Assembly (NCBI RefSeq): GCF_023100725.1
Contig: NZ_CP095501.1
Location: forward strand, 2,976,001-3,040,000
Source of the DNA: Arthrobacter antioxidans
Lineage (GTDB): Bacteria > Actinomycetota > Actinomycetes > Actinomycetales > Micrococcaceae
DNA: 64,000 bases
Reading direction: 5' to 3'
In this document: in pieces, positions 1 through 64,000 of the stretch
How positions within the stretch are numbered: position 1 is the first letter of the stretch
How the letters are laid out: every line of letters begins with the position of its first letter
Notes under the pieces: generated by a model
The model's input: only the letters and a program-made list of their open reading frames with translations
What the model was told of the DNA's origin: nothing
Database searches by the model: none
Made by a program: the position numbers and the translations under genes

Positions 1-622
1 CGAGGAACACGGCCGGGTACCCCAGGATCTGCTGGATGCGGGGATCCTTGAACCGCTTCTCGACGAACGACTGCAGCGGCTGCAGGAGGAGCAGGCCGAT
101 GCGGGGCAGCCTCGTCAGGACGTCCGGCCGGAGGAACGGGAGGAAGGACTGGAACGTCGAGTAGAGGAAGCGCTTCTTGGCGATCTCGTAGGCGTCCTCG
201 GCGGAGTCCAGGTACCGGGAGAGCTGCTCGCCGGCCCCCTCCTCCAGGGACTCGAAGAGCTTGGTGACGGCCTCGCGGTCGGCGGGGACGTCGACGGTGT
301 CGAAACCCTCCTCGAAGATGACGCGATAGCCGGGATCGAGCTTCACCAGCTCGAGCTGCTCGGCGGCGCTCGTGCCCATCAGCTTGAAGAAGTGGTCGAT
401 CACCTCGGGCATCAGGTACCAGGACGGGCCGGTGTCGAAGCGGAAGCCGTCCTGCTCCCAGGAGCCCGCCCGGCCGCCGACCTCGTCCCGCTTCTCCAGG
501 AGGGTGACGCGGTGGCCTTCCCGCGCCAGGAGGGCCGACGTCGCCAGTCCCCCGATCCCGGCTCCGATCACCACGACGTCCTTGGCCCCCACGCGTGCGC
601 GCCTGCTCTGCTGTGCGGTCAT
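1..622 (-). CDS. crtI: Phytoene desaturase CrtI, N-terminal 207 codons (cut by window edge)
   Basis: The FAD-dependent desaturase CrtI converts phytoene to lycopene at the membrane. The visible N-terminus begins MTAQQSRRARVGAKDVVVIG and carries the dinucleotide-binding fold VVVIGAGIGGLATSALL (Gly20, Gly22, Gly25), then LLEKRDEVGGRAG and FDTGPSWYLMPEV, the usual start of the CrtI family. The ATG at 622 overlaps the crtB stop by 4 nt (ATGA), so the genes are translationally coupled in the order crtE-crtB-crtI. The C-terminus lies beyond position 1. A second CrtI-family gene (crtD, 17570-18997) is in the window; linkage to crtB and crtE makes this copy the phytoene-to-lycopene enzyme. Confidence 0.93.
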   Translation of the reverse strand, partial: MTAQQSRRARVGAKDVVVIGAGIGGLATSALLAREGHRVTLLEKRDEVGGRAGSWEQDGFRFDTGPSWYLMPEVIDHFFKLMGTSAAEQLELVKLDPGYRVIFEEGFDTVDVPADREAVTKLFESLEEGAGEQLSRYLDSAEDAYEIAKKRFLYSTFQSFLPFLRPDVLTRLPRIGLLLLQPLQSFVEKRFKDPRIQQILGYPAVFL

Positions 623-1518
623 GCCGTCCTCTCCTGCGCGGCAGGTTCCGGTACCGCGCGACCGGTGAAGGCTTGCGCCATGATGCGGAACTTCACCGGG
701 TTGGGAACCCGGATCCGTGCCCGCAGGAGTTCCTCGGCGGGGGTGCGCCGGAGGCGCACCGCGAGATCGGTGAACAGGCCCTGGGCGAGGGCGACGGCGC
801 GGCGCGGCGTCGGGGGCAGCCCCGGGAGCGCGGCGGCCGAGATCCGCAGGTCCTCGTCGATGTCGTCCAGGAGGCGGTTCTTGTCCGCCTCCGTGAAGTT
901 GCCGGGCCGGACGCCGGGGAAGTAGCTGCGCCCGAGGGTCGTGAAGTCCTCGGCGAGGTCGCGCAGGAAGTTGATCTTCTGGAAGGCCGCGCCCAGGTGC
1001 CGCGCGCCGTCCACCAGCACGGCGTCCTCCTCGGGCGTGACGGGCCGGCCCACCAGGAACGCCTTCAGGCACATGAGCCCCACGACCTCCGCCGAGCCGT
1101 ACACGTACAGGTCGAAGGACTCCTGGGTGTGTTCGTGCTGGGTGATGTCGGCGCGCATCGAGGCGAAGAAGGGCCGGGTGAGCTCGACGCCGATCCCGGT
1201 GCTCCTCGCGGTGACCGCGAAGGCGTGCACCACGAGGTTGGCGCTGTAACCCGTGGCCATCGCCGTCTCGGTGTCCCGCTCGAGGTCGTCGAGCAGGCGC
1301 TCCACGTCCGCATCGGAGAGACCGGCCCCGGCAGCGGCGCCGTCGACGATCTCGTCCGCCACGCGCACGAGGGCGTACACGGCTTCGATGGAGCTGCGCG
1401 TGGAGCGGTCGAGGATCCGCGAGGCCAGGCCGAAGGACGTCGAGTAGCAGCGGATGACCTCGGCGGAGGTCTTCAGCGCGGCATCGGTGTAGCGCGCGAG
1501 CGAATCGTCGACACCCAC
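619..1518 (-). CDS. crtB: Phytoene synthase CrtB
   Basis: Condenses two geranylgeranyl diphosphates to phytoene, the committed C40 carotenoid step. The 299-residue length is normal for bacterial CrtB. The trans-prenyltransferase signatures are present: CYSTSFGLASRIL near residues 24-36, the first Asp motif VADEIVDG (Asp55, Asp59), and the second QKINFLRDLAEDF (residues 180-192, Asp187 and Asp191). The GTG start at 1518 abuts the crtE stop directly (TGA then GTG), and its own stop overlaps the crtI start, so crtE-crtB-crtI form one tight operon. Confidence 0.95.
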   Translation of the reverse strand: MGVDDSLARYTDAALKTSAEVIRCYSTSFGLASRILDRSTRSSIEAVYALVRVADEIVDGAAAGAGLSDADVERLLDDLERDTETAMATGYSANLVVHAFAVTARSTGIGVELTRPFFASMRADITQHEHTQESFDLYVYGSAEVVGLMCLKAFLVGRPVTPEEDAVLVDGARHLGAAFQKINFLRDLAEDFTTLGRSYFPGVRPGNFTEADKNRLLDDIDEDLRISAAALPGLPPTPRRAVALAQGLFTDLAVRLRRTPAEELLRARIRVPNPVKFRIMAQAFTGRAVPEPAAQERTA

Positions 1519-2586
1519 TCAGTGCACCCTGTCCACGACGGCCGTCACGACCGGTTCGAGCGCGGACCGCAGGGCGGTCGGCACAGCGGCGGAGTCGAGG
1601 TGCGTGCGGGCCCGCGAGGCGTACTGGGCGGCGAGATCGGCGGAGTAGTCCTTCGCCCCGCTGTCGACGAGGATCCGCCGGACGAAGTCGGCGTCCGACG
1701 CCGACATGCCGGGGCTCCCGACGAGCGAGGAGATGCTCTCCCATTCGGGGCGTGCGGACACGTAGGACAGCAGCGCCGTGCGCTTGCCCTCGCGCAGGTC
1801 CCCCCAGTTCGTCTTCCCGGTGCGGGTCTCGCTGCCGAAGACACCGAGGAGGTCGTCGGCGATCTGGTAGGCGATCCCGGCGTCGCGCCCGAAGTCACCG
1901 AGCCGTTCAACCACTTCCTCCTCGGCGCCCGCGAGGACGGCGCCGGCCTGGAGCGGTCCCTCGAAGGAGTACACCGAGGTCTTGAGGCGTGCCATCTGGA
2001 CGATGTCCTCGAGCGGGGGCACATCGGCGCTGAGGGAGGTCTCGACGTCGAGGAACTCCCCGGCCGCGGAGGCGAACACCGCTTCGTCGAGGATGCCGCC
2101 CAGCCGGCGTCGCGTGGCGGGCGCGGCGGAGACGCGGTCGAGCAGGCGGTAGGCGTTGGACAGGGCGAGGTCGCCGGCGATGACCCCCGCGGAGAGGCCG
2201 ACGTGGCGCGCTCCGTCCGGGGACAGTCCCGCAGCCTCGGCCATACTGCGGTAGCGGCCTGACACGTTCGGGATGCCCCGACGGACGAAATCGCGGTCGA
2301 TCACGTCGTCGTGCACGATCAGGGCCGTGTGGAGGAGTTCGAACGCCGCCCCGAGCTCGGCCGCGCTGTCGAGGTCCCGACCGCCGAGCATCTGGTAGGC
2401 GGACATCACCAGGCGGGGCCGGAAGCGCTTGCCGCCCGCGGTGCACCGCTCCAGGGTCTCCCACAGGGCGTGGTAGCCGGGACCGATCTTCGCGGCGCGG
2501 ATCTTGGACTCCTCGAAGAACCGCCCGAGGGCATCCTCGACCTGTTCCAGCCCGACGGGCTCGACCAGCAGAGTGTCCATGTCCAT
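1519..2586 (-). CDS. crtE: Geranylgeranyl diphosphate synthase (CrtE/IdsA type)
   Basis: Isoprenyl chain-elongating enzyme giving GGPP, the substrate of CrtB. The 355-residue protein starts MDMDTLLVEP. Family motifs are GGKRFRPRLV (residues 51-60), the first Asp-rich motif VHDDVIDRD (Asp93, Asp94, Asp97) followed by RRG, and the second AYQIADDLLGVFG (Asp244, Asp245). A second in-frame ATG lies 6 nt downstream, and either could be used. It is the first gene of the crtE-crtB-crtI operon and is divergent from idi, so precursor supply and condensation share one control region. Confidence 0.93.
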   Translation of the reverse strand: MDMDTLLVEPVGLEQVEDALGRFFEESKIRAAKIGPGYHALWETLERCTAGGKRFRPRLVMSAYQMLGGRDLDSAAELGAAFELLHTALIVHDDVIDRDFVRRGIPNVSGRYRSMAEAAGLSPDGARHVGLSAGVIAGDLALSNAYRLLDRVSAAPATRRRLGGILDEAVFASAAGEFLDVETSLSADVPPLEDIVQMARLKTSVYSFEGPLQAGAVLAGAEEEVVERLGDFGRDAGIAYQIADDLLGVFGSETRTGKTNWGDLREGKRTALLSYVSARPEWESISSLVGSPGMSASDADFVRRILVDSGAKDYSADLAAQYASRARTHLDSAAVPTALRSALEPVVTAVVDRVH

Positions 2587-2709
2587 AGGTAAAGTAAACA
2601 ACGGAAAGTGCGCCCTTGACGACACACGGGGGCGGACGACGGCGGGCCGGGCACGCGGCGACGCCGGGCCCGACGGGACGCGCGGACAACCAGCGAAAAG
2701 AGAGCCACC
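2587..2709. promoter_or_regulatory. Divergent control region between crtE and idi
   Basis: This 123-bp gap serves both crtE (minus) and idi (plus). The crtE-proximal 25 bases are AT-rich in otherwise GC-rich DNA. On the minus strand they read TTGTTTACTTTACCT directly before the ATG, with a tandem TTTAC repeat that could be a -10 (TACTTT) with an extremely short leader, or a repressor site. MarR-family CrtR-like repressors control carotenoid operons in corynebacteria, but no such gene is in this window. No convincing -35 was seen. Confidence 0.4.
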
Positions 2710-3318
2710 ATGGCGAGCGAGACAGGAACCATCCAGCAGGGGGCGGCCGGAGGCGGCGGCACGCATCGGGACGCCGAGCTCGTCGTGCTGCTCGCCGAGG
2801 ACGGCACGCCGCTCGGTACGCAGGAGAAGGCGACCGTCCACACCCTCGACACGCCGCTCCACCTGGCCTTCTCCACGCACGTGTTCGACGCCGAGGGGCG
2901 CATCCTCGTGACGCGGCGTGCACTCGGCAAGAAGGCCTGGCCCGGTGTGTGGACCAACTCCTTCTGCGGGCACCCCGCCCCGGGCGAGGACTTCGAGGAC
3001 GCGGTGCACCGGCGCGCCGCCCAGGAACTCGGCTTCACCGTCCGGGACGTCCGGGCCGCGCTGCCCGACTTCCGCTACCGGGCCGTGGATGCCGGCGGGA
3101 TCGTGGAGAACGAGATCTGCCCCGTCTACACCGCCGTCGCCGACAGCGAGGTGGCCCCCCTGCCCGAGGAGGTCATGGACTACCAGTGGGTGGACGCTCG
3201 GGGCCTGGTGCGTGCGGTCACGGCCACCCCGTGGGCGTTCAGCCCCTGGCTGACCCTGCAGCTGCCCCTGCTCTACCCGCAGGGCGCGGACGGACCGGGG
3301 CCGCACCGACGCGACTGA
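2710..3318 (+). CDS. idi: Isopentenyl-diphosphate delta-isomerase, type I
   Basis: Interconverts IPP and DMAPP, providing the starter for GGPP synthesis. It is a Nudix-fold protein of 202 residues with an N-terminal extension of about 20 residues rich in Gly and Ala. Catalytic features are WTNSFCGHP (Cys86, His88) and the acid pair in VENEICPVY (Glu133, Glu135); RRALGKKAWPG is also typical of type I Idi. The ATG at 2710 follows AGAGAG. It is divergent from crtE, as expected for a carotenoid supply gene. Confidence 0.95.
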   Translation: MASETGTIQQGAAGGGGTHRDAELVVLLAEDGTPLGTQEKATVHTLDTPLHLAFSTHVFDAEGRILVTRRALGKKAWPGVWTNSFCGHPAPGEDFEDAVHRRAAQELGFTVRDVRAALPDFRYRAVDAGGIVENEICPVYTAVADSEVAPLPEEVMDYQWVDARGLVRAVTATPWAFSPWLTLQLPLLYPQGADGPGPHRRD

Positions 3319-3396
3319 CCCGGGTCGGTCGGGGGCGGCGGGGCCAGGCCCTAATCTGGTAGCGGCACCATTTCAACGACGAAAGAGAGTTTCGCC

Positions 3397-4596
3397 ATGG
3401 CGACACCCACGCCAACCCCCGACGACGTCGTGCTCGTCGGCGGAGCCCGCACACCCCTCGGGCGCCTCAACGGACAGCTCGCCTCCTTCACCGCCGTCGA
3501 GCTCGGCGCCCTGGCCATCGCGGGAGCGCTGGAGCGGGCGGGGGTGGATCCCTCCGCCGTGGACGCCGTCATCATGGGCCACGTGGTGCAGTCCGGATGT
3601 GGCCAGAACCCCGCCCGGCAGTCGGCCGTCAAGGCGGGTATCCCCTGGAACGTCCCGGCGGTCACCCTCAACAAGGTGTGCCTCTCCGGCCTCACAGCCG
3701 TGATCGACGCCGCCCGACTGATCCGCAGCGGCGAGGCGCGCGTCGTCGTCGCCGGCGGGCAGGAGTCCATGACGCGCGGCCCGCATCTGCTCCCGGGCTC
3801 CCGCCAGGGCTGGACCTACGGATCCCTCCAGGCCCTCGACTCCGTGGCCCATGACGGGCTGACCGATGCGTTCGACGACGAGTCGATGGGCGCCTCGACC
3901 GAACGCGGCAACGTGCGGCTCGAGATCGACCGCACGGCCCAGGACGCGGTCGCCGCGGCCTCGCACCGGCGCGCCGCTGCCGCGACGGACAGCGGGGTCC
4001 TCGCGGAGGAGATCGTCCCGGTGACGGTCAGGCAGCGCAAGGGCGACGACGTCGTCCTCACGGCCGACGAGGGCATCCGCCCGACGACGAGCGTGGAGTC
4101 GCTCGCGAAGCTGCGGCCGGCGTTCAACCCGGACGGCGCGATCACGGCCGGCAACTCCTCCCCGCTGTCCGACGGCGCGGCCGCGCTCGTCGTCACCACC
4201 CGCGCCTACGCCGAAGAACTCGGGCTCACGGTGCTCGCCGTCGTCGGCCGTCCCGGCCAGGTGGCGGGGCCCGACAACTCGCTCCATTCCCAGCCCTCGG
4301 CCGCCATCAGCCAGGCCCTCGACCGCGCGGGCTGGTCCGCGGCCGATCTCGACTTCATCGAGATCAACGAGGCGTTCGGCTCGGTGGCCGTGCAGTCGCT
4401 CAAGGACCTCGAGTACCCGCTCGAGCAGTGCAACATCCATGGCGGGGCGATCGCCCTCGGCCACCCCATCGGGGCCTCGGGCGCCCGGCTGGCCCTGCAC
4501 GCGGCCATGGAGCTCGCCCGCCGCGGCACCGGGAAGTCGGCCGTGAGCCTCTGCGGCGGCGGTGGCCAGGGCGAGGCCCTCCTCCTCTGGCGCTGA
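3397..4596 (+). CDS. Acetyl-CoA C-acetyltransferase (thiolase)
   Basis: Thiolase II family, condensing two acetyl-CoA or cleaving acetoacetyl-CoA; cytosolic, 399 residues. The acyl-accepting Cys is in LNKVCLSGLT (Cys95), the catalytic His in GGAIALGHPIGASG (His356), and the second Cys in LCGGGGQGEA (Cys386). TAATCT at 3352-3357 may be its -10. It follows idi by 78 bp but probably has its own promoter. Actinobacteria of this type use the MEP route to IPP, so a link to isoprenoids by location alone is not assured; fatty-acid or polyhydroxyalkanoate metabolism is equally possible. Confidence 0.92.
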   Translation: MATPTPTPDDVVLVGGARTPLGRLNGQLASFTAVELGALAIAGALERAGVDPSAVDAVIMGHVVQSGCGQNPARQSAVKAGIPWNVPAVTLNKVCLSGLTAVIDAARLIRSGEARVVVAGGQESMTRGPHLLPGSRQGWTYGSLQALDSVAHDGLTDAFDDESMGASTERGNVRLEIDRTAQDAVAAASHRRAAAATDSGVLAEEIVPVTVRQRKGDDVVLTADEGIRPTTSVESLAKLRPAFNPDGAITAGNSSPLSDGAAALVVTTRAYAEELGLTVLAVVGRPGQVAGPDNSLHSQPSAAISQALDRAGWSAADLDFIEINEAFGSVAVQSLKDLEYPLEQCNIHGGAIALGHPIGASGARLALHAAMELARRGTGKSAVSLCGGGGQGEALLLWR

Positions 4597-4620
4597 CGCG
4601 TCCCGGATCCGGTCAGACGA

Positions 4621-4654
4621 GAAAAGCCCCGCTTCGCGAGAAGCGGGGCTTTTC
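4621..4654. terminator. Bidirectional intrinsic terminator between thiolase and rplL
   Basis: The inverted repeat GAAAAGCCCCGCTTC / GAAGCGGGGCTTTTC has a short loop, with an A-run on one side and a T-run on the other, so it can terminate both converging transcripts. Confidence 0.9.
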
Positions 4655-4691
4655 CGTGGTGCAGTCGGCCGGCACGTGCCGGCCGGAGGTG

Positions 4692-5069
4692 TTACTTGAG
4701 GGTAACGGTGGCGCCGGCGGCCTCGAGGGCCTCCTTGGCCTTCTCTGCTGCTTCCTTGGTGGCGCCTTCGAGGACGGCCTTGGGCGCGCTGTCGACGACG
4801 TCCTTGGCTTCCTTCAGGCCCAGCGAGGTGAGCGCGCGGACTTCCTTGATCACTGCGATCTTCTTGTCGCCTGCAGCCTCGAGGACGACGTCGAACGCGG
4901 TCTGCTCCTCTTCGACTGCTTCGGCGCCGCCACCGGCGGGGCCGGCGACTGCAACAGCAGCAGCGGTGACATCGAAGGTCTCCTCGAACAGCTTCACGAA
5001 GTCCGAGAGTTCAATGATGGACAGTTCCTTGAAGGCCTCGATGAGCTCTTCGTTGGTCAGTTTCGCCAT
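4692..5069 (-). CDS. rplL: 50S ribosomal protein L7/L12
   Basis: Dimeric stalk protein that recruits translation GTPases. The 125 residues start [16 protein letters not shown], followed by an Ala/Gly/Val-rich hinge near residues 40-55 and the C-terminal domain ending [12 protein letters not shown]. The start at 5069 has AGGAAGGA upstream. It lies 57 bp behind rplJ in the standard rplJ-rplL order and ends at the bidirectional terminator. Confidence 0.98.
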
Positions 5070-5126
5070 GGGAGGCGTCCTTCCTTTAGTGGTGCGGTGC
5101 ACCGGAATGTGTGGGGCGAAGGGAAA

Positions 5127-5729
5127 CTAGTTCGCTTCGGGTGCTGCGACTTCCTCGACGGGAGCCTCCGCGGGAGCTTCTGCGGGAGCAGCGGCTTCCT
5201 CGGATGCAGCGGGAGCGTCGGCGTCGGCTGCAGGTGCAGCGTCGCTTCCCTCCTCGAGCTTGATGCGCAGGGCATCGACGGTGCGTGCCAGGGAGGACAT
5301 CGGTGCCTTGAGGACACCTGCCACCCGGGCGAGCTGGAGTTCACGGGACTCGAGGGCCGCCAGGGCGATGACCTCGGAGGCATTGAGTGCCTTGCCCTCG
5401 AAGATTCCCGTCTTGATGACGAGCTTCGGGTTGGCTTTCGCGAAATCCGTGAGGCTCTTGGCCGCAGCAACGGCGTCGCCCTTGATGAAGGCGATCGCGG
5501 TGGGTCCGGAGAGCTGGCCATCGAATGCGTCGATGCCTGCTTCCTTCGCCGCGATGCCGGTCAGGGTGTTCTTGACGACGGAGAACTTGTTGTCGGTGCC
5601 GAGGGCACGACGCAGGTTCTTCAGCTGAGCAACAGTGAGCCCGCGGTATTCGGTCAGGACAGCGGCGGTGGATTCCTTGAAATCGGTGGCGATCTCATCC
5701 ACTGCGGAAACCTTTGTTGGCGTTGCCAT
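5127..5729 (-). CDS. rplJ: 50S ribosomal protein L10
   Basis: Anchors L7/L12 dimers to the ribosome. It begins MATPTKVSAVDEIATDFKES and contains the L10 core VLTEYRGLTVAQLKNLRRAL. At 200 residues it is longer than E. coli L10 (about 165) because of an Ala/Glu/Pro-rich C-terminal tail (APAEAPAEAPVEEVAAPEAN), common in Actinobacteria. AGGAGG lies just upstream of the ATG at 5729. A leader of about 225 nt with a terminator-like hairpin precedes it. Confidence 0.98.
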   Translation of the reverse strand: MATPTKVSAVDEIATDFKESTAAVLTEYRGLTVAQLKNLRRALGTDNKFSVVKNTLTGIAAKEAGIDAFDGQLSGPTAIAFIKGDAVAAAKSLTDFAKANPKLVIKTGIFEGKALNASEVIALAALESRELQLARVAGVLKAPMSSLARTVDALRIKLEEGSDAAPAADADAPAASEEAAAPAEAPAEAPVEEVAAPEAN

Positions 5730-5954
5730 AACCCTCCTTCCGGGGGAATATGCGCCGGCTTTCCAACTCCCATAAAAAACGCCCCGCGCAGATGCACGGG
5801 GCTTTGCTCGACACGGGCCAGGGGCTGTGGAGAGGAGCTTCGTTCACCTGCGTAGGCCGTCCCTGACGGGAACTTTCGGATCTTTGTCCTTCTTCCCCGC
5901 AGCTCACGAGTGGGCAGTTGGGAAGCGGACGTGGACCGACCGACGGTCTTTGGT
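5730..5954 (-). ncRNA. Putative ribosomal protein L10 leader of rplJ-rplL
   Basis: From the inferred start site near 5954 to the rplJ ATG is an untranslated leader of about 225 nt. It contains potential pairing such as TTGGTGTACCAA near the 5' end and GTTCCCGTCAGGGAC in the middle, then CCTACGCAGGTG, and ends in a strong hairpin with six U (5774-5802). Known L10 leaders let excess L10 (or L10-L12) repress the operon. The position and layout fit, but the fold was judged only by eye. Confidence 0.55.
5774..5802 (-). terminator. Attenuator-type hairpin inside the rplJ leader
   Basis: On the minus strand GCCCCGTGCA pairs with TGCGCGGGGC across a very small loop and is followed by a T-run. It lies about 45 nt upstream of rplJ and downstream of its promoter, so it should stop transcription unless an alternative leader fold forms. 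The plus-strand side lacks a long U-tract. Confidence 0.75.
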
Positions 5955-5960
5955 ACACCA

Positions 5961-5989
5961 AGCCTACGTGACGCCGGGGGGCTCTCCAA
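5961..5989 (-). promoter_or_regulatory. Candidate rplJ-rplL promoter
   Basis: Minus-strand TTGGAG (5984-5989), 17-bp spacer, TAGGCT (5961-5966). The -10 overlaps the last codons of the upstream GNAT gene. This places transcription start near 5954. Confidence 0.5.
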
Positions 5990-7082
5990 ATCGGACCTGG
6001 GGCAGCACCTTCTGCCAGCCCGCCGTCCGGCCCGCAGGACGGAACCCGAGTGCCACGTTCACGTCGAGCATGAACGTGTTCTCCTCGGCGTTCCAGGTGT
6101 AGACGCGCTCCGCGCCGCGCCACTCCGTGAGCACACGCCGGAGGTTGGCCGCCTTGAGCCACAGGCCGAGTCGGTGGCCCCTGTGCTCCTCGAGGACCAG
6201 TGTGTCCTCCTGGTAGACGACGGAGGGCCTGGATTCGAAGCGCTCGAGGATGGTGTGCCCCACGAGCTGCCCGGTGGCCCGGTGCCTCGCCGCGCAGACG
6301 AGCATCGACGTCCCGCCCTCCGAGGACTTCTCCTCCTCCCGACGGATGCGGCCCGCATCCCACCGCTCCTCCTCCTGGGCGAAGCCGCCGAGCGGCGGAT
6401 CCGTGCTCATCCTCTGCCGCAGCAGGGAGTAGTCCGCCAGCAACCCGTCCGGGCAGCGCCCACCCCAGGCCACCACCTCGTAGTCGGACGCGCCCACCCT
6501 GCCTGCGTCCCGCTCGAGCTGCGTCACTCCTTCCAACCGGTCGAGGTGCAGGACGCTCATGCGATCCACCTGGACGAGCTCGAAACCCGAACGGAGGGCG
6601 AGGATCGCGGACGCATCACCGGCGGGGAAGGACCCCGCGCCGGTCGGGGGGACGAGCACCGCCCCGGCCTCCCGATCGTCACGGACGGCCGTGTCGCTCC
6701 AGGACATGATCGTCGTGCGCCCCCTGAGCCGCACCTCCCGCTCCGCAAAGGCGAGCAACGCGGCACCCAGCCCTCGCCGCCGGTACGCCGGCAGCACCTC
6801 GATCTGCAGGAACGCCGACTGCAGGTTGTCCCTGGCCGGGAACCCGAGGCGCGCGTTGGCCACGATGGCCCCGTCGTCCCGCGCGACGCCGAGGACGTAC
6901 TCGCGATCGGGACCCGGCTGCAGCATGACGAGTCGCTCGTCCGCCGCCGTGCAGAAATCGTCGTGGCCCCACACGCCGCGCTCCACCGCGTTGCTCACGG
7001 CCGCGCTCCGCCGGAACCCGTCGCCGCCCTCGGCGTCGAGCGTGGCGGGAATCGGCAACTGCTCGATGGTCGCTGTCCTCAC
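5964..7082 (-). CDS. Double-GNAT N-acetyltransferase
   Basis: Protein of 372 residues with two GNAT modules. The first has the acetyl-CoA loop LQIEVLPAYRRRGLGAALLAFAE; the second, near VGHTILERFESRPSVVYQEDTLVLEEHRGHRLGLWLKAANL, has a similar loop (EHRGHRLG). Substrate unknown; a small-molecule or antibiotic/amine acetyltransferase is likely. I chose GTG 7082 rather than an upstream in-frame GTG at 7121, because a good promoter (TTGAGA, 17 bp, TATGCT) overlaps the extra codons and ends 6 nt before 7082, implying a leaderless mRNA. Tandem GNAT proteins also include mycothiol synthase, but a better mshD candidate lies at 26543. Confidence 0.82.
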   Translation of the reverse strand: MRTATIEQLPIPATLDAEGGDGFRRSAAVSNAVERGVWGHDDFCTAADERLVMLQPGPDREYVLGVARDDGAIVANARLGFPARDNLQSAFLQIEVLPAYRRRGLGAALLAFAEREVRLRGRTTIMSWSDTAVRDDREAGAVLVPPTGAGSFPAGDASAILALRSGFELVQVDRMSVLHLDRLEGVTQLERDAGRVGASDYEVVAWGGRCPDGLLADYSLLRQRMSTDPPLGGFAQEEERWDAGRIRREEEKSSEGGTSMLVCAARHRATGQLVGHTILERFESRPSVVYQEDTLVLEEHRGHRLGLWLKAANLRRVLTEWRGAERVYTWNAEENTFMLDVNVALGFRPAGRTAGWQKVLPQVRFGEPPGVT

Positions 7083-7088
7083 CGGCCC

Positions 7089-7117
7089 AGCATAGCTCTG
7101 CGATTGGTACTTCTCAA
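7089..7117 (-). promoter_or_regulatory. Near-consensus promoter giving a leaderless GNAT mRNA
   Basis: TTGAGA (7112-7117), 17-bp spacer, TATGCT (7089-7094), then 6 nt to GTG 7082. It is the best sigma70-like promoter seen in the window. The predicted start site falls on or beside the start codon. Confidence 0.7.
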
Positions 7118-7140
7118 TCACTATTGCCCCCGGACACGAA

Positions 7141-7170
7141 GAAGCCCCGCGGCTGATGCCGCGGGGCTTC
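7141..7170 (-). terminator. Intrinsic terminator after rplA
   Basis: GAAGCCCCGCGGC pairs with GCCGCGGGGCTTC around a four-base loop, with TTC after the stem on the minus strand. It closes the rplK-rplA operon 17 nt after rplA. Confidence 0.85.
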
Positions 7171-7186
7171 CTGGGGGAACAACACC

Positions 7187-7891
7187 TCAGACGGCGAAGA
7201 CCTTGGTGACGTTCGGGTCGACGGAGATGCCGGGACCGAAGGTGGTCGAGACAGTCGCCTTCTGGATGTAGCGGCCCTTCGAAGCGGAGGGCTTCAGGCG
7301 GAGGATCTCCTCGAGCGCCGCGGCGTAGTTCTCGCCCAGCTTCTGCTCGTCGAAGGACACCTTGCCGATGATGAAGTGGAGGTTCGAGTGCTTGTCCACG
7401 CGGAAGTCGATCTTGCCACCCTTGATGTCGGTGACGGCCTTCGCGACGTCGGCCGTGACCGTTCCGGTCTTCGGGTTCGGCATCAGGTTACGGGGGCCGA
7501 GGATCTTTCCGAGGCGTCCCACCTTGCCCATGAGGTCGGGGGTCGCCACGGCTGCATCGAAGTCGGTCCAGCCGCCGGAGACCTTCTCGATCATGTCGTC
7601 GGAGCCGACGAAGTCAGCGCCGGCCGCGATGGCCGCCTCTGCCTTCTCGCCGGTCGCGAAGACCAGGACACGGGCGGTCTTGCCGGTGCCGTGGGGGAGG
7701 TTCACGGTGCCGCGGACCATTTGGTCCGCCTTGCGGGGGTCCACGCCGAGACGGAAGGCCACCTCGACCGTGGCGTCGAACGTGGAGGGGTTGGTCTCCT
7801 TCGCCAGGACTACCGCTTCGAGGGGGGCGTACTGCTTGTCCGCCTCGATCTTCGCGGCAGCTCCCTTGTATGCTTTGCTGCGCTGTGCCAT
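7187..7891 (-). CDS. rplA: 50S ribosomal protein L1
   Basis: L1-stalk 23S rRNA-binding protein, 234 residues, starting [18 protein letters not shown]. The family signature around [15 protein letters not shown] is present, with [17 protein letters not shown]. The start at 7891 is set by AAGGAG 9 nt upstream; an upstream in-frame codon at 7945 adds a basic stretch unlike L1. It follows rplK by 146 bp in the usual order. Confidence 0.98.
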
Positions 7892-8037
7892 CTGCTTGTT
7901 CTCCTTATGCAGTCGTGGTCTGCGGACCGCGCTGGGCCCTGCCACTCACGACGTCGTCCGCGGGAGCGTCGCCGTCGTGCCGTGAAATGGTGGTGTGCCT
8001 TGTCCGTCGAAGCCGGACCGGGCGGGGGTGGGGGTGG

Positions 8038-8469
8038 TCAGCCCTCGACCGTGATGCCCATGGAGCGGGCGGTGCCGGCGATGATCTTCGCGGCTGCCTG
8101 GACGTCGTTGGCGTTGAGGTCTTCCATCTTCATGGTGGCGATCTCTTCGACCTGGGCGTTGGTCAGCTTCGCGACCTTGACCGTGTGGGGCGTTCCGGAG
8201 CCCTTGGCGACCCCGGCTGCCTTCTTGATCAGTTCGGCTGCCGGCGGGGTCTTCGTGACGAAGGTGAACGAGCGGTCCTCGTACACCGTGATCTCCACGG
8301 GGATGACGTTGCCGCGCTGGGATTCCGTGGCGGCGTTGTACGCCTTGCAGAATTCCATAATGTTGACACCGTGCTGGCCAAGCGCAGGACCGATGGGAGG
8401 AGCCGGGTTGGCGGCGCCTGCATTGATCTGCAGCTTGATGAGGCCGGTGACCTTTTTCTTGGGGGCCAT
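8038..8469 (-). CDS. rplK: 50S ribosomal protein L11
   Basis: Component of the GTPase-associated centre; 143 residues with [18 protein letters not shown] and the conserved [25 protein letters not shown] region split across residues 23-48. The start at 8469 has an AGAAGGA site. Gene order secE-nusG-rplK-rplA is conserved. The 121-bp gap behind nusG may hold an internal promoter, but none was identified. Confidence 0.98.
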
Positions 8470-8590
8470 GAAAGGGTCCTTCTCTTGCATTGCGATCCCG
8501 CGGGACAGGAGCGTCCTGCGGGGTGGTGGCCATCATGGCGTGACGGCCTTCACGGTGCTCCCGGCCAAGCACGCCGGGGGCACCGAAGCT

Positions 8591-9571
8591 TTACTGGATC
8601 TTGGTGACCTGGTTGTAGGAGAGCGTGACCGGGGTCTCGCGCTCGAAGATCGAGACGAGCACCACGAGTTGCTGCGACTCGTGCTTGATCTCGGAGATCG
8701 TCGCCGGGAGGGTCTCGAAGGGGCCTTCGTTGACGGTGACGGACTCGCCGACCTCGAAGTTGACCGTGGCCGGGGTGAACTGCAGCTGGACAGGCTTGCC
8801 GGACACGGCATCCGTGTGGACGATCGTGTGCTCGAGCATCGAGAAGACCTCGGAGAGGCTCAGCGGGACCGGGTTGTGGGCGTTGCCCACGAAGCCGGTG
8901 ACGCCCGGGGTGTGCCGCACGGCGCCCCAGGACTCGTCGGTCAGTTCCATGCGGACCAGCACATAGCCGGGGATGCGCACGCGGTTGACGATCTTCCGCG
9001 TGGTGTTCTTGATCTCGACGACCTCTTCCATCGGGACCTGGATCTCGAAGATGTAATCTTCCATGTCCAGCGTCTGGATGCGGGTCTCGAGGTTCGCCTT
9101 CACACGGTTCTCGTAGCCGGCGTAGGAGTGGATGACGAACCAGTCGCCCTCCTGGCGGCGCAGTTTCGCCTTGAAGGCGACCACGGGGTCCTCGGCGGGA
9201 GCTTCCTCGGCGGCCTCGTCGGTCGGCTCGGCAGCGTCGTCCTCGGCGTCACCGGAAACGGCGTCGTCGACAGTGTCGGCGGCAGCAGTGTCGATGTCGG
9301 CGTCGGAGGCGGCCACGTCGGCAGCGTTGTCATCATCGGCAACGTCGTCATCATCGGCAGCCGTGTCGGCGTCGGAGGCGGCAGCCTCGTCGACGGCGTC
9401 GACGGCCTTGGCCTCGATGTCGGAGTCGGTCCCGGCGGAGCCGTCGACCGCGTCGGAGCCGTCAGCAGGCACGTCGATGTCGGTGGACTCCACCTCCGCC
9501 TCCGTCCCGTACTCCTCGTTCTCCAGACCATCTTCGGGAGTGATCTGCCGTTCGAGTTCTTGCTCGGACAC
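8591..9571 (-). CDS. nusG: Transcription elongation/antitermination factor NusG with long acidic N-terminus
   Basis: Binds RNA polymerase and couples it to Rho or ribosomes. Of 326 residues, the first 130 or so are dominated by Asp, Glu, Ala and Ser, with runs such as [14 protein letters not shown]. The NGN domain starts near [20 protein letters not shown] (about residue 143) and the KOW domain lies near [19 protein letters not shown] (about 270-290). E. coli NusG is about 181 residues; acidic extensions are known in Actinobacteria, but this one is long. The GTG start at 9571 was chosen. It sits between secE and rplK. Confidence 0.96.
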
Positions 9572-9670
9572 CTAGCCGCCTGCTTTCTGACATTCTTCGA
9601 AGGTTGTTCTGCTTGCCTGCACTCGATCCGACGCTCCGACTGCGGTGCGTCGACGGGTGCCGGGACAGCG

Positions 9671-9928
9671 TCAGCTGCCGCCGAACACCCACAGTGCGCC
9701 GGCCCCGAACACGAGGTCCAGTCCGGTCACGATGAGCATCATGATGACCACGAAGACGAGGACGGTGATGGTGAATCGGACCAGTTCCCGGCGGGTCGGC
9801 GTGACGACCTTCCCGAGCTCCGCGAAGACCTGGCGGATGAACAGCATGATGCGTCCGAAGAACCCGCGCTCGGGAGCCTTCTTCTCGGAGGGGCTTCCCT
9901 TGGAGCTGCTCGCAGCCGTATCGGTCAC
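9671..9928 (-). CDS. secE: Preprotein translocase subunit SecE
   Basis: Single-spanning essential subunit of SecYEG. From GTG 9928 it has 85 residues: a hydrophilic basic start, then the SecE signature FIRQVFAELGKVVTPTRRELVRF, and one membrane segment ITVLVFVVIMMLIVTGLDLVFGAG. GTG 9928 has TGAGG 6 nt upstream; an ATG at 9943 adds five residues and cannot be excluded. It lies between tRNA-Trp and nusG, the standard position. Confidence 0.96.
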   Translation of the reverse strand: MTDTAASSSKGSPSEKKAPERGFFGRIMLFIRQVFAELGKVVTPTRRELVRFTITVLVFVVIMMLIVTGLDLVFGAGALWVFGGS

Positions 9929-10081
9929 CGTCAACCTCATCAATCTGTGTGGTGTTCCAGCCGGACCACCAGTGGCGCGTCCAGCTGATCATGTTTACCG
10001 CCGCGCGGAACCGATGCCTGCGTCGGGACTTCGTGATCTGTTTCTGCCGTGCCTTCGCCGTCGTTCCGCGAAGGCCACGCG

Positions 10082-10154
10082 CAGGGCAGACAGGACTCGA
10101 ACCTGCAACCTGCGGTTTTGGAGACCGCTGCGCTACCAATTGCGCCACTACCCT
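10082..10154 (-). tRNA. tRNA-Trp (CCA)
   Basis: 73-nt cloverleaf. Acceptor AGGGTAG pairs with CTGCCCT and the discriminator is G. The anticodon loop CTCCAAA gives CCA, and the T-loop is TTCGAGT. It lies directly upstream of secE in the same direction, the arrangement common in bacteria. CCA is not encoded. Confidence 0.96.
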
Positions 10155-10234
10155 TTGGTCTTGAACGGTACAGCTCCACTCCGGACGGCCCGGGGAGGGC
10201 ACGAACCATCATGGTGTTTCAACACCGAGGGACA

Positions 10235-10263
10235 AGTCTACGCATTCCCCGCCGGATCGTCGA
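10235..10263 (-). promoter_or_regulatory. Candidate promoter of tRNA-Trp-secE
   Basis: Minus-strand TCGACG (10258-10263), 17 bp, TAGACT (10235-10240). A 14-bp inverted repeat GGTGTTTCAACACC (10213-10226) sits at the expected start site. The tRNA would have a leader of about 70 nt. Confidence 0.4.
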
Positions 10264-10420
10264 ACCGGCCCCTCGAAGCCGTCCCGTCCCGCGTCGTCCG
10301 GGCACCGCCGGGCTGGGCGTGCGCGTCCCCGTTACGGCGCCGCAGCGCCCCTGTTCGGGCCCGGGGAGGGGCCAGCGCCTAAGCTGGAAAAGACACTTGC
10401 CCCCCAGGGAACGGGACCCG

Positions 10421-11656
10421 ATGAACGCGACGACCGACGACTCCGCCCGCGCAGCACTCCCCCGGGTCTCCCGGCGGATCGGTTCGATCGCGGAATCCGC
10501 GACACTCGCCGTGGACGCCAAGGCCAAGGCCCTGAAGGCGGCCGGGCGCCCCGTGATCGGTTTCGGCGCGGGCGAGCCGGACTTCCCCACGCCGGGCTAC
10601 ATCGTCGAAGCGGCGATCGAGGCGGCCCGCCAGCCGCGGTTCCACCGCTACTCCCCCGCCGGTGGCCTGCCGGAACTGAAGCAGGCGATCGCCGCCAAGA
10701 CCCTGCGGGACTCCGGCTACAGCGTCGATCCCTCCCAGGTGCTGGTGACGAACGGCGGCAAGCAGGCCGTGTACGAATCCTTCGCCGCGCTCCTCGATCC
10801 CGGGGACGAGGTCCTCGTCCCCACCCCGTACTGGACAACCTACCCCGAGGCCATCCGCCTGGCGGGCGGCGTGCCCGTCGAGGTCTTCGCCGGCCCCGAG
10901 CAGGGCTACCTGGTGACGGTGGACCAGCTGGCGGCGGCCCTGACGCCGCGCACCAAGGTGCTCCTCTTCGTCTCGCCGTCCAACCCCACCGGCGCGGTGT
11001 ACGGTCCGGACGCCGTGCGGGAGATCGGCGAGTGGGCCGCGGCCCGCGGACTGTGGGTCGTCACCGACGAGATCTACGAGCACCTGACGTACGACGACGT
11101 GCCGTTCACCTCGATCGCGACGGCGGCCCCCGCCCTCGGCGACAGGGTGGTGGTGCTCAACGGCGTCGCGAAGACGTATGCGATGACCGGCTGGCGCGTG
11201 GGCTGGATGATCGGGCCGAAGGACCTCGTGAAGGCGGCGACCAACCTGCAGTCCCATGCCACCTCGAACGTCTCCAACGTGCCCCAGATGGCCGCCCTCG
11301 CCGCCGTCTCGGGACCGCTGACGGCGGTCGAGGAGATGAAGGTCGCGTTCGACCGGCGGCGCCGTGCCATGGTCTCGGGGCTCAACGCCATCGCGGGCGT
11401 CGACTGTCCCACGCCGCACGGCGCCTTCTACGCCTACGCGGATGTCCGCGCCCTCCTCGGCAGGAGCTTCGACGGCGCCACGCCCGCGACGTCGGCCGAG
11501 CTCGCCGCGCTGATCCTCGAGAAGGTGGAGGTCGCCGTCGTCCCCGGCGAGGCCTTCGGACCCAGCGGCTTCCTGCGGTTGTCCTACGCCCTCGGCGACG
11601 AGGACCTCGCGACGGGCGTACGCCGGCTGCAGGAGTTCCTCGGCTCGGTCCGCTAG
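10421..11656 (+). CDS. PLP-dependent aminotransferase, aspartate aminotransferase family
   Basis: Class I aminotransferase of 411 residues, probably transferring the amino group of aspartate to 2-oxoglutarate. It has [12 protein letters not shown] (residues 47-58), the substrate/PLP loop [20 protein letters not shown] (185-194), VTDEIYEHL (Asp216) and the Schiff-base Lys in [15 protein letters not shown] (Lys251), then FLRLSYA with the carboxylate-binding Arg near the end. The start was chosen at ATG 10421 (CAGGGA upstream). TAAGCT near 10379 could be its -10. Related prephenate or arogenate aminotransferases are hard to exclude. Confidence 0.9.
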
Positions 11657-11689
11657 CTGTCCTGCCCGGGCGCACGGAGCGTGGGCCGG

Positions 11690-12364
11690 TCAGAGCAGCC
11701 GGCGCTCCGTGGCCCAGCGCGTGAGCTCGTGGCGGGAGGACAGCTGCAGCTTCCGGAGGACCGCGGACACATGGGTCTCGACGGTCTTGACGGAGATGAA
11801 CAGCTCCTTCGCCGTCTCCTTGTAGCTGTAGCCGCGGGCGATCAGCCTCATGACCTCCAGTTCGCGTGCGGACAGGCGATCGAGCTCGTCGTCGACGGCG
11901 ACCGACGCCGTCCCGAACGCATCGAGGACGAAGCCGGCGAGCCGAGGCGAGAAGACGGCGTCGCCCGAGGCGATGCGCTGCACGGCATCGGTGATCTCCG
12001 GACCGGAGATGGTCTTCGTGACGTACCCGCGGGCCCCGGCGCGGATGACGGCCACGACGTCCTCCGCCGAGTCGGACACGCTGAGGGCCAGGAAGCGGGA
12101 CGGGACGCCGAGCCGTGAACACCGGTGGATGACCTCCGCGCCGCCCCCGCCGCGGCCGCCCGGCAGGTGCACGTCGAGGAGGACCACGTCGGGCCGTGCG
12201 GAAGCGATCACGGCTTCCGCCTCCTCGACCGTCGCCGCCTCGCCGAGCACCCGGATCACCGGTCCGAGGGCCGCACGGAGCCCTGCTCGGAAGATCCCGT
12301 GGTCGTCGACGATCACCACGGAGACGGTTCCCGGCGCCGGCCCCGGCTCATCCACGCTGTCCAT
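11690..12364 (-). CDS. LuxR/NarL-family response regulator
   Basis: Two-component regulator of 224 residues. The receiver has the acid pair at Asp20-Asp21, phosphorylatable Asp64 in VVLLDVHLPGG and the Lys in GYVTKT. The C-terminal LuxR helix-turn-helix is LSARELEVMRLIARGYSYKE through FISVKTVETHVSAVLRKLQ. It is 105 bp downstream of the PspC-domain histidine kinase and almost certainly its partner. The pair resembles envelope-stress systems in which kinase and target membrane proteins share a PspC domain. Confidence 0.94.
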   Translation of the reverse strand: MDSVDEPGPAPGTVSVVIVDDHGIFRAGLRAALGPVIRVLGEAATVEEAEAVIASARPDVVLLDVHLPGGRGGGGAEVIHRCSRLGVPSRFLALSVSDSAEDVVAVIRAGARGYVTKTISGPEITDAVQRIASGDAVFSPRLAGFVLDAFGTASVAVDDELDRLSARELEVMRLIARGYSYKETAKELFISVKTVETHVSAVLRKLQLSSRHELTRWATERRLL

Positions 12365-12469
12365 GTGTCTCCCCTCCGGCCCTCGGCCGTCCGTCCTGTC
12401 GTCGTCGTGCGCGGCTGCCGCCCGTCATCGCGTCGGCCGGCGGGGAGGCGCCCGCGCAGGGCAGCGGCC

Positions 12470-13855
12470 TCACGCGGGAATCCCGGTGGAACGCGGCAGG
12501 CGGAGCCGGACCTCGGTGCCGTCGGCGTCGCTGCGGAGTTCCGCCGTCCCGCCGTGGCGCTGCATCCTGCTGTGGATCGATTCCCGGATGCCCAGGCGGT
12601 CCGCCGGTACCGCCGCCGGATCGAAGCCCGGGCCGCGGTCCCGCACGAAGACCTCCATGGCTTCCGGTCCGGCTTCCAGGTACACCGACACGGCGACGCC
12701 GGCGTGCTTCGCCGCGTTCAGCATGGCTTCCCGTGCCGCCTGGGCGAGGGCGTCCTCGGCGGGCCCCAGGGGGGCGTCACCCACGGCGACGACGGTGACC
12801 GGGTGCCCGTAGAGGTCCTCGATCTCCCCGGCCATGCCCCGGAGCCGCTCGGCGAGGCTCACGGGGTCCCGCCCGGGGTCGGCGAACAGCCACTGGCGCA
12901 GCTCACGCTCCTGGGCCCGGGCGAGGCGCAGCACGTCCGTCTCCGAGTCCGCCCGGTTCTGGATGAGCGCCAGGGTCTGCAGCACCGAATCGTGGAGGTG
13001 GGCGGCGATCTCGGCGCGTTCCGTCTCCCGCACCCGGGCTGCCTGCTCGCTCTCCAGATCCCGCCAGAACTTGAGGCCCCACGGGGCGAGGACCAGCCCC
13101 ACGCCCGCGAGGACGGCGAGGACGGCGACGAGGGTGGCCATGGTCAGGGTCCAGGAACCGCTGCTGGAGAGCGCGACGAGGACCCCAGCGATGACGAGGA
13201 CCATGCCGGCGAACAGACGCAGGGCGCCGCCCGCCCGTTCGGCGCCGGCCCGGTTCATCACCCGCGCCCTACGCACGTCGTCGAGCTGGGACCAGGCGAG
13301 TGCGGCGCCCGTCGCGACGACCGCGATCGGGACGAGGAAACCCCAGTTCACCGGGACGCCGAGCAACTGCACCACGAGGACGGCCGCGGCGACCAGCAGG
13401 GCGGTGCCGAACAGGATCTCCCGGTGCCCGGCGCGCTCCGTCCGGTCGCGCCAGGAGTCCGTGGCGAACGGGACAGCGCCGTCGGACCGTGCTGCTGCAT
13501 GAGCCGGGTCTGACAGAGGTGCTCCGGAGGGCCCCGGCCCCCCGCCGGGCACCGCGACGAGCGAGCCGGCGCTCCGGCCCGTCCCTCCCCCGATGCCGTC
13601 CCGGGGACCCGTCGCGCCGACGTCGTGCATGAAGGCCGCGGGACCGCTCCGGCGTCCCGTCACCGCAGCCCGGTCCGACGCCGTCGGGACGAAGATCCAG
13701 AGCCAGGCGTAGAGGAACACGCCCGCGCCGGAGGCGAGGGTCAGGACCGCCATGCCGACCCGGACCCAGGACCGGGGGATGCCCAGGTGCGCCGCGAGGC
13801 CCGCGCACACGCCGGCGATCACGCCGTCGGAGGTGCGGAGCAGCGGGGGTCTCAT
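12470..13855 (-). CDS. PspC-domain sensor histidine kinase (HisKA_3 class)
   Basis: 461-residue membrane kinase. The PspC domain (residues 4-58, LRTSDGVIAGVCAGLAAHLG ending in the membrane segment FLYAWLWIFVP) is followed by a Gly/Pro-rich linker to about 140 and four more hydrophobic segments (about 148-260). A NarX/DesK-type dimerization box AAHLHDSVLQTLALIQ (phospho-accepting His288) and a HATPase with DRGPGFDPAAVPADRLGIRESI complete it. The missing periplasmic domain suggests it senses membrane state or binds other PspC proteins. It is divergent from the PspC operon at 13980. Confidence 0.93.
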   Translation of the reverse strand: MRPPLLRTSDGVIAGVCAGLAAHLGIPRSWVRVGMAVLTLASGAGVFLYAWLWIFVPTASDRAAVTGRRSGPAAFMHDVGATGPRDGIGGGTGRSAGSLVAVPGGGPGPSGAPLSDPAHAAARSDGAVPFATDSWRDRTERAGHREILFGTALLVAAAVLVVQLLGVPVNWGFLVPIAVVATGAALAWSQLDDVRRARVMNRAGAERAGGALRLFAGMVLVIAGVLVALSSSGSWTLTMATLVAVLAVLAGVGLVLAPWGLKFWRDLESEQAARVRETERAEIAAHLHDSVLQTLALIQNRADSETDVLRLARAQERELRQWLFADPGRDPVSLAERLRGMAGEIEDLYGHPVTVVAVGDAPLGPAEDALAQAAREAMLNAAKHAGVAVSVYLEAGPEAMEVFVRDRGPGFDPAAVPADRLGIRESIHSRMQRHGGTAELRSDADGTEVRLRLPRSTGIPA

Positions 13856-13906
13856 GCCCTCATCAAAGCACGCTGCGGGCCGCTCGGGGACGGTCCCGGA
13901 GCAGAT

Positions 13907-13934
13907 TCAGGGCACACTCAGGGTTCAATCAGGG
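13907..13934. promoter_or_regulatory. Three TCAGGG boxes at exact 11-bp spacing between divergent PspC genes
   Basis: TCAGGG starts at 13907, 13918 and 13929, one helical turn apart, in the 124-bp divergent region of the kinase gene and the PspC operon. The arrangement places three half-sites on one DNA face and looks like a regulator-binding array, most simply for the LuxR regulator at 11690. Confidence 0.6.
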
Positions 13935-13979
13935 TAGGCCCCGATGCGCCCGCCACAGGTGCGGCGGCAGGATGGGGAC

Positions 13980-15731
13980 ATGACCTCAGCACCACCGCCA
14001 GGCGGGCCGTCCTGGCAGCAAGAACCGGCCGCATCGCACCCCGCGGGACCTCCCGCCTCGTCGTCGTTCTTCCGCTGGTTGCGGGGCCTCGACATCACCC
14101 GGTCCCCCGACCGCTGGGTCGGCGGAGTCGCCGGTGGCGTGGCCCGCCGCACGGGCCTGGACATCGCCCTCGTCCGCGGACTGATCGTGATCCTCGCGGT
14201 CTTCGGCGGCATCGGCGTCCTGCTGTACGGGCTCGCCTGGGCCCTGCTCCCGGAACCGGACGGGCGCATCCACGTGGAGCAGGCCGGCCGGGGCTCCTGG
14301 ACCTCGGGTCTGACCGGAGCCGCGGCGCTCGTGGCGATCGGCCTCTGGCGCCCGAACCTGCCCTTCCTCGGCGGTGGCGGCACGGGCGGCCTGCTGTGGA
14401 CCCTGTTCTGGATCGGCGCCGTGGCGCTCTTCGTGTACTGGATCATCAACCGTTCCACCGGCGGGCAGGCCCGACGGGACACCCCAGGCGGGCCATCCAC
14501 CCCGGGTGGGCCCTCCACCCCAGGTGGGCCCTCCACTCCCGGCGGGCCGGGCAGCGGACCCGTGCCGCCGTTCGGTCCGGTGCCAGATCCGGGTGATCCC
14601 GGGCAGTCCGGCCCCACCGGACAGTCCCCGACGGACAGTGCAGGACCTACGGCAGGACCCACGGCAGGTCCCGGCGAGCGCTCACCCGATGACAGCCTCC
14701 CCGGCTCCCCTGTCAGCTCCAGCTCCCCCGTCGGCTCCGACACGGACCGCTACGGAGGAACGGACGGCGCTTCGGCTGAAGGGGCAGACAACGGAGCGGA
14801 CGACAGCGCGGACGATCCCACTGAGCGCATCGCGCCCGACGACGTCCACCGCACCGTCCCCCTGCCGTACCAGCCCCGCGCGTACTCGACGACGGACCCA
14901 TGGACGCAGCAGACGCAGCCGCTGCCCTACGAGCCCGGCTCCGTGTCCTGGTCCGGGTCCGGCTATCCGGGCGTCTATACGGGCCCCACGGCCGGCCCGC
15001 CAACGGTCACCAAGTACCGGCCGCCACGGCCTCCCGGGCCCGTCACGGCACTGCTGGTGGGCGGGGCCGTCGTCGTCGGGGCAACCCTCCTCGCCCTCGA
15101 CTACGTCGGCACCCTGGATCTCGCCGATCCGGTCGTCGTCGCCCTCGCGGCGGCGTCGATCGTCCTCGCCCTCGGCGTGATCGGGCTGGGAGCACGGGGG
15201 CGCACGTCCGGATTCGTCGGATTCTCCGCGGCGCTGGCGGTCCTCGGCGCACTCATCGCGTCCTTCACGATCGGCGGCGGAGCCTGGATCGTCGCCCAGG
15301 AGCAGAGGACCACCCCGGTGTCGCTGCCGGCCGCAGCCGGCGGCTACAGCGTCCTGGCCTCGCAGTCCACCATCGATCTCACCAGCCTGCCCCCGCTGTC
15401 CAGGGACGTCGTAATCCCGGTGAACTCGCTCGCCAGCGCCGTCACCGTGGTGGTGCCCGACGACGTCCCGGTCGAGGTCCGCACACGGATGGCGCTCGGC
15501 AGCTCCGGGACCCGCGGGACCCTGGAGGGGCCCGACGGATCGTCCGCGGAACCCCGGAGCGAGGGCGGTGTGCTGCAGCTGCAGAACGGGACGCTGAACC
15601 CCGACGCCACCGGATCCGCCATCATCCTCGACGTGCGCGGCGCGATGAGCGACGTCAGCATCGTCACCGTGCCCGGGACCACCGACGCCCCCTCGAACAG
15701 CAGTCCCACCCCGACCGGAGACACGCCATGA
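13980..15731 (+). CDS. PspC-domain membrane protein with Pro/Gly repeats and C-terminal adhesin-like domain
   Basis: 583-residue envelope protein. The PspC domain follows residue 40 (RSPDRWVGGVAGGVARRTGL then VLLYGLAWALLPEPDG). Two more hydrophobic segments come next, then a repeat of about 9 bp coding GGPST units (14500-14550) and a long Pro/Ser/Thr/Asp-rich linker. Three further membrane segments lead to a beta-rich C-terminal domain (VVIPVNSLASAVTVVVPDDVPVEV) of the kind found in LiaF/PspC-associated proteins. ATG 13980 was preferred to 13944. It overlaps the next gene by 4 nt and is divergent from its presumed sensor kinase. Confidence 0.85.
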   Translation: MTSAPPPGGPSWQQEPAASHPAGPPASSSFFRWLRGLDITRSPDRWVGGVAGGVARRTGLDIALVRGLIVILAVFGGIGVLLYGLAWALLPEPDGRIHVEQAGRGSWTSGLTGAAALVAIGLWRPNLPFLGGGGTGGLLWTLFWIGAVALFVYWIINRSTGGQARRDTPGGPSTPGGPSTPGGPSTPGGPGSGPVPPFGPVPDPGDPGQSGPTGQSPTDSAGPTAGPTAGPGERSPDDSLPGSPVSSSSPVGSDTDRYGGTDGASAEGADNGADDSADDPTERIAPDDVHRTVPLPYQPRAYSTTDPWTQQTQPLPYEPGSVSWSGSGYPGVYTGPTAGPPTVTKYRPPRPPGPVTALLVGGAVVVGATLLALDYVGTLDLADPVVVALAAASIVLALGVIGLGARGRTSGFVGFSAALAVLGALIASFTIGGGAWIVAQEQRTTPVSLPAAAGGYSVLASQSTIDLTSLPPLSRDVVIPVNSLASAVTVVVPDDVPVEVRTRMALGSSGTRGTLEGPDGSSAEPRSEGGVLQLQNGTLNPDATGSAIILDVRGAMSDVSIVTVPGTTDAPSNSSPTPTGDTP

Positions 15732-15982
15732 ACACCGCACTGAACGGAACGAAACGCCACCCCCGTCTCCTGACCATCGTCTGGGGGTCGGTGATCCTCG
15801 CCATCGCCTCCCTCCTCCTCGTCAGCCAGGTCGTCGAGCTGTCCGTCGACCCGGTGATCGTGGCACTGGGCCTGCTCGTCGGCGTCGGGCTGGCGCTCGT
15901 CGTCGGCGGCATCCTGTCCCTGCGATCCAGGCCGACCGAGAATGGCCGGGAGGACCCCGACGACCCCCTGTCGGGATACTGA
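15728..15982 (+). CDS. Small two-TM membrane protein in PspC operon
   Basis: 84-residue protein starting MNTALNGTKRHPRLLTIVWG with two hydrophobic segments (IVWGSVILAIASLLLVSQVV and PVIVALGLLVGVGLALVVGG) and a charged tail. The ATG overlaps the stop of the PspC gene upstream (ATGA), so it is translationally coupled. Proteins of this size and topology recur in actinobacterial PspC operons; function not known. Confidence 0.82.
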   Translation: MNTALNGTKRHPRLLTIVWGSVILAIASLLLVSQVVELSVDPVIVALGLLVGVGLALVVGGILSLRSRPTENGREDPDDPLSGY

Positions 15983-16039
15983 ATGCAGCTGGAAATTCAT
16001 CCCGACGAACCCACACGCCCGAGAACCGAAAGGCACGCC

Positions 16040-16282
16040 ATGCAGTCCTTCTACCGCATCCTCCGCTCCTCGCCCATCAGACGCGCTCCCGGGGGCCTCC
16101 TCGGCGGGATCGCCGCAGGCATCGCACTGCAGTACGGGTGGCGCGTGACCTACGTCCGCATCGCTATCCTGCTGAGCTTCCTGCTCCCCTTCATCGGCCT
16201 CCCGCTCTACCTCGTCCTGTGGCTCCTGCTCCCTACGACGGAGGGCACCATCGCCCTCGAGCGGCTCCTCGCCGGGGCCTAG
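16040..16282 (+). CDS. Small PspC-domain protein
   Basis: 80 residues almost wholly made of one PspC domain: MQSFYRILRSSPIRRAPGGL, GIAAGIALQYGWRVTYVRIA and the membrane segment LPFIGLPLYLVLWLLLPTTE. ATG 16040 has GAAAGG 8 nt upstream; an ATG at 15983 abutting the previous stop is the alternative. Third gene of the operon, closed by the hairpin at 16298. Probably a stress effector or partner of the PspC kinase. Confidence 0.85.
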   Translation: MQSFYRILRSSPIRRAPGGLLGGIAAGIALQYGWRVTYVRIAILLSFLLPFIGLPLYLVLWLLLPTTEGTIALERLLAGA

Positions 16283-16297
16283 GACAGGACCGGCATC

Positions 16298-16330
16298 AAG
16301 GGGCACCCGCTTCGCGGCGGGTGCCCCTTC
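16298..16330 (+). terminator. Terminator of the PspC operon
   Basis: AAGGGGCACCCGC pairs with GCGGGTGCCCCTT around a TTCGCG loop, 16 nt after the small PspC gene. It separates that operon from cruF. Confidence 0.8.
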
Positions 16331-16350
16331 CTGCTGCCTGACCTGCAAGG

Positions 16351-17172
16351 ATGGATGACGTGCCGAAGACTCCCGCTGCCCGCAGCTTCCCCCGCCTGCT
16401 CATCGCATCCTGCGCCTTCCTGTTCGTCTCCGGCTATTTCGTGGTGCGGTTCCCGGACGTCGAAGGTGCGAGCTACGCGTCCTACGGCTTCAATCTCCTG
16501 ATCGCCCTGCCGGCGTTCATCGCGCTCGTTCACCAGCTCGGTGCTGCCCGGGGCGTCGCCGCCCTCGCGGCCGTGTCCGTCTTCGGCTACCTGATCGAGG
16601 GCTTCGGCGTCGCCACACACCTGCCCTACGGCGAGTTCTACTACGGCGAACCGCTCGGCCCCACGATCCTCGGCCTCGTCCCGTACCTGCTCCCCCTCTC
16701 CTACGTGCCGCTGGTGATCGGCGCCGTGGCCGTTGTCTCGGGGGGTGGGTCCGCGCTGCGGAGGATCCTGCTCGGTGGGCTGCTGCTCGTGGTCATCGAC
16801 GGTGTCCTCGATCCCGGAGCGGTGTCCCTCGGCTTCTGGATCTGGCCCGGCGGTGGCCCCTACTACGGGGTCCCGCTCTCGAACTACGGAGGCTGGCTGA
16901 TCTCCGGGCTCGTCGCCTCCGCGCTGGTGACCTGGATCGGCGGGCGGCGCCTGACCGACTTCCCGCTCCGCCCGGGCCTGCTCGACAGCCTGCTCGTCTC
17001 CATGTTCCTGTGGCTCGGCGTCTGCGTCTTCTCGGGGCTCGTGTTCCCGGCGGTGCTCGCCGTCGCCCTGATCGTCCTCGTGGCGCGTCGACGGCTGCAG
17101 CTCACGCGCGCCGCAGTGGAGTCCGCGCCGGTTGCGGGCGGCACGACCGTGGACGCCACACAGCAGGCCTGA
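16351..17172 (+). CDS. cruF: Carotenoid biosynthesis membrane protein, CruF-type hydratase
   Basis: 273-residue polytopic protein (about seven hydrophobic segments) of the CruF family. In haloarchaea CruF hydrates bisanhydrobacterioruberin to bacterioruberin; the family also includes 1',2'-hydratases. Features include EGFGVATHLPYGEFYYGEPLG near residue 90 and VIDGVLDPGAVSLGFWIWPG near 150, with acidic residues inside or beside membrane segments as expected for this hydratase. It faces crtD-lyeJ across a repeat-rich gap; the three genes together make the C50 assignment convincing. The start is at ATG 16351; a weaker start could lie a few codons on. Confidence 0.85.
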   Translation: MDDVPKTPAARSFPRLLIASCAFLFVSGYFVVRFPDVEGASYASYGFNLLIALPAFIALVHQLGAARGVAALAAVSVFGYLIEGFGVATHLPYGEFYYGEPLGPTILGLVPYLLPLSYVPLVIGAVAVVSGGGSALRRILLGGLLLVVIDGVLDPGAVSLGFWIWPGGGPYYGVPLSNYGGWLISGLVASALVTWIGGRRLTDFPLRPGLLDSLLVSMFLWLGVCVFSGLVFPAVLAVALIVLVARRRLQLTRAAVESAPVAGGTTVDATQQA

Positions 17173-17280
17173 CCTACCCCGCCCTCCGCAACCGGGCGAC
17201 CAGGGCGACCACCGGCGGGCCTGCGGGCGACCCGGAGCGTCGGGCACCGCGAAACCCAAGCTGCCGCACGCAGGCCGCCC

Positions 17281-17534
17281 GGCAATCAGGCGGGGCGCAT
17301 GCAGGCCGTCCAGTCGTCAGCGGTCCGGGCAAGCAACCGGCACTCAGGCCGTCCGGCACGCAGACCGTCCGGCAATCAGGCGGGGCGCCATGCAGGCCGT
17401 TCAGCGGTCCGGGCTTCAGGCAACCGGCACTCAGGCGGGGCGCCATTCAGGCGGGGCGCCATTCAGGCCGTTCAGCGGTCCGGGCTTCAGGCAACCGGCA
17501 CTCAGGCGGGGCGCCATTCAGGCGGGGCGCCATT
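17281..17534. repeat. 71-bp tandem repeats between cruF and crtD
   Basis: The 397-bp gap 17173-17569 is mostly repeats. Two identical 71-bp units run 17393-17463 and 17464-17534. Each ends with the 16-mer AGGCGGGGCGCCATTC occurring twice. A degenerate earlier copy covers 17302-17392, and GCAATCAGGCGGGGCGC occurs near 17282 and 17372. No ORF with normal codon use, tRNA or hairpin-plus-T-run terminator was seen. The gap lies between two converging genes. Confidence 0.9.
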
Positions 17535-17569
17535 CAAGCCGTCGATCGGGCGCGAATACACTCAGGCCG

Positions 17570-18997
17570 TCAGACCGTGGACCCCAGGCGGGCCAGCAGT
17601 TTCTGCGTGGACATCATCGCGCCGCCGAGGACCGCTGGCAGCCCTCCACCGGGGTGGACGGAGGCCCCGACGCGCCACAGCCACGGGCGGAGCGGATCCG
17701 AATAGGGCGGGAGGTGGAACGGTCCGCTCATCCACGCCGGACGCACGGCCCCGTAGAGCGCCCCGCCGGCCGATCCGCGCTCGCCGAAGTAGCCAGGGTC
17801 GAGGATCTCGTGACTGCCGAAATAAGCCTCGATGGGTTCGGGCAGCCCGAGCACGCGCGTCGTCCGGTCGAGCTCGCGCCGCACGAACGGGTCCTCGAGC
17901 GAGTAGGTCCTGCCGTTGGCGGGTGCCGTGAGGAGCAGCGCCAGCGTCGCGGACCCGTTGGGGTAGACCCCGTGCGCCGGATAGTAGTTCGCGAAGGCCA
18001 TGGTCTGGTCGGGTTCCTCCCCGGCTTCCAGGCTCGCGTAGAGCGCGGCCGGATCGTCCGGCATGACCACGCCGTGGCGGGCGGTCCCCTCGGGGAGTGG
18101 CCTGGCCAGGACGGCATAGATCCCGATGGCGGAGCAGGTGAGCTTCCGCGGCGTCCTGGCGGTGCGCCCGCCCAGCAGCCCCGCCAGGCGGTGCGCGTCG
18201 AGACCGCTGACGACGGCGTCGGCCGGGTAACTGCCTGCTGCCGTGATGACCCGCCGTCGTCCGATGTCCTGGGCGGGCTCGCCCGTGCGGATCTCCACAC
18301 CGGCGTCCTCGGCGACGCGCTGGAGCGCCAGCACGAGTTCGTAGACGCCGCCCTCGGGGATCCAGACACCGTCCTGGGCCATGATGGCGGGCATGCTGGC
18401 GTAGAGGGCGGGTGTCCGGGTGGGGCTGACGCCTGCGTTGAGCGTGTGGATGGCGATGACCTCGCGGAGCCCGTCGGGCAGCCACGGCAGGCTGTCGAGA
18501 TAGCTCCGCGTCGTAAGCCTCCGGCCGTACAGCGCTCCGAGCCTGGCCAGCGCCGGGTAGGAGGCCTTCTCGAGCGGACCCGTGGTCAGCAGGCGCGACA
18601 CGTCCTCCCCGAGGATGCCGTGCTCTGCCGCGAAACGCGTCCAGGCGGGGTGCCACGGATGGCCCTCCGGCACGGGCAGCGCGCACGCCTCGCCGCGGTA
18701 GTAGTAGGTGCCGACCTCCGGCAGCCGTTCGAGGCGGAGACCGGCGATGTCCGCGGCCGGCGTCGCGCCGACGGGGGCGACGGCGTCGAGAAGGCGCAGG
18801 AGTTCCTGCCACACGCTCGGGAACGTGACCAGCGACGGCCCCGTGTCCATGCGCTGCCCCGAGACCTCGACGCGGCGGCTCTTGCCGCCCACGTGGTCCG
18901 AGGCCTCGACCAGCGTCACGCTGTGGCCCGCGCGACCGAGGAGGGCGGCGGCCGTCAGCCCACCGATACCGCCACCGACGACGACGACCCGGCTCAT
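17570..18997 (-). CDS. crtD: Carotenoid 3,4-desaturase CrtD (CrtI family)
   Basis: FAD-dependent desaturase of 475 residues. MSRVVVVGGGIGGLTAAALLGRAGHSVTLVEASDHVGGKSRR is the N-terminal FAD motif (in parts: VVVGGGIGGL, then HVGGKSRR); the C-terminal part has DPGYFGERGSAGGALYG and PPYSDPLRPWLWRVGASVHPGGG before GAMMSTQKLLARL. In bacterioruberin synthesis CrtD introduces the 3,4 double bonds after LyeJ adds C5 units. ATG 18997 overlaps the lyeJ stop by 4 nt. Linkage to lyeJ and cruF separates it from the crtI copy at the window start. Confidence 0.88.
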   Translation of the reverse strand: MSRVVVVGGGIGGLTAAALLGRAGHSVTLVEASDHVGGKSRRVEVSGQRMDTGPSLVTFPSVWQELLRLLDAVAPVGATPAADIAGLRLERLPEVGTYYYRGEACALPVPEGHPWHPAWTRFAAEHGILGEDVSRLLTTGPLEKASYPALARLGALYGRRLTTRSYLDSLPWLPDGLREVIAIHTLNAGVSPTRTPALYASMPAIMAQDGVWIPEGGVYELVLALQRVAEDAGVEIRTGEPAQDIGRRRVITAAGSYPADAVVSGLDAHRLAGLLGGRTARTPRKLTCSAIGIYAVLARPLPEGTARHGVVMPDDPAALYASLEAGEEPDQTMAFANYYPAHGVYPNGSATLALLLTAPANGRTYSLEDPFVRRELDRTTRVLGLPEPIEAYFGSHEILDPGYFGERGSAGGALYGAVRPAWMSGPFHLPPYSDPLRPWLWRVGASVHPGGGLPAVLGGAMMSTQKLLARLGSTV

Positions 18998-19860
18998 CGG
19001 TAGAGTCCCAGCGTCAGGGCGACGACGAGCTGGACGCCCGCGACGGTCCCGGCGACATACGGGAAGGCGATCGAGTACCGGTACAGCCGGTGGCCGGTCT
19101 CCGGGCGGGGATCCCGGTACAGGCCCAGCAGCAGCCAGCCCGCGATCAGGGTGTTCACGACGGCAACCGGGATGTTGACCACCGCGAAGCACGCCGTCGA
19201 CACCGCCCACCAGGCACCGCTCCAGGCGACGACGCCGCGGGGCCCGAGCCGCACCGCCGTCGTCATGATGCCCACCCCTCGGTCCTCGTCGATGTCCTGG
19301 ACGGCGTCGTAGGTGTGCTTCGCCGCACTCCAGGCCATCAGGCCGAGCGCGGCGGCCCAGGCCGGCGTGTCACCGAGGGCGTAGGGGACGAAGACGAGCG
19401 GGAACGCGTAGGCCGCGTTGCTGAGGGAGTCGAGGTACGGCCGGGCCTTGAAGCGCAGCGGCGGCGCGGAGTAGAAGACGAAGACCAGGGCGTACAGCGC
19501 GATCCATAGAAGGGCCGCCGTCGGGAGGGTGGCCGCGAACCATGCCAGGAACGGCAGGTTCGTGGCGAGCACGGCGATCCAGATGGCACGGACCTCCGAG
19601 GCCCTGATCCTGGCACCTTCGAGCGATCCCTTCCGCGGGTTCAGGGCATCGGTGTCCTGGTCGAAGATGTCGTTCACGCCGTAGATGAGCAGGTTGAACG
19701 GCAGGGTCAGCCAGAGAAGGAGCGCGAGGGCCTCCGACTCCCAGAACGTCCCGGTGAGCCACATTCCGACGACGCCGGTGCCGAGGGTGTTGATCCAGAG
19801 GACCGGCCGGGAGATGTGGACCATGCGCAGCGCTGCTGGCGCAAAACCTGCCTGGGGCAC
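18994..19860 (-). CDS. lyeJ: Lycopene elongase (UbiA prenyltransferase, LyeJ/CrtEb type)
   Basis: Integral membrane UbiA enzyme of 288 residues that adds C5 units to the ends of lycopene. Both Asp motifs are present: GVNDIFDQDTDALNPRKG (Asp64, Asp67, Asp71) and DAVQDIDEDRGVG (Asp185, Asp189, Asp193), with about eight membrane segments. I chose GTG 19860 because AGGAGG lies 9 nt upstream; the later ATG at 19824 has no site. CrtEb of decaprenoxanthin producers is similar, but no cyclase genes (crtYe/Yf) are nearby and crtD/cruF are, which favours the acyclic bacterioruberin elongase. Confidence 0.87.
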   Translation of the reverse strand: MPQAGFAPAALRMVHISRPVLWINTLGTGVVGMWLTGTFWESEALALLLWLTLPFNLLIYGVNDIFDQDTDALNPRKGSLEGARIRASEVRAIWIAVLATNLPFLAWFAATLPTAALLWIALYALVFVFYSAPPLRFKARPYLDSLSNAAYAFPLVFVPYALGDTPAWAAALGLMAWSAAKHTYDAVQDIDEDRGVGIMTTAVRLGPRGVVAWSGAWWAVSTACFAVVNIPVAVVNTLIAGWLLLGLYRDPRPETGHRLYRYSIAFPYVAGTVAGVQLVVALTLGLYR

Positions 19861-20079
19861 TGCTGGTGTCCTCCTCGGACGGACGGCGCGCACCCAGGGG
19901 CTCGGGCCCCCGTGCGCTGGATAGTCCCAGCCTACGTGGTCACCGACCCGCCGAGTGCCGGGAGTCCAGCACCCGCAGCCGGTGAAGGGCGTGGCCCGTG
20001 TGTGTCTAGAATCATAGGCGGGCCCGACGGTGTGCTCCTGATGCACAACCACACCCTCCTCGAAGGAACCCCACGCCAT

Positions 20080-21105
20080 ATGAAGATCGGAATCCTCACC
20101 AGCGGCGGCGACTGCCCCGGACTCAACGCGGTCATCCGCGGTGCCGTCCTCAAGGGCATCAAGGTCCACGACCAGGAGTTCGTCGGATTCCGGGACGGCT
20201 GGCGGGGCGTCGTCGAGGGCAACATCGTCGACCTCCCCCGGCATGCGGTGCGCGGCATCTCCAAGCAGGGCGGCACGATCCTCGGGACCTCCCGCACCAA
20301 CCCCTTCGAGGGCAACGGCGGCGCGGAGGTCGTCAAGGCGAACATGGAACGCCTCGGCATCGACGCGATGATCGCGATCGGCGGCGAGGGCACGCTCGCT
20401 GCGGCGAAGCGGCTCACGGACCTCGGCCTGAAGATCGTCGGCGTCCCCAAGACGGTCGACAACGACCTCGACGCCACCGACTACACCTTCGGCTTCGACA
20501 CCGCGGTGCAGATCGCCACCGAGGCCATCGACCGGCTGCGCACCACGGGTGAGTCCCACAGCCGCTGCATGATCGCCGAGGTCATGGGCCGCCACGTCGG
20601 GTGGATCGCCCTGCACGCCGGCATGGCCTCCGGCGCCCATGCCATCCTGATCCCCGAGCAGCAGACCAGCGTGGAGCAGATCGCCGAGTGGGTGTCCACG
20701 GCCAACGCCCGCGGGCGTGCGCCCCTCGTCGTCGTCGCCGAGGGCTTCGTCCCCTCGCACATGGAGCAGGCGCACTCCGAGCGCGGCCTCGACACCTTCG
20801 GCCGTCCGCGGCTCGGCGGGATCGCGGACCAGCTCGCCCCGGAGCTCGAGGCCCGAACGGGCATCGAGACCCGCGCCACCATCCTCGGTCACATCCAGCG
20901 TGGTGGAGTCCCGACGTCGTTCGACCGCGTGCTCGCCACGCGCCTCGGTATGGCTGCCGTGGACTCGGTGCGGGACGAGCTGTGGGGCACCATGGTGGCC
21001 CTCAATGGCACGGAGATCGCCCACGTGGGCTTCGATGCGGCGCTCGGCAACCTCAAGCGGGTACCGCAGCACCGGTACGACGAAGCCTCCATCCTCTTCG
21101 GCTGA
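20080..21105 (+). CDS. pfkA: 6-phosphofructokinase (group III, probably ATP-dependent)
   Basis: Phosphorylates fructose-6-phosphate in glycolysis; cytosolic, 341 residues. MKIGILTSGGDCPGLNAVIR starts the protein. The phosphoryl-donor site is IGGEGT (Glu103, Gly104) and the catalytic loop is GVPKTVDNDL (Lys124, Asp127, Asp129). Gly104 predicts ATP use, whereas Lys124 is the residue of PPi-type enzymes; this mix defines actinobacterial group III. Glu103 replaces the usual Asp. GAAGGA precedes ATG 20080, and TAGAAT near 20005 is a possible -10. It is divergent from lyeJ; the GNAT gene follows after 3 nt. Confidence 0.95.
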   Translation: MKIGILTSGGDCPGLNAVIRGAVLKGIKVHDQEFVGFRDGWRGVVEGNIVDLPRHAVRGISKQGGTILGTSRTNPFEGNGGAEVVKANMERLGIDAMIAIGGEGTLAAAKRLTDLGLKIVGVPKTVDNDLDATDYTFGFDTAVQIATEAIDRLRTTGESHSRCMIAEVMGRHVGWIALHAGMASGAHAILIPEQQTSVEQIAEWVSTANARGRAPLVVVAEGFVPSHMEQAHSERGLDTFGRPRLGGIADQLAPELEARTGIETRATILGHIQRGGVPTSFDRVLATRLGMAAVDSVRDELWGTMVALNGTEIAHVGFDAALGNLKRVPQHRYDEASILFG

Positions 21106-21108
21106 CCC

Positions 21109-21819
21109 GTGGAACTCGATCCCGGCACGGTCTCGATCATCCAGCTCGCCTGGTCGCGGCTGCTCGGGCTCGACGACGACGCCCTGGCCAGCGGCTCCGA
21201 CCGCCTGTATGCGGTCGACGACGACGCCTCGGTGCTGACCTTCGTGACCCTGTTCGGCCGCGAGGTGCTCGGGGGACCCGGCTGGGCCGTGGAGGCGGGA
21301 CGCACGATGTCCGGGATGGAGCTGCGCAGCCATTCGACGCTGCTCACGCTCAGCCGGGACCACGGCGGACGCGGGCTCGGCGAGGCCCAGCTGTACTTCT
21401 GCGACGAGCTGCCGCGGTTCGAGGGGCCGCCGGCCGTGGTATCCGGTGAGGCCTCGCTCGTCCGCGAGCTCGAACGCCGGTGCCCGCCCGACGACGTCGC
21501 CGAAGCGGGCCTCGCCGCGGTGGAGCACCCGTTCGTGCTGCTCGACGGCGACTCCGAGGCCCCACCCACTCCCCTGGCCGGTGCCGGTTACGACATCTGG
21601 CAGGGCATCCTGGCGCACATCGCGGTCATCACCCCGCCCGAGGACCGACGCAAGGGCTATGCCGGGCGGGTGGCCGCCGTCGCGGTCGAGGACGCCATGG
21701 CCGCCGGACTCGTGCCGCAGTGGCGCGCACGGACGGACAACACGGCGTCCCAGCGGACCGCCCGCAGGGCCGGTTTCGCCTTCGCGGGGACTCAGACCTC
21801 GGTGCTCCTGGACGCCTGA
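21109..21819 (+). CDS. GNAT-family N-acetyltransferase
   Basis: 236 residues with a C-terminal GNAT-like domain: ILAHIAVITPPEDRRKGYAGRVAAVAVEDAM contains the acetyl-CoA loop (RRKGYAG), then WRARTDNTASQRTARRAGF as the usual beta4-alpha4 region. The N-terminal half resembles no enzyme I recognise and may set substrate choice. The GTG start lies 3 nt after the pfkA stop, so the two are co-transcribed. The target cannot be told from sequence. Confidence 0.85.
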   Translation: MELDPGTVSIIQLAWSRLLGLDDDALASGSDRLYAVDDDASVLTFVTLFGREVLGGPGWAVEAGRTMSGMELRSHSTLLTLSRDHGGRGLGEAQLYFCDELPRFEGPPAVVSGEASLVRELERRCPPDDVAEAGLAAVEHPFVLLDGDSEAPPTPLAGAGYDIWQGILAHIAVITPPEDRRKGYAGRVAAVAVEDAMAAGLVPQWRARTDNTASQRTARRAGFAFAGTQTSVLLDA

Positions 21820-22305
21820 GCGCCGCCTGGCGTACGAATCCCGGGGGCTTCGGCGCCGCCCACAGCGTGTCGGCCCGGGACACGCCGCTATAAGGAGCCG
21901 ATCTGCCGCAAAGTCACCGGATCCGGTACGGGCCGGGCTGGGCTGGAGTAGATGCAGCCGGGCAGACTCAAATCCGGGGCGGGGCCGGCCAGGGCTGGGG
22001 ACAGGACCGGGTTCGGTCCGCGCCTGGAGCTGGGGCCAGGGCCCGGGTCGGCGCCAGGGCCGGTCGTGCCCGGACGACGGTTCGGGTGCGCGTCGCCCCA
22101 GATGTTCGTGTCCCAGGGGCTTCGGCGCCGTCCACAGCGTGTCGTTCCGGGACACGCCGCCAGAGGGCGCCAAACCTGCCGCAAAGTCCCCGGATCCGGT
22201 ACGGGCCGGGGCTGGGCTGCCGCAAAGTCCCCGGATCCGGTACGGGCCGGGGTTGGGCTGGAGCAGATCCAGACCGGGCAGACCCGGATCCGGGACGGGT
22301 CTGGA
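21820..22305. repeat. Repeat-rich gap between converging GNAT and ankyrin genes
   Basis: 486 bp without a credible gene. GGGCTTCGGCGCCG followed by CACAGCGTGTCG and CGGGACACGCCGC occurs near 21843 and 22118. CTGCCGCAAAGTC followed by GGATCCGGTACGGGCCGGG occurs near 21902, 22178 and 22219. GGGCCGGGCTGGGCTGGAG-like blocks and CCGGGCAGAC occur twice. Copies are 80-100% alike by eye. They are not evenly spaced and show no IS ends. Confidence 0.85.
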
Positions 22306-22713
22306 CTAGCCGAGCAGCCCCAGGAGTTCGGTCCGCCCGAACATCTCGGCTGCTGCCCGGGCCGAGGGCGTACCGGCGTCGGCATCCGCCCCCGCCTCGA
22401 CGAGCAGTCGTACGACCTCGGTGTGCCCCTTGAAGACGGCACCGGCGAGGGGCGTCTGCCCGCGGTCGTTGACCTGGTCGGCTTCCGCTCCGCGCCCCAG
22501 CAGGTCGCGCACGATCGCCGGATGCCCGTTGTACGCGGCCAGCATCAGCAGGCTGTCGCCCGCCGTGTTCGTCAGGGTGAAGGGCACCCCGGCGTCGAGG
22601 TACCGCACCAGTGTGGCGCTGTCGCCCGCCCGCGCGGCGTCGAACAGCGCGTGTGCGAGGGCGATGGCGGCCGCGGCATCGTCCGTGGGGCCCTGCCCGC
22701 CGTCGGCGCTCAT
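22306..22713 (-). CDS. Ankyrin-repeat protein
   Basis: 135-residue cytosolic protein with about three ankyrin repeats: ALFDAARAGDSATLVRYLDAGVP, then GDSLLMLAAYNGHPAIVRDLLGRGAEAD, then GQTPLAGAVFKGHTEVVRLLVEAGADAD (each given only in part). Ankyrin repeats mediate protein contacts; small versions like this occur widely in Actinobacteria beside oxidative-stress or housekeeping genes. Its ATG overlaps the ygfZ stop by 4 nt, so it is coupled to ygfZ. Confidence 0.92.
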   Translation of the reverse strand: MSADGGQGPTDDAAAAIALAHALFDAARAGDSATLVRYLDAGVPFTLTNTAGDSLLMLAAYNGHPAIVRDLLGRGAEADQVNDRGQTPLAGAVFKGHTEVVRLLVEAGADADAGTPSARAAAEMFGRTELLGLLG

Positions 22714-23801
22714 CGCGGACCCTTCAGGAACCCCGAGGCGCGGCCGACGACTTGCCCGGCATCCGGCGCCACGATGACCTCCTGGCCGGCGGCGTAGGCC
22801 TCGTCCCCGTCCTGAACGAGCAGGTCAGCGGACGCGTCGACGGACCGCTTGAGCACGGCGAGGGCGATCGGACCCATCTCGTAGTGATGGCCGACGGACG
22901 TCACCCTGCCCACCGTGCGGCCCTCGCTGAGGACCGGGCTTCCGGGCGCGGGGAGCGTGTGCTGGCTGCCGTCGAGGTGCAGGAAGGTGAGCCGACGCGG
23001 CGGGTGCCCGAGGTTGTGCACGCGGGCGATCGTCTCCTGACCCTTGTAGCAGCCCTTCGCGAGGTGGACGGCGGTGCGCATGAGGTCGAGCTCGTGCGGG
23101 ATGGTCTTCTCGTCGGTCTCGAAACCGGGCCGTGGGCGCCAGGCCGCGATGCGCAGCGCCTCGGCTGCCAGCGAGCCGGCCGGCGGGAGTCCCGTGGCGG
23201 CCACGGCCGCCTCGAGGTCTGCGCGCGGCACGAGGTACTCGAACCAGGGACGTTCACGGCCCGGGTGCTCGCGCTCGTCGACGATCGCGTAGGAGTATCC
23301 GCCGGGGACGACGGCGGGCCAGGGGTCCTCCCATACGACGGCGCCCTCGCCCTGCGCGGGCAGCGCCTTCGTGGCCCCGAGCACGGCCCAGGCCTCCGTG
23401 GCATCGGTGACCTCGACACGGAGCATGAACTTCATGCGATCCAGCCAGGCGGCCAGCGGCGCGGCCTCGCCTCCCTCGGTGATGAGCCAGGTGGTCGCGC
23501 CGTCGTCGACGACGTGGGCCGCGTACTCGATCCGGCCCTGCACGGTGAGGAGCAGCGTCTCGGAGCTCCGGCCGGGCCGGAGGTCGAGGAGCAGTTGGGA
23601 GGAGAGCGTGTTCAGCCAGCTCAGGCGGTCGGGTCCGGAGACGGTGACGACGCCGCGCTGCGACAGGTCGACGACGGCCTCGCCTGCCGCCAGGAGGCGC
23701 TGCTCACGGAACGGGTCGCCGTAGTGGGAGGCCACACCGGCGTCGGCTCCGCCGCCCTCGACGGCACCGTGTCGGCTCAGCAGGGGGCTTCGTGGGGTCA
23801 T
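22710..23801 (-). CDS. ygfZ: YgfZ/GcvT-fold folate-binding protein
   Basis: Tetrahydrofolate-dependent protein assisting repair or assembly of Fe-S enzymes. 363 residues from MTPRSPLLSRHG, with the GcvT-like N-terminal domain (VVDLSQRGVVTVSGPDRLSWL) and the defining KGCYKGQETIAR motif near residues 247-258, then GHPPRRLTFLHLDG. An upstream in-frame extension was dropped as Pro/Arg-rich and unlike the family. It is upstream of, and coupled to, the ankyrin gene; nitrobindin lies 67 bp further upstream, in the same direction. Confidence 0.93.
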   Translation of the reverse strand: MTPRSPLLSRHGAVEGGGADAGVASHYGDPFREQRLLAAGEAVVDLSQRGVVTVSGPDRLSWLNTLSSQLLLDLRPGRSSETLLLTVQGRIEYAAHVVDDGATTWLITEGGEAAPLAAWLDRMKFMLRVEVTDATEAWAVLGATKALPAQGEGAVVWEDPWPAVVPGGYSYAIVDEREHPGRERPWFEYLVPRADLEAAVAATGLPPAGSLAAEALRIAAWRPRPGFETDEKTIPHELDLMRTAVHLAKGCYKGQETIARVHNLGHPPRRLTFLHLDGSQHTLPAPGSPVLSEGRTVGRVTSVGHHYEMGPIALAVLKRSVDASADLLVQDGDEAYAAGQEVIVAPDAGQVVGRASGFLKGPR

Positions 23802-23868
23802 GTGATACAACAACGCCTTCCAGGCGGGACTATTCCGGGGTGGCGCCGGCGGGCCGGCTACAGCCGCT

Positions 23869-24468
23869 TCAGGAGATCTTCCTGAGGATCGCGGACGCAT
23901 GGGCTTCGAGGGAGTTGCCCTGGGCCGCGACATCCCAGCGCCAGTACAGGTTGCCGTCCACCAGGCCGAACAGCCGGGTGGCCGCCGCGTACTCCTTGGA
24001 GTGCTGGCCGCGCATCACGAGGTCGGTGCTGAGCTGGATCTGCGGCCCCTTGATGCTCCCGTAGTAGAGCTCGGCGATGCCGCCGGGGTGCACCACGGTG
24101 GCCGTGATGTCGAAGCCCCCGGAATCATTGCGGAACTGCTCCACCTCGTCGGCCGTCTTGAGCGCCGGGACGATGTCCGCGGGGCTGAGGCCGGGGCCGA
24201 CATCGGCGTCGTTCAGCTTGCGGTCGAGCGCCCAGAAGCCGGTCTCGACCGACAGCGGACGCAGCTGCGCACCCTGCTCGTCGATGAGCCAGGACTCGGC
24301 GCTGTACTGCAGGTAGGGCAGACCGTTCTGCGAGAACACGACACGCTGCGAGAAGCGCTCCGAGTCGGCGGTCCCTTCGCCGAGCATCCCCGTCCCCTCC
24401 CAGGTTCCGAGGAGCCACGACAGCGGGACGAGCTCGGGGGTCAGGTCGGTGGGCAGGTCGATCGACAT
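23869..24468 (-). CDS. Nitrobindin-like heme-binding beta-barrel (FABP family) protein
   Basis: 199 residues with the lipocalin-like signature LLGTWEGTGMLGE near the start and the C-terminal LEAHASAILRKIS, where family members carry the heme-coordinating His. Nitrobindins bind ferric heme and isomerize peroxynitrite to nitrate. The 10-stranded barrel is suggested by alternating hydrophobic segments such as LYYGSIKGPQIQLSTDLVM. It follows a 37-aa membrane ORF by 21 bp. Confidence 0.9.
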   Translation of the reverse strand: MSIDLPTDLTPELVPLSWLLGTWEGTGMLGEGTADSERFSQRVVFSQNGLPYLQYSAESWLIDEQGAQLRPLSVETGFWALDRKLNDADVGPGLSPADIVPALKTADEVEQFRNDSGGFDITATVVHPGGIAELYYGSIKGPQIQLSTDLVMRGQHSKEYAAATRLFGLVDGNLYWRWDVAAQGNSLEAHASAILRKIS

Positions 24469-24489
24469 AGGGCCTCCGGGGTCAGTCGG

Positions 24490-24603
24490 CTACTTCTGGC
24501 CTTTGTACAGGCGCGTGATGACGAGGGCCGCGAAACCGGCCATGCCGAGACCGGCGATGACCAGCAGCGAGATGAAGAAGATTTCAAGGGCAAGGATGGA
24601 CAT
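24490..24603 (-). CDS. 37-residue single-pass membrane peptide upstream of nitrobindin
   Basis: Open frame starting MSILALEIFFISLLVIAGLG and ending ALVITRLYKGQK, one hydrophobic segment with a basic tail (Nout-Cin likely). The stop is 21 nt before the nitrobindin start, in the same direction, and the third codon positions are G/C-rich as in neighbouring genes. The start follows AGGATGAGAGGC. Too short for most gene finders; function unknown, possibly an anchor or leader for the operon. Confidence 0.65.
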   Translation of the reverse strand: MSILALEIFFISLLVIAGLGMAGFAALVITRLYKGQK

Positions 24604-24701
24604 GCCTCTCATCCTAACGCGCGGTCAGGACACCGGAGGAACACATGCGGCGGGCGGCCGGCCCCGGCGATCCGGACCACGCCCGGGCGCGGAGGCCCGG
24701 T

Positions 24702-25454
24702 TCAGGCGAGGAACAGCGTGTCGAGGAAGTACACGACGGCTCCGGTCGCGAGCACGGGGGCGATGCCGGCCGCGATGGCTGCAACCCGGTCGATCGGCGC
24801 CTCCCGGGCGACGAGCAGCCGCCGCGTCCCTGCGATCACGGCACCGCACGCGAGTCCCACGACCGCGGCGGCGAGCGCCGACACATCGGTGAACAGCAGG
24901 GCCCCGAGCGGGCCGGCGAGCGCGCCGAGCACGACGGCGGCAGGGGCGACCAGCCGGTCCGGCAGTGGCAGCAGGCACACCGCGATCGCGATGAGGATGC
25001 TGACGCCGGTCACGAGTGTCATGCCGGAATCGGCGGCGTTGACGGCCAGGCGGTCCGTGGCCACCCAGCCCGAGCCCATGGCCACGGTCACGACGCCGGC
25101 GCTCGCCCCGAGGGTCGATTCGAGCCGGAGGCTCTGGCCGGTCCCCCGGAGGAGCTGGATCATGAACACCGCGCCGACGCCGAGTGCCACGGAGACGGGG
25201 AACCAGGTCATGAAGAACGGCCCGGTCACGGTCGCTGCGAGGACGACGGCGAGCAGTGCGGCGAGTCCGATCGCGGTCGACAGGCTCTTCCCGGCCGGTA
25301 CGCGCAGGATGTAGGGCCACCCGAGGGCGGTCACGAGGCAGAGGACCCCGACGGCCACGGCGACCGCCGTCCCGGAGATGTAGGAGGACGCGACGATCGC
25401 TCCGGTCGCGATGGCCGCGGCTCCGGCCGCTGCGGCCACACTCGTCCTCTTCAC
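24702..25454 (-). CDS. Polytopic membrane protein of unknown function
   Basis: 250 residues with about eight hydrophobic segments (for example AVAVAVGVLCLVTALGWPYI and LIAIAVCLLPLPDRLVAPAA) and an Ala/Val-rich N-terminus starting MKRTSVAAAAGAAAIATGAI. No motif known to me. It is divergent from glnR (180 bp gap) and 98 bp upstream of the small membrane peptide. Conserved neighbourhood near glnR/mshD in related genomes is likely but not checked. Confidence 0.8.
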   Translation of the reverse strand: MKRTSVAAAAGAAAIATGAIVASSYISGTAVAVAVGVLCLVTALGWPYILRVPAGKSLSTAIGLAALLAVVLAATVTGPFFMTWFPVSVALGVGAVFMIQLLRGTGQSLRLESTLGASAGVVTVAMGSGWVATDRLAVNAADSGMTLVTGVSILIAIAVCLLPLPDRLVAPAAVVLGALAGPLGALLFTDVSALAAAVVGLACGAVIAGTRRLLVAREAPIDRVAAIAAGIAPVLATGAVVYFLDTLFLA

Positions 25455-25543
25455 CCCAGCAATACTGCCCTACCCGCGCTGGTGCGGGGAAAAGCCGCGC
25501 TGCCGGCGGTCGCCGTGCGTGTGGTGCATCACAGGGCGGAGGC

Positions 25544-25549
25544 TATACT
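25544..25549 (+). promoter_or_regulatory. Candidate -10 of glnR
   Basis: TATACT, 86 nt upstream of the glnR start, followed at once by TTGACCAAATTTC, unusually AT-rich here. No good -35 was seen at 16-18 bp. GGAGG lies 4 nt before the ATG. Confidence 0.45.
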
Positions 25550-25634
25550 TGACCAAATTTCGACCGCCCATCCTCCCCGCCCGGGAGGGGGCGCCGTTGC
25601 CCGATGATGCGCATTCCCGACCCGTGGAGGACAC

Positions 25635-26342
25635 ATGCCGCACATCCTGATGCTCACCAATACCACCGGCTCGTCCGTCGACATCCTGCCGGCGCTCGAA
25701 CTGCTCAATCACAAGGTGCACATCCTTGCGGCCGAACCCACCGCGCTCCTCGAGACGGAGCCGTGCGACGTCGTCCTCGTCGATGCGCGCAAGGACCTCG
25801 TCGGTGCGCGGTCCCTCACCCAGCTCCTCAAGGCCACCGGCCTCAGCGCGCCCCTCCTGCTCGTGCTCACGGAGGGTGGCATGGCGGCGGTCGCCGCGAA
25901 CTGGCTGGCCGACGACGTCGTCCTCGACTCGGCGGGCCCGGCGGAGGTTGAGGCGCGGCTGCGGCTGGTGATCGCGCGTTCGGCGGCTGCCAGCGAAGGG
26001 ACGAGTACCGAGATCCACGCGTCCGGCGTGGTGATCGACGAGGCCAGCTACACGGCGCGGGTGGGGGGCGAGCCCCTGAACCTGACGTACAAGGAGTTCG
26101 AGCTCCTCAAGTACCTCGCGCAGCACCCAGGGCGGGTGTTCACCCGCGACCAGCTCCTGCACGAGGTGTGGGGCTACGACTACTACGGGGGCACACGGAC
26201 CGTCGACGTCCATGTGCGCCGGCTGCGGGCGAAGCTCGGCTCCGACCACGAGCAGCTCATCGGCACCGTACGGAACGTCGGGTACCGCTTCACGCTGACC
26301 CGCCTGCCCGAGGACCGCAGTTCGGTCAACCAGGACGCCTGA
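25635..26342 (+). CDS. glnR: GlnR-type OmpR-family transcriptional regulator
   Basis: 235-residue regulator of nitrogen metabolism genes. The N-terminal receiver is atypical: [20 protein letters not shown] lacks the usual acid pair, although [12 protein letters not shown] keeps an Asp near residue 50. The C-terminal winged helix is [53 protein letters not shown] (quoted in part: [14 protein letters not shown]). Such orphan, phosphorylation-independent receivers typify GlnR. Location directly before mshD supports the call, as this pairing is common in Actinobacteria. Confidence 0.88.
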
Positions 26343-26346
26343 CCCC

Positions 26347-26390
26347 ACGAGAAAGCCCCTTCCACCCGAGGGTGGAAGGGGCTTTCTCGT
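26347..26390 (+). terminator. Strong intrinsic terminator after glnR
   Basis: ACGAGAAAGCCCCTTCCACC pairs perfectly with GGTGGAAGGGGCTTTCTCGT around a four-base loop, just 4 nt after the glnR stop. Confidence 0.93.
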
Positions 26391-26530
26391 GTTCCCGGCC
26401 GGGCCGGTGGAAGTGGAGGACATACGGGTCGAACGTATCGCGGGCGCCCCACTGGCGCATCCCCCTCGAGCAGTTCCCGACACTACAGCACGCCACGGGC
26501 GGGTACCAAACCGTGTGGGCGGCGCACGAC

Positions 26531-26536
26531 TAGGCT
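26531..26536 (+). promoter_or_regulatory. -10 element placing mshD on a leaderless transcript
   Basis: TAGGCT followed by GGGCGC and then ATG 26543, so transcription should start at or beside the A of ATG. No clear -35 and no ribosome-binding site are present. Confidence 0.5.
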
Positions 26537-26542
26537 GGGCGC

Positions 26543-27514
26543 ATGACCGCCGCTCAGCACGCCCCCACCTGGTCCGTCGGCAGGATCGCCGGCGCCCCGC
26601 CCACGGACGTCGTCGACGAGGTACGCCGTCTCGCCGCGTCCGCCGCCGAAGCCGACGGCAACCCGCCGCTCTCCGAGCAGACCCTCCTCACCCTCCGCGC
26701 CCACGACGCCGGGGGGCGCCAACTCGTCTTCACGGCCCGCACCTCCGACGCGCCGGACAGCGAGCTCGCCGGGGTCGCCGTCGTCACGCTCGGCTCCGAG
26801 GAGGGCGCCGTGCTCGAGCTCGTCGTCCGACCCGACTGTCGCGGGGAGGGGGCAGGGACGGCACTGATCCAGGCGGTCCTCGCCGAGGGGATCTCCGACC
26901 TCCGCGGCTGGTCCCACGGCAACCATTCCGCGGCCGCGGACCTGGCGGCGCGCTTCGACTACGCACCGGTGCGGGAACTGTGGAGGATGCGCCTGACCCG
27001 CGCGGCCGTCACGGAATCCGTCCCCGCCCTCCGACTGCCCGACGGCGTCGTGCTGCGTACGTTCGTCCGCGGGCAGGACGAGGAGGCCTGGCTCGCGGCC
27101 AACGCGGCCGCCTTCGCGCACCACCCCGAACAGGGCGCCACGACGCGCGCGGACCTCGACGCGCGGATGGACGAGGACTGGTTCGACGCCGACGGCTTCC
27201 TGCTCGCCGTGCGCGAGAGCGACGGCGCCCTCCTCGGTTTCCACTGGACCAAGGTCCACCCCGCGGTGGGGGCCCACCCGGCGATGGGCGAGGTGTATGT
27301 GGTCGGTGTGACGCCCGAGTCGCAGGGCATGGGCCTCGGCAAGGCCCTGACGATCGCGGGCATCGAGTACCTCCACGCCCGGGGCCTGCAGGCCATCATG
27401 CTCTACGTCGACGCGGACAACACGGCCGCTGTGGCGCTCTACCGTGCCCTCGGGTTCACGCGCTGGGATGTCGACGTGATGTATGCGGCCAAGGTGGCGC
27501 AACCCACCTTGTAA
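26543..27514 (+). CDS. mshD: Mycothiol synthase MshD
   Basis: Last step of mycothiol synthesis: acetylation of Cys-GlcN-Ins by acetyl-CoA. 323 residues forming two GNAT domains, the first with [25 protein letters not shown] and the second with [24 protein letters not shown] then [19 protein letters not shown]. The length and double domain match MshD. Codon use is normal. It follows the glnR terminator and has its own leaderless-type promoter. Presence of mycothiol supports the actinobacterial assignment. Confidence 0.9.
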
Positions 27515-27590
27515 GGTTGTTTCGAGGTGTCCCCGGCTCTGTCGGAGCGGGGTCCACGCCACCATGACCGCCCACGCTGCAGGAGACGTA

Positions 27591-29813
27591 ATGGATTCAG
27601 GAACCAAACGCCGGGGTGCGTCACTGTACGGGTCCTCCGAGACGGCACCGGCCCGGGCCACCCAGGACCGCATCGACATCCCGGAGTTCGCTCCCAGCCT
27701 GCTGCCGTCCGGCGACATCCGGGCGGACCGGTTCCTCGACCGCGAAATCAGCTGGCTCGACTTCAATGCGCGGGTCCTCGAACTCGCAGAGGACCCGGAG
27801 CTGTTCCTGCTGGAGCGGGTCAGCTTCCTGTCGATCTTCGCGTCCAACCTCGACGAGTTCTTCATGGTGCGGGTCGCCGGCCTCAAGCGCCGGATCGCCA
27901 CGGGCCTGGCAGTACCGTCCGCCGCGGGGCTCAGCCCGATCGAGCAGCTCGAGAAGATCATGCAGGACGGCTACCAGCTCCAGCAGCGCCACGCAGCCGT
28001 CTTCGCCGAGCACATCCGGCCGGCCCTCGCCCAGGAGCAGATCCACCTCACGACGTGGGAGGAACTCGACGACGCCGCACGCGCAGAGCTGCACAAGATC
28101 TTCGCCGAGAAGGTCTTCCCGATCCTCACGCCGCTCGCCGTCGACCCGGCCCACCCGTTCCCCTACATCTCCGGGCTGTCCCTCAACCTCGCCGTCGTGG
28201 TGCGCAACCCCGTCAGCGAGAAGGAACTCTTCGCCCGTGTGAAGGTGCCCGACCAACTGCCGCGCCTCATGTCCGTGGACGGGCCGCGTGCGGGCAACGT
28301 CGCCGGGCGCATTGCCCGCTTCATCCCGCTCGAGGAAGTCATCGCCGTCCACCTGGACCAGCTCTTCCCCGGCATGGAGGTGCTCGAGCACCACCTCTTC
28401 CGGGTCACGCGCAACGAGGACCTGGAGGTGGAGGAGGACGATGCCGAGAACCTGCTGCAGGCCCTCGAGAAGGAACTGCTCCGCCGCCGGTTCGGGCCGC
28501 CCGTCCGCCTCGAGGTCACCACGGACATCAACCCCAGCATCAGGGCACTGCTCTCGCGGGAACTCGGTGTCGAGGAGGACGAGGTCTACAACCTCCCGGC
28601 ACCCCTGGACCTGCGGGGCCTGAGCGTGATCGCCGGTATCGATCGCGGGGACCTGCACTTCCCCAAGCACGTCCCGCACACGAGCCGCTACCTCAACGAG
28701 AGCGAGACCTCGAAGGCTGCGAACGTCTTCGCGGCGATGCGCCGGCGGGACATCCTGCTGCACCACCCGTACGACTCCTTCTCCACCTCCGTGCAGGCGT
28801 TCCTGGAGCAGGCGGCTGCGGACCCCAAGGTCCAGGCCATCAAGCAGACGCTGTACCGGACGTCGGGCGACTCCCCCATCGTGGACGCCCTGATCGACGC
28901 CGCCGAGGCCGGCAAGCAGGTGCTGGCGCTCGTGGAGATCAAGGCACGCTTCGACGAGCAGGCCAACATCTCCTGGGCCCGCAAGCTCGAGCAGGCCGGC
29001 GTGCACGTGGTGTACGGCATCGTGGGGCTCAAGACCCACTGCAAGCTCTCGCTCGTGGTGCGGCAGGAGATCGACGGGCTCCGGCGCTACTGCCACATCG
29101 GCACCGGCAACTACCACCCGCGGACGGCCCGGTACTACGAGGACCTCGGCCTGCTCACCTCGAACGAGCAGGTGGGCGAGGACCTGTCCCGCCTGTTCAA
29201 CCAGCTCTCCGGGTACGCCCCGAAGTCCACCTTCAAGCGCCTCCTGGTGGCGCCGCGGTCCGTCCGCTCGGGTCTGATCGACCGCATCGAGCGGGAGATC
29301 GCGAACAAGCAGGCCGGGCTCGCCGCACGCGTGATCATCAAGGTGAACTCCATGGTCGACGAAGCGATCATCGACTCGCTCTACCGCGCATCGCAGGCGG
29401 GCGTCCAGGTGGACGTGATCGTGCGTGGCATCTGCTCCGTACGGCCAGGGGTCCCCGGGTTGAGCGAGAACGTCACGGTGCGCTCCGTGCTGGGCCGGTT
29501 CCTCGAGCACTCGCGTGTCTTCGCCTTCGCCAACGGCGGAGAGCCTGCCGTGTTCATCGGATCGGCGGACATGATGCACCGCAACCTGGACCGCCGCGTC
29601 GAGGCACTCGTACAGCTCAGCTCGGCCGAGGACATCTCCTACCTGATGAACCTCATGGACCGGTACATGGACCCGGCGGTCTCCAGCTGGCACCTCGACG
29701 AGACCGGCTGCTGGACCCGGCACCACAAGAACGCCGACGGCGCGCTGCTCGAGGACATCCAGTCCTCGCTGCTCGCGTCCCGCGCCCGCCAGCGGGCAGT
29801 GTCGCGCCGCTGA
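27591..29813 (+). CDS. ppk: Polyphosphate kinase PPK1
   Basis: Reversibly polymerizes the terminal phosphate of ATP into polyphosphate. 740 residues; the N-terminal domain starts [20 protein letters not shown], with [17 protein letters not shown] near residue 90. Catalytic regions include [30 protein letters not shown] (His equivalent to the E. coli autophosphorylated residue) and [20 protein letters not shown], and [20 protein letters not shown] near the end. ATG 27591 has AGGAG. Its stop overlaps the next gene (TGATG). Confidence 0.97.
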
Positions 29814-30778
29814 TGGCGCCACCCACGGAGGAGGCCACCACCGCCACGGCGACCGGCGGCGCGGCGGTCGTCGCTGCCGGCACGCTGTGCTGGCGGATCG
29901 AGAAGGGCGCGCTCGAGGTCCTGATCATCCACCGCCCCCGCTATCACGACTGGTCCTGGCCGAAGGGCAAGCTCGATCCGGGAGAGACGACGCCCGAATG
30001 CGCCGTCCGCGAGACCTTCGAGGAAGTGGGGCTGAGCGTGAGGCTCGGCATCCCGCTGGCGACGATCAACTACCCGGTGAACTCCGGCGACAAGGTGGTG
30101 TACTACTGGGCGGCGAGAATCGAACGGGCCACCCCGGTGCCGGACGGCACCGAGGTGGACGGCGCACGGTGGGCGTCCCCCGAGGAGGCACGCACCGTGC
30201 TGAGCAACCCGACCGACGTGGTGCCTCTCGATTCGCTCATCGAAGCGCACCGTGCACGGAATCTCCAGACGTGGCCCCTGATCGTGGTCCGTCATGCGAA
30301 GGCCAAGCCGCGTTCGTCCTGGAGCAGGGCCGAGGGTGAAAGACCTCTCGCCGCGACCGGCCGGCGGCAGGCCACCGCGGTGAGCCGCCTGCTCCAGGCA
30401 TGGACTCCCGAGCGGGTGGTGAGCAGCCCCTGGGTGCGGTGCGTCCAGACGATCTCGCCCTACGTGAAGCAGCGCAGCGCGAAGCTCAAGCTCCTCGACG
30501 CGCTGACCGAGCACGATGCCAAGAGGAAGCCGGCGCGCACCAGGGCCGTCATCGAGCGTCTGCTGGACAAGCGCAGGCCCGTGGCGATCTGCACCCACCG
30601 CCCGGTACTCCCGCTCGTCCTCTCGGTGCTGCGCGGCCACATGCCGGGCCACCTCCACGAGCTCCTGCCCGTCGAGGACCCGCACCTCGCGCCCGGCGAA
30701 GCAGTGATCTGCCAGGTCAGCAGCGCCAACCAGGGGCGCATCGTGTCCATGGAGCAGTTCCGCGCCTACGACGACTGA
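29813..30778 (+). CDS. mutT1: MutT1-type Nudix hydrolase fused to a histidine phosphatase
   Basis: 321 residues. The N-terminal Nudix domain holds GKLDPGETTPECAVRETFEEVG (box from the GX5E start to REXXEE). The C-terminal phosphoglycerate-mutase-like domain starts LIVVRHAKAKPRSSWSRAEG (phospho-accepting His in RHAK) with ICTHRPVLP near the end. Mycobacterial MutT1 has the same architecture and hydrolyses 8-oxo-GTP/dGTP and diadenosine polyphosphates. Translationally coupled to ppk, linking nucleotide pool cleaning with polyphosphate metabolism. Confidence 0.92.
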   Translation: MAPPTEEATTATATGGAAVVAAGTLCWRIEKGALEVLIIHRPRYHDWSWPKGKLDPGETTPECAVRETFEEVGLSVRLGIPLATINYPVNSGDKVVYYWAARIERATPVPDGTEVDGARWASPEEARTVLSNPTDVVPLDSLIEAHRARNLQTWPLIVVRHAKAKPRSSWSRAEGERPLAATGRRQATAVSRLLQAWTPERVVSSPWVRCVQTISPYVKQRSAKLKLLDALTEHDAKRKPARTRAVIERLLDKRRPVAICTHRPVLPLVLSVLRGHMPGHLHELLPVEDPHLAPGEAVICQVSSANQGRIVSMEQFRAYDD

Positions 30779-30854
30779 GATCAGGGCCCGCCTGCAGGGC
30801 CGCCGCGCCGGATCCTGACGCGCCACTTCCTGGCGGTGCGTCTGTCTCCTCGGT

Positions 30855-30908
30855 GTCCAGCCGTCCAGCCGTCCAGCCGTCCAGCCGTCCAGCCGTCCAG
30901 CCGTCCAG
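30855..30908. repeat. 8-bp tandem repeat CCGTCCAG
   Basis: A GTCCAG start followed by six perfect CCGTCCAG units (30861-30908), about 80 bp after mutT1 and 120 bp before the next ORF. The unit is not a multiple of three, so it is not a coding repeat. Copy number may vary by slippage. Confidence 0.95.
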
Positions 30909-31030
30909 CGAGGATAGATCAGTTCATTGGACGTCAGCGGTCCGATCGCCGCTGTTCATGCCTCGTTCATCCGGAGTGCCTAGTGTCGGACCCTCACGCA
31001 GCGACCGGCACCGACGACAGGACCGCTCCC

Positions 31031-31267
31031 ATGGCCGATGTGAAAAGCCTCGTACGGGCACTCGCACCGCACGAGATCGAGCAGATCCACCGGATCGGAC
31101 CAGCGGGGCCGCTCACACCGAAGCTCATGCACGCCATCGACCGCGCCGCCGGCGGCCCCGGCGAGGGCCGCGGCTACTACGTGTACGGCCGGCCGGCCGA
31201 CCCCGACCGTCCGCGACCGTTCGTCCTGCGCGACGACGTGTGTGCCGAACTGTTCGCCGGCCACTAG
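31031..31267 (+). CDS. Small conserved-looking hypothetical protein
   Basis: 78 residues starting MADVKSLVRALAPHEIEQIH, with no membrane segment, and ending FVLRDDVCAELFAGH. Codon use matches neighbours. TAGTGT near 30981 is a possible -10. No family recognised; the mix of His, Arg, Tyr and acidic residues suggests a compact soluble protein. Confidence 0.65.
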   Translation: MADVKSLVRALAPHEIEQIHRIGPAGPLTPKLMHAIDRAAGGPGEGRGYYVYGRPADPDRPRPFVLRDDVCAELFAGH

Positions 31268-31372
31268 GCCGACCGCTCCCTCACCGAGTCCCACGCCGGC
31301 TCCCACACCGGTTCGTCGGCCGATCCCCCGGCCGGATGGCCTCACCGCCCTACCCTCGGGGACGATGGTGGA

Positions 31373-32467
31373 GTGAAGCGATTCCCCGGCACTCGGGCTC
31401 CCCGTACTCCGATCACCGGAACTCCGGCCACGGCCGCCGATCCCGGCACTCCGGATGCCGGCGCACCGTCCCCGAGCAGGCCGGCCACGGTCACCGACCC
31501 CGGTGCTCCAGCTGCCGGCACCCCACTTCTCGGGACTCCGGCCACGGCCGCCGACCCCATGGGCCCGCCGTCGGGCGCCGTCCTGAGCCTGCGGAGGATC
31601 GGCCCCGGGTCCGGCCTCCCGCCCACCACCGCCATGCTCCGGCTCCTCGACGACGTGGAACGCGCGCGGGCGGCCAGGACCGTCGATGCCGAGCAGTCGG
31701 CGTCCTTCGTCGCGGGCCGATACCTCCTGCGTGCCCTCACTGCTGACCTGCTCGGGATCCGGGCAGACCTTCTCGTGTCCGGCTTCGAGTGCCCTGTCTG
31801 TGGACCGGACGGCGTGCCCGATCACGGCCGACCGGCATACCTGCTGCGCGGAGAACGCGTACCGCTGGCACTCAGCCTGTCCAGGACGGGGGGCTTCGTC
31901 CTGCTCGGAGCGCTCGCGACGCACGCTACGGCCGGGACACTGCGGACGCTCAGGGCGCAGGAGCCGCCTGGGACAGCCCGGACACCGCGGACGATCGGGA
32001 CGCAGGGGACAATCGTGGCGCAGGAGCCGCAGGAGCCGCGTGGGACAGCTCGGACGGCGGGGACCGACGGGCTGCTGGGGACGGTCGGGATGCTCGAACC
32101 GCACGGAGTGCATGAAGCGGTCGGGACGCCGACATCGCATACTGCTGTCCCGTCGGCCCGGCCGGGGCTCGGAGTGGACCTCACCACCGTCGCCGCAGTG
32201 GGTTTCGAGGGGTTCGACGACGTTGCCCTGACTCCCGGTGAGCGGACCATGGTCGGCGGACTCCCGGTCGGCGACCGGGCGACGGCCCGCGCAGTCCTGT
32301 GGGCCCGCAAGGAGGCCCTGATCAAGGCTCTCGGCACCGGCTTCGCCGATCGCGGCCCGGACTCGGTCGAAGTCCTGCGGGAGTGGAGGGTCACCGACCT
32401 CCCCTCGATCGGAGGCGACGCATTGGAGCCTCTGGGCCTCGTGGCCGCCGTCGCCATCGACCCCTGA
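31373..32467 (+). CDS. 4'-phosphopantetheinyl transferase with low-complexity insertions
   Basis: Transfers phosphopantetheine from CoA to a carrier-protein Ser. PPTase motifs are SFVAGRYLLRALTADLLG (around residue 105-122), PLALSLSRTGGFVLL (the family HS-like core), RPGLGVDLTTVAAV (metal-binding Asp) and AVLWARKEALIKALGTGF (WxxKEAhxK). At 364 residues it is far longer than usual Sfp-type enzymes (about 230). The excess is an N-terminal Pro/Thr/Ala stretch (about residues 10-65) and a Gly/Thr/Arg/Glu-rich insertion between the two metal motifs (about 186-240). GTG 31373 follows GGTGGA; ATG at codon 62 is an alternative start. It probably activates the NRPS at 34161. Confidence 0.83.
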   Translation: MKRFPGTRAPRTPITGTPATAADPGTPDAGAPSPSRPATVTDPGAPAAGTPLLGTPATAADPMGPPSGAVLSLRRIGPGSGLPPTTAMLRLLDDVERARAARTVDAEQSASFVAGRYLLRALTADLLGIRADLLVSGFECPVCGPDGVPDHGRPAYLLRGERVPLALSLSRTGGFVLLGALATHATAGTLRTLRAQEPPGTARTPRTIGTQGTIVAQEPQEPRGTARTAGTDGLLGTVGMLEPHGVHEAVGTPTSHTAVPSARPGLGVDLTTVAAVGFEGFDDVALTPGERTMVGGLPVGDRATARAVLWARKEALIKALGTGFADRGPDSVEVLREWRVTDLPSIGGDALEPLGLVAAVAIDP

Positions 32468-32796
32468 GGATCGGATCCGCCCCTGGGGGGACCGGGCCGG
32501 CAGGACGGCGTACCGGGCACGCAACGCGCCCCCACAGGACGGTGCACGGGGGCACGCAACGCGCCCCCACAGGACGGCGTACCGGGCACGCAACGCGCCC
32601 CCACAGGACGCGCGTACCGACGGTAACCGGCTCGGCCCCGCAGAACGCCGAGCCGGGGAAAACAGCGCGTCCCCACAGGACGGCGCACCGGGCACGACGA
32701 ACAGGTCGACACGACGTGGCACACGACCCCGAAAGGGGCAGGACCGGTGGGAGCAGCAGGACTGCGTGCCGCTGTCCGGGTGTGGGACGGCGCGCG
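32468..32796. repeat. 34/35-bp repeats between converging PPTase and M1 aminopeptidase genes
   Basis: 329 bp with no credible gene. CAGGACGGCGTACCGGGCAC-like units start at 32501, 32535, 32570, 32604 and 32676; the first three are followed by GCAACGCGCCCCCA and are spaced 34 and 35 bp. The fourth and fifth diverge at their ends. No IS ends or terminator with T-run found. Confidence 0.88.
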
Positions 32797-34164
32797 TTAC
32801 AGCGCGGGCAGCGCCTTCGAGAGCAGCCACGGCACCAGGAGGTCCCCGACGCCGGCGCCGGGGAGCGTGTGCACCGCGAACGCGATGAAGTCCGCAGTGG
32901 TGGCCGTCCCGAAGCGGTGCTCGCTGGACCAGGCGCGCAGCAGGGCGAAGAAGGCGTCGTCTCCGGCGGCTTTCCGGAGCGCGTGCAGCGTGAGGGCGCC
33001 ACGCTTGTAGACGCGGTCGTCGAACATGTCGACGGCGCCGGGGTCGGCGAGGACGAGGTCCTGGGGCGCCCTGCTGAGGCGCTGGTGGGTGGACCGCGCG
33101 TGGGAGTCCGCCGTCGTCGACCCGCTGGCCTCGGACCAGATCCACTCGGCGTAGCAGGCGAAGCCCTCGTGCAGCCAGATGTCCTGCCAGCGCGCCGCGG
33201 TGACGGAGTTGCCGAACCACTGGTGTGCGAGCTCGTGGGCGATCAGCCGCTGCGCCTCCCAGCCCTGATCGAGGTGGTTGCGCCCGATGATGGAGAGTGT
33301 CTGCGCCTCCAGGGGAATCTCGAGGTCGTCGTCGGCGACGACCACGAGGTACTGCGGGTAGGGGTATGGCCCGAAGCACTGCTCGAACACGGACATCATC
33401 TGGTGCTGGCGCGCCAGCGATGCCTTGGCCGCCGGGGCGAGGGACGGCGGCACGGCCGCGTACAGCGGGACGGGGGCGCCCGGCACTCGCGGCGCACCCG
33501 GGACGGGCAGTCCGACGGCGGGCCCCGCGGGATCGTTCAGTGCCACGAGGGCGTAACGACCGATCTGCACCGTCGCGAGGTAGGTGGCCATCGGCTCGGC
33601 CTGCTCGTAGGTCCAGGTGGTCCTGCTGGCGCGGTCGACGCGGGAGGCGAGGACGCCGTTGCAGACGGCCCGGTACCCGGCATCGGTGGTCACCGCGATC
33701 CGGTAGGCCGCCTTCTGCGAGGGGTGGTCGTTGCAGGGGAACCACGACGGCGCCCCGGTGGGCTGCCCGGCCACGAGGGCGCCGTCGGTCAGTTCCTCCC
33801 ACCCGATCTCGCCCCAAATGCCGGTGATGGGGCGGGGGTTGCCCTCGTACCGGATGTCGAGCGTGAACCCGGTACCGGCCGGCACCGGGTCGCGGAACCC
33901 GATGACGAGCTTGCCGGCGCGGTCCTTGAAGGACCGGATGCGGGCGGTGTCGGAGGTGACCCTCGTGGTGCGGAGCCCCTCGAGGTCGAGTTCGACGTGG
34001 TGCAGCCCCCGGTGCGCGGTCACGGTGAGGACGGCACGACCGGACAGGCGGTTACTCGAGAGCCGATAGTCCAGGGCGAGGTCGTAGTGGTCGACGCGAT
34101 AGGAGGTGCTGCCGTTGCTCGGGGTGTACGGGTCGGGCGCAAAGCTCTCGGAACTGGTGCTCAC
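32797..34164 (-). CDS. M1-family zinc metallo-aminopeptidase
   Basis: 455-residue soluble aminopeptidase. Zinc site: RLIAHELAHQWFGNSVTAAR (His310, Glu311, His314) with Glu333 in WLHEGFACYAEW. The exopeptidase loop, GxMEN in classical enzymes, reads LEIPLEAQTLS, as in a short actinobacterial subclass. No signal peptide. GTG 34164 overlaps the stop of the NRPS gene by 4 nt (GTGA), so the two are made together. It could trim or degrade the NRPS product; membrane Zn aminopeptidases acting on epsilon-poly-lysine are known in producers. Housekeeping peptide turnover is the alternative. Confidence 0.92.
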   Translation of the reverse strand: MSTSSESFAPDPYTPSNGSTSYRVDHYDLALDYRLSSNRLSGRAVLTVTAHRGLHHVELDLEGLRTTRVTSDTARIRSFKDRAGKLVIGFRDPVPAGTGFTLDIRYEGNPRPITGIWGEIGWEELTDGALVAGQPTGAPSWFPCNDHPSQKAAYRIAVTTDAGYRAVCNGVLASRVDRASRTTWTYEQAEPMATYLATVQIGRYALVALNDPAGPAVGLPVPGAPRVPGAPVPLYAAVPPSLAPAAKASLARQHQMMSVFEQCFGPYPYPQYLVVVADDDLEIPLEAQTLSIIGRNHLDQGWEAQRLIAHELAHQWFGNSVTAARWQDIWLHEGFACYAEWIWSEASGSTTADSHARSTHQRLSRAPQDLVLADPGAVDMFDDRVYKRGALTLHALRKAAGDDAFFALLRAWSSEHRFGTATTADFIAFAVHTLPGAGVGDLLVPWLLSKALPAL

Positions 34165-37100
34165 GCACCGTCCCCCGGGCCAGACCAGGAGCTGACCGGG
34201 TTCCCCATCCAGTAGGTCCCTGCAGGGACGGTCTCGCCGCGCATCACCAGCGACGCCGGCCCCACGGTGCCACCCTGGTCGATCCGGGCGGCGGGCAGGA
34301 TCACGCTGTGCGGACCGAGGGTTGCGCCTGCGGCGAGCTCGACGGTGTCCATGCTCATGATCCTGTCATGGAAGAGATGGGTCTGCACGACGCATCCGCG
34401 ATTGACAGTGGACCCGGTACCAAGGGTCACCAGGTCCGCTTCGGGCAGCCAGTAGCTCTCGCACCAGACACCGTGCCCGATCTTCGACCCCAGGGCCCGC
34501 AGCCACCAGACCAGCGACGGCGTCCCACTGGCGGCACGGGCGAACCACGGAGCGCTGACGCTCTCGATGAACGTGTCCACCACCTCGTTGCGCCAGATGA
34601 AGGAGCTCCACAGCGGATGCTCGCCCGCCGTGATCCGCCCGACCAGCAGCCACTTCGCGACGACGGCGCTCGCGGCCGCCACGGCGCCCAGCACCGTGAA
34701 CACGACGCCGCTCAGCAGGGCCGCCACGAGGTAGCCGCCCCACAGGGCGAGCGCATCGAAGGCCACGAGGGCCGCGGCGGCGATCGTGACGGTGAGGATG
34801 ACCGGCACCACGCGGCACAGTTCCCAGAACGCGCGCGCCGCCTTCAGGCGCCCGGGGGGCTGGAACGTGCGGCTCTGGTCCCCCGTCACGGCGAGCCGGC
34901 GCAGGCGGGAGGGCGGACTGCCCAGCCAGGAGCTGCCGGCCTTGGCCTTCGCCGGCGTGGCCGACAGCACCGCGACGAGCGAGTTCTTCGGTACGCGCCG
35001 ACCCGCCGACGTCATGCCCGAGTTGCCGAGGAAGGCGCGCCGGCCGATCTTCGCGGGCGCGATGCGCAGGTACCCGCCGCCGAGCTCGTAGGAGGCCACC
35101 ATGGTGTCGTCCGCGAGGAAGGCACCTTCGCCGATCGTGGTCATCTTCGGGATGAGGAGCACGGTGGACGCCTCGACGTTCCGGCCCACCCGCGCCCCGA
35201 GGAGCCGCAGCCAGACGGGCGTGAACAGGCTCGCGTAGAGCGGGAAGAGCAGGTCCCGCGCCATGTCGAGCGTGCGTTCCGTGGCCCAGATCTGCCAGCC
35301 GATGCGGCTGCGCGCTGGGTAATGGCCCTCCCGCAGGCCGATGCCCAGGATCCGGACCGTGGCGAGCACCAGGGCTGCGGTGGTGATGAGCCAGATGACG
35401 GCGGCGAGTGCCACCGGCCCCACGAGGGACGGCCACGCCGAGGACAGGGACGCGGCTCCGCGCAGCGCGGCCACGACGGGCAGCGCGGCGACGACGGCGG
35501 CGGCGTACGGGATGAGTGCGAGCGCGCCCGAGGCCGCGGCGAACGCCGCGAAGGTCAGTCGGGTGCGCAGGCGCGAGTGGGCCGGCGGGGCGTCGGGCCA
35601 GTCCTGCTTCGCCCTGCCCGCCCGGGTGGCGGGCGAACCCGCGAAGAGCTGTCCGGACCGGACAGCTCCCTGGACCGCCGAGCCCGGGGCCACCTCGGCG
35701 CCGGCGCCGATCCTCGCCCCCGGCATCAGCGTGCTGCGTGCCCCGACCACGGCTCCAGCGCCCACGGTGATCCCACCGATATGGATGCGGTCGCCGTCGA
35801 TCCACCAGCCCGAGAGGTCCACCTCCGGTTCCACGGACGCGCCGGCTCCGAGGGTGAGCAGGCCCGTGACGGGCGGGACGGAGTGGAGGTCGACGTCGGG
35901 CCCGATCCGCGCGCCCAGTGCCCGCGCGTAGAACTGCACCCAGGGTGCACCCGCGAGGCTGACCGCCCCGACGCTGTCCGAGATCTGTTCGGCGAGCCAG
36001 AGCCTCAGGTGCACCCTGCCGGACCGCGGATAGACGCCGGGCTCCACGCCGCCCAGCAGGAGGCGGGCCGCGAGGACGGACAGGGCCATCCGCCCGAACG
36101 GGCTGACGAACACGAGCCAGGACAGCGCCACCCACCACCAGGACAGGGTCGCCGCGGACGTCAGGACTCCGAGCCCGGCGAGGACGTTGCTCGCGATCAT
36201 CGCGTAGGTAAGCCAGCGCATGCCGGCGAGGAACTGCAGCGGGATGCCCATGATGGTCTGGAAGACCTGTGACCTGCGTGCGGTGCGCCGGACGGCACGT
36301 TCGGCGGCGGGTGGTTGCTCTACCCCGTCGCCCGTCTCCGCGGCGAAGGACGCGAGTGCGCCGAGCCGCGGATGGGCGTAGATGTCGGCGACCGTGATGA
36401 CCGGGTAGCGGGTGCGGATCAGCGACACGAGCCGGGCGGCCGCGAGGGACCCGCCGCCGTGCAGGAAGAAATCGGCGTCCTCGTCGGCCGGGACGGTGCC
36501 GAGGACGGCGGCCCACTGGTCCGCGATCCACCGGACGCGCGGGTCGAGGTCCTCCAGGCTGCCGGGCTCGCCCGGATCGCCGACGCCGGCGAGCGGCCAG
36601 GGCAGGGCGTTCCGGTCCACCTTGCCGCTGGTCTTCGTGGGCAGGGCGTCGGTGACGGTGAGCAGGGGGACGAGCGCCGCGGGTAACTCCTCGGCGAGCA
36701 GTGCGCGCAGGGCCGTGAGGTCGGGGTCGCCGTCGGCCGGGACGAGGTAGCCGACGAGGAGCTGGTTGCCCGACGGCGTCGTCCTGACGGCGGCGGCGGC
36801 GCCGGCGATCCCGGGCAGCGCCTGGAGTGCCGCATCCACCTCACCGAGTTCGATGCGGCGGCCGCCGAGCTTCACCTGGTCGTCAGCCCTGCCGACGAAG
36901 ACCAGTCCGGCCGCGTGCAGCTGCACGAGGTCGCCCGAACGGTAGGCGCGCCGCCATCCGAGCGAGGGCATCGGTGCGTACTTCTCGGCGTCCTTGGCCG
37001 GGTCCAGGTAGCGGGCCAGCCCGACTCCCCCGATGATGAGCTCGCCGGTGCCGCCCTCCGGCACGGGCAGGCCGGACTCGTCGACGACGGCGAGGTCCCA

Positions 37101-38081
37101 GCCGTCCAGGGGCAGGCCGATACGCACCGGGCCCTCGCCGCCGAGGCGTGCGGCGCAGGCGACGACGGTCGCCTCGGTGGGGCCGTAGGTGTTCCAGACC
37201 TCGCGGTCGTGGACGACCAGGCGCTGCGCGAGGTCCGGAGGGCATGCTTCCCCACCGAAGATGAGGAGGCGGACGTTCTCGAGGGAGTCGGCGGGCCACA
37301 GCGCCGCCAGCGTGGGCACGGTGGACACGGCGGTGATCCCGCGGGCGATCAACCAGGGACCGAGGTCCACGCCCGTGCGCACGAGGGCGCGCGGTGCCGG
37401 CACGAGGCATGCGCCGTGCCTCCAGGCCAGCCACATCTCCTCGCAGGAGGCGTCGAACGCGACGGAGAGGCCGGCCAGGACGCGGTCGGCGGGCCCGAGG
37501 GGCTCGTGCTGCAGGAACAGGCGTGCCTCCGCATCGACGAACGCGGCTGCCGACCGGTGCGAGACGGCGACGCCCTTCGGCGTGCCCGTGGAACCGGAGG
37601 TGAAGATGATCCAGGCGTCGTCGTCCGGTGTGGGGTCTCCGGAGATCGCCCGGCGTCCGCCCGGGCCGGGGATCACCGACAGGCCGTGCCCGACGACGAC
37701 GGCGACACGCGCTTCCGCGAACACGACGCGGGCGCGCTCGTCGGGGTCGTCGGCATCGACCGGCACATAGGCGGCACCTGCCGAGAGCACTCCGAGGATC
37801 GCGATGTACAGCTCGTTGGTGCCCGAGGGGAGGCGTACTCCGACGGTGTCGCCGCGACCCACACCGGCGGCGCGCAGGGTGGCGGCGAACCGGGCGGTGG
37901 CCGTCACCAGCTCCGTGTAGCTGAGGTCCTCGGTGCCGTCGTCGAGCGCCGAGGCGCTGGGGTGTTCCGCGGCCGTGGCCAGCAGGATGTCGAGAAGGGT
38001 GCGGGGTGATGGCGCCCGCCCGGACGCCATGAACCGCGCGGCGGCAGGGGCGGTGTGGGTCTCGGGCGAAGGTATGGTCAC
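34161..38081 (-). CDS. Pls/PosA-type membrane non-ribosomal peptide synthetase (poly-amino-acid synthetase-like)
   Basis: 1306 residues. Adenylation domain 30-500: IIFTSGSTGTPKGVAVSH (158-175), NTYGPTEATV (297-306), YRSGDL (380-385), GRADDQVKLGGRRIELGEV (397-415), Lys487 in TKTSGKVDR. Carrier domain 505-585 with phosphopantetheine Ser545 in FFLHGGGSLAAARL. The C-terminal 720 residues have about six membrane segments around three hexapeptide beta-helix lobes (about 755-830, 985-1085, 1200-1300) instead of condensation or thioesterase domains. This matches epsilon-poly-L-lysine synthetase (about 1319 residues). The hand-aligned specificity code is D-A-E-S-I-G-T-V-V-K, Lys-like. GTG 38081; possible -10 TAGACT at 38152. 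PPTase gene 1.7 kb away. Confidence 0.88.
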   Translation of the reverse strand: MTIPSPETHTAPAAARFMASGRAPSPRTLLDILLATAAEHPSASALDDGTEDLSYTELVTATARFAATLRAAGVGRGDTVGVRLPSGTNELYIAILGVLSAGAAYVPVDADDPDERARVVFAEARVAVVVGHGLSVIPGPGGRRAISGDPTPDDDAWIIFTSGSTGTPKGVAVSHRSAAAFVDAEARLFLQHEPLGPADRVLAGLSVAFDASCEEMWLAWRHGACLVPAPRALVRTGVDLGPWLIARGITAVSTVPTLAALWPADSLENVRLLIFGGEACPPDLAQRLVVHDREVWNTYGPTEATVVACAARLGGEGPVRIGLPLDGWDLAVVDESGLPVPEGGTGELIIGGVGLARYLDPAKDAEKYAPMPSLGWRRAYRSGDLVQLHAAGLVFVGRADDQVKLGGRRIELGEVDAALQALPGIAGAAAAVRTTPSGNQLLVGYLVPADGDPDLTALRALLAEELPAALVPLLTVTDALPTKTSGKVDRNALPWPLAGVGDPGEPGSLEDLDPRVRWIADQWAAVLGTVPADEDADFFLHGGGSLAAARLVSLIRTRYPVITVADIYAHPRLGALASFAAETGDGVEQPPAAERAVRRTARRSQVFQTIMGIPLQFLAGMRWLTYAMIASNVLAGLGVLTSAATLSWWWVALSWLVFVSPFGRMALSVLAARLLLGGVEPGVYPRSGRVHLRLWLAEQISDSVGAVSLAGAPWVQFYARALGARIGPDVDLHSVPPVTGLLTLGAGASVEPEVDLSGWWIDGDRIHIGGITVGAGAVVGARSTLMPGARIGAGAEVAPGSAVQGAVRSGQLFAGSPATRAGRAKQDWPDAPPAHSRLRTRLTFAAFAAASGALALIPYAAAVVAALPVVAALRGAASLSSAWPSLVGPVALAAVIWLITTAALVLATVRILGIGLREGHYPARSRIGWQIWATERTLDMARDLLFPLYASLFTPVWLRLLGARVGRNVEASTVLLIPKMTTIGEGAFLADDTMVASYELGGGYLRIAPAKIGRRAFLGNSGMTSAGRRVPKNSLVAVLSATPAKAKAGSSWLGSPPSRLRRLAVTGDQSRTFQPPGRLKAARAFWELCRVVPVILTVTIAAAALVAFDALALWGGYLVAALLSGVVFTVLGAVAAASAVVAKWLLVGRITAGEHPLWSSFIWRNEVVDTFIESVSAPWFARAASGTPSLVWWLRALGSKIGHGVWCESYWLPEADLVTLGTGSTVNRGCVVQTHLFHDRIMSMDTVELAAGATLGPHSVILPAARIDQGGTVGPASLVMRGETVPAGTYWMGNPVSSWSGPGDGA

Positions 38082-38147
38082 GGCTGGATTCTTCCGGTAC
38101 GAAGTGAACAGCAGGTGAGCGGCGACGCCGTCACCTGTACGGCCCGG

Positions 38148-38160
38148 GGGTAGTCTACCC
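38148..38160. promoter_or_regulatory. GGGTAG-T-CTACCC inverted repeat over the NRPS -10
   Basis: 13-bp inverted repeat containing minus-strand TAGACT (38152-38157), the likely -10 of the NRPS gene. Start site about 38145; leader of about 65 nt to GTG 38081. Confidence 0.45.
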
Positions 38161-38174
38161 GCGCACGACGCGGC

Positions 38175-38194
38175 CGAACGGGACGTCCCGTTCG
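38175..38194. promoter_or_regulatory. Perfect 20-bp palindrome in the NRPS/thyA divergent promoter
   Basis: CGAACGGGACGTCCCGTTCG reads the same on both strands. It sits 4 bp upstream of the thyA -10 and covers the -35 positions of both divergent promoters (17-bp spacing to TAGACT on either side). The half-site CGAAC is as in actinobacterial LexA boxes, but spacing is 10 rather than 4 bp, so another regulator is likelier. Confidence 0.75.
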
Positions 38195-38197
38195 TCC

Positions 38198-38203
38198 TAG
38201 ACT
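38198..38203 (+). promoter_or_regulatory. thyA -10 element
   Basis: TAGACT, then GGCCGG and GTG 38210; transcription should start at or next to the start codon (leaderless). No ribosome-binding site upstream. Confidence 0.55.
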
Positions 38204-38209
38204 GGCCGG

Positions 38210-39037
38210 GTGAGCACTCCCATCCCCACCCCCTACGAGGACCTGCTGCGCGACGTCATGGCGAACGGCGCGGCCAAGAGCGACAGGACGGGTACCGGTA
38301 CCCGGAGCGTGTTCGGCCGGCAGCTGCGCTTCGATCTCAGCGAGTCCTTCCCGCTCGTCACCACCAAACGTGTGCACTTCAAGTCCGTGGCGCTGGAGCT
38401 GCTCTGGTTCCTCCGCGGCGATTCCAACGTGCGCTGGCTACAGGAGCGCGGCGTGTCCATCTGGAACGAGTGGGCGGACGAGGCCGGCGAGCTCGGCCCC
38501 GTCTACGGCGTCCAGTGGCGGTCATGGCCCACGCCCGACGGCGGCCATATCGACCAGATCGCCGAGGTGGTCGAGGCGCTGAAGACGAACCCGGACTCCC
38601 GCCGCCACCTGGTCTCGGCCTGGAACGTCTCCGAGCTGCACACCATGGCGCTGCCGCCCTGCCACGTGTTCTTCCAGTTCTACGTGAGCCCCGGCGTGGA
38701 CGGCGGTCCCGGCCGGCTCTCCTGCCAGCTGTACCAGCGGTCCGCGGACACCTTCCTCGGGGTCCCGTTCAACATCGCCTCCTACGCCCTGCTGACCCTG
38801 ATGGTCGCCCAGCAGACCGGCCTCGAGCCCGGCGAGTTCATCTGGACCGGCGGTGACGTCCACGTGTACGACAACCACGTGGAGCAGGTCGCCGAGCAGC
38901 TGTCCCGGGAGCCCTACCCGTACCCGCGGATCGAGCTGAACCGGAAGCCGGACACCATCTTCGACTACGCCCTGGAGGACTTCGACGTGATCGACTACCA
39001 GCACCACCCCACCATCAAGGCCCCGGTGGCCGTATGA
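38210..39037 (+). CDS. thyA: Thymidylate synthase ThyA
   Basis: Methylates dUMP to dTMP with methylene-THF, giving dihydrofolate. 275 residues; nucleophile Cys151 in [13 protein letters not shown], dUMP-binding [30 protein letters not shown] and the Arg of [16 protein letters not shown] 38210 is set by the leaderless promoter. It overlaps folA by 4 nt, the classical pairing that regenerates THF. Divergent from the NRPS gene. Confidence 0.98.
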
Positions 39038-39627
39038 GCACGGCCCCCTCCCCCCACACCCTGAGCGTGCCGGACGCCGTCGGGTCCCGTCCCGTGATCG
39101 GCATGATCTGGGCGCAGACCGAGGACGGCGTGATCGGCAAGGACGGCGGCATCCCCTGGCATGTGCCGGAGGACCTGGCGCACTTCAAGGCCACGACGAC
39201 GGGCCACCCCGTGATCATGGGCCGGCGGACGTGGGAATCCTTCCCCTCGACGTTCCGTCCCCTGCCGGACCGCACGAACATCGTCGTCTCAGGATCCGGC
39301 GTGGACCTGCCCGGCGCCGTCGTCGTCGATTCGCTCGACGCCGCCTTCGAGGCCGCCCAAGCAAGTCCCGGTGCCGAGCAGATCTGGGTCATCGGCGGTG
39401 GGCGCGTGTACGCCGAAGCCATGGAGCGCGCCAACGCCGCCCTCGTCACCGTCGTCGAATCAGGGGCGGAGGGCGACACCCTCGCTCCCCTGCTGGGGAC
39501 GGACTGGGCCTTGACGGCCCTGTCCCCCGAGGCAGGCTGGCTGGAGTCCGTGAAAGGTACCCGCTACCGCATCAGCCTCTGGACGAAGGCTGCGCACGAG
39601 GCCGCAGCGCCGTCGGACGCAGCCTGA
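39034..39627 (+). CDS. folA: Dihydrofolate reductase
   Basis: Reduces DHF produced by ThyA to THF with NADPH. 197 residues: an N-terminal extension of about 22 residues, then [35 protein letters not shown] (seen in part: [14 protein letters not shown], catalytic Asp in PED), [15 protein letters not shown] and [17 protein letters not shown] 39034 overlaps thyA. The last codons lie in a 24-bp tandem duplication. Confidence 0.96.
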
Positions 39628-39670
39628 GCACAGGGCCGTCGGGCGGCCTGAGCACAGGGCCATCGGGCGG
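39623..39670. repeat. 24-bp tandem duplication at the folA 3' end
   Basis: CCTGAGCACAGGGCC followed by GTCGGGCGG occurs twice in tandem (39623-39646, 39647-39670; one mismatch). The folA stop TGA is inside the first copy. Confidence 0.9.
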
Positions 39671-39704
39671 CCTCCCCTGCCTATCCCGGGCAGGGGCGAG
39701 ACGC

Positions 39705-39710
39705 TAGGCT
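39705..39710 (+). promoter_or_regulatory. -10 element of TMEM175-like gene (leaderless)
   Basis: TAGGCT, then CGGACG and GTG 39717. Same 6-nt spacing as mshD, thyA and rtcB. Confidence 0.5.
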
Positions 39711-39716
39711 CGGACG

Positions 39717-40421
39717 GTGCCGCACGCTGACGATGCCGATCCAGCACATCAGAAGGACCTGAGGTCCCGCTACCGGTCGGTGCTCACTAGGGGTGAGTCG
39801 ACCGACAGGACCGTCTTCTTCAGCGATGCCGTGTTCGCCATCGCCATGACGCTCCTCGTCCTCGATCTCGACATTCCCGACGACCTGCCCTCGGACCGCG
39901 TCGGTGCGGCCCTGGTGCAGCAGCTGCCGCACTTCTTCGCCTTCGCCCTCAGTTTCGCCGTCATCGGCAGCGCCTGGCTGAACCACCACCGGAAGTTCAG
40001 CGTCATCGTCCGCTACGACCTTCGGCTGCAGGTCCTGAACCTGGTGCTGCTCTTCTTCGTCGCGCTGCTCCCCCTGCCCACCAGCGTACTCAGCGAGTAC
40101 GGCGGGACGTCCTCGCCCTGGCCTGTGGTGGCCTATGCCATCGTGGTCGCGGGCCTCTACTCCATGCTGAACCTCGTCTGGGCTCACGCGTGGCGCGAAG
40201 GCCTCCTCGCCCGTGCCGTGGACCGCGATCTCTACCGCTACGTGGTGCGGGCGCTGCTCCCCGTACCACTCGTGTTCGCCGTGAGCATCCCGGTGGCGTT
40301 CCTGATGCCCGCGGTGGCGATGTACCTCTGGCTGCTGATCATCCCGGTGGGTGTCGTCGTCCGACGGATGCTCCTCCCACGAGCCTCCCGGCCGGGGGAG
40401 TCTCGCGGCAGCTCGAGGTGA
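39717..40421 (+). CDS. TMEM175/DUF1211-family potassium channel-like protein
   Basis: 234 residues with six hydrophobic segments. The family signature R-x-x-x-FSDAVFAIAMTLLVLDL is in the first segment (DRTVFFSDAVFAIAMTLL), where conserved residues line the ion path. WLNHHRKFSVIVRYD follows, as in bacterial members. Those have one 6-TM unit per subunit and assemble as tetramers. GTG start fixed by the leaderless -10 element. Ion selectivity cannot be read directly; K+ is the family function. Confidence 0.88.
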   Translation: MPHADDADPAHQKDLRSRYRSVLTRGESTDRTVFFSDAVFAIAMTLLVLDLDIPDDLPSDRVGAALVQQLPHFFAFALSFAVIGSAWLNHHRKFSVIVRYDLRLQVLNLVLLFFVALLPLPTSVLSEYGGTSSPWPVVAYAIVVAGLYSMLNLVWAHAWREGLLARAVDRDLYRYVVRALLPVPLVFAVSIPVAFLMPAVAMYLWLLIIPVGVVVRRMLLPRASRPGESRGSSR

Positions 40422-40495
40422 GCTCGTCGCCGAGGGACGTCCTGTCGGCAGGAGCGGCGTCGGTCACAAAGCGGCGGCGGTGAGGCCGCAACGCC

Positions 40496-40501
40496 TAAAC
40501 T
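40496..40501 (+). promoter_or_regulatory. -10 element of asd
   Basis: TAAACT followed by GGAGGGC and ATG 40509. Start would be at the ATG, or the GGAGGG could act as a ribosome-binding site from a more upstream promoter. Confidence 0.45.
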
Positions 40502-40508
40502 GGAGGGC

Positions 40509-41648
40509 ATGACTTCAGCACCCGAGAGCTCTGCCCTGCCCTCCGTCGGTTTCGTGGGCTGGCGTGGCATGGTGGGCTCCGTCCTCATGCAGCGTCTCCA
40601 GGACGAGGGCGACTTCGCCAGGATCAACCCCGTGTTCTTCTCGACCTCGGCCGCCGGGGGTGCCGCGCCGCAGTTCGCGGAGGGCACCGGTGTGCTGCAG
40701 GACGCGTACGACGTCGAGACGCTCGCCAAGCTGCCGATCATCGTCACCGCCCAGGGCGGTGACTACACGGCCGAGGTCTACCCCAAGCTGCGCGACGCCG
40801 GGTGGCAGGGGCTGTGGCTGGATGCCGCCTCCACGCTGCGCATGGAGCAGGACAGCATCATCGTGCTCGACCCGGTCAACCGCGACGCCATCGACGTCGG
40901 ACTCGCGCGCGGCGTCCGCGATTTCATCGGCGGCAACTGCACGGTCTCCTGCATGCTCATGGGGCTGGGCGGGCTCTTCCGCAACGGTCTCGTGGAGTGG
41001 GGCACGTCGATGACCTATCAGGCGGCTTCGGGCGGCGGTGCCCGCCACATGCGGGAGCTGCTCAACCAGTTCGGGGCGCTCCACGGCAGCGTGGCCGTCA
41101 ATCTCGACGACCCCGCCTCCGCGATCCTGGACATCGACCGTGCGATCCTCGCCAAGCAGCGGCACCCGAGCCTCGAAGCGAGCCATTTCGGTGTGCCGTT
41201 GGCCGGGTCCGTCATCCCCTGGATCGACAGCGACCTCGGCAACGGTGTGTCCCGGGAGGAATGGAAGGCCGGGGCGGAGACCAACAAGATCCTCGGCACC
41301 GCGACGCGCATCCCGTTCGACGGCCTCTGCGTCCGGGTGGGTGCCATGCGCTCGCACTCGCAGGCGCTGACCCTGAAGCTGACACAGGACCTGCCGGTCA
41401 GCGAGATCGAGTCGATCATCGCAGCGGACAACGAGTGGGTACGCGTCATCCCGAACACAAAGGCCGACACGATCGCCGGTCTGACGCCCGTCGCGGCGAC
41501 CGGCTCGCTGGAGGTCCCCGTCGGCCGGATCCGAAAGCTCGAGATGGGCCCGGAGTACATCAGCGCGTTCACGGTGGGCGACCAGCTGCTGTGGGGAGCG
41601 GCCGAGCCACTCCGCCGGATGCTGATGATCGCCACCGGCAACCTCTGA
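40509..41648 (+). CDS. asd: Aspartate-semialdehyde dehydrogenase (Gram-negative type)
   Basis: Second step of the aspartate pathway to Lys, Thr, Met and diaminopimelate: reduces aspartyl phosphate with NADPH. 379 residues: [18 protein letters not shown] at the N-terminus (NADP fold), catalytic Cys144 in [31 protein letters not shown] and [12 protein letters not shown]. It resembles the proteobacterial-type enzyme rather than the shorter Asd usually clustered with lysC in Actinobacteria, so a second copy elsewhere is possible. Lysine supply for the NRPS at 34161 is an interesting but unproven link. Confidence 0.93.
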
Positions 41649-41893
41649 GGCGACTTCCCGTGCATCGGTAATCAACAGGTTCTCTCGCGGAGATCCGACG
41701 TCGAGCTGGACGTCGGTCCGACGGCGAGCTGCCGGAGCCGGCCGGGAGCTGACGGGGATTCGACGACGGCTTGACGGCGCCCCAGCCGGGAACCGACGAC
41801 AAGTTGCCGATATCGGACAGCGAGAGCTGGCGGTGATTGTTCGGCCGGCCAGGTGGCAATGACACTCCACCGATCGCTCGGGCCTTTGCTCTA

Positions 41894-43576
41894 CTACTCT
41901 CCCGACGGGACCGTGTCGATGGCGCCGTACTCCACCCCGGGCTGGGCATGCCAGTACCTGTTGCGTCGAGCGGTGGTTCCGTGTCGACCGAATTGTGGCG
42001 GTGGCGTGAACCAGGGGATGCCGTTGTGCGACGCGACCGTCCAGAGGCCGTCATGGATGGTGTGGTGGTGGTGCGCACACAGCAGGACCCCGTTGTCGAT
42101 GCTGGTGGTACCCCCGCGGGACCAGGGCGTCATGTGGTGGGCCTCGCACCAAGTGGCTGGAACAGTGCAGTCGGGGAACGCGCAGCCCCGGTCCCGGGCG
42201 ACCAAAGCGCGACGCATGTGCGGCGGGAAGAGCCTACCCGCACGGCCCATGTCGAGAATCTGCCCGTCGCCCCCGAGCACGAGGGGGATCAGGTCGGCGT
42301 CGCAGGCGATCCGCCGGATGGTGCCTGCACTGAGTTGCTCGACGAACACGGCACGCCCTGTCCCGCTTCCACCCCTCGGGCCGGCGAGGAAGGCATGACC
42401 CGAGGTATCCCCCCTTCTGCTGTCATGACTGCTGGTTTCGCGGCTGCAGGTGGTCTCACGGACGTCGCCGAGGAGGTCGCGGTAGTCGATGGTGACCATG
42501 ACCTGGGGCCTGTGGCCACCGGTTGCCGGCAGGAGGGAGGTGGACAGGGCGATACGGCACGCACCCACCAGTCCGTCGAGAAGGCTTTGCGCCCGCGTAG
42601 GGCCTTCCATCCGGTTCGCCGCCACGGATCCATCACCATCACCATCACCATCACCATCACCACCACCGTCCGCCATGGCTTCAGTGCCGCCGAGGCACTG
42701 AGGATCGTCCGGGGTGCGGTCAGAGCTGGGAGTCCGGGGGTTCGTGGCGGTGTTCATGGCCGTGACCAGATGCTCGAACTGTTCGTCGGTGGCCCCGATC
42801 TCGAGCATGCGTAGCCCGTTGCGCCGGCCCCGGAGAAACACGCCCTGACGACTCCGCAGTACCTTCTCGGTAGGTTCCTGACCGTCCTGGTCCAGGACGG
42901 TCTCCCAGCGACGCGCGACGACGCGGAGAACATCCTCGTCGGACTCCAGAGCCTGCCTGGTGAGATGATGCTCCATCGATGCCAGCTGCTCGGGGGCAGC
43001 AAGGCAGCGGGCGCGATCAACTGCGGAACAGATGACCGTCGCTGCCCGCCCGCTCAACGTCCCGGAGGCGAACGCGGCGCTCACAGCTGCCGACTGCGGC
43101 TCGACGAGTGCGCCCGAGGGCGCGACACCGGGCAATACGCTGTGGGCCAGATCCAGCCTGCGCTTCGCCTCGGCACGGCTGATGCCCAATCTGGACCGCA
43201 AGTAGTCCGCACAGGTCCGGAATCGGTTCCCGCCCGCATCATCGGCCACCCTCTCACCGGGAGCCCTCACCCCAGCTGCACCGGCTGTTCCCAGCCTGTC
43301 GAGTGACTGTTCGGCTCGTGTCTGGAGCGAGCCGACCGCGTGAGGTCTCTCGCCCGAACCCAGCCCCCTCTCCTCCGCCATGCCTGCGGCGAAAACCTGG
43401 AGGAAATCGACCACCCGCGAGATGTCCTCGACATCGACCAGCGTCCGCACCGCCTCGCTCCGTGACAGCATCCGGCCCTGGCCCGTCAACGAATCAGCAA
43501 CCTGCACCAGCGCGGCGTACACGATCCCAAGAGAGACGTCCGTTTCCCCGGGATTCTCGAGCGGTGCGATAGCCAT
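41894..43576 (-). CDS. DUF222 (13E12-type) HNH endonuclease
   Basis: 560 residues. The N-terminal DUF222 region (for example RSRLGISRAEAKRRLDLAHSV near residue 125) is followed by a (Gly-Asp)n stretch at about 305-318 and an HNH domain near 475-510: CAFPDCTVPATWCEAHHMTP, then NGVLLCAHHHHTIHDG. Two Cys pairs and the His residues fit a zinc-stabilised HNH nuclease. The family is multi-copy in Actinobacteria, with unclear biology; mycobacterial 13E12 members include LexA-regulated genes. A promoter with an SOS-like box lies directly upstream. Confidence 0.9.
   Translation of the reverse strand: MAIAPLENPGETDVSLGIVYAALVQVADSLTGQGRMLSRSEAVRTLVDVEDISRVVDFLQVFAAGMAEERGLGSGERPHAVGSLQTRAEQSLDRLGTAGAAGVRAPGERVADDAGGNRFRTCADYLRSRLGISRAEAKRRLDLAHSVLPGVAPSGALVEPQSAAVSAAFASGTLSGRAATVICSAVDRARCLAAPEQLASMEHHLTRQALESDEDVLRVVARRWETVLDQDGQEPTEKVLRSRQGVFLRGRRNGLRMLEIGATDEQFEHLVTAMNTATNPRTPSSDRTPDDPQCLGGTEAMADGGGDGDGDGDGDGSVAANRMEGPTRAQSLLDGLVGACRIALSTSLLPATGGHRPQVMVTIDYRDLLGDVRETTCSRETSSHDSRRGDTSGHAFLAGPRGGSGTGRAVFVEQLSAGTIRRIACDADLIPLVLGGDGQILDMGRAGRLFPPHMRRALVARDRGCAFPDCTVPATWCEAHHMTPWSRGGTTSIDNGVLLCAHHHHTIHDGLWTVASHNGIPWFTPPPQFGRHGTTARRNRYWHAQPGVEYGAIDTVPSGE
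42627..42664. repeat. CCATCA hexanucleotide repeat inside the HNH gene
   Basis: Five to six ATCACC units coding alternating Gly and Asp in the HNH gene. The unit is a multiple of three, so length change would alter the linker but not the frame. Confidence 0.9.
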
Positions 43577-43581
43577 ACCTG

Positions 43582-43610
43582 ATTTTATCGAACGTACGTA
43601 CTATTTTCGA
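43582..43610 (-). promoter_or_regulatory. HNH gene promoter with SOS-like (LexA) box
   Basis: Minus-strand TCGAAA (43605-43610), 17 bp, TAAAAT (43582-43587), then 5 nt to ATG 43576, predicting a leaderless mRNA. The spacer holds TCGAACGTACGTACTA (43588-43603, plus strand), which matches the actinobacterial SOS consensus TCGAACnnnnGTTCGA at 10 of 12 fixed positions. LexA bound there would block the polymerase. Confidence 0.6.
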
Positions 43611-43698
43611 GGGCGGGTCGTGATTGTGGAGGACAAGTGACGACGAGTCATCCACATTCCTCGCACCACGGCGCCGACTGTGCATCGGCACCCTTGCA

Positions 43699-43734
43699 GA
43701 AACGAGCACCGCCGAAACGAGCACCGCCGAAACG
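43699..43734. repeat. 15-bp tandem repeat upstream of hypothetical gene
   Basis: GAAACGAGCACCGCC twice in tandem plus a six-base third start, then GGCCAAAAGGTC-type copies (near 43740-43780). In the 223-bp gap between the HNH gene and 43800. Confidence 0.85.
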
Positions 43735-43799
43735 GACGGGCCAAAAGGTCAGGCCAAAGGCCGGGCCAAAAGGTCGGAGGTCACAGGAAGGATGGGCGC

Positions 43800-44270
43800 A
43801 TGGATCCCGTGAACGCAGATATCGTCCTCCGGCGTTTCTTCGCGGCCAGCGGCCATACGCGGCACCCCGAGAGCCTGCTGCGGTACGAGCGGATCCAGGA
43901 CCACCTCCGCGCCTACCTGGAACACGTTGCTGTGACGAGGCTGACGGACGCCGAGCAGGAACTACTGGCACTCGAACGCCAGTTCGGCACCGAGGACGCC
44001 TACGTCCGGGTCATGGGTGCGCGGCAATTGCTGCACGCCCTCCCGGAGTTCCTTGCAGCACCGCAGCTCCTTCCCGACTTCCACGATCGCCTCGCACAGA
44101 TCAGCGTCGCCTCACGCCTGGCCCAGTGGCTCTGCTCACGGCAGCTCGTTCAGCGCGAGGACAGCTGGAACGACGTCGTTCTCACGCGCGCTGCCGCCGA
44201 ACGGGCACGCCGCTCCCCCGCGCGCTGGGTGAACCCGGTGAACAGGCGACCGACCCTACCGAACCAGTAG
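43800..44270 (+). CDS. Hypothetical protein, probably helical
   Basis: 156 residues starting MDPVNADIVLRRFFAASGHT. Long amphipathic stretches (RIQDHLRAYLEHV, TDAEQELLALERQF, DFHDRLAQISVASRLAQWL) and no membrane segment. ATG 43800 has AGGAAGGA upstream; extending the frame upstream would add repeat-encoded basic residues. No family recognised. Codon use is similar to neighbours. Converges on murB across repeat DNA. Confidence 0.7.
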   Translation: MDPVNADIVLRRFFAASGHTRHPESLLRYERIQDHLRAYLEHVAVTRLTDAEQELLALERQFGTEDAYVRVMGARQLLHALPEFLAAPQLLPDFHDRLAQISVASRLAQWLCSRQLVQREDSWNDVVLTRAAAERARRSPARWVNPVNRRPTLPNQ

Positions 44271-44608
44271 ATCGGCTGGCCTGGCAAGGCCGGAGGGCCG
44301 ACGGGCCTGACGAGGCCGGAGGGCCCACCCTGACTACCGGACCATCGACCGGGCATCCGGACCCACCGGCCGCCGGCAGGGCTGCCGGACCGGTCACCGA
44401 CCGGGCATCCGGACCCACAGGCCGCCTGCAGGGCCGCCGGCAGGGCTGCCGGACCGGTCACCGACCGGGCATCCGGCCCCGTGGGCCGTTGAGCCTGACC
44501 ACGCCGGTGCCGACGGCCATCGGGCAGCCGCCACCGACTACCGGGCGGCGGGACGCGGACGGCGCGGCCGACGAGGAGCAGTTCGACCTCTACGCCGCCC
44601 GCGACCAG
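44271..44608. repeat. Repeat-bearing gap between converging hypothetical gene and murB
   Basis: 338 bp with no gene. CGACCGGGCATCCGG occurs at 44346, 44398 and 44462, and GGCAGGGCTGCCGGACCGGT at about 44375 and 44439. GGCCGGAGGGCC blocks occur near 44290 and 44313. Spacing is irregular. No terminator with T-run seen. Confidence 0.85.
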
Positions 44609-45700
44609 TTACAGGGCGCAGTTGATGAGCAACGGCTCGGGCTCCAGCCGGATCCCGAAGGCGCGCTCCACGCCGTCCCGCACGAGACGGGCGACGGACA
44701 GCAGGTCCGACGCCGAGGCTCCGCCCCGGTTGGTCAGCGCGAGCGTGTGCTTCGTCGACAGCGAGGCCCGACCGCCGGCCGCAACGAACCCGTCGTCGTC
44801 CGCAAGGCCGAACCCCTTGGAGAACCCCGCGTGCTCGATGAGCCAGGCCGCACTGAGCTTCACGCAGCCGTCCTCACCGGACGGATACCGGGGGGCGTCG
44901 GCCGGCAGCCGATCCGCGACGTCCTGCGGGACGATCGGGTTGGTGAAGAACGATCCCGTGCTCCAGGTGTCCGGGTCCGGCGCGTCCAGCACCATGCCTT
45001 TGCCCGCTCGCAGCCTGAGCACCTCACGGCGTACGTCGTTGGCATAGGCACGCGCGCCGACCTCGACGCCGAGTGCACGGGCCAGCTCCGCGTACCGGAT
45101 GGGGGTGCTCATGCGTCCGAGGCCGAGCTGGAACTCGACCGTCAGCACCACATAGCGCGGCGATCCGTCGACGGTGCTGCGCTTGAGCAGGGAGTCCCGG
45201 TAGCCGAACTGCAGCTCGAAATTGGTGAAGCTCTTGATGCTGTCCGTCTCGCGGTCGAACGTCCGCACCGTGGCGATGGTGTGGGACACGTCCGAGCCGT
45301 AGGCTCCGACATTCTGGACGGGCGTCGCACCCGTGGAGCCGGGAATGCCGGAGAGTGCCTCGAGACCTGTGAACGCGTGCAGGACGGTGTACTTCACGAG
45401 GTCGTCCCAGTCGTGCCCGGCCTGCACCTTCACCATGACGCCGCCGCACGTGGCGTCGTCGTCGTTGACGGTGAAACCGCTCGAGGTGACACGGACGACG
45501 GTGCCGGCGAAGCCGGCGTCGCCGATCAGCAGGTTCGACCCGCCGCTGATGATGAGCAGCGGGTCCCCTCCGGCGTCGGCGGCCCGGACGGCCTCCACGA
45601 TCTCCTGTTCGGTCGTGGCCTCCACGAGGGTGCGCGCGGGCCCTCCGACACGTGTCGTCGTGAGGTCGGCCAGCAGCGTGTCGGTCAGGGGCACGGTCAT
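44609..45700 (-). CDS. murB: UDP-N-acetylenolpyruvoylglucosamine reductase MurB
   Basis: FAD enzyme completing UDP-MurNAc for peptidoglycan. 363 residues: TTTRVGGPARTLVEATTEQE, then ISGGSNLLIGDAGFAGTVV, GIPGSTGATPVQNVGAYG, the YR motif FGYRDSLLK, TGSFFTNPIV (catalytic Ser) and PLLINCAL in place of the usual C-terminal Glu region, consistent with type I enzymes of Actinobacteria. ATG 45700 overlaps the hadB stop by 4 nt. Confidence 0.95.
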   Translation of the reverse strand: MTVPLTDTLLADLTTTRVGGPARTLVEATTEQEIVEAVRAADAGGDPLLIISGGSNLLIGDAGFAGTVVRVTSSGFTVNDDDATCGGVMVKVQAGHDWDDLVKYTVLHAFTGLEALSGIPGSTGATPVQNVGAYGSDVSHTIATVRTFDRETDSIKSFTNFELQFGYRDSLLKRSTVDGSPRYVVLTVEFQLGLGRMSTPIRYAELARALGVEVGARAYANDVRREVLRLRAGKGMVLDAPDPDTWSTGSFFTNPIVPQDVADRLPADAPRYPSGEDGCVKLSAAWLIEHAGFSKGFGLADDDGFVAAGGRASLSTKHTLALTNRGGASASDLLSVARLVRDGVERAFGIRLEPEPLLINCAL

Positions 45701-46137
45701 GGCAGTCTCACCACGGCCTGCGCCTTCACGAGCACCTTCTGCCCGGCGAACGTCACGGTGAGGTCGATCCTCGCCGTCGACCGCTCGGTGTCGATCGCGC
45801 CGACGACGCCCGTCACTTCCACCACGGCTCCGGGCTCCCCGGGCCGCGCCGTCGTGTCCTCGACGACGACGGGCTTGGTGAAGCGCGTCTGGTAGTCGAT
45901 GACGGCGGCGGGGTCGCCGGCCCAGTCGGTGACCAGCTGGACGACGGCACCCATGGTGAACATGCCGTGGGCGATCACGCCGGGGAGTCCGACGCCCTCG
46001 GCGAAGGCCTGGTTCCAGTGGATCGGGTTGAGGTCGCCCGAGGCTCCTGCGTACCGGACGAGGTCCTGGCGGGTGATGTCGATGGTGGTGGAGCCGATCT
46101 GCCGGCCCACCTCGAGCGTGCTGATGGAGACTGCCAT
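45697..46137 (-). CDS. MaoC-type hydratase/dehydratase, HadB-like
   Basis: Hot-dog-fold protein of 146 residues. RQDLVRYAGASGDLNPIHWNQAFAEGVGLPGVIAHGMFTMG holds the hydratase motif (Asp in GDLNPIH, His in NPIHW). It lies 2 nt behind the HadA-like gene, with which it should form the heterodimeric 3-hydroxyacyl-ACP dehydratase. In mycobacteria HadAB acts in mycolate synthesis; in non-mycolate genera it probably serves ordinary fatty-acid elongation. Confidence 0.9.
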   Translation of the reverse strand: MAVSISTLEVGRQIGSTTIDITRQDLVRYAGASGDLNPIHWNQAFAEGVGLPGVIAHGMFTMGAVVQLVTDWAGDPAAVIDYQTRFTKPVVVEDTTARPGEPGAVVEVTGVVGAIDTERSTARIDLTVTFAGQKVLVKAQAVVRLP

Positions 46138-46139
46138 GG

Positions 46140-46589
46140 CTACTGGTCCTCCCCTCGGACGAGGAGCGAGGACGTCGTGGTGGCCGTCGGCTCGCCGTCG
46201 ACGGTCGAGATCTCCGCTCGCGTGGTGATCATCGCGCCACCGCCCATGGCTCGCACCTGGTCGACGTGGAGTTCGGCGACCAGCTGGTCGCCGGCGAGGA
46301 TGGGGCGGTGGTGGATGAAGCGCTGGTCGGCGTGGACCACACGGGTGAAGTCGATCCCCGCGCTCGGGTCTGCGATGAGCTGCGCGTCGGCACGCTGGGC
46401 GACGATGATCGCGAATGTGGGCGGGGCCACGAGGTCCCGGTGCCCGAGCGCTGCCGCGGCCTCGACGTCGTAGTGCGCCGGGTGCGTCGCCTTGACGGCC
46501 CGGGCGAAGTCGCGGATCGCCTCACGGCCCACGGAGTAGGTCTCTCCTGCGGGGTAGCTGCGCCCCTGCAGGTCTGGGTCGATGGTCAT
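46140..46589 (-). CDS. MaoC-type dehydratase non-catalytic partner, HadA-like
   Basis: 149 residues, hot-dog fold without the full catalytic His/Asp motif: REAIRDFARAVKATHPAHYD, then LVAPPTFAIIVAQRAD and VVHADQRFIHHRPILAGDQL. It has the profile of HadA, the substrate-binding partner of HadB. GGAGGA lies upstream of ATG 46589. First gene of hadA-hadB-murB. Confidence 0.9.
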   Translation of the reverse strand: MTIDPDLQGRSYPAGETYSVGREAIRDFARAVKATHPAHYDVEAAAALGHRDLVAPPTFAIIVAQRADAQLIADPSAGIDFTRVVHADQRFIHHRPILAGDQLVAELHVDQVRAMGGGAMITTRAEISTVDGEPTATTTSSLLVRGEDQ

Positions 46590-46680
46590 GGTTCCTCCGA
46601 TGGAAACGGCGTCGGGCGGGCGGGAGATCCTGGTTGAAGGCGCGGGAAGGGGACGGCGTCGGCCGTCGGGCTGAGCGGGC

Positions 46681-46911
46681 TCAGCGCCGGTCCCTGAGGC
46701 GGCGCCGGGTGTCGCGCGAACGCACCACCATGCCCGCGAGGTGGCACACCATGCCGACCACGATGATCGGGATGCCCGTGAAGACGAGCGTGCGCTGGTC
46801 CGTGACGGCTCCGACCACGGCGATGAGGATGCCGAGCGCCGTGGTCGCCAGGGCGGAGACCACCAGCTTGCGGTACAGGTCCGAGCCGGTCTCCCAGGGC
46901 GTATTCAGCAT
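46681..46911 (-). CDS. Small membrane protein with two hydrophobic segments
   Basis: 76 residues: MLNTPWETGSDLYRKLVVSA, then TALGILIAVVGAVTDQRTLVFTGIPIIVVGMVCHLAGMVV-like segments (TM about 18-37 and 45-63) and an Arg-rich tail RSRDTRRRLRDRR. No family recognised. Divided from hadA by 91 bp; same direction as DUF2797, which lies downstream. Confidence 0.7.
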   Translation of the reverse strand: MLNTPWETGSDLYRKLVVSALATTALGILIAVVGAVTDQRTLVFTGIPIIVVGMVCHLAGMVVRSRDTRRRLRDRR

Positions 46912-46944
46912 TCCCCGATTCTACTGCCGCCCGCCCCTCGGTCA

Positions 46945-47886
46945 TCAGAAGAGCGCTTCCTGGACAGCCGGCACCGGCGTGCTGAAGTCCCCGGCCCTGA
47001 GCCGCCGACCCTTGAGCTGGGCCAGGTCCGCGACGAACACGAGGTCCGAGCCATCGATCGAGACCAGCGCGGACGGGCCGAGTACCTCGCGGACGGTGAC
47101 GCCGTGCCGGCCCTGGCCGAGCGGCGACGGGTACGGCTGCAGTCCTCGCCGGCTGAGGACTGCGGACCACGACGACGGCGGCTCGAACTCCTCGTGCACC
47201 ACCACGAAACCCTCGATCCCCATACCCCCGGCCAGCAGTCCCCGGGCTGCCAGGGCGAAGCCGTCGTTGACGTGCTCCAGCTGCACGGAGGGCAGCGGCG
47301 CGCACAGGGACGCGGCCTTGGTGGCGGATCGCACGGCCTGCGGCAGGCCGACCGTGCGCGTGACCTCGTCCTCGAGGATCCGGACGATCCGCCCGTCCCG
47401 GGCGTGTGCAACGTACTGCGCGACGACGGCGCCCTGCTCCACGAGGCGAGCCCGCTTCCGCAGGTGCGACGCCGTCCCGACCTTGGTCGAGCCGTCCGCG
47501 AAGGTCGCCACGTAGAGCCAGTGCGGCTGGTCGAGGTAGCGCTTCAGCCCGGCGGGGGCGATGCCGGAGCGGTGGATGTCGTGCATGAAACGGAGGTCGT
47601 CCTGTGCGAAGCACCGCCCGCACTGGGAGCCGCGCTCGGACGGCGCCTGGTCGGCACACCGCACCCATGTGCGATCGTCCCGACCATGGACCCGGTGGAA
47701 GCCGAGGCAGTACTTCCCTTCGGCGGTGATCTCGAAGGCCAGTCTCGTGCCGGGAGTGAGCAGCAGTTCGTGCCGCCCCTCGTCCTCCTCACCGGAGTCC
47801 CCGGGCAGCGCCGACACCTCGTGCATCGACAGGGCCGGACCGGCCTCGTGCCAGGTGACGCCGCTGCAGAGATAGGTGGGTTCCAC
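46945..47886 (-). CDS. DUF2797 family protein
   Basis: 313 residues from GTG 47886 (VEPTYLCSGVTWHEAGPALS). KYCLGFH, then TWVRCADQAPSERGSQCGRC and HDIHRSG give a Cys cluster (C-x-n-C-x-x-C) likely binding zinc. HWLYVATFADGSTKVGTASH resembles a GIY-YIG-like core (YVA...KVGTA), suggesting a nuclease-type fold. Function unproven. The start was set so that it does not run through the divergent control region towards 48067. Confidence 0.8.
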   Translation of the reverse strand: MEPTYLCSGVTWHEAGPALSMHEVSALPGDSGEEDEGRHELLLTPGTRLAFEITAEGKYCLGFHRVHGRDDRTWVRCADQAPSERGSQCGRCFAQDDLRFMHDIHRSGIAPAGLKRYLDQPHWLYVATFADGSTKVGTASHLRKRARLVEQGAVVAQYVAHARDGRIVRILEDEVTRTVGLPQAVRSATKAASLCAPLPSVQLEHVNDGFALAARGLLAGGMGIEGFVVVHEEFEPPSSWSAVLSRRGLQPYPSPLGQGRHGVTVREVLGPSALVSIDGSDLVFVADLAQLKGRRLRAGDFSTPVPAVQEALF

Positions 47887-48066
47887 AAATCCAGCGTAGA
47901 GGCCGGCGCCGACAACGACGGCGGGACGTGCGGACTCCGGCACCGAGCGTTCCCCGGGCATCAGGGCCGACCGGCTCTGGTGCCCGCAGCGGACGTCGGC
48001 GACACTGGTGCCGCACCACCCCCGCGTCCACCAGCCCGGACGCCCGACGCCCAGGAGGATCACGCC

Positions 48067-48489
48067 ATGGAAAGTGACGAACGACCCGGAACCGTCCTGT
48101 CCGAAGACGAAGCATGGGACATGCTGAAACGCTCCGAGTACGGTCGCCTCGCCGTGAGCGTGCTGGGCGAGCCGGACATCTATCCGCTCAACTTCGTGGC
48201 GCACAACGGAACACTGTTCATGCGGACGAATCCGGGGACGAAGCTGGCTGAACTCACGGTGAACGAACGCGTCGCCTTCGAGGTGGACGAGGTGAACGAC
48301 GACGAGGCGTGGAGCGTGGTGCTCAAGGGCACGGCCCGGGTGATCGTGGCGCAGTCCGAGGTGGACGAGGCGGACACGCTACCGCTCAAGCCCTGGATCC
48401 CGACACGGAAGTACACCTACGTGGAGATCACGCCCACCTACATCCATGGCCGCCACTTCGAACTGGGCGAGGAACCGGAGCGGTACTGA
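48067..48489 (+). CDS. Pyridoxamine 5'-phosphate oxidase-like flavin-binding protein
   Basis: 140 residues, split-barrel fold: MLKRSEYGRLAVSVLGEPDI then YPLNFVAHNGTLFMRTNPGTKL and VLKGTARVIV. Actinobacterial relatives bind F420, FMN or heme, and the typical LxxxxxGRLA motif is here. AGGAGG precedes ATG 48067. Converges on ligC with an 11-bp gap. The precise cofactor cannot be read. Confidence 0.88.
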   Translation: MESDERPGTVLSEDEAWDMLKRSEYGRLAVSVLGEPDIYPLNFVAHNGTLFMRTNPGTKLAELTVNERVAFEVDEVNDDEAWSVVLKGTARVIVAQSEVDEADTLPLKPWIPTRKYTYVEITPTYIHGRHFELGEEPERY

Positions 48490-48500
48490 GCTGCCGGGGG

Positions 48501-49571
48501 TCACCCCGGAGACGCGGTCCCGCCCGCCAGGACCCGGCTGAGGTCGTAGGCCGCCGGGAGGTCGAGCTGGTCGAAGGTGCAGGAGCGGGCCTCCCGGTCC
48601 GGCCGCCACCGTTCGAACTGGACGGTGTGGCGGAAGCGGTCGCCCTCCATCTGGTCGTACCGCACCTCGACCACGCGTCGCGGATGGAGCCGGATGTAGG
48701 AGACGTCCTTCGCCGAGGCGAACCGGCTACGCTCGGTCGCACCCAGTTCCGCCGCGCCGTCGTCGTCGCGCATCACGTCCTGCTCCAGCTCGTCGACCAG
48801 CTCCAGCCGACGCGCGGCCGAGAACGCGGAGATGCCGCCCACGTTCCGCAGCGTGCCGTCGTCGTCGTGGAGACCGAGCAGCAGCGACCCCACCCCCTGC
48901 CCCGACGTGTGGATCCGGTAGCCCAGCACCACGGTGTCCGCGCTGCGGTGGTGCTTCACCTTGAGCATGCGCCGTCTGTTCGGTTCGTAGGCGGCGGCCA
49001 GCGGCTTCGCGACGACGCCGTCGAGACCCGCGCCTTCGAACTCCACGAGCCAACGGCGCGCGAGCCCGACGTCGCGCGTGACCTGCGAGAGATGGACCGG
49101 CTCCGCGAAGGACGCCCCGAGCTCCTCCAGGGCCTTCCGGCGCTCGTCGAACGGGACGCCCGTCAGGTCGGCCCCGTCCAGGGCGAGGAGGTCGAAGGCG
49201 ATGAACGACGACGGCGTCTGTTCCGCCAGGAGCCGCACCCGGCTCTCCGCCGGGTGGATCCGCTGCGACAGGGCGTCCCAGTCGAGCCGCTCCGCCCCGG
49301 GGTCCCCCTTCCGCACGACGATCTCGCCGTCCACCACGCAGCGCTCGGGGAGGTTCTCGAGCAGTGCGTCGACGAGTTCCGGGAAGTACCGGGTGAGCAT
49401 CTTCGAACCCCGGCTGCCGATCTCGCAGGTGCCGTCCGCGATCCTCACGATCGCCCGGAAGCCGTCCCACTTGGGCTCGTACACGAGGCCGCCGGGCACG
49501 CTGTCCGGCTCGGGGACGGCAGCGACGGCCCTGGCGAGCATGGGCCGGACGGGGAAGGGGAGGTCGGTCAT
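48501..49571 (-). CDS. ligC: ATP-dependent DNA ligase, LigC type
   Basis: Seals nicks via a ligase-AMP intermediate. 356 residues: adenylated Lys in YEPKWDGFRAIVRI, then GSRGSKMLTRYFPEL, CVVDGEIVV (motif III-like), FDLLALDG, GLDGVVAKPL and the motif V MLKVKHHRSADTVVLGYR. No polymerase or nuclease domain, unlike LigD, which points to LigC used in base-excision repair or alternative end joining. ATG 49571 was chosen because the frame upstream (49649) is Gly/Arg-rich and overlaps a hairpin. Confidence 0.9.
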   Translation of the reverse strand: MTDLPFPVRPMLARAVAAVPEPDSVPGGLVYEPKWDGFRAIVRIADGTCEIGSRGSKMLTRYFPELVDALLENLPERCVVDGEIVVRKGDPGAERLDWDALSQRIHPAESRVRLLAEQTPSSFIAFDLLALDGADLTGVPFDERRKALEELGASFAEPVHLSQVTRDVGLARRWLVEFEGAGLDGVVAKPLAAAYEPNRRRMLKVKHHRSADTVVLGYRIHTSGQGVGSLLLGLHDDDGTLRNVGGISAFSAARRLELVDELEQDVMRDDDGAAELGATERSRFASAKDVSYIRLHPRRVVEVRYDQMEGDRFRHTVQFERWRPDREARSCTFDQLDLPAAYDLSRVLAGGTASPG

Positions 49572-49650
49572 GCTCCGATCCTGTCGTATCGGCCAGGACT
49601 TGACCATGACCGTCACGATTCCGGAACCCCCCCGGCCCCCTGACGACACG

Positions 49651-49678
49651 GCAGGGCCCGCCGGACGGCGGACCCTGC
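49651..49678 (-). terminator. Hairpin between DJ-1/PfpI gene and ligC
   Basis: GCAGGGCCCGCCG pairs with CGGCGGACCCTGC (one mismatch) just after the DJ-1 gene. No T-run, so only a candidate terminator. Confidence 0.5.
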
Positions 49679-49703
49679 AGGGGTGTTCGGGTGCGTGTCC
49701 GGG

Positions 49704-50270
49704 TTACGGGGTCTGGCCCTCGTGGGGGCCTTCCTCGATCTCCTCGAGGAGCTTGTCGTTGAACGCCTCGAGGTCGTCCGGGGTGCGGCTCGTGACCAGT
49801 CCCTGGTCCACCACGACCTCCTCGTCGCTCCAGTTGGCCCCCGCGTTCTTCAGGTCGGTCGCGAGCGTGTGGTAGGACGTCAGGTCCCGGCCGCTCACCA
49901 CGCCGGCGTCGATCAGCAGCCAGGGGCCGTGGCAGATGGACGCGACGGGCTTGTGCTGCTCGAAGAACGCACGGGTGAACGCCTGGGCACCCTTGTCGAC
50001 GCGCAGGAAGTCCGCGTTCACCACGCCGCCGGGCAGGACGAGTGCGTCGTAGTCGTCGGCCTTCGCATCGGCCACGGCGAGGTCCACCTCGAAGGTGTCA
50101 CCCTTGTCCATGCCGTCGAAGCCCTGGAGGGTGCCGGTTCTCGGCGAGACCAGGGTGGGGACTCCGCCCGCCTCCTTGACCGCGTTCCAGGGGCTCGTGA
50201 GCTCGATCTGCTCCACCCCGTCCGTCAGCAGGAATGCGACCTTCTTGCCGGAAATGTCGTGTTCGGACAT
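49704..50270 (-). CDS. DJ-1/PfpI family protein (class I amidotransferase-like)
   Basis: 188 residues; the nucleophile elbow is VASICHGPWLL (Cys, His) with the acidic residue in TDGVEQIELTSPW and LVLPGGVVNADFLR. The PfpI branch includes chaperones and deglycases of glyoxal-modified groups, and proteases; the substrate is open. GGGAGAA lies before ATG 50270. It stands between ligC and the XRE-cupin regulator. Confidence 0.9.
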   Translation of the reverse strand: MSEHDISGKKVAFLLTDGVEQIELTSPWNAVKEAGGVPTLVSPRTGTLQGFDGMDKGDTFEVDLAVADAKADDYDALVLPGGVVNADFLRVDKGAQAFTRAFFEQHKPVASICHGPWLLIDAGVVSGRDLTSYHTLATDLKNAGANWSDEEVVVDQGLVTSRTPDDLEAFNDKLLEEIEEGPHEGQTP

Positions 50271-50379
50271 GCTGTTCTCCCTTGCGTAGAGCGTGGCTGT
50301 CGTACCACGTCCAGCCTAGGAACACGCCGGATCATAAGCAAGCTGAGTAATGACCCGCCTGGACGACACCGCGCCGGGG

Positions 50380-50964
50380 CTAGGTCCGCTTCGGTCGGGC
50401 CCTGACGTGCATCCGCTCGCCCTGCTGGCCGAAGAGACTGATGAGCTCCACGGGCTTCCCGTCGGCACTGGCGAACCAGTGGGGGGTGCGGGTGTCGAAC
50501 TCGGCGGCCTCGCCCGCTCCGAGCACGAAGTCGTTGTCGCCGAGGACGAGGCGGAGGGAGCCGTTGAGGATGTACAGCCATTCGTAGCCCTCGTGGACCT
50601 GCGGATCCGGTTCGGTGCCGCGCGCATCACCGTCGAGCACCATCTTGAACGCCTGCATGCCGCCGGGGCGGCGTGTGAGGGGGATGGCGGTGACGCCGTG
50701 GTACTCGACGGGACGCAGGTGGATGCGGGGGTCGCCGGTCGGCGGGGCTCCCACGAGATCGTCGAGCGGCACCCCGTACACCTGGGCGATGGGCAGGAGG
50801 ATCTCGAGGTTCGGGCGCCGCCGGCCGGATTCGAGCCGCGACAGCGTGCTCACGGAGATGCCGGACGCCGAGGACACGTCCCCGAGTGTGAGATTGCGGT
50901 GCGCCCGAAGGGCACGGAGGCGGGGGCCGACGGCGTCGAGCACCGCGTCGAGATCTGCGGTCAT
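50380..50964 (-). CDS. XRE-cupin transcriptional regulator
   Basis: 194 residues. The N-terminal XRE helix-turn-helix (LRALRAHRNLTLGDVSSASG then ISVSTLSRLESGRRRPNLE) is joined to a C-terminal cupin (KMVLDGDARGTEPDPQVHEGYEWLYILNG, shown in part: HEGYEWLYILNG, and TRTPHWFAS). Cupins in such regulators bind small ligands or metal. ATG 50964 chosen. Divergent from the FAD oxidoreductase over 93 bp, with a TTTGC/GCAAA array next to its start; probably represses that operon and itself. Confidence 0.9.
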   Translation of the reverse strand: MTADLDAVLDAVGPRLRALRAHRNLTLGDVSSASGISVSTLSRLESGRRRPNLEILLPIAQVYGVPLDDLVGAPPTGDPRIHLRPVEYHGVTAIPLTRRPGGMQAFKMVLDGDARGTEPDPQVHEGYEWLYILNGSLRLVLGDNDFVLGAGEAAEFDTRTPHWFASADGKPVELISLFGQQGERMHVRARPKRT

Positions 50965-50972
50965 GACCCGAT

Positions 50973-50998
50973 TTTGCCATACCAGCAAAGAAGTTTGC
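50973..50998. promoter_or_regulatory. TTTGC-N7-GCAAA-N4-TTTGC operator-like array
   Basis: Alternating TTTGC and GCAAA half-sites form two overlapping inverted repeats (50973-50989 and 50985-50998), 9 nt upstream of the XRE-cupin start. Likely operator for autoregulation and for the divergent FAD oxidoreductase gene. Confidence 0.6.
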
Positions 50999-51057
50999 AC
51001 TCCGGGCGGTAGTCGTCCGATGCTGGAGGACATCGGCACACCAGAAGGAGAACCACG

Positions 51058-52158
51058 ATGCCACTCACCGATCACACCCTGCAGGAGCGGTACGACGTCG
51101 TCGTCATCGGCGGCGGACCCGCGGGCCTGAGCGCGGCCGTCACGCTGGGACGCGCCCTCCGCTCCGTCGTCGTCCTCGATGCCGGGCAGCCGCGCAACGC
51201 ACCCGCCCGGGGCGTCCACGGCTTCCTCGCCCGCGAGGGCATGAGCCCCGCCGCGCTGCTCGACGCCGGCCGCGCCGATGCCGAGAGGTACGGCGCGACA
51301 CTCGTCCGGGCCGAGGCCGTGCACGTCCGGCGCGTCACCGACGGCTTCGCCGTGGCACTGGCGGACGGGCGCGGCGTCGTCGGGCGGCGCCTGCTCCTCG
51401 CCACGGGCCTCGCGGACGGGCTGCCGGCGATTCCCGGTCTGCGCGAGCAGTGGGGTGCGGGCGTCGTGCATTGCCCGTACTGCCACGGGTACGAGATCCG
51501 AGGACAGCGCATCGGCGTCCTCGGGACCGGACCGATGTCCATCCACCAGACGCTCCTGTTCCGGCAGTGGTCGGAGCACATCACGCTGTTCCTCGACGAC
51601 ACGGTGATTCCGACGGACGAGGAGTGGGACACGCTGGCCGCCCGGTCGGTCCGCGTGGTGGACGGTGCCGTCGCCTCCGTCGACCAGGTGGACGGCGCCC
51701 TGACCGGGGTGACGCTGCGGGGCGGTACGGTCTTCGGCCTGGATGCCCTCGCCGTCGGGACGCGGATGGAAGCCCGCGGTGACCTGGTCGAACCGCTGGG
51801 CCTCGCTCCGCAGGATCATCCGTCCGGCATGGGCCACTCGATCGCCCCCGGTCCGATGGGCTCCACCGCGGTACCCGGGGTGTACGTCGCGGGCAACGTC
51901 TCGAATCTCTCCGCGCAGGTCGTCGTCGCTGCGGCCGAGGGCACCATGGCGGGTGCGGCGATCAACGCCGACCTGGTCGCGGAGGAGACCGCCTGGGCCC
52001 TCGACGGCTACCGCGGACCCTTCTCGGCGTCGTCGGAGGCCGGCGTCTCCGAGCGCGTGCTTGGTGTCCGGCGCCACGGGCTGGATGATGGTCCGGCCAT
52101 GGGCGCCTCCGCGCCCGCCGGGTCGAAGCGTCGGGAAGAGGTACGCCGTGTCGGTTGA
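51058..52158 (+). CDS. Thioredoxin-reductase-like FAD oxidoreductase
   Basis: 366 residues. YDVVVIGGGPAGLSAAVTLG near residue 12 binds FAD; the redox-active pair is HCPYCHGYEIRGQ (CPYC instead of the CATC of TrxR); RIGVLGTGPMSIHQ is the NADPH-side fold, and TAVPGVYVAGNVS the second FAD motif. The HCPYCHG type is common in small actinobacterial oxidoreductases with unknown substrates. The last 60 or so residues are charged and unlike TrxR. AGAAGGAG precedes ATG 51058. It overlaps the methyltransferase by 11 nt and is divergent from its likely regulator. Confidence 0.9.
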   Translation: MPLTDHTLQERYDVVVIGGGPAGLSAAVTLGRALRSVVVLDAGQPRNAPARGVHGFLAREGMSPAALLDAGRADAERYGATLVRAEAVHVRRVTDGFAVALADGRGVVGRRLLLATGLADGLPAIPGLREQWGAGVVHCPYCHGYEIRGQRIGVLGTGPMSIHQTLLFRQWSEHITLFLDDTVIPTDEEWDTLAARSVRVVDGAVASVDQVDGALTGVTLRGGTVFGLDALAVGTRMEARGDLVEPLGLAPQDHPSGMGHSIAPGPMGSTAVPGVYVAGNVSNLSAQVVVAAAEGTMAGAAINADLVAEETAWALDGYRGPFSASSEAGVSERVLGVRRHGLDDGPAMGASAPAGSKRREEVRRVG

Positions 52159-52780
52159 GTACACTCAGGAGTTCTGGGACGACCGCTACCGGCAGCATGC
52201 ATCGAGGATCTGGAGCGGCGACCCGAACCGGCAGCTCGTCGCCGCGGCGCAGGACCTGTCGCCGGGCCGGGCGCTCGACGTCGGCTGCGGGGAGGGAGCC
52301 GACGCCGTCTGGCTCGCCTCCCGGGGATGGACCGTCCTCGGCGTCGACGTCTCCGAGGTGGCCCTCTCCCGTGCCAGGACCCACGCCGAGGCGCTCGAGG
52401 AGCCGATCACCGATCGCCTCGAGTGGCGGCACGTGGACCTGCTGGCCTCGCCGGAGCTCCCGGGCGGACAGGACCTCGTGTCCATCCAGTTCATGCACCT
52501 GCCCGATCCGGACCGTTCGCGGATCTTCAAGCAGCTGGCGACGCTCGTGGGCATCGGCGGCACCCTCCTGATCGTCGCCCACGACCCCTCGGACCGGCAC
52601 GCCGGAGTCGGACGGCCGCCGCACGCCGAGCTCTTCTACACCCCGCAGCAGATCGCCGCCCTGCTCGACGACTCCTGGGACATCCGGGCCTGCGAATCCC
52701 GCCCGAGGACCCAGCGCACCCCGGACGGCCGTGACGTGACCATCAGGGACGCCGTCCTCCAGGCGGTACGGCTCCGCTGA
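52148..52780 (+). CDS. Class I SAM-dependent methyltransferase
   Basis: 210 residues. YTQEFWDDRYRQHASRIWSG then the SAM motif ALDVGCGEGADAVWLASRGW, and VLGVDVSEVALSRARTHAEA (second strand acid). HVDLLASPEL and DLVSIQFMHLPDPDRSRIFK complete the Rossmann core. GTG 52148 lies inside the end of the oxidoreductase gene with GAGG upstream; co-transcribed. Substrate unknown: detoxification of a small molecule would fit the regulator-oxidoreductase-methyltransferase set. Confidence 0.88.
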   Translation: MSVEYTQEFWDDRYRQHASRIWSGDPNRQLVAAAQDLSPGRALDVGCGEGADAVWLASRGWTVLGVDVSEVALSRARTHAEALEEPITDRLEWRHVDLLASPELPGGQDLVSIQFMHLPDPDRSRIFKQLATLVGIGGTLLIVAHDPSDRHAGVGRPPHAELFYTPQQIAALLDDSWDIRACESRPRTQRTPDGRDVTIRDAVLQAVRLR

Positions 52781-52815
52781 GGCGGGTGCAAGGCCGTGGC
52801 CGGGCGGCACACGCC

Positions 52816-52845
52816 GTGACGGTCCGCCCGACTCCTCGATAGCCT
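52816..52845 (+). promoter_or_regulatory. rtcB promoter (leaderless)
   Basis: GTGACG (52816-52821), 18 bp, TAGCCT (52840-52845), then CGGGGG and ATG 52852. Start falls at the ATG. Confidence 0.5.
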
Positions 52846-52851
52846 CGGGGG

Positions 52852-54021
52852 ATGGACTGGATCAGCGAAAGCTACGTCAATTTCGCGAGCATCATCGACG
52901 ACGCGACCCTGGCACAGAACAGGATGACCAGTTCCATGCCGTTCGTGTACCCGCACTTCGCCTCCATGCCCGACGCCCATCTGGGCAAGGGCTGCGCCGT
53001 CGGCTCGGTCCTGCCGACACTCGGGGCGATCATCCCGGCGGCCGTCGGCGTGGACATCGGCTGCGGGATGGTCGCGGTGCGGACCGACCTCACCGCCGGT
53101 GACATCGCCCACCTGGACCGCCGTCGCCTGCGCGAGGCGATCGAACGGGCCGTACCCCTCTCCGCGGGCAACAACAACAAGCGGGTGGGCGCCTCGGCCC
53201 AGCCGCGCGTCGACGACCTCGAGCGCGGCGCGCGGTCCGCGGGCTTCGACCCGGCGAGCTACGTGAAGGACTGGCGCCTGCAGCTCGGCACGCTCGGTTC
53301 GGGCAACCACTTCATCGAGGTGTCGCTCGACGAGCAGGACGACGTCTGGCTCTTCCTCCACTCCGGGTCCCGGGGCATCGGCAACCGCATCGCGCTGCGC
53401 CACATCCGCGCCGCGCAGGACTACTGTGCACGGCGGTCCGTCAGCCTGCCGCACCAGGATCTCGCGTACCTGGAGGAGGGCACGCCGGAGTTCGACCGCT
53501 ACCTCGCCGAGCTGCTGTGGGCGCAGAGGTTCGCCCTGCTCAACCGCGAGGAGATGATGGATCGCGTGGTCCGCCGGTTCACGGACTGGGTCGGCACACC
53601 GGTGCAGGAGCGGGAGCGCATCAACTGCCACCACAACTACACGCAGCGGGAGACCCACTACGGCAAGGACGTCTGGCTCTCCCGCAAGGGTGCGATCGCC
53701 GCGGACCCGGGGCGTCCCGGCCTGATCCCCGGCTCGATGGGCACACGCTCCTACGTGGTGACGGGTCGGGGCAGCAGGGAGGCCATGGACTCGGCGCCCC
53801 ACGGCGCCGGACGCGGATACTCCCGCACCGCGGCGCGCAGGACGTTCAGCCAGGACCAGCTCCGGGCGGCCATGCGCGGCATCGAGTACCGGGACACCCC
53901 GGCGTTCCTCGACGAGATCCCGGCCGCCTACAAGGACATCGACGTGGTCATGCAGGACGCCAGGGAGCTCGTGGACGTGCGCCACACGCTCCGTCAGATC
54001 ATCAACGTCAAGGGCGACTGA
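52852..54021 (+). CDS. rtcB: RNA ligase RtcB
   Basis: Joins 2',3'-cyclic phosphate/3'-phosphate and 5'-OH RNA ends using GTP and Mn2+. 389 residues: SMPDAHLGKGCAVGSVLPTL, Mn-binding Cys71 in VGVDIGCGMVAVR, LGTLGSGNHFIEVSLDEQ, LFLHSGSRGIGNRI, INCHHNYTQRE, and the guanylylated His in APHGAGRGYSRTAAR (about residue 315). No archease or rtcA/rtcR-like neighbour is present, so this may be a stand-alone repair ligase. Read from its own leaderless-type promoter. Confidence 0.95.
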   Translation: MDWISESYVNFASIIDDATLAQNRMTSSMPFVYPHFASMPDAHLGKGCAVGSVLPTLGAIIPAAVGVDIGCGMVAVRTDLTAGDIAHLDRRRLREAIERAVPLSAGNNNKRVGASAQPRVDDLERGARSAGFDPASYVKDWRLQLGTLGSGNHFIEVSLDEQDDVWLFLHSGSRGIGNRIALRHIRAAQDYCARRSVSLPHQDLAYLEEGTPEFDRYLAELLWAQRFALLNREEMMDRVVRRFTDWVGTPVQERERINCHHNYTQRETHYGKDVWLSRKGAIAADPGRPGLIPGSMGTRSYVVTGRGSREAMDSAPHGAGRGYSRTAARRTFSQDQLRAAMRGIEYRDTPAFLDEIPAAYKDIDVVMQDARELVDVRHTLRQIINVKGD

Positions 54022-54110
54022 CACCGCGCCGTGGGTCGGCTGCCCCTCCCGGTCGCGGGCCGGTGCACACGGCACCCGCGTCAAGAACGCGGCAGGTCGG
54101 ACCCGGACAG

Positions 54111-54899
54111 TCAGCAGTCCCGGTAGAGGTAGCCGGGATCTCCCGGCGTCACCAGGTTCCTGTCGCGGAGCACCGTCGACTCCGGCCGGTCCGGCGCGGC
54201 ACAGGGGTCTGCGTCGCCGGACTCCGCCGGGTACTCGATCGCCAGGACGGCCTGCCCGTAGACGTCCGTGTACGCACCGCATTCCTCGAACTCGACGCAC
54301 TGCTCGGCGACGGCGAAGTCGAACCCGGCCGCCTCGAGTGCTGCTGATTCCTCGGCCGCGTTCTTCTGCCCGACCAGGAGGCCGAGATCGTCCGCCCGCC
54401 CGGCCAGCGTCGTCGCCAGCTCCAGGTTGTCCGCCAGGGTCAGGCGCCCTTCCGACCGGACGTACGAGTCCAGATTGTCCAGCTCGACGGCGTCGAACCC
54501 GCGATCGGCGCAGGACTCCAGGCCCTTCCCGATCCGCTCGGCGATCGCCCCGCGCCCGGCGTCCGTCGAGGTGTCGAGGAGGTACTCGTCGGGCCAGTCC
54601 TGGTCTGCGAGCGGCACACCGTCGACCTCGAGGACCAGGCCCTCGGCACGCCAGGCGGACAACTCCCCCGGCTGCGTCTGGAACGCGTTGAGGTAGCAGA
54701 TCGAATACAGGCCGTCCGCCGGATCGTCGGAGGCATCCCGCACCACGACCCCCACTCCCGCCGGCGGTTCGTAGGCGCCGCCGAGCTGGTAGTCCAGCGG
54801 GGCGCCCGCAGGGAAGCCGGCGACGTCGGTCTGCGGCGCGCAGGCCACGAGCACCGGAACGGAGAGTGCAGCAGCGGCGATGCGTCCGAGAAGTCTCAC
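54111..54899 (-). CDS. Lipoprotein, GH114-like (endo-alpha-1,4-polygalactosaminidase family)
   Basis: 262 residues from GTG 54899: a short signal peptide RLLGRIAAAALSVPVLVAC with lipobox Cys20, so exported and lipid-anchored. GVGVVVRDASDDPADGLYSI, ICYLNAFQTQPGELSAW, then LLDTSTDAGRGAIAERIGKGLESC and GFDAVELDNLDSYV show the TIM-barrel GH114 pattern with Asp and Glu at strand ends. Family members cut galactosaminogalactan-type polymers; bacterial substrates are little known. RtcB converges on it. Confidence 0.85.
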   Translation of the reverse strand: MRLLGRIAAAALSVPVLVACAPQTDVAGFPAGAPLDYQLGGAYEPPAGVGVVVRDASDDPADGLYSICYLNAFQTQPGELSAWRAEGLVLEVDGVPLADQDWPDEYLLDTSTDAGRGAIAERIGKGLESCADRGFDAVELDNLDSYVRSEGRLTLADNLELATTLAGRADDLGLLVGQKNAAEESAALEAAGFDFAVAEQCVEFEECGAYTDVYGQAVLAIEYPAESGDADPCAAPDRPESTVLRDRNLVTPGDPGYLYRDC

Positions 54900-54994
54900 C
54901 AGGTCACCGTAGTACCAGCCCCGGCAGACCCCAGCCGGGGCTACACGGCGAGCGCACGTCCGGGAACAGGGAGGACGACGAATCCGGGCACAGA

Positions 54995-55026
54995 GAAGGC
55001 CCCGGAGCCGAAGCTCCGGGGCCTTC
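54995..55026 (-). terminator. Strong hairpin between tRNA genes and GH114 gene
   Basis: GAAGGCCCCGGAG pairs with CTCCGGGGCCTTC around a six-base loop; TTC ends the stem. It lies just after the tRNA-Met gene on the minus strand. Confidence 0.8.
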
Positions 55027-55040
55027 CGTGGTTTCTCCTG

Positions 55041-55114
55041 TAGCGGTGGTGGGACTCGATCCCACGACCTCACGATTATGAGTCGTGCGCTCTAACCAGC
55101 TGAGCTACACCGCC
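55041..55114 (-). tRNA. tRNA-Met (CAT), probably elongator
   Basis: 74-nt cloverleaf: acceptor GGCGGTG with CACCGCT, D-arm AGCTCAGCTGGTTAGAGC, anticodon loop CTCATAA, T-loop ATCGAGT and discriminator A. The stem ACGAC/ATCGT fits elongator tRNA-Met. A lysidine-modified Ile-CAT tRNA is the alternative. Confidence 0.9.
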
Positions 55115-55169
55115 CCAAATGAGTCTGCCCGCACCGATCAAATGATCGTCACGGGCCCCCTCATTTGCG

Positions 55170-55241
55170 AGCCCCCCACCGGAATCGATCCGGTGACCTC
55201 GTTCTTACCAAGAACGCGCTCTACCACTGAGCTAGGGGGGC
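55170..55241 (-). tRNA. tRNA-Thr (GGT)
   Basis: 72 nt: acceptor GCCCCCC with GGGGGGC, D-arm AGCTCAGTGGTAGAGC, anticodon loop TTGGTAA, T-loop ATCGATT, discriminator T. 55 bp before tRNA-Met in the same direction; probably co-transcribed. Confidence 0.94.
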
Positions 55242-55319
55242 AACAGCAAGAAACTTTACCAGTTCCCCGCCGCTGGTGCGAAATCGGCGGCCACCCCGAT
55301 CGGCGGCCACCGGATTCCG

Positions 55320-55349
55320 CATCGGACCCGTGCAGGCACGGGTCCGATG
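55320..55349 (-). terminator. Perfect 13-bp hairpin after the DEAD-box helicase gene
   Basis: CATCGGACCCGTG pairs with CACGGGTCCGATG around CAGG, 17 nt after the helicase stop and before the tRNA genes. T-run absent. Confidence 0.7.
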
Positions 55350-55366
55350 GGTCCGTCAGCTAGGCC

Positions 55367-57286
55367 CTACCACTGCTCGGACTGCGTGCTGGGGCGTCCT
55401 GCCCCGGCGCCGGCGCCCTTGGCCTGGCGTGGCTTGCGGTTGGCGTCGCCCGAGAAACGGGTGTCGCCGTCGCGCTTCGGGTAGTCCTTCTTGAAGGGCT
55501 TCTTGAACTCGCCCGCACCACGGTTGCCCGCGGGCTTGCGGCCCTTGTCGAGCTCCAGGTGGATCAGCTCGCCGCCGATGCGCGTCTTGGAGAGCGCCCG
55601 CAGCTGGTCCTTGGAGAGATCGGCGGGCAGTTCCACGAGGCTGTGGTCCGCACGGATGTCGATGCCGCCGATCTGCGAGGAGGACAGGCCGCCCTCGTTC
55701 GCGATGGCCCCGACGATCGAGCCCGGCATCACGCGCTGGCGACGGCCCACCGCGATGCGGTAGGTGGCGTTGCCCTCGGTGAGCGTGCGCGTGGGGCCAC
55801 GGGACCCGAAGGCGTCCTTGCGGCCGTCGGCGCGCTCGCGCTGGCCGGCAGGAGCCACCGGGATGTCCTGGACCAGGACGGGCTGGCCGCCCTGCGCCAT
55901 GATGGCGAGGGCTGCGGCGATCTCGGCGGCCGGCACGTCGTGCTCGACCTCGTAGTTCGCGATCAGGTCGCGGAACAGCGAGACGTCCTCGGTGGCCAGC
56001 GTCGTGGTGATCTTCTCCGCGAACTTGTTCAGGCGCAGCTCGTTGATCTTCTCCGTGGAGGGCAGCTGCATCTGCTCGACCGGCTGGCGCGTGGCCTTCT
56101 CGATCGAACGGAGCAGGTACTTCTCACGGGGGGTGATGAAGAGGATCGCGTCGCCCGAACGGCCTGCACGGCCGGTGCGGCCGATGCGGTGCACGTAGGA
56201 CTCGGTGTCGTGCGGGATGTCGTAGTTCACGACGAGCGAGATGCGCTCCACGTCCAGGCCACGGGCGGCGACGTCCGTGGCGACGAGGATGTCGATCTTG
56301 CCGTCGCGCAGCGCCTCGACGGTGCGCTCGCGCTGCTGCTGGGGGATGTCTCCGTTGATGGCTGCGGCCGAGAAGCCCCGTGAACGCAACTTGTCCGCCA
56401 GGTCTTCGGTCGCCATCTTGGTGCGGACGAAGGCGATGATGCCGTCGTAGTCCTCCACCTCGAGGATGCGGGTCATCGCGTCCAGCTTGTGCGGGCCCAT
56501 GACCTGCAGGAAGCGCTGACGCGTGTTGGTGCCCGTCGTCGTCTTGCCCTTGACCGAGATCTCGGCGGGGTCGTTCAGGTACTTCTTGGCGATGCGGCGG
56601 ATGGCCGGGGGCATCGTCGCGGAGAACAGGGCAACCTGCTTCTCGGCCGGGGTGGAGGAGAGGATCTGCTCCACGTCCTCGGCGAAGCCCATGCGCAGCA
56701 TCTCGTCGGCCTCGTCGAGCACCACGTACTCGAGGTTGGACAGATCGAGCGAGCCCTTGGAGATGTGGTCGATGACGCGCCCGGGGGTGCCGACGACGAC
56801 CTGCGCGCCGCGGCGGAGCCCGGCCAGCTGGGGGCCGTAGGGCGATCCGCCGTAGACGGGGAGGACGGTGAAGCCCTCCATGTGCTTGGCGTAGGAGGTG
56901 AAGGCCTCCGCGACCTGCAGCGCGAGTTCGCGGGTCGGTGCGAGGACCAGGACCTGCGTGTTCTTGCTAGGGCCGCCGTTGACGTCGGCGAGCTCGGCCA
57001 TCTTCGACAGCGCGGGGATGGCGAACGCGGCGGTCTTGCCGGTGCCGGTCTGGGCGAGGCCGACGACGTCGCGGCCCTCGAGCAGGGCGGGGATGGTCGC
57101 TGCCTGGATGGGTGAGGGCTTCTCGTAGCCGACGTCGGTCAGGGCGGCGAGGACGCGGTGGTCCAGGTTCAGGTCGGTGAAGCGGACCTCGGCGGCGTCG
57201 TCCTCGGCCGGCGCGGCGGGGGCCGTCGCGGTCTCGTCGGTGACGGGCGTGGAGTCGGTGATCTGTTCGGACAGGTTTTCAGGCAC
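55367..57286 (-). CDS. DEAD-box ATP-dependent RNA helicase (DeaD/CsdA-like)
   Basis: 639 residues. An acidic start (residues 1-33) precedes the core: Q motif near PSPIQAATIPALLEGRD, Walker A AQTGTGKTAAFAIP, APTRELALQ, VLDEADEMLRMGF, FSATMPPAIRR, ATDVAARGLDVE and HRIGRTGRAGRSGD. A C-terminal DbpA-type RNA-binding domain (GEGNATYRIAVGRRQRVMPG region, then GGIDIRADHSLVELPADL) and a basic Gly/Lys/Arg tail follow. Such enzymes act in ribosome assembly and cold adaptation. GTG 57286 has GGAGGA 9 nt upstream. A leader of about 260 nt precedes it. Confidence 0.94.
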   Translation of the reverse strand: MPENLSEQITDSTPVTDETATAPAAPAEDDAAEVRFTDLNLDHRVLAALTDVGYEKPSPIQAATIPALLEGRDVVGLAQTGTGKTAAFAIPALSKMAELADVNGGPSKNTQVLVLAPTRELALQVAEAFTSYAKHMEGFTVLPVYGGSPYGPQLAGLRRGAQVVVGTPGRVIDHISKGSLDLSNLEYVVLDEADEMLRMGFAEDVEQILSSTPAEKQVALFSATMPPAIRRIAKKYLNDPAEISVKGKTTTGTNTRQRFLQVMGPHKLDAMTRILEVEDYDGIIAFVRTKMATEDLADKLRSRGFSAAAINGDIPQQQRERTVEALRDGKIDILVATDVAARGLDVERISLVVNYDIPHDTESYVHRIGRTGRAGRSGDAILFITPREKYLLRSIEKATRQPVEQMQLPSTEKINELRLNKFAEKITTTLATEDVSLFRDLIANYEVEHDVPAAEIAAALAIMAQGGQPVLVQDIPVAPAGQRERADGRKDAFGSRGPTRTLTEGNATYRIAVGRRQRVMPGSIVGAIANEGGLSSSQIGGIDIRADHSLVELPADLSKDQLRALSKTRIGGELIHLELDKGRKPAGNRGAGEFKKPFKKDYPKRDGDTRFSGDANRKPRQAKGAGAGAGRPSTQSEQW

Positions 57287-57549
57287 GGGAAATAATCCTC
57301 CAGGTAGGTGCCGGACGGCCCTGGCAGGATGGAGCCCGCAGTGCCGAATGAACGTAGGAATCCGGCACTGTTTCAATCCCGGCGCCGAACTCCGGTCACA
57401 CGGTTCTCCCTGCTCTCTCAGCAGTGACGTGTGACGTTTCTTCTAGCCGGCGCTCCCTGATGAATCTGCTCGCGAGCCTGTGCTCCGAGCCCCAACACAA
57501 CCAATCCGGCCCGAGAGGGCGGACATAAAGGGAATACCGGTGTGGGGGA
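57287..57549 (-). ncRNA. Long structured 5' leader of the DEAD-box helicase gene
   Basis: The 336-bp gap between helicase and MOSC genes. Minus-strand TAGACT at 57557-57562 predicts a start near 57549. The leader contains the hairpin CAGTGCCG...CGGCACTG (57339-57370) and several weaker pairings. Cold-shock mRNAs, including csdA/deaD leaders, often have long 5' UTRs controlling translation; this is a comparison only. No ORF seen. Confidence 0.5.
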
Positions 57550-57622
57550 TGTTCCCAGTCTACGGCACACCCGCGTCGCCCCGAGCCAGAAGGGCGACGG
57601 CGGCCGGGTGACGTTCGGCACG

Positions 57623-58279
57623 TCAGGCCGGCGCCGCGACCTTCCGGGCGTGCAGGGCGGCCTTGCGCACCTGCGGGGTGAGCGTCAGGGCTCCCCGGGC
57701 TGCGGCATCGAGGAGCGCCAGGGCGCGTGTCTCGTCGAGGCCGGCGTACACCTGGGCTGCCGTGACGCCGTGGTCCGGGACGCTGCTGATCCGGATCGCA
57801 TCTCCGGCCGTGATGCTGCCCTTCACGACCACGCGCAGGTAGGTCCCCACGCGGTTGGCCTCACTGAAGCGCTTCACCCAGGACTTCTCCCCGAGGTACC
57901 GCGCGAAGTTCACGCACGGCGTCCGCGGCATGGTGACCTCGAGGACCACCTGCTCCCCCACGCTCCAGCGTTCCCCGATGACCGCGTTGGAGGCGTCGAT
58001 CCCGGCGACGCGGAGATTCTCGCCGAAGAGGCCCGGGGTGACGTCCCGCCCCAGCTGCGCAGCCCAGAAGTCGGCGTCCTCCTGCGAGTAGGCGTAGAGG
58101 GCCTTCGTGGGCCCGCCGTGATGCTTGCGGCTGGCCTGGATGTCCCCCGTGAGTCCCAGCGGGTGGACGTCCACGGGCCCGACGACGGCCCGTTTGTCGA
58201 TCGCGGTGACGCCCGTGGAGTCCCTCGTGGGCAGGAGTCCGTGGACGCGGCACACCGCGAGGAGGGTACCGGAGGTCAT
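57623..58279 (-). CDS. MOSC-domain protein (YiiM-like)
   Basis: 218 residues: VDVHPLGLTGDIQASRKHHG, GLFGENLRVAGIDASNAVIGE and the Cys of MPRTPCVNFARYLG. YiiM-type proteins bind molybdenum cofactor and reduce N-hydroxylated compounds. ATG 58279 was chosen; an in-frame ATG 9 nt upstream is also possible. A small C-terminal region (DETRALALLDAAARGALTLT) resembles 3-alpha domains of MOSC proteins. Confidence 0.9.
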   Translation of the reverse strand: MTSGTLLAVCRVHGLLPTRDSTGVTAIDKRAVVGPVDVHPLGLTGDIQASRKHHGGPTKALYAYSQEDADFWAAQLGRDVTPGLFGENLRVAGIDASNAVIGERWSVGEQVVLEVTMPRTPCVNFARYLGEKSWVKRFSEANRVGTYLRVVVKGSITAGDAIRISSVPDHGVTAAQVYAGLDETRALALLDAAARGALTLTPQVRKAALHARKVAAPA

Positions 58280-58335
58280 GGCCACCATCCTAGGTCGCGT
58301 CCGGGTGACTCCGGGACTGTCGGCGGACACGGCGC

Positions 58336-59010
58336 TCACGGCTCGAACCGGTACCCCATCCCGCTCTCCGTGAGGAAGTAGCGGGGCGTACCGGGGTCCG
58401 GCTCGAGCTTCTTGCGCAGCTGCGCCAGGTACACGCGGAGGTACTGCACGTCCTTCGCGTAGGCCGGACCCCAGACGTCCAGGAGCAGTTGCTGCTGCGA
58501 CACGAGCCGGCCGGGATGACTGATCAGCCGGTCGACGATCTTCCACTCGGTGGGTGTCAGCCGGACGTCCTTGCCGTCCCTGACCACGCGGCGTGCACCG
58601 GCGTCGAGGGTGAAGTCGGGGGTCACGATGACCGGGGCCTCCGCCGCGATCGCCGACCGCCGGGCCGCGACGCGGAGCCGGGCCAGCAGTTCGTCGAGGC
58701 CGAAGGGCTTCGTCACGTAGTCGTCGGCACCCGCGTCGAGCGCGTCCACCTTGTCCTGCGATCCGTGCCGCGCCGACAGCACGATGATGTGGACCTGCGA
58801 CCACCCGCGGATCCGCCGGATGACGTCCACGCCGTCGAGGTCCGGCAGGCCCAGGTCCAGCACGATGATGTCCGGGTGGTGCTCGGCGGCGGCGGCGAGC
58901 GCGGTCTCGCCGTCGACGGCCGTCACGCACTGGTAGCCGTAGGCGCGGAGGTTGATCTCGAGCGCCCGGAGGAGCTGCGGTTCGTCGTCGACCACCAGCA
59001 CGCGCGTCAC
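58336..59010 (-). CDS. KdpE-like OmpR-family response regulator
   Basis: 224 residues. Receiver acid pair at Asp8-Asp9, phospho-Asp52 in DIIVLDLGLPDLDG, Lys in ADDYVTKPFG; winged helix VRLTPTEWKIVDRLISHPGR and YLRVYLAQLRKKLEPDPGTP. The last region and sequence tone match KdpE. GTG 59010 overlaps the kinase stop. No kdpFABC in the window, so the target may be elsewhere or different. Confidence 0.9.
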   Translation of the reverse strand: MTRVLVVDDEPQLLRALEINLRAYGYQCVTAVDGETALAAAAEHHPDIIVLDLGLPDLDGVDVIRRIRGWSQVHIIVLSARHGSQDKVDALDAGADDYVTKPFGLDELLARLRVAARRSAIAAEAPVIVTPDFTLDAGARRVVRDGKDVRLTPTEWKIVDRLISHPGRLVSQQQLLLDVWGPAYAKDVQYLRVYLAQLRKKLEPDPGTPRYFLTESGMGYRFEP

Positions 59011-60551
59011 AGCTCCGCCGCCCCCGTCGAGATGGGCAGGCGGATCACGAGGGTCAGGCCGCCGCCCGGCGTCTGTTCGGCGTCGAGCACGCCGCCCATC
59101 ACCTCGGTGAAACCCTTCGCGACCGCGAGCCCGAGCCCCACGCCGGCACCCGACGGAGCGTCGTCGAGGCGCTGGAACGGACGGAACATGGCGGCGACGT
59201 CGTCCCGCGACACGCCGCGCCCGTGGTCGATCACGCGCAGCTCGCTGGCGGGGAAACCGTTGATGAGCGCCCTGCCGGTCCCGCCGACCGACGCCGTCAC
59301 CTCGATGGGCGACCCCGGAGCGTACTTCACCGCGTTCTCCACGATGTTCGCGAGCACGCGCTCCAGCAGTCCCGGATCCGCCTCGATCGCGGGGAGGTTC
59401 GGCGGGATGGCGACGTGCACGCGGTCCGCGGGGACGCCCGCGAGGGCGGGCCCGACGACGTCGATCCACCGGAGCGGGCGCAGCAGCGCGTTCACGGCGT
59501 CGCCGGTGATGCGCGACATGTCGAGGAGGTTGTTCACGAGTGCATCCAGCCGGTCGGAGTAGTCCTCGATCGTCTCCAGCAGCTCGTCCTCCTCCTCCCG
59601 GGTGAAGCTGAGCTCGGAGTGCCGGAGGCTGCTGACCGCCAGTTTGATGCCGGTCAGGGGCGTGCGGAGGTCGTGGGACACCGATCGCAGGATCGCCGTG
59701 CGCATGACATTGCCCTCGATCAGCCGCCGGTTGGTGCGTGTACTCCTGATCAGTTCCTGCCGCTGGAGCATGGACCGCAGCTGCCCGGCGAACGCGGTGA
59801 GGAGGCCGCGCTCGCGCGCCGACAGCTGGTGGCCGTAGAGGGCCAGCGTGACGTCGCCGTCCACCGGCTCGACGGTGGTCGCCCCCTCCGGTGTCCAGGC
59901 GTCCGCTCCGCCGCGCCCCTCCCGCGCCACGCCGCGCTGGTCCGGCCCGGGGTCGCGGGCGTCGCGGACCGCCAGCGCCGTCCGCTCCACGCCGGGGCTT
60001 GTCGTGGCGCCCGGGTCCCCGGAGGCGTCGGTCGGGGCCGCTGCCCGGTCGAACAGGGCGACGGCGTCGACGTCGAACTGGGTCTGGACGTGCCGCAGGA
60101 AGCCCTGCAGCGTGTCCTCCTCCGCGAGCGCGCCGCGGGCCAGCGCTCCGAGCAGCGCCGCTTCCTGCTGGGCCAGCGCCGCCTCGCGGGATCGCTGCGC
60201 GGACAGCCCCACCACGAGGGAGACGGTCACCGCGACGGCGATGAAGATCAGCACCGTGGCGAGGTTCTCGGCGTCCGCGATCTCGAGGGATCCGAACGGC
60301 TCGGTCGACGTGTAGTTCAGGATGATGCTGCTCCACAGCGCGCCCAGGAGGGCCGGCCAGAGGCCGCCGATCAGCGCGACGGCGATGACGCAGGCGAGCT
60401 GGAAGAGGACGTCGACCGCGAGCAGGGAACCGCCCGCCCTGAACACGGCCGCCTCGAGCAGCAGGGGCAGGACCAGCGCGACGGCGTATGCGGCAACGAG
60501 GCGCAGGCGCCCGACGGGAGCCGCGAGGGTACGCCGCGCCGCCGGTGCCAT
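59007..60551 (-). CDS. KdpD-like sensor histidine kinase without the KdpD/Usp N-terminal domain
   Basis: 514 residues. DUF4118-type membrane domain, four segments within about residues 17-118 (VAAYAVALVLPLLLEAAVF, ACVIAVALIGGLWPALLGAL, LATVLIFIAVAVTVSLVVGL), a GAF-like region (about 130-260), HisKA with SVSHDLRTPLTGIKLA (His293), and HATPase with ANIVENAVKYAPGSPIEVT and VGLGLAVAKGFTEVMGG. Full KdpD (about 890 residues in E. coli) has a further 400-residue nucleotide/Usp part that is missing. Overlaps both neighbours by 4 nt. Confidence 0.9.
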   Translation of the reverse strand: MAPAARRTLAAPVGRLRLVAAYAVALVLPLLLEAAVFRAGGSLLAVDVLFQLACVIAVALIGGLWPALLGALWSSIILNYTSTEPFGSLEIADAENLATVLIFIAVAVTVSLVVGLSAQRSREAALAQQEAALLGALARGALAEEDTLQGFLRHVQTQFDVDAVALFDRAAAPTDASGDPGATTSPGVERTALAVRDARDPGPDQRGVAREGRGGADAWTPEGATTVEPVDGDVTLALYGHQLSARERGLLTAFAGQLRSMLQRQELIRSTRTNRRLIEGNVMRTAILRSVSHDLRTPLTGIKLAVSSLRHSELSFTREEEDELLETIEDYSDRLDALVNNLLDMSRITGDAVNALLRPLRWIDVVGPALAGVPADRVHVAIPPNLPAIEADPGLLERVLANIVENAVKYAPGSPIEVTASVGGTGRALINGFPASELRVIDHGRGVSRDDVAAMFRPFQRLDDAPSGAGVGLGLAVAKGFTEVMGGVLDAEQTPGGGLTLVIRLPISTGAAEL

Positions 60552-61921
60552 CAGCGGTGCGTGGGGTTCGGGACGGCGTCGTCGGCCGTGGGCGCGGGGT
60601 GGTCCGCCCCGGTGCCGGCGATGCCCTGCTCACGGCTGCCGTGAGCAGGGCTGCCCGGCGCGCTGCTCGATATGGGCGCGTTCAGGGACCGCCGGGCGCG
60701 GGACAGGAGGACCCAGAAGACGGTGATCGCGAGCGCGCAGAACACGCCGGCGCTGGAGGCCATGAGCCAGCCCGTGGTGAGCTGCGAATCGAGGTCCTCG
60801 GCCCCGAACAGCAGGCCGATCGTCTTCGGCGAGTAGATGAAGACGGGGAGGGTCACGACGACGAGGATCGCCGCCGTCGTCCGGTAGGCAGACAGGACCG
60901 CGGGGAGCCCGGCCGCCTGGCCGGCGAGGACCGCGAGCACGATGACGATCCAGACCCAGTGGTGGGACCACGAGATCGGCGAGATGAGGAGCATGAGCAG
61001 CGAGGTCATCGCGATCGGCAGGAAACGGTCACCGTGGTGTCTCGAGGAGCGGATGACGTACGCGGTCGCGGCGACGAGCAGGAGGGAGACGACCAGCCAC
61101 GGGATGGTGGAGGGGAACTCGGGGCCCAGGAAGTGGAGGATGGTCCCGCGGACCGAGAGGTTGTCCACGTACCCCTCGCCGCCGATGCGCCCGGTGTCCC
61201 GCAGCATCTGCAGCCAGTAGGTCATGGATTCGCGCGGCAGGAGGAGGAATCCGAGGGCGATGGTCCCGAAGAAGCCGCCCGCCATGGTGAACAGCTGCTT
61301 CCATTCGCCGCGGACGAGGAAGTACAGGCCGAAGACCAGCGGCGTCAGCTTGATGCCGGCGGCGATGCCGGTGAGCAGGCCGGTCGGCAGGCGGCGGTGC
61401 GGCCCCGAGAGGAGGTCGGCGGCGATCATGGCGAACAGCACGATGTTGACCTGCGAGAACGCCATGGTCTCCCGCCACGGCCCCAGCAGGCACACGAGGC
61501 CGGTCCCGGCGATCGCCAGCGGCAGGGCGGTCGGGTGGCGGAGCACGTCGCGGACGGCGCTGAAGCCGCCGAGGTAGCGGGTGATGAGCAGCGACGTCGC
61601 AGCCGCGATGAGGACGGACAGGGCGACGAAGAGCGCCGCCCCGGTCTCCGCGCTCACCACCGTCAGCACGGTGAAGACGAGCGCGGCGAACGGGGGATAC
61701 GTGAAGAGCAGGGATCCTTCGCCTTCGCCGAAGGAGCGCGAATACAGCGACCCGTCGGCGTCGACCACGGACTGCCCGCCCATGCGGTACACGCGGAAGT
61801 CGAGGCCGATGAAGTCCGCCCAGGCGAAGGCCCAGGCCGCCAGGACTCCGGCCACCACCACTGCGGCCACCAGGCCCAGCGCCCGGTTTCTCGCCGACAC
61901 TGGAGCACTGCGCTGGCTCAT
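60551..61921 (-). CDS. GT87-family polyprenol-phosphate-mannose-type mannosyltransferase
   Basis: 456-residue integral membrane glycosyltransferase, about ten segments. The first extracytoplasmic loop after TM1 holds FIGLDFRVYRMGGQSVVDAD with the catalytic Asp pattern (LDFxVY), then LYSRSFGEGEGSLLFTYPPF. GT87 enzymes in Actinobacteria add alpha-mannose to lipoarabinomannan/lipomannan-like glycans. ATG 61921 chosen. Its stop overlaps the kinase start, so an envelope glycosyltransferase is coupled to a two-component system. Confidence 0.87.
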   Translation of the reverse strand: MSQRSAPVSARNRALGLVAAVVVAGVLAAWAFAWADFIGLDFRVYRMGGQSVVDADGSLYSRSFGEGEGSLLFTYPPFAALVFTVLTVVSAETGAALFVALSVLIAAATSLLITRYLGGFSAVRDVLRHPTALPLAIAGTGLVCLLGPWRETMAFSQVNIVLFAMIAADLLSGPHRRLPTGLLTGIAAGIKLTPLVFGLYFLVRGEWKQLFTMAGGFFGTIALGFLLLPRESMTYWLQMLRDTGRIGGEGYVDNLSVRGTILHFLGPEFPSTIPWLVVSLLLVAATAYVIRSSRHHGDRFLPIAMTSLLMLLISPISWSHHWVWIVIVLAVLAGQAAGLPAVLSAYRTTAAILVVVTLPVFIYSPKTIGLLFGAEDLDSQLTTGWLMASSAGVFCALAITVFWVLLSRARRSLNAPISSSAPGSPAHGSREQGIAGTGADHPAPTADDAVPNPTHR

Positions 61922-62064
61922 TCTTCTCCTCCGAGGGATCGGGTGCTGGGACCGGTCCGGGAAGCCCGACGAACGGCTCATCCAGTGTAGGCACGCCCCG
62001 GCGGGCCGCCCGCCTGCCGATAGGGTGGAAATCACCCGACCCCCTGTGAAAGGTCTCACTCCCG

Positions 62065-63264
62065 ATGTCGCACTCCAGCGGAAACACCGCCCCCGTCACG
62101 GCCATCACCAACGCGCACGTCGTCCCGATCGACGGCGAACCCTTCGACGGCACCGTCGTCATCGAGGACGGCCGCATCATTGCCCTCGGCGCGTCCGTCT
62201 CCGTGCCCGACGGCGCGACCGTCGTCGACGCGGCCGGCAAGTGGCTGCTGCCCGGCTTCGTCGATGCCCACGTGCACCTGGGGACGCACGAGGAGGGCGA
62301 GGGCTCCGCGGGCGACGACACCAACGAGATGACCAACCCGAACACCGCCGGTGTCCGCGCGATCGACGCCATCAACCCCTTCGACCCGGGGTTCGACGAC
62401 GCCCTCGCGGGCGGTGTGACCACCGTGAACGTGAACCCGGGGTCCGGCAACCCGATCGGCGGGCTCGCCGTCGCCCTCCACACGCACGGCCGGTACCTCG
62501 AGGAGATGGTGCTGCGCTCCCCCAGCGGCCTGAAGTCGGCGCTGGGCGAGAACCCCAAGCGCGTGTACGGCGGGAAGGACAAGACGCCGTCGACGCGCCT
62601 CGGCACCGCGCTCGTCATCCGCGAGGCGTTCATGAAGGCCCAGAACTACATGGGCAAGGCCGACGAGAACGCACGCGACCCGCACCTCGAGGCGCTCGCC
62701 ATGGTGCTGCGGCGCGAGATCCCCTGGCGCCAGCACGCACACAGGGCCGACGACATCGCCACCGCGATCCGGATCGCCGACGAGTTCGGGTACGACCTCG
62801 TTCTGGATCACGGCACCGAGGCCCACCTGCTCGGCGACATCCTGGCGGAGCGCGGGACCCCCGTGCTGATCGGCCCCCTCTTCACCACGAAGTCCAAGGT
62901 GGAGCTGCGCGGGCGTTCGATCGCGAACCCCGGCAAGCTCGCGAAGGCCGGCGTGGAGATCTCGATCATCACCGATCACCCGGTCATCCCGATCAACTTC
63001 CTCGTGCACCAGGCGACCCTGGCCATCAAGGAGGGCCTCGACCGCGAGACGGCCCTGCGCTCCATCACGATCAACCCGGCGAAGGTCCTCGGACTGGCCG
63101 ACCGTCTCGGCTCGCTCGCCGTGGGCAAGGACGCGGACCTGGTGCTGTGGAGCGGCGACCCGCTCGACGTCATGCAGCGCGCCCTGCAGGTCTGGATCGG
63201 TGGCACCGAGGTCTACTCCTACGACACCGGGACCCGCACCGGCACCGTCGCGCCGCGGGGCTAG
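62065..63264 (+). CDS. Amidohydrolase (imidazolonepropionase-like)
   Basis: 399-residue TIM-barrel metal-dependent hydrolase. Metal ligands: FVDAHVHLGTHEEGEG (HxH), a Lys in the barrel core, VLDHGTEAHLLGD and the Asp of SIITDHPVIPIN. KDADLVLWSGDPLDVMQRAL is the standard small beta-domain end. Related to imidazolonepropionase-type or deaminase-like proteins; substrate unknown. TAGGGT near 62020 is a possible -10 giving a leader of about 35 nt. Confidence 0.88.
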   Translation: MSHSSGNTAPVTAITNAHVVPIDGEPFDGTVVIEDGRIIALGASVSVPDGATVVDAAGKWLLPGFVDAHVHLGTHEEGEGSAGDDTNEMTNPNTAGVRAIDAINPFDPGFDDALAGGVTTVNVNPGSGNPIGGLAVALHTHGRYLEEMVLRSPSGLKSALGENPKRVYGGKDKTPSTRLGTALVIREAFMKAQNYMGKADENARDPHLEALAMVLRREIPWRQHAHRADDIATAIRIADEFGYDLVLDHGTEAHLLGDILAERGTPVLIGPLFTTKSKVELRGRSIANPGKLAKAGVEISIITDHPVIPINFLVHQATLAIKEGLDRETALRSITINPAKVLGLADRLGSLAVGKDADLVLWSGDPLDVMQRALQVWIGGTEVYSYDTGTRTGTVAPRG

Positions 63265-63273
63265 GGACGTCCC

Positions 63274-63690
63274 GTGGCGAACCCCCTGCCGCCCCGGCCG
63301 TTCACCCTGCGCGCCGCCGTCGTGCTGTGGCTCGTGATCGCGGTCCTGCTGCTCATCGCTGCGGGCACCTTCATCACGTCGTCCGCGGTGCAGGACGGCG
63401 ACCGCGCCGGGTTCATCGGCCTCGGCGCACTGTTCGGGGCACTCGCCGTCCTGCAGCTGCTCCTCCTGTTCCCGCTGCGCCGGGGCAGGAGGAGCGCCCG
63501 TGAGCTGCTGAGCACCATCGGCATCATCGCGGGCGTCCCGATCGTGGTCCGTGGAACGCCCGGGCTGTCGCTGGTCGCGGGGGCGATGCTGGTCGCCGTC
63601 CTGCTCATGTGGCTGCCGCAGAGCAGCGACTACTTCCAGCTGACGCAGCCCAAGGCCAGGAAGCGCCTCCGGCTGCCGGGGTCCCGCTAG
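63274..63690 (+). CDS. Membrane protein of unknown function
   Basis: 138 residues with four hydrophobic segments (VLWLVIAVLLLIAAGTFITS, FIGLGALFGALAVLQLLLLF, LSTIGIIAGVPIVV, LVAGAMLVAVLLMWLP) and a basic C-terminus ARKRLRLPGSR. GTG 63274 lies 9 nt after the amidohydrolase, so co-transcribed. No family recognised. Confidence 0.78.
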   Translation: MANPLPPRPFTLRAAVVLWLVIAVLLLIAAGTFITSSAVQDGDRAGFIGLGALFGALAVLQLLLLFPLRRGRRSARELLSTIGIIAGVPIVVRGTPGLSLVAGAMLVAVLLMWLPQSSDYFQLTQPKARKRLRLPGSR

Positions 63691-63793
63691 CCACAGCCAG
63701 GCCACCCGCCGTGGTGCCCGGTCCTCACCTTCGGCACCCGTGTGGAGGACACGCCGGGCATCTGCTGCAGCGCCGCCGCACTGCCGGGAACGA

Positions 63794-63832
63794 CGACGGG
63801 CCGCCCCACGACGACGCCGCGCCGGCCCGTCG
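63794..63832. other. Inverted repeat downstream of the membrane gene
   Basis: CGACGGGCCG and CGGCCCGTCG are perfect 10-base arms with a 19-base loop. Possibly a terminator without T-run, in the 295-bp gap before the last start codon. Confidence 0.5.
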
Positions 63833-63893
63833 AAACTGGGAAAACCATGTGAACGGCTCGCTACCTACAGGTGAACTGCTGTTGAACGGGTAG

Positions 63894-63905
63894 CGTATCG
63901 ATACG
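63894..63905. promoter_or_regulatory. 12-bp palindrome CGTATCGATACG
   Basis: Perfect palindrome about 80 bp before the last start codon, next to TTGAAC (possible -35) and an AT-rich GAGGATTTTC. Candidate operator. Confidence 0.45.
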
Positions 63906-63985
63906 AGGATTTTCTGGACCCGTGACCGGGTGCAATGTCAAGGGTGTACGGCGAACACGCGGGCATCTGGAACGCGAGGTGGCGT

Positions 63986-64000
63986 ATGTCTGACCCGATT
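63986..64000 (+). CDS. Possible start of a gene running off the window
   Basis: ATG TCT GAC CCG ATT (MSDPI) with GAGGT 8 nt upstream; too little to identify. The upstream region (63840-63960) has promoter-like sequence. Confidence 0.35.

Follow-up and report, generated by a model that had tools for sequence, protein, structure and literature searches.

A Pls-type synthetase locus of Arthrobacter with an overlapping M1 peptidase gene and a linked phosphopantetheinyl transferase gene

Epsilon-poly-lysine (epsilon-PL), an antimicrobial polymer, is made with Streptomyces and serves as a food preservative. Its synthetase, Pls, consists of an adenylation domain, a carrier (T) domain and a membrane domain, and its solved adenylation domain, 7wew, which we take to be that of S. 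albulus, has the pocket DAESIGTVVK. The pldII gene of S. albulus shares 4 bp with the end of pls, the two genes forming a single operon (PMC4361855). The coryneform C. variabile has a Pls that is 51% identical to that of S. albulus and made epsilon-PL upon expression in S. coelicolor; Jiang et al. obtained no polymer from C. variabile itself, nor from C. glutamicum carrying its Pls (PMC8117764). For an Epichloe enzyme, too, the identity to Pls of S. albulus is given as 51%. The delta-poly-L-ornithine synthetase PosA and the synthetases of the PDAP/PDAB type likewise have an adenylation domain, a carrier domain and terminal transmembrane domains (PMC10522769). Pls in Arthrobacter is already in print, as Jiang et al. 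2021 listed this genus among those with Pls homologs (PMC8117764).

We analyzed a Pls-type locus within a 64,000-nucleotide stretch of DNA from Arthrobacter antioxidans, the whole of which is referred to as the window. The closest named relatives are from Arthrobacter and are 95% identical. The locus resembles that of S. albulus in synthetase architecture, in pocket and in the 4-bp peptidase overlap, and it resembles the C. variabile locus in that a Pls-peptidase operon with a lysine pocket occurs in a non-filamentous actinobacterium; the product of the C. variabile enzyme has been demonstrated (PMC8117764), whereas that of the Arthrobacter gene is predicted. It differs from 20 Streptomyces loci of approximately 9 kb, none of which contained a transferase gene, in having one adjacent to it. 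Taken together, the features described below point to a lysine polymer as the likely product, either epsilon-poly-L-lysine, which is the likeliest, or a shorter epsilon-oligolysine. What is added here to the published record is the linked transferase, a clean empty site, a peptidase motif and the position of the enzyme in a second, widespread Lys-code group, none of which we found in the literature examined, together with the consistency with which the three genes co-occur.

Architecture and adenylation pocket of the synthetase

The synthetase gene, called pls here, begins with a GTG codon and extends from 34161 to 38081 on the reverse strand, encoding an epsilon-poly-lysine-synthetase-like NRPS of 1306 aa. 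This reading frame, its strand and its length agree with a previous sequence-only reading of the same DNA, which also proposed a single adenylation domain and a single carrier domain with neither condensation nor thioesterase domains. Pfam bore this out, with matches to AMP-binding (residues 36 to 357), PP-binding (517 to 579) and one Hexapep (770 to 803), a match to AMP-binding_C (414 to 487) that was slightly below the cut-off, and no match to condensation or thioesterase families in the protein. The adenylation domain (PF00501 and alignment to 7wew) comprises residues 1 to 498 (36588 to 38081, reverse strand), and the carrier domain (PF00550) comprises residues 517 to 579 (36345 to 36533, reverse strand) and contains the carrier serine, Ser545, within the motif HGGGSL (codon at 36447-36449, reverse strand).

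The remainder of the protein is a membrane polymerisation domain at residues 606 to 1296 (34194 to 36266, reverse strand), assigned from TIGR02353 and an AlphaFold2 model. TIGR02353, the NCBIfam profile for the Pls/PosA terminal domain, matched over its full length (positions 1 to 695 of 695) with 699.8 bits against a curated cut-off of 423.1, confirming the proposed likeness of the C-terminal half to Pls and PosA. In the AlphaFold2 model of residues 598 to 1306, calculated with 30 relatives as input (pLDDT 86.5, pTM 0.88), three pairs of long helices alternate with three stretches of beta-helix-type beta-strands, which is the arrangement described for PosA (PMC10522769) and agrees with the roughly six membrane segments around three hexapeptide lobes of the sequence-only reading. 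The long helices would presumably cross the membrane. By hydropathy, the first helix pair was invisible in the pls sequence alone and appeared as one segment in an average of 81 sequences, and the structure matches were to single hexapeptide acyltransferase lobes.

The ten pocket positions named in the sequence-only reading give DAESIGTVVK, in agreement with 7wew at 10 of 10 aligned positions; over 497 columns the two adenylation domains are 67% identical. The Lys-like code, originally suggested from six positions by comparison with bacitracin, therefore holds at all ten with respect to Pls, and points to a basic rather than a non-basic substrate. For the bacitracin Lys code itself, our source was statements in two papers. 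The code DAESIGTVVK was common to all 80 of the closest loci and was found in 96 of 101 ORFs (a few genomes being present twice); the other five ORFs were same-genus paralogs, four of which had the pocket DFECLSVVTK and were 36-38% identical to 7wew. From its pocket, the pls adenylation domain is predicted to activate L-lysine.

The overlapping M1 peptidase gene and its linkage to the lysine code

Downstream of pls is a gene for a PldII-like M1 metallopeptidase of 455 aa (32797 to 34164, reverse strand; PF01433 and PF17900), the start of which overlaps the pls stop by the four bases GTGA (34161 to 34164, reverse strand). The PldII gene overlaps the end of S. albulus pls in the same manner, and this agreement with the published pls/pldII layout argues for the proposed membership of the Arthrobacter gene in the Pls group (PMC4361855, PMC8117764). 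At the pls stop of 141 Lys-type loci with an M1 gene, the bases were GTGA in 57 and ATGA in 15. PldII is reported to be the major epsilon-PL-degrading enzyme of S. albulus, to provide self-protection and to be located outside the membrane (PMC9223678), and according to a review, the inactivation of both Pld and PldII left epsilon-PL production unchanged (PMC8506220). Its place beside pls suggests that PldII is itself an M1 enzyme; among the 120 matches listed, none was PldII by name. A hydropathy test bearing on the location described for PldII (PMC9223678) showed no hydrophobic N-terminus in the Arthrobacter M1 or in any of 147 M1s, four of which were not beside Lys-type enzymes. The identity of the Arthrobacter M1 to 14 M1s encoded next to 7wew-like pls genes is 43-47%.

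The zinc site of the Arthrobacter M1, HELAH-18-E, is at residues 310 to 333 and is immediately preceded by the motif IPLEAQ. The zinc site HExxH-18-E was present in all 147 M1s, and the region before it distinguished the M1s beside Lys-type pls genes: P-x-E followed by FG-x-NH (or IG or LG) was found in 146 of 161 such M1s, a set in which 18 came from the loci of Streptomyces and one adjoins a pls in fragments, and the strict motif was absent from 15. It was also absent from all four M1s near DFEY-type enzymes and from 19 of 20 unlinked M1s, the twentieth being the pls-type M1 of one genome (G176) in which it is on another contig; 17 of the 20 unlinked M1s had [YF]ALE[TNSA]Q. The P-x-E motif may thus be a substrate-site signature of a clade of M1s that cut polylysine.

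The linkage of pls and M1 was examined in three samples. Among the 80 closest loci, which are biased to near relatives, all 80 had a same-strand M1 gene downstream of pls; the distance was at most 350 bp at 75 loci and 629-2170 bp at the other five. In 246 genomes drawn from across the class, TIGR02353 had 72 matches, and the 71 besides the Arthrobacter locus were fetched. The code DAESIGTVVK was read in 50 of these enzymes, including the Arthrobacter pls, and 47 of the 50 had a same-strand M1 gene within 350 bp, compared to none of five full-length enzymes with other codes (Fisher P = 1.6e-5, uncorrected for relatedness); these counts leave out 17 of the 72 matches that had no usable adenylation-domain alignment (14 with gaps only and three misaligned). 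Four of the five were DFEY[IL]GTVTK enzymes with an M1 that was 36-37% identical and approximately 950 bp away, and the fifth had no M1. Of the Lys-code enzymes lacking an adjacent M1 (L164, L182 and L198), the first has a pls-type M1 on another contig. Finally, among 38 genomes of the genus, 20 had a TIGR02353 match over the cut-off, and M1 orthologs were found in 18, the same 18 that had a Lys-type pls. For two of these 18, only fragments of pls were available, from which no code was read: the gene is broken up in G024 and lies on a short contig in G016, possibly owing to faulty assembly. The two genomes with the DFECLSVVTK type only (G008 and G017) had no M1 ortholog, nor did the other 18 genomes, in none of which TIGR02353 scored above its cut-off.

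The linked transferase gene and the presence/absence block

Convergent with the M1 gene is a gene for an Sfp-type 4'-phosphopantetheinyl transferase (31373 to 32467, forward strand), the start of which is uncertain, as the frame is open from 31268. The protein matched PF01648 at residues 265 to 337 (37.7 bits versus a cut-off of 25) and contains GVD and WARKEALIK, in keeping with GxD and W..KEA..K, which we take to be the Sfp-type signature. A profile search of the fetched flanks of the 80 closest loci found a transferase gene at 32, comprising 32 of the 38 Micrococcales loci and none of the 42 others, with orders assigned by us from genus names. At 28 of the 32 loci it was 1.2-2.3 kb past the pls ORF and directly beyond M1, at two it was approximately 4 kb past, and at two it was at the upstream end of pls; 31 of the 32 were on the strand opposite pls, and the match at L078 was weak. 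When 3.5-kb flanks were used for the class sample, a transferase gene was found at 12 of 49 Lys-code loci. There were 62 transferase ORFs in all, of which 46 were run through Pfam; 38 matched PF01648 and fewer matched two N-terminal transferase families.

Within the genus, a transferase match was found in 18 of the 38 genomes, all of them with a Pls-type gene, although the match in G014 was weak and unlinked. This corresponds to 18 of the 20 Pls-type genomes versus none of the 18 others (P = 5.7e-9, uncorrected for relatedness). Of 22 genus loci fetched, 17 had a transferase gene; three of the 17, namely two DFECLSVVTK paralogs out of the four and the second copy in G021, had no M1 gene. The transferase therefore tracks the synthetase and the peptidase tracks the lysine code, since the transferase is also found beside non-Lys paralogs that lack M1. 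In the genome from which the window was taken, PF01648 matches three times and PP-binding four times, and one other pair is approximately 1.2 kb apart. Among the papers listed by our literature search, for which most subscription papers were out of reach, none was seen to report a pls-linked transferase; one contained both transferase and pls terms, in a passage on GO enrichment (PMC4361855). The linked enzyme is a concrete candidate for activating silent Pls enzymes in other hosts.

The transferase, M1 and pls genes together form a presence/absence block of approximately 7.4 kb (30779 to 38190), bounded by breaks of homology in congeners without pls. In all ten of the pls-less congeners that were fetched, from a total of 18, homology stopped at 30776-30787 and resumed at 38188-38218, and the three-gene block is therefore absent there at that site. 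Five of the ten empty sites hold 1.6-2.1 kb of other DNA, and in some congeners pls is found at a different site, where neither thyA nor the polyphosphate kinase gene is nearby. A nearby aspartate-semialdehyde dehydrogenase gene (40509-41648) was considered as a source of lysine. In a tblastn search of 102 loci (L006 to L107, flanks of up to 6 kb), it was seen only in 11 close relatives, and the thyA-led flank persists in pls-less genomes; its position was therefore taken as local synteny rather than as lysine supply.

Two kinds of Lys-code enzyme and the probable product

In a tree of adenylation domains, the Arthrobacter pls was within a 144-member Lys-code clade (support 0.985), with nine other-code sequences outside; clustering with relatives shown to make a different product was not seen. 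When the 7wew domain was compared to 392 Streptomyces genomes, 166 matched at an E value of 1e-150 or better; among the matches listed, 23 were 73-93% identical to 7wew and the rest 65-71%. We fetched 16 of the 23; each had DAESIGTVVK, and in 14 an M1 gene was directly downstream. In a full-length tree, these 16 formed a 7wew-like clade with support of 1.0 that excluded the Arthrobacter pls, for which the best-segment identity to these enzymes was 53-56%. The proposed likeness to Pls thus holds for the pocket and for the Lys-code clade and does not extend to the 7wew-like clade of Streptomyces. The other Lys-code sequences, including the Arthrobacter pls, grouped together with support of only 0.477; L105, L182 and L198 were apart from them, L182 in a separate five-member clade. 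Four Streptomyces genomes contain both Lys-code kinds (L260/L267, L262/L268, L263/L269 and L255/L270), and one of the four second copies has the pocket DAESVGTVVK; the two kinds may therefore have different roles. The C. variabile enzyme is absent from the trees, as an exact 25-base pattern from a published primer found it in none of 401 family genomes. Lys-code Pls genes are common, occurring in 166 of the 392 Streptomyces genomes and, together with the peptidase, in 18 of the 38 genomes of the Arthrobacter genus; if Lys-code enzymes make epsilon-PL, this polymer may be widespread among actinobacteria and have largely escaped detection.

What this analysis shows directly is how the genes are ordered, which domains and pocket they encode and that the three co-occur; all of the enzymatic steps are extrapolated from S. 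albulus. The linked transferase would place a phosphopantetheine arm on Ser545, and the adenylation domain, as its pocket suggests, would activate L-lysine and load it onto this arm. If the enzyme works as Pls does, the membrane domain would form one bond after another between the carboxylate of the loaded lysine and the side-chain amine of a further lysine, delivering the chain at the membrane. The M1 peptidase, coupled through the 4-bp overlap, would cut the polymer and protect the producer, as is reported for PldII in S. albulus. Several observations weigh against this account: the position outside the 7wew-like clade, the low support for the other Lys-code sequences as a group, the lack of polymer from C. 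variabile and from C. glutamicum with its Pls, the M1s without a hydrophobic N-terminus, the unchanged production after loss of Pld and PldII, and the 15 linked M1s that lack the strict motif.

The Arthrobacter group could represent a second, separate polylysine system across Actinobacteria, with a mobile pls-peptidase block, its own transferase in Micrococcales, retention beside 7wew-like Pls in Streptomyces, and a role other than that of a secreted preservative polymer, although we consider this rather unlikely. If it is so, C. glutamicum expressing a coryneform Pls might also have yielded no polymer for want of the matching transferase. It is also unlikely that the group uses lysine but makes, in place of the secreted epsilon-PL of 25-35 residues, a product with another function, for example short oligolysine, chains with esterified ends or a product attached to the cell. 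The position of pls outside the 7wew-like clade and the coexistence of both kinds in Streptomyces genomes are consistent with this, as is the M1 motif, which is PxEAQ in the Arthrobacter group versus PVENQ beside 7wew-like pls genes, and Pls is reported to be able to esterify chain ends (PMC9606270). However, the pocket is identical and the M1 operon is of the same kind. Nor is an identity of 53-56% in itself an argument against epsilon-PL, because the C. variabile enzyme was shown to make this polymer with an identity of 51% to Pls of S. albulus (PMC8117764).

The activation of another diamino acid (ornithine, diaminobutyrate or diaminopropionate) is very improbable. PosA (pocket DMEHNGTVSK) does prefer ornithine even though its code was nearest to that of a Lys domain, but under the published rule for pocket position 2, Ala denotes lysine (Pls), Met ornithine (PosA) and Phe the PDAP/PDAB synthetases (PMC10522769), and this position is Ala211 in pls. 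Moreover, comparison of the pls adenylation domain with 7wew gave 672 bits, and with the adenylation-domain chains of PosA, 8g95 and 8g97, approximately 180. That the locus is silent or decaying, with no product under any condition, can hardly be expected: the patchy distribution across the genus, with TIGR02353 matches in 20 of 38 genomes, and the fragmentary copies in G024 and G016 would fit such decay, but all three genes of the Arthrobacter locus have open frames, their motifs are kept, and 308 columns are invariant across 81 sequences.

Pls relatives with Lys-like and other codes

A second pls-type copy in genome G021, from the same genus as the window, has the pocket code DAESIGTVIK, and its product was 51% identical to the window protein. 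At this locus (L105) a transferase gene is present and an M1 metallopeptidase gene is absent; L105 is a different kind of Lys-like Pls within the genus. The adenylation domain of L182, a Pls protein of genome G059, carries the Lys code and was 60% identical to that of 7wew, the solved Pls domain, and the best segment of this protein compared to the window protein reached only 39% identity. The full-length tree placed L182 within a five-member clade separate from the other Lys-code proteins, and it is possibly a domain chimera.

The Pls-family enzymes at L203 to L206 have the code DFEY[IL]GTVTK, and each is accompanied by an M1 gene approximately 950 bp downstream. These M1s are more distant (36 to 37% identity), with the motif TALETQ ahead of the zinc site. 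For 17 of the 72 class-sample matches to TIGR02353, the Pls/PosA terminal membrane domain (for example, L138 and L149 to L155), the open reading frame gave no usable adenylation-domain alignment.

The block and its insertion site

Five pls-less genomes (L231 and L233 to L236) have other DNA, 1.6 to 2.1 kb long, at the site of the pls block, which in L231 includes a MerR/TipAS regulator. This site may accept varying cargo.

The block itself contains a perfect 8-bp unit repeated 6.9 times (30855 to 30909) and, in the transferase-M1 gap, a 35-bp unit repeated 5.6 times (32501 to 32696). Within the transferase reading frame, the tandem repeats have units of 57 bp (31416 to 31558) and 72 bp (31956 to 32108), both multiples of three; the middle portion of the transferase was left out of most alignments with relatives.

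Carotenoid-related region

Positions 16351 to 19210 of the window hold genes for a protein of carotenoid biosynthesis (PF04240) and for one of the amino-oxidase type. This agrees with the sequence-only reading, which described the host as carotenoid rich.
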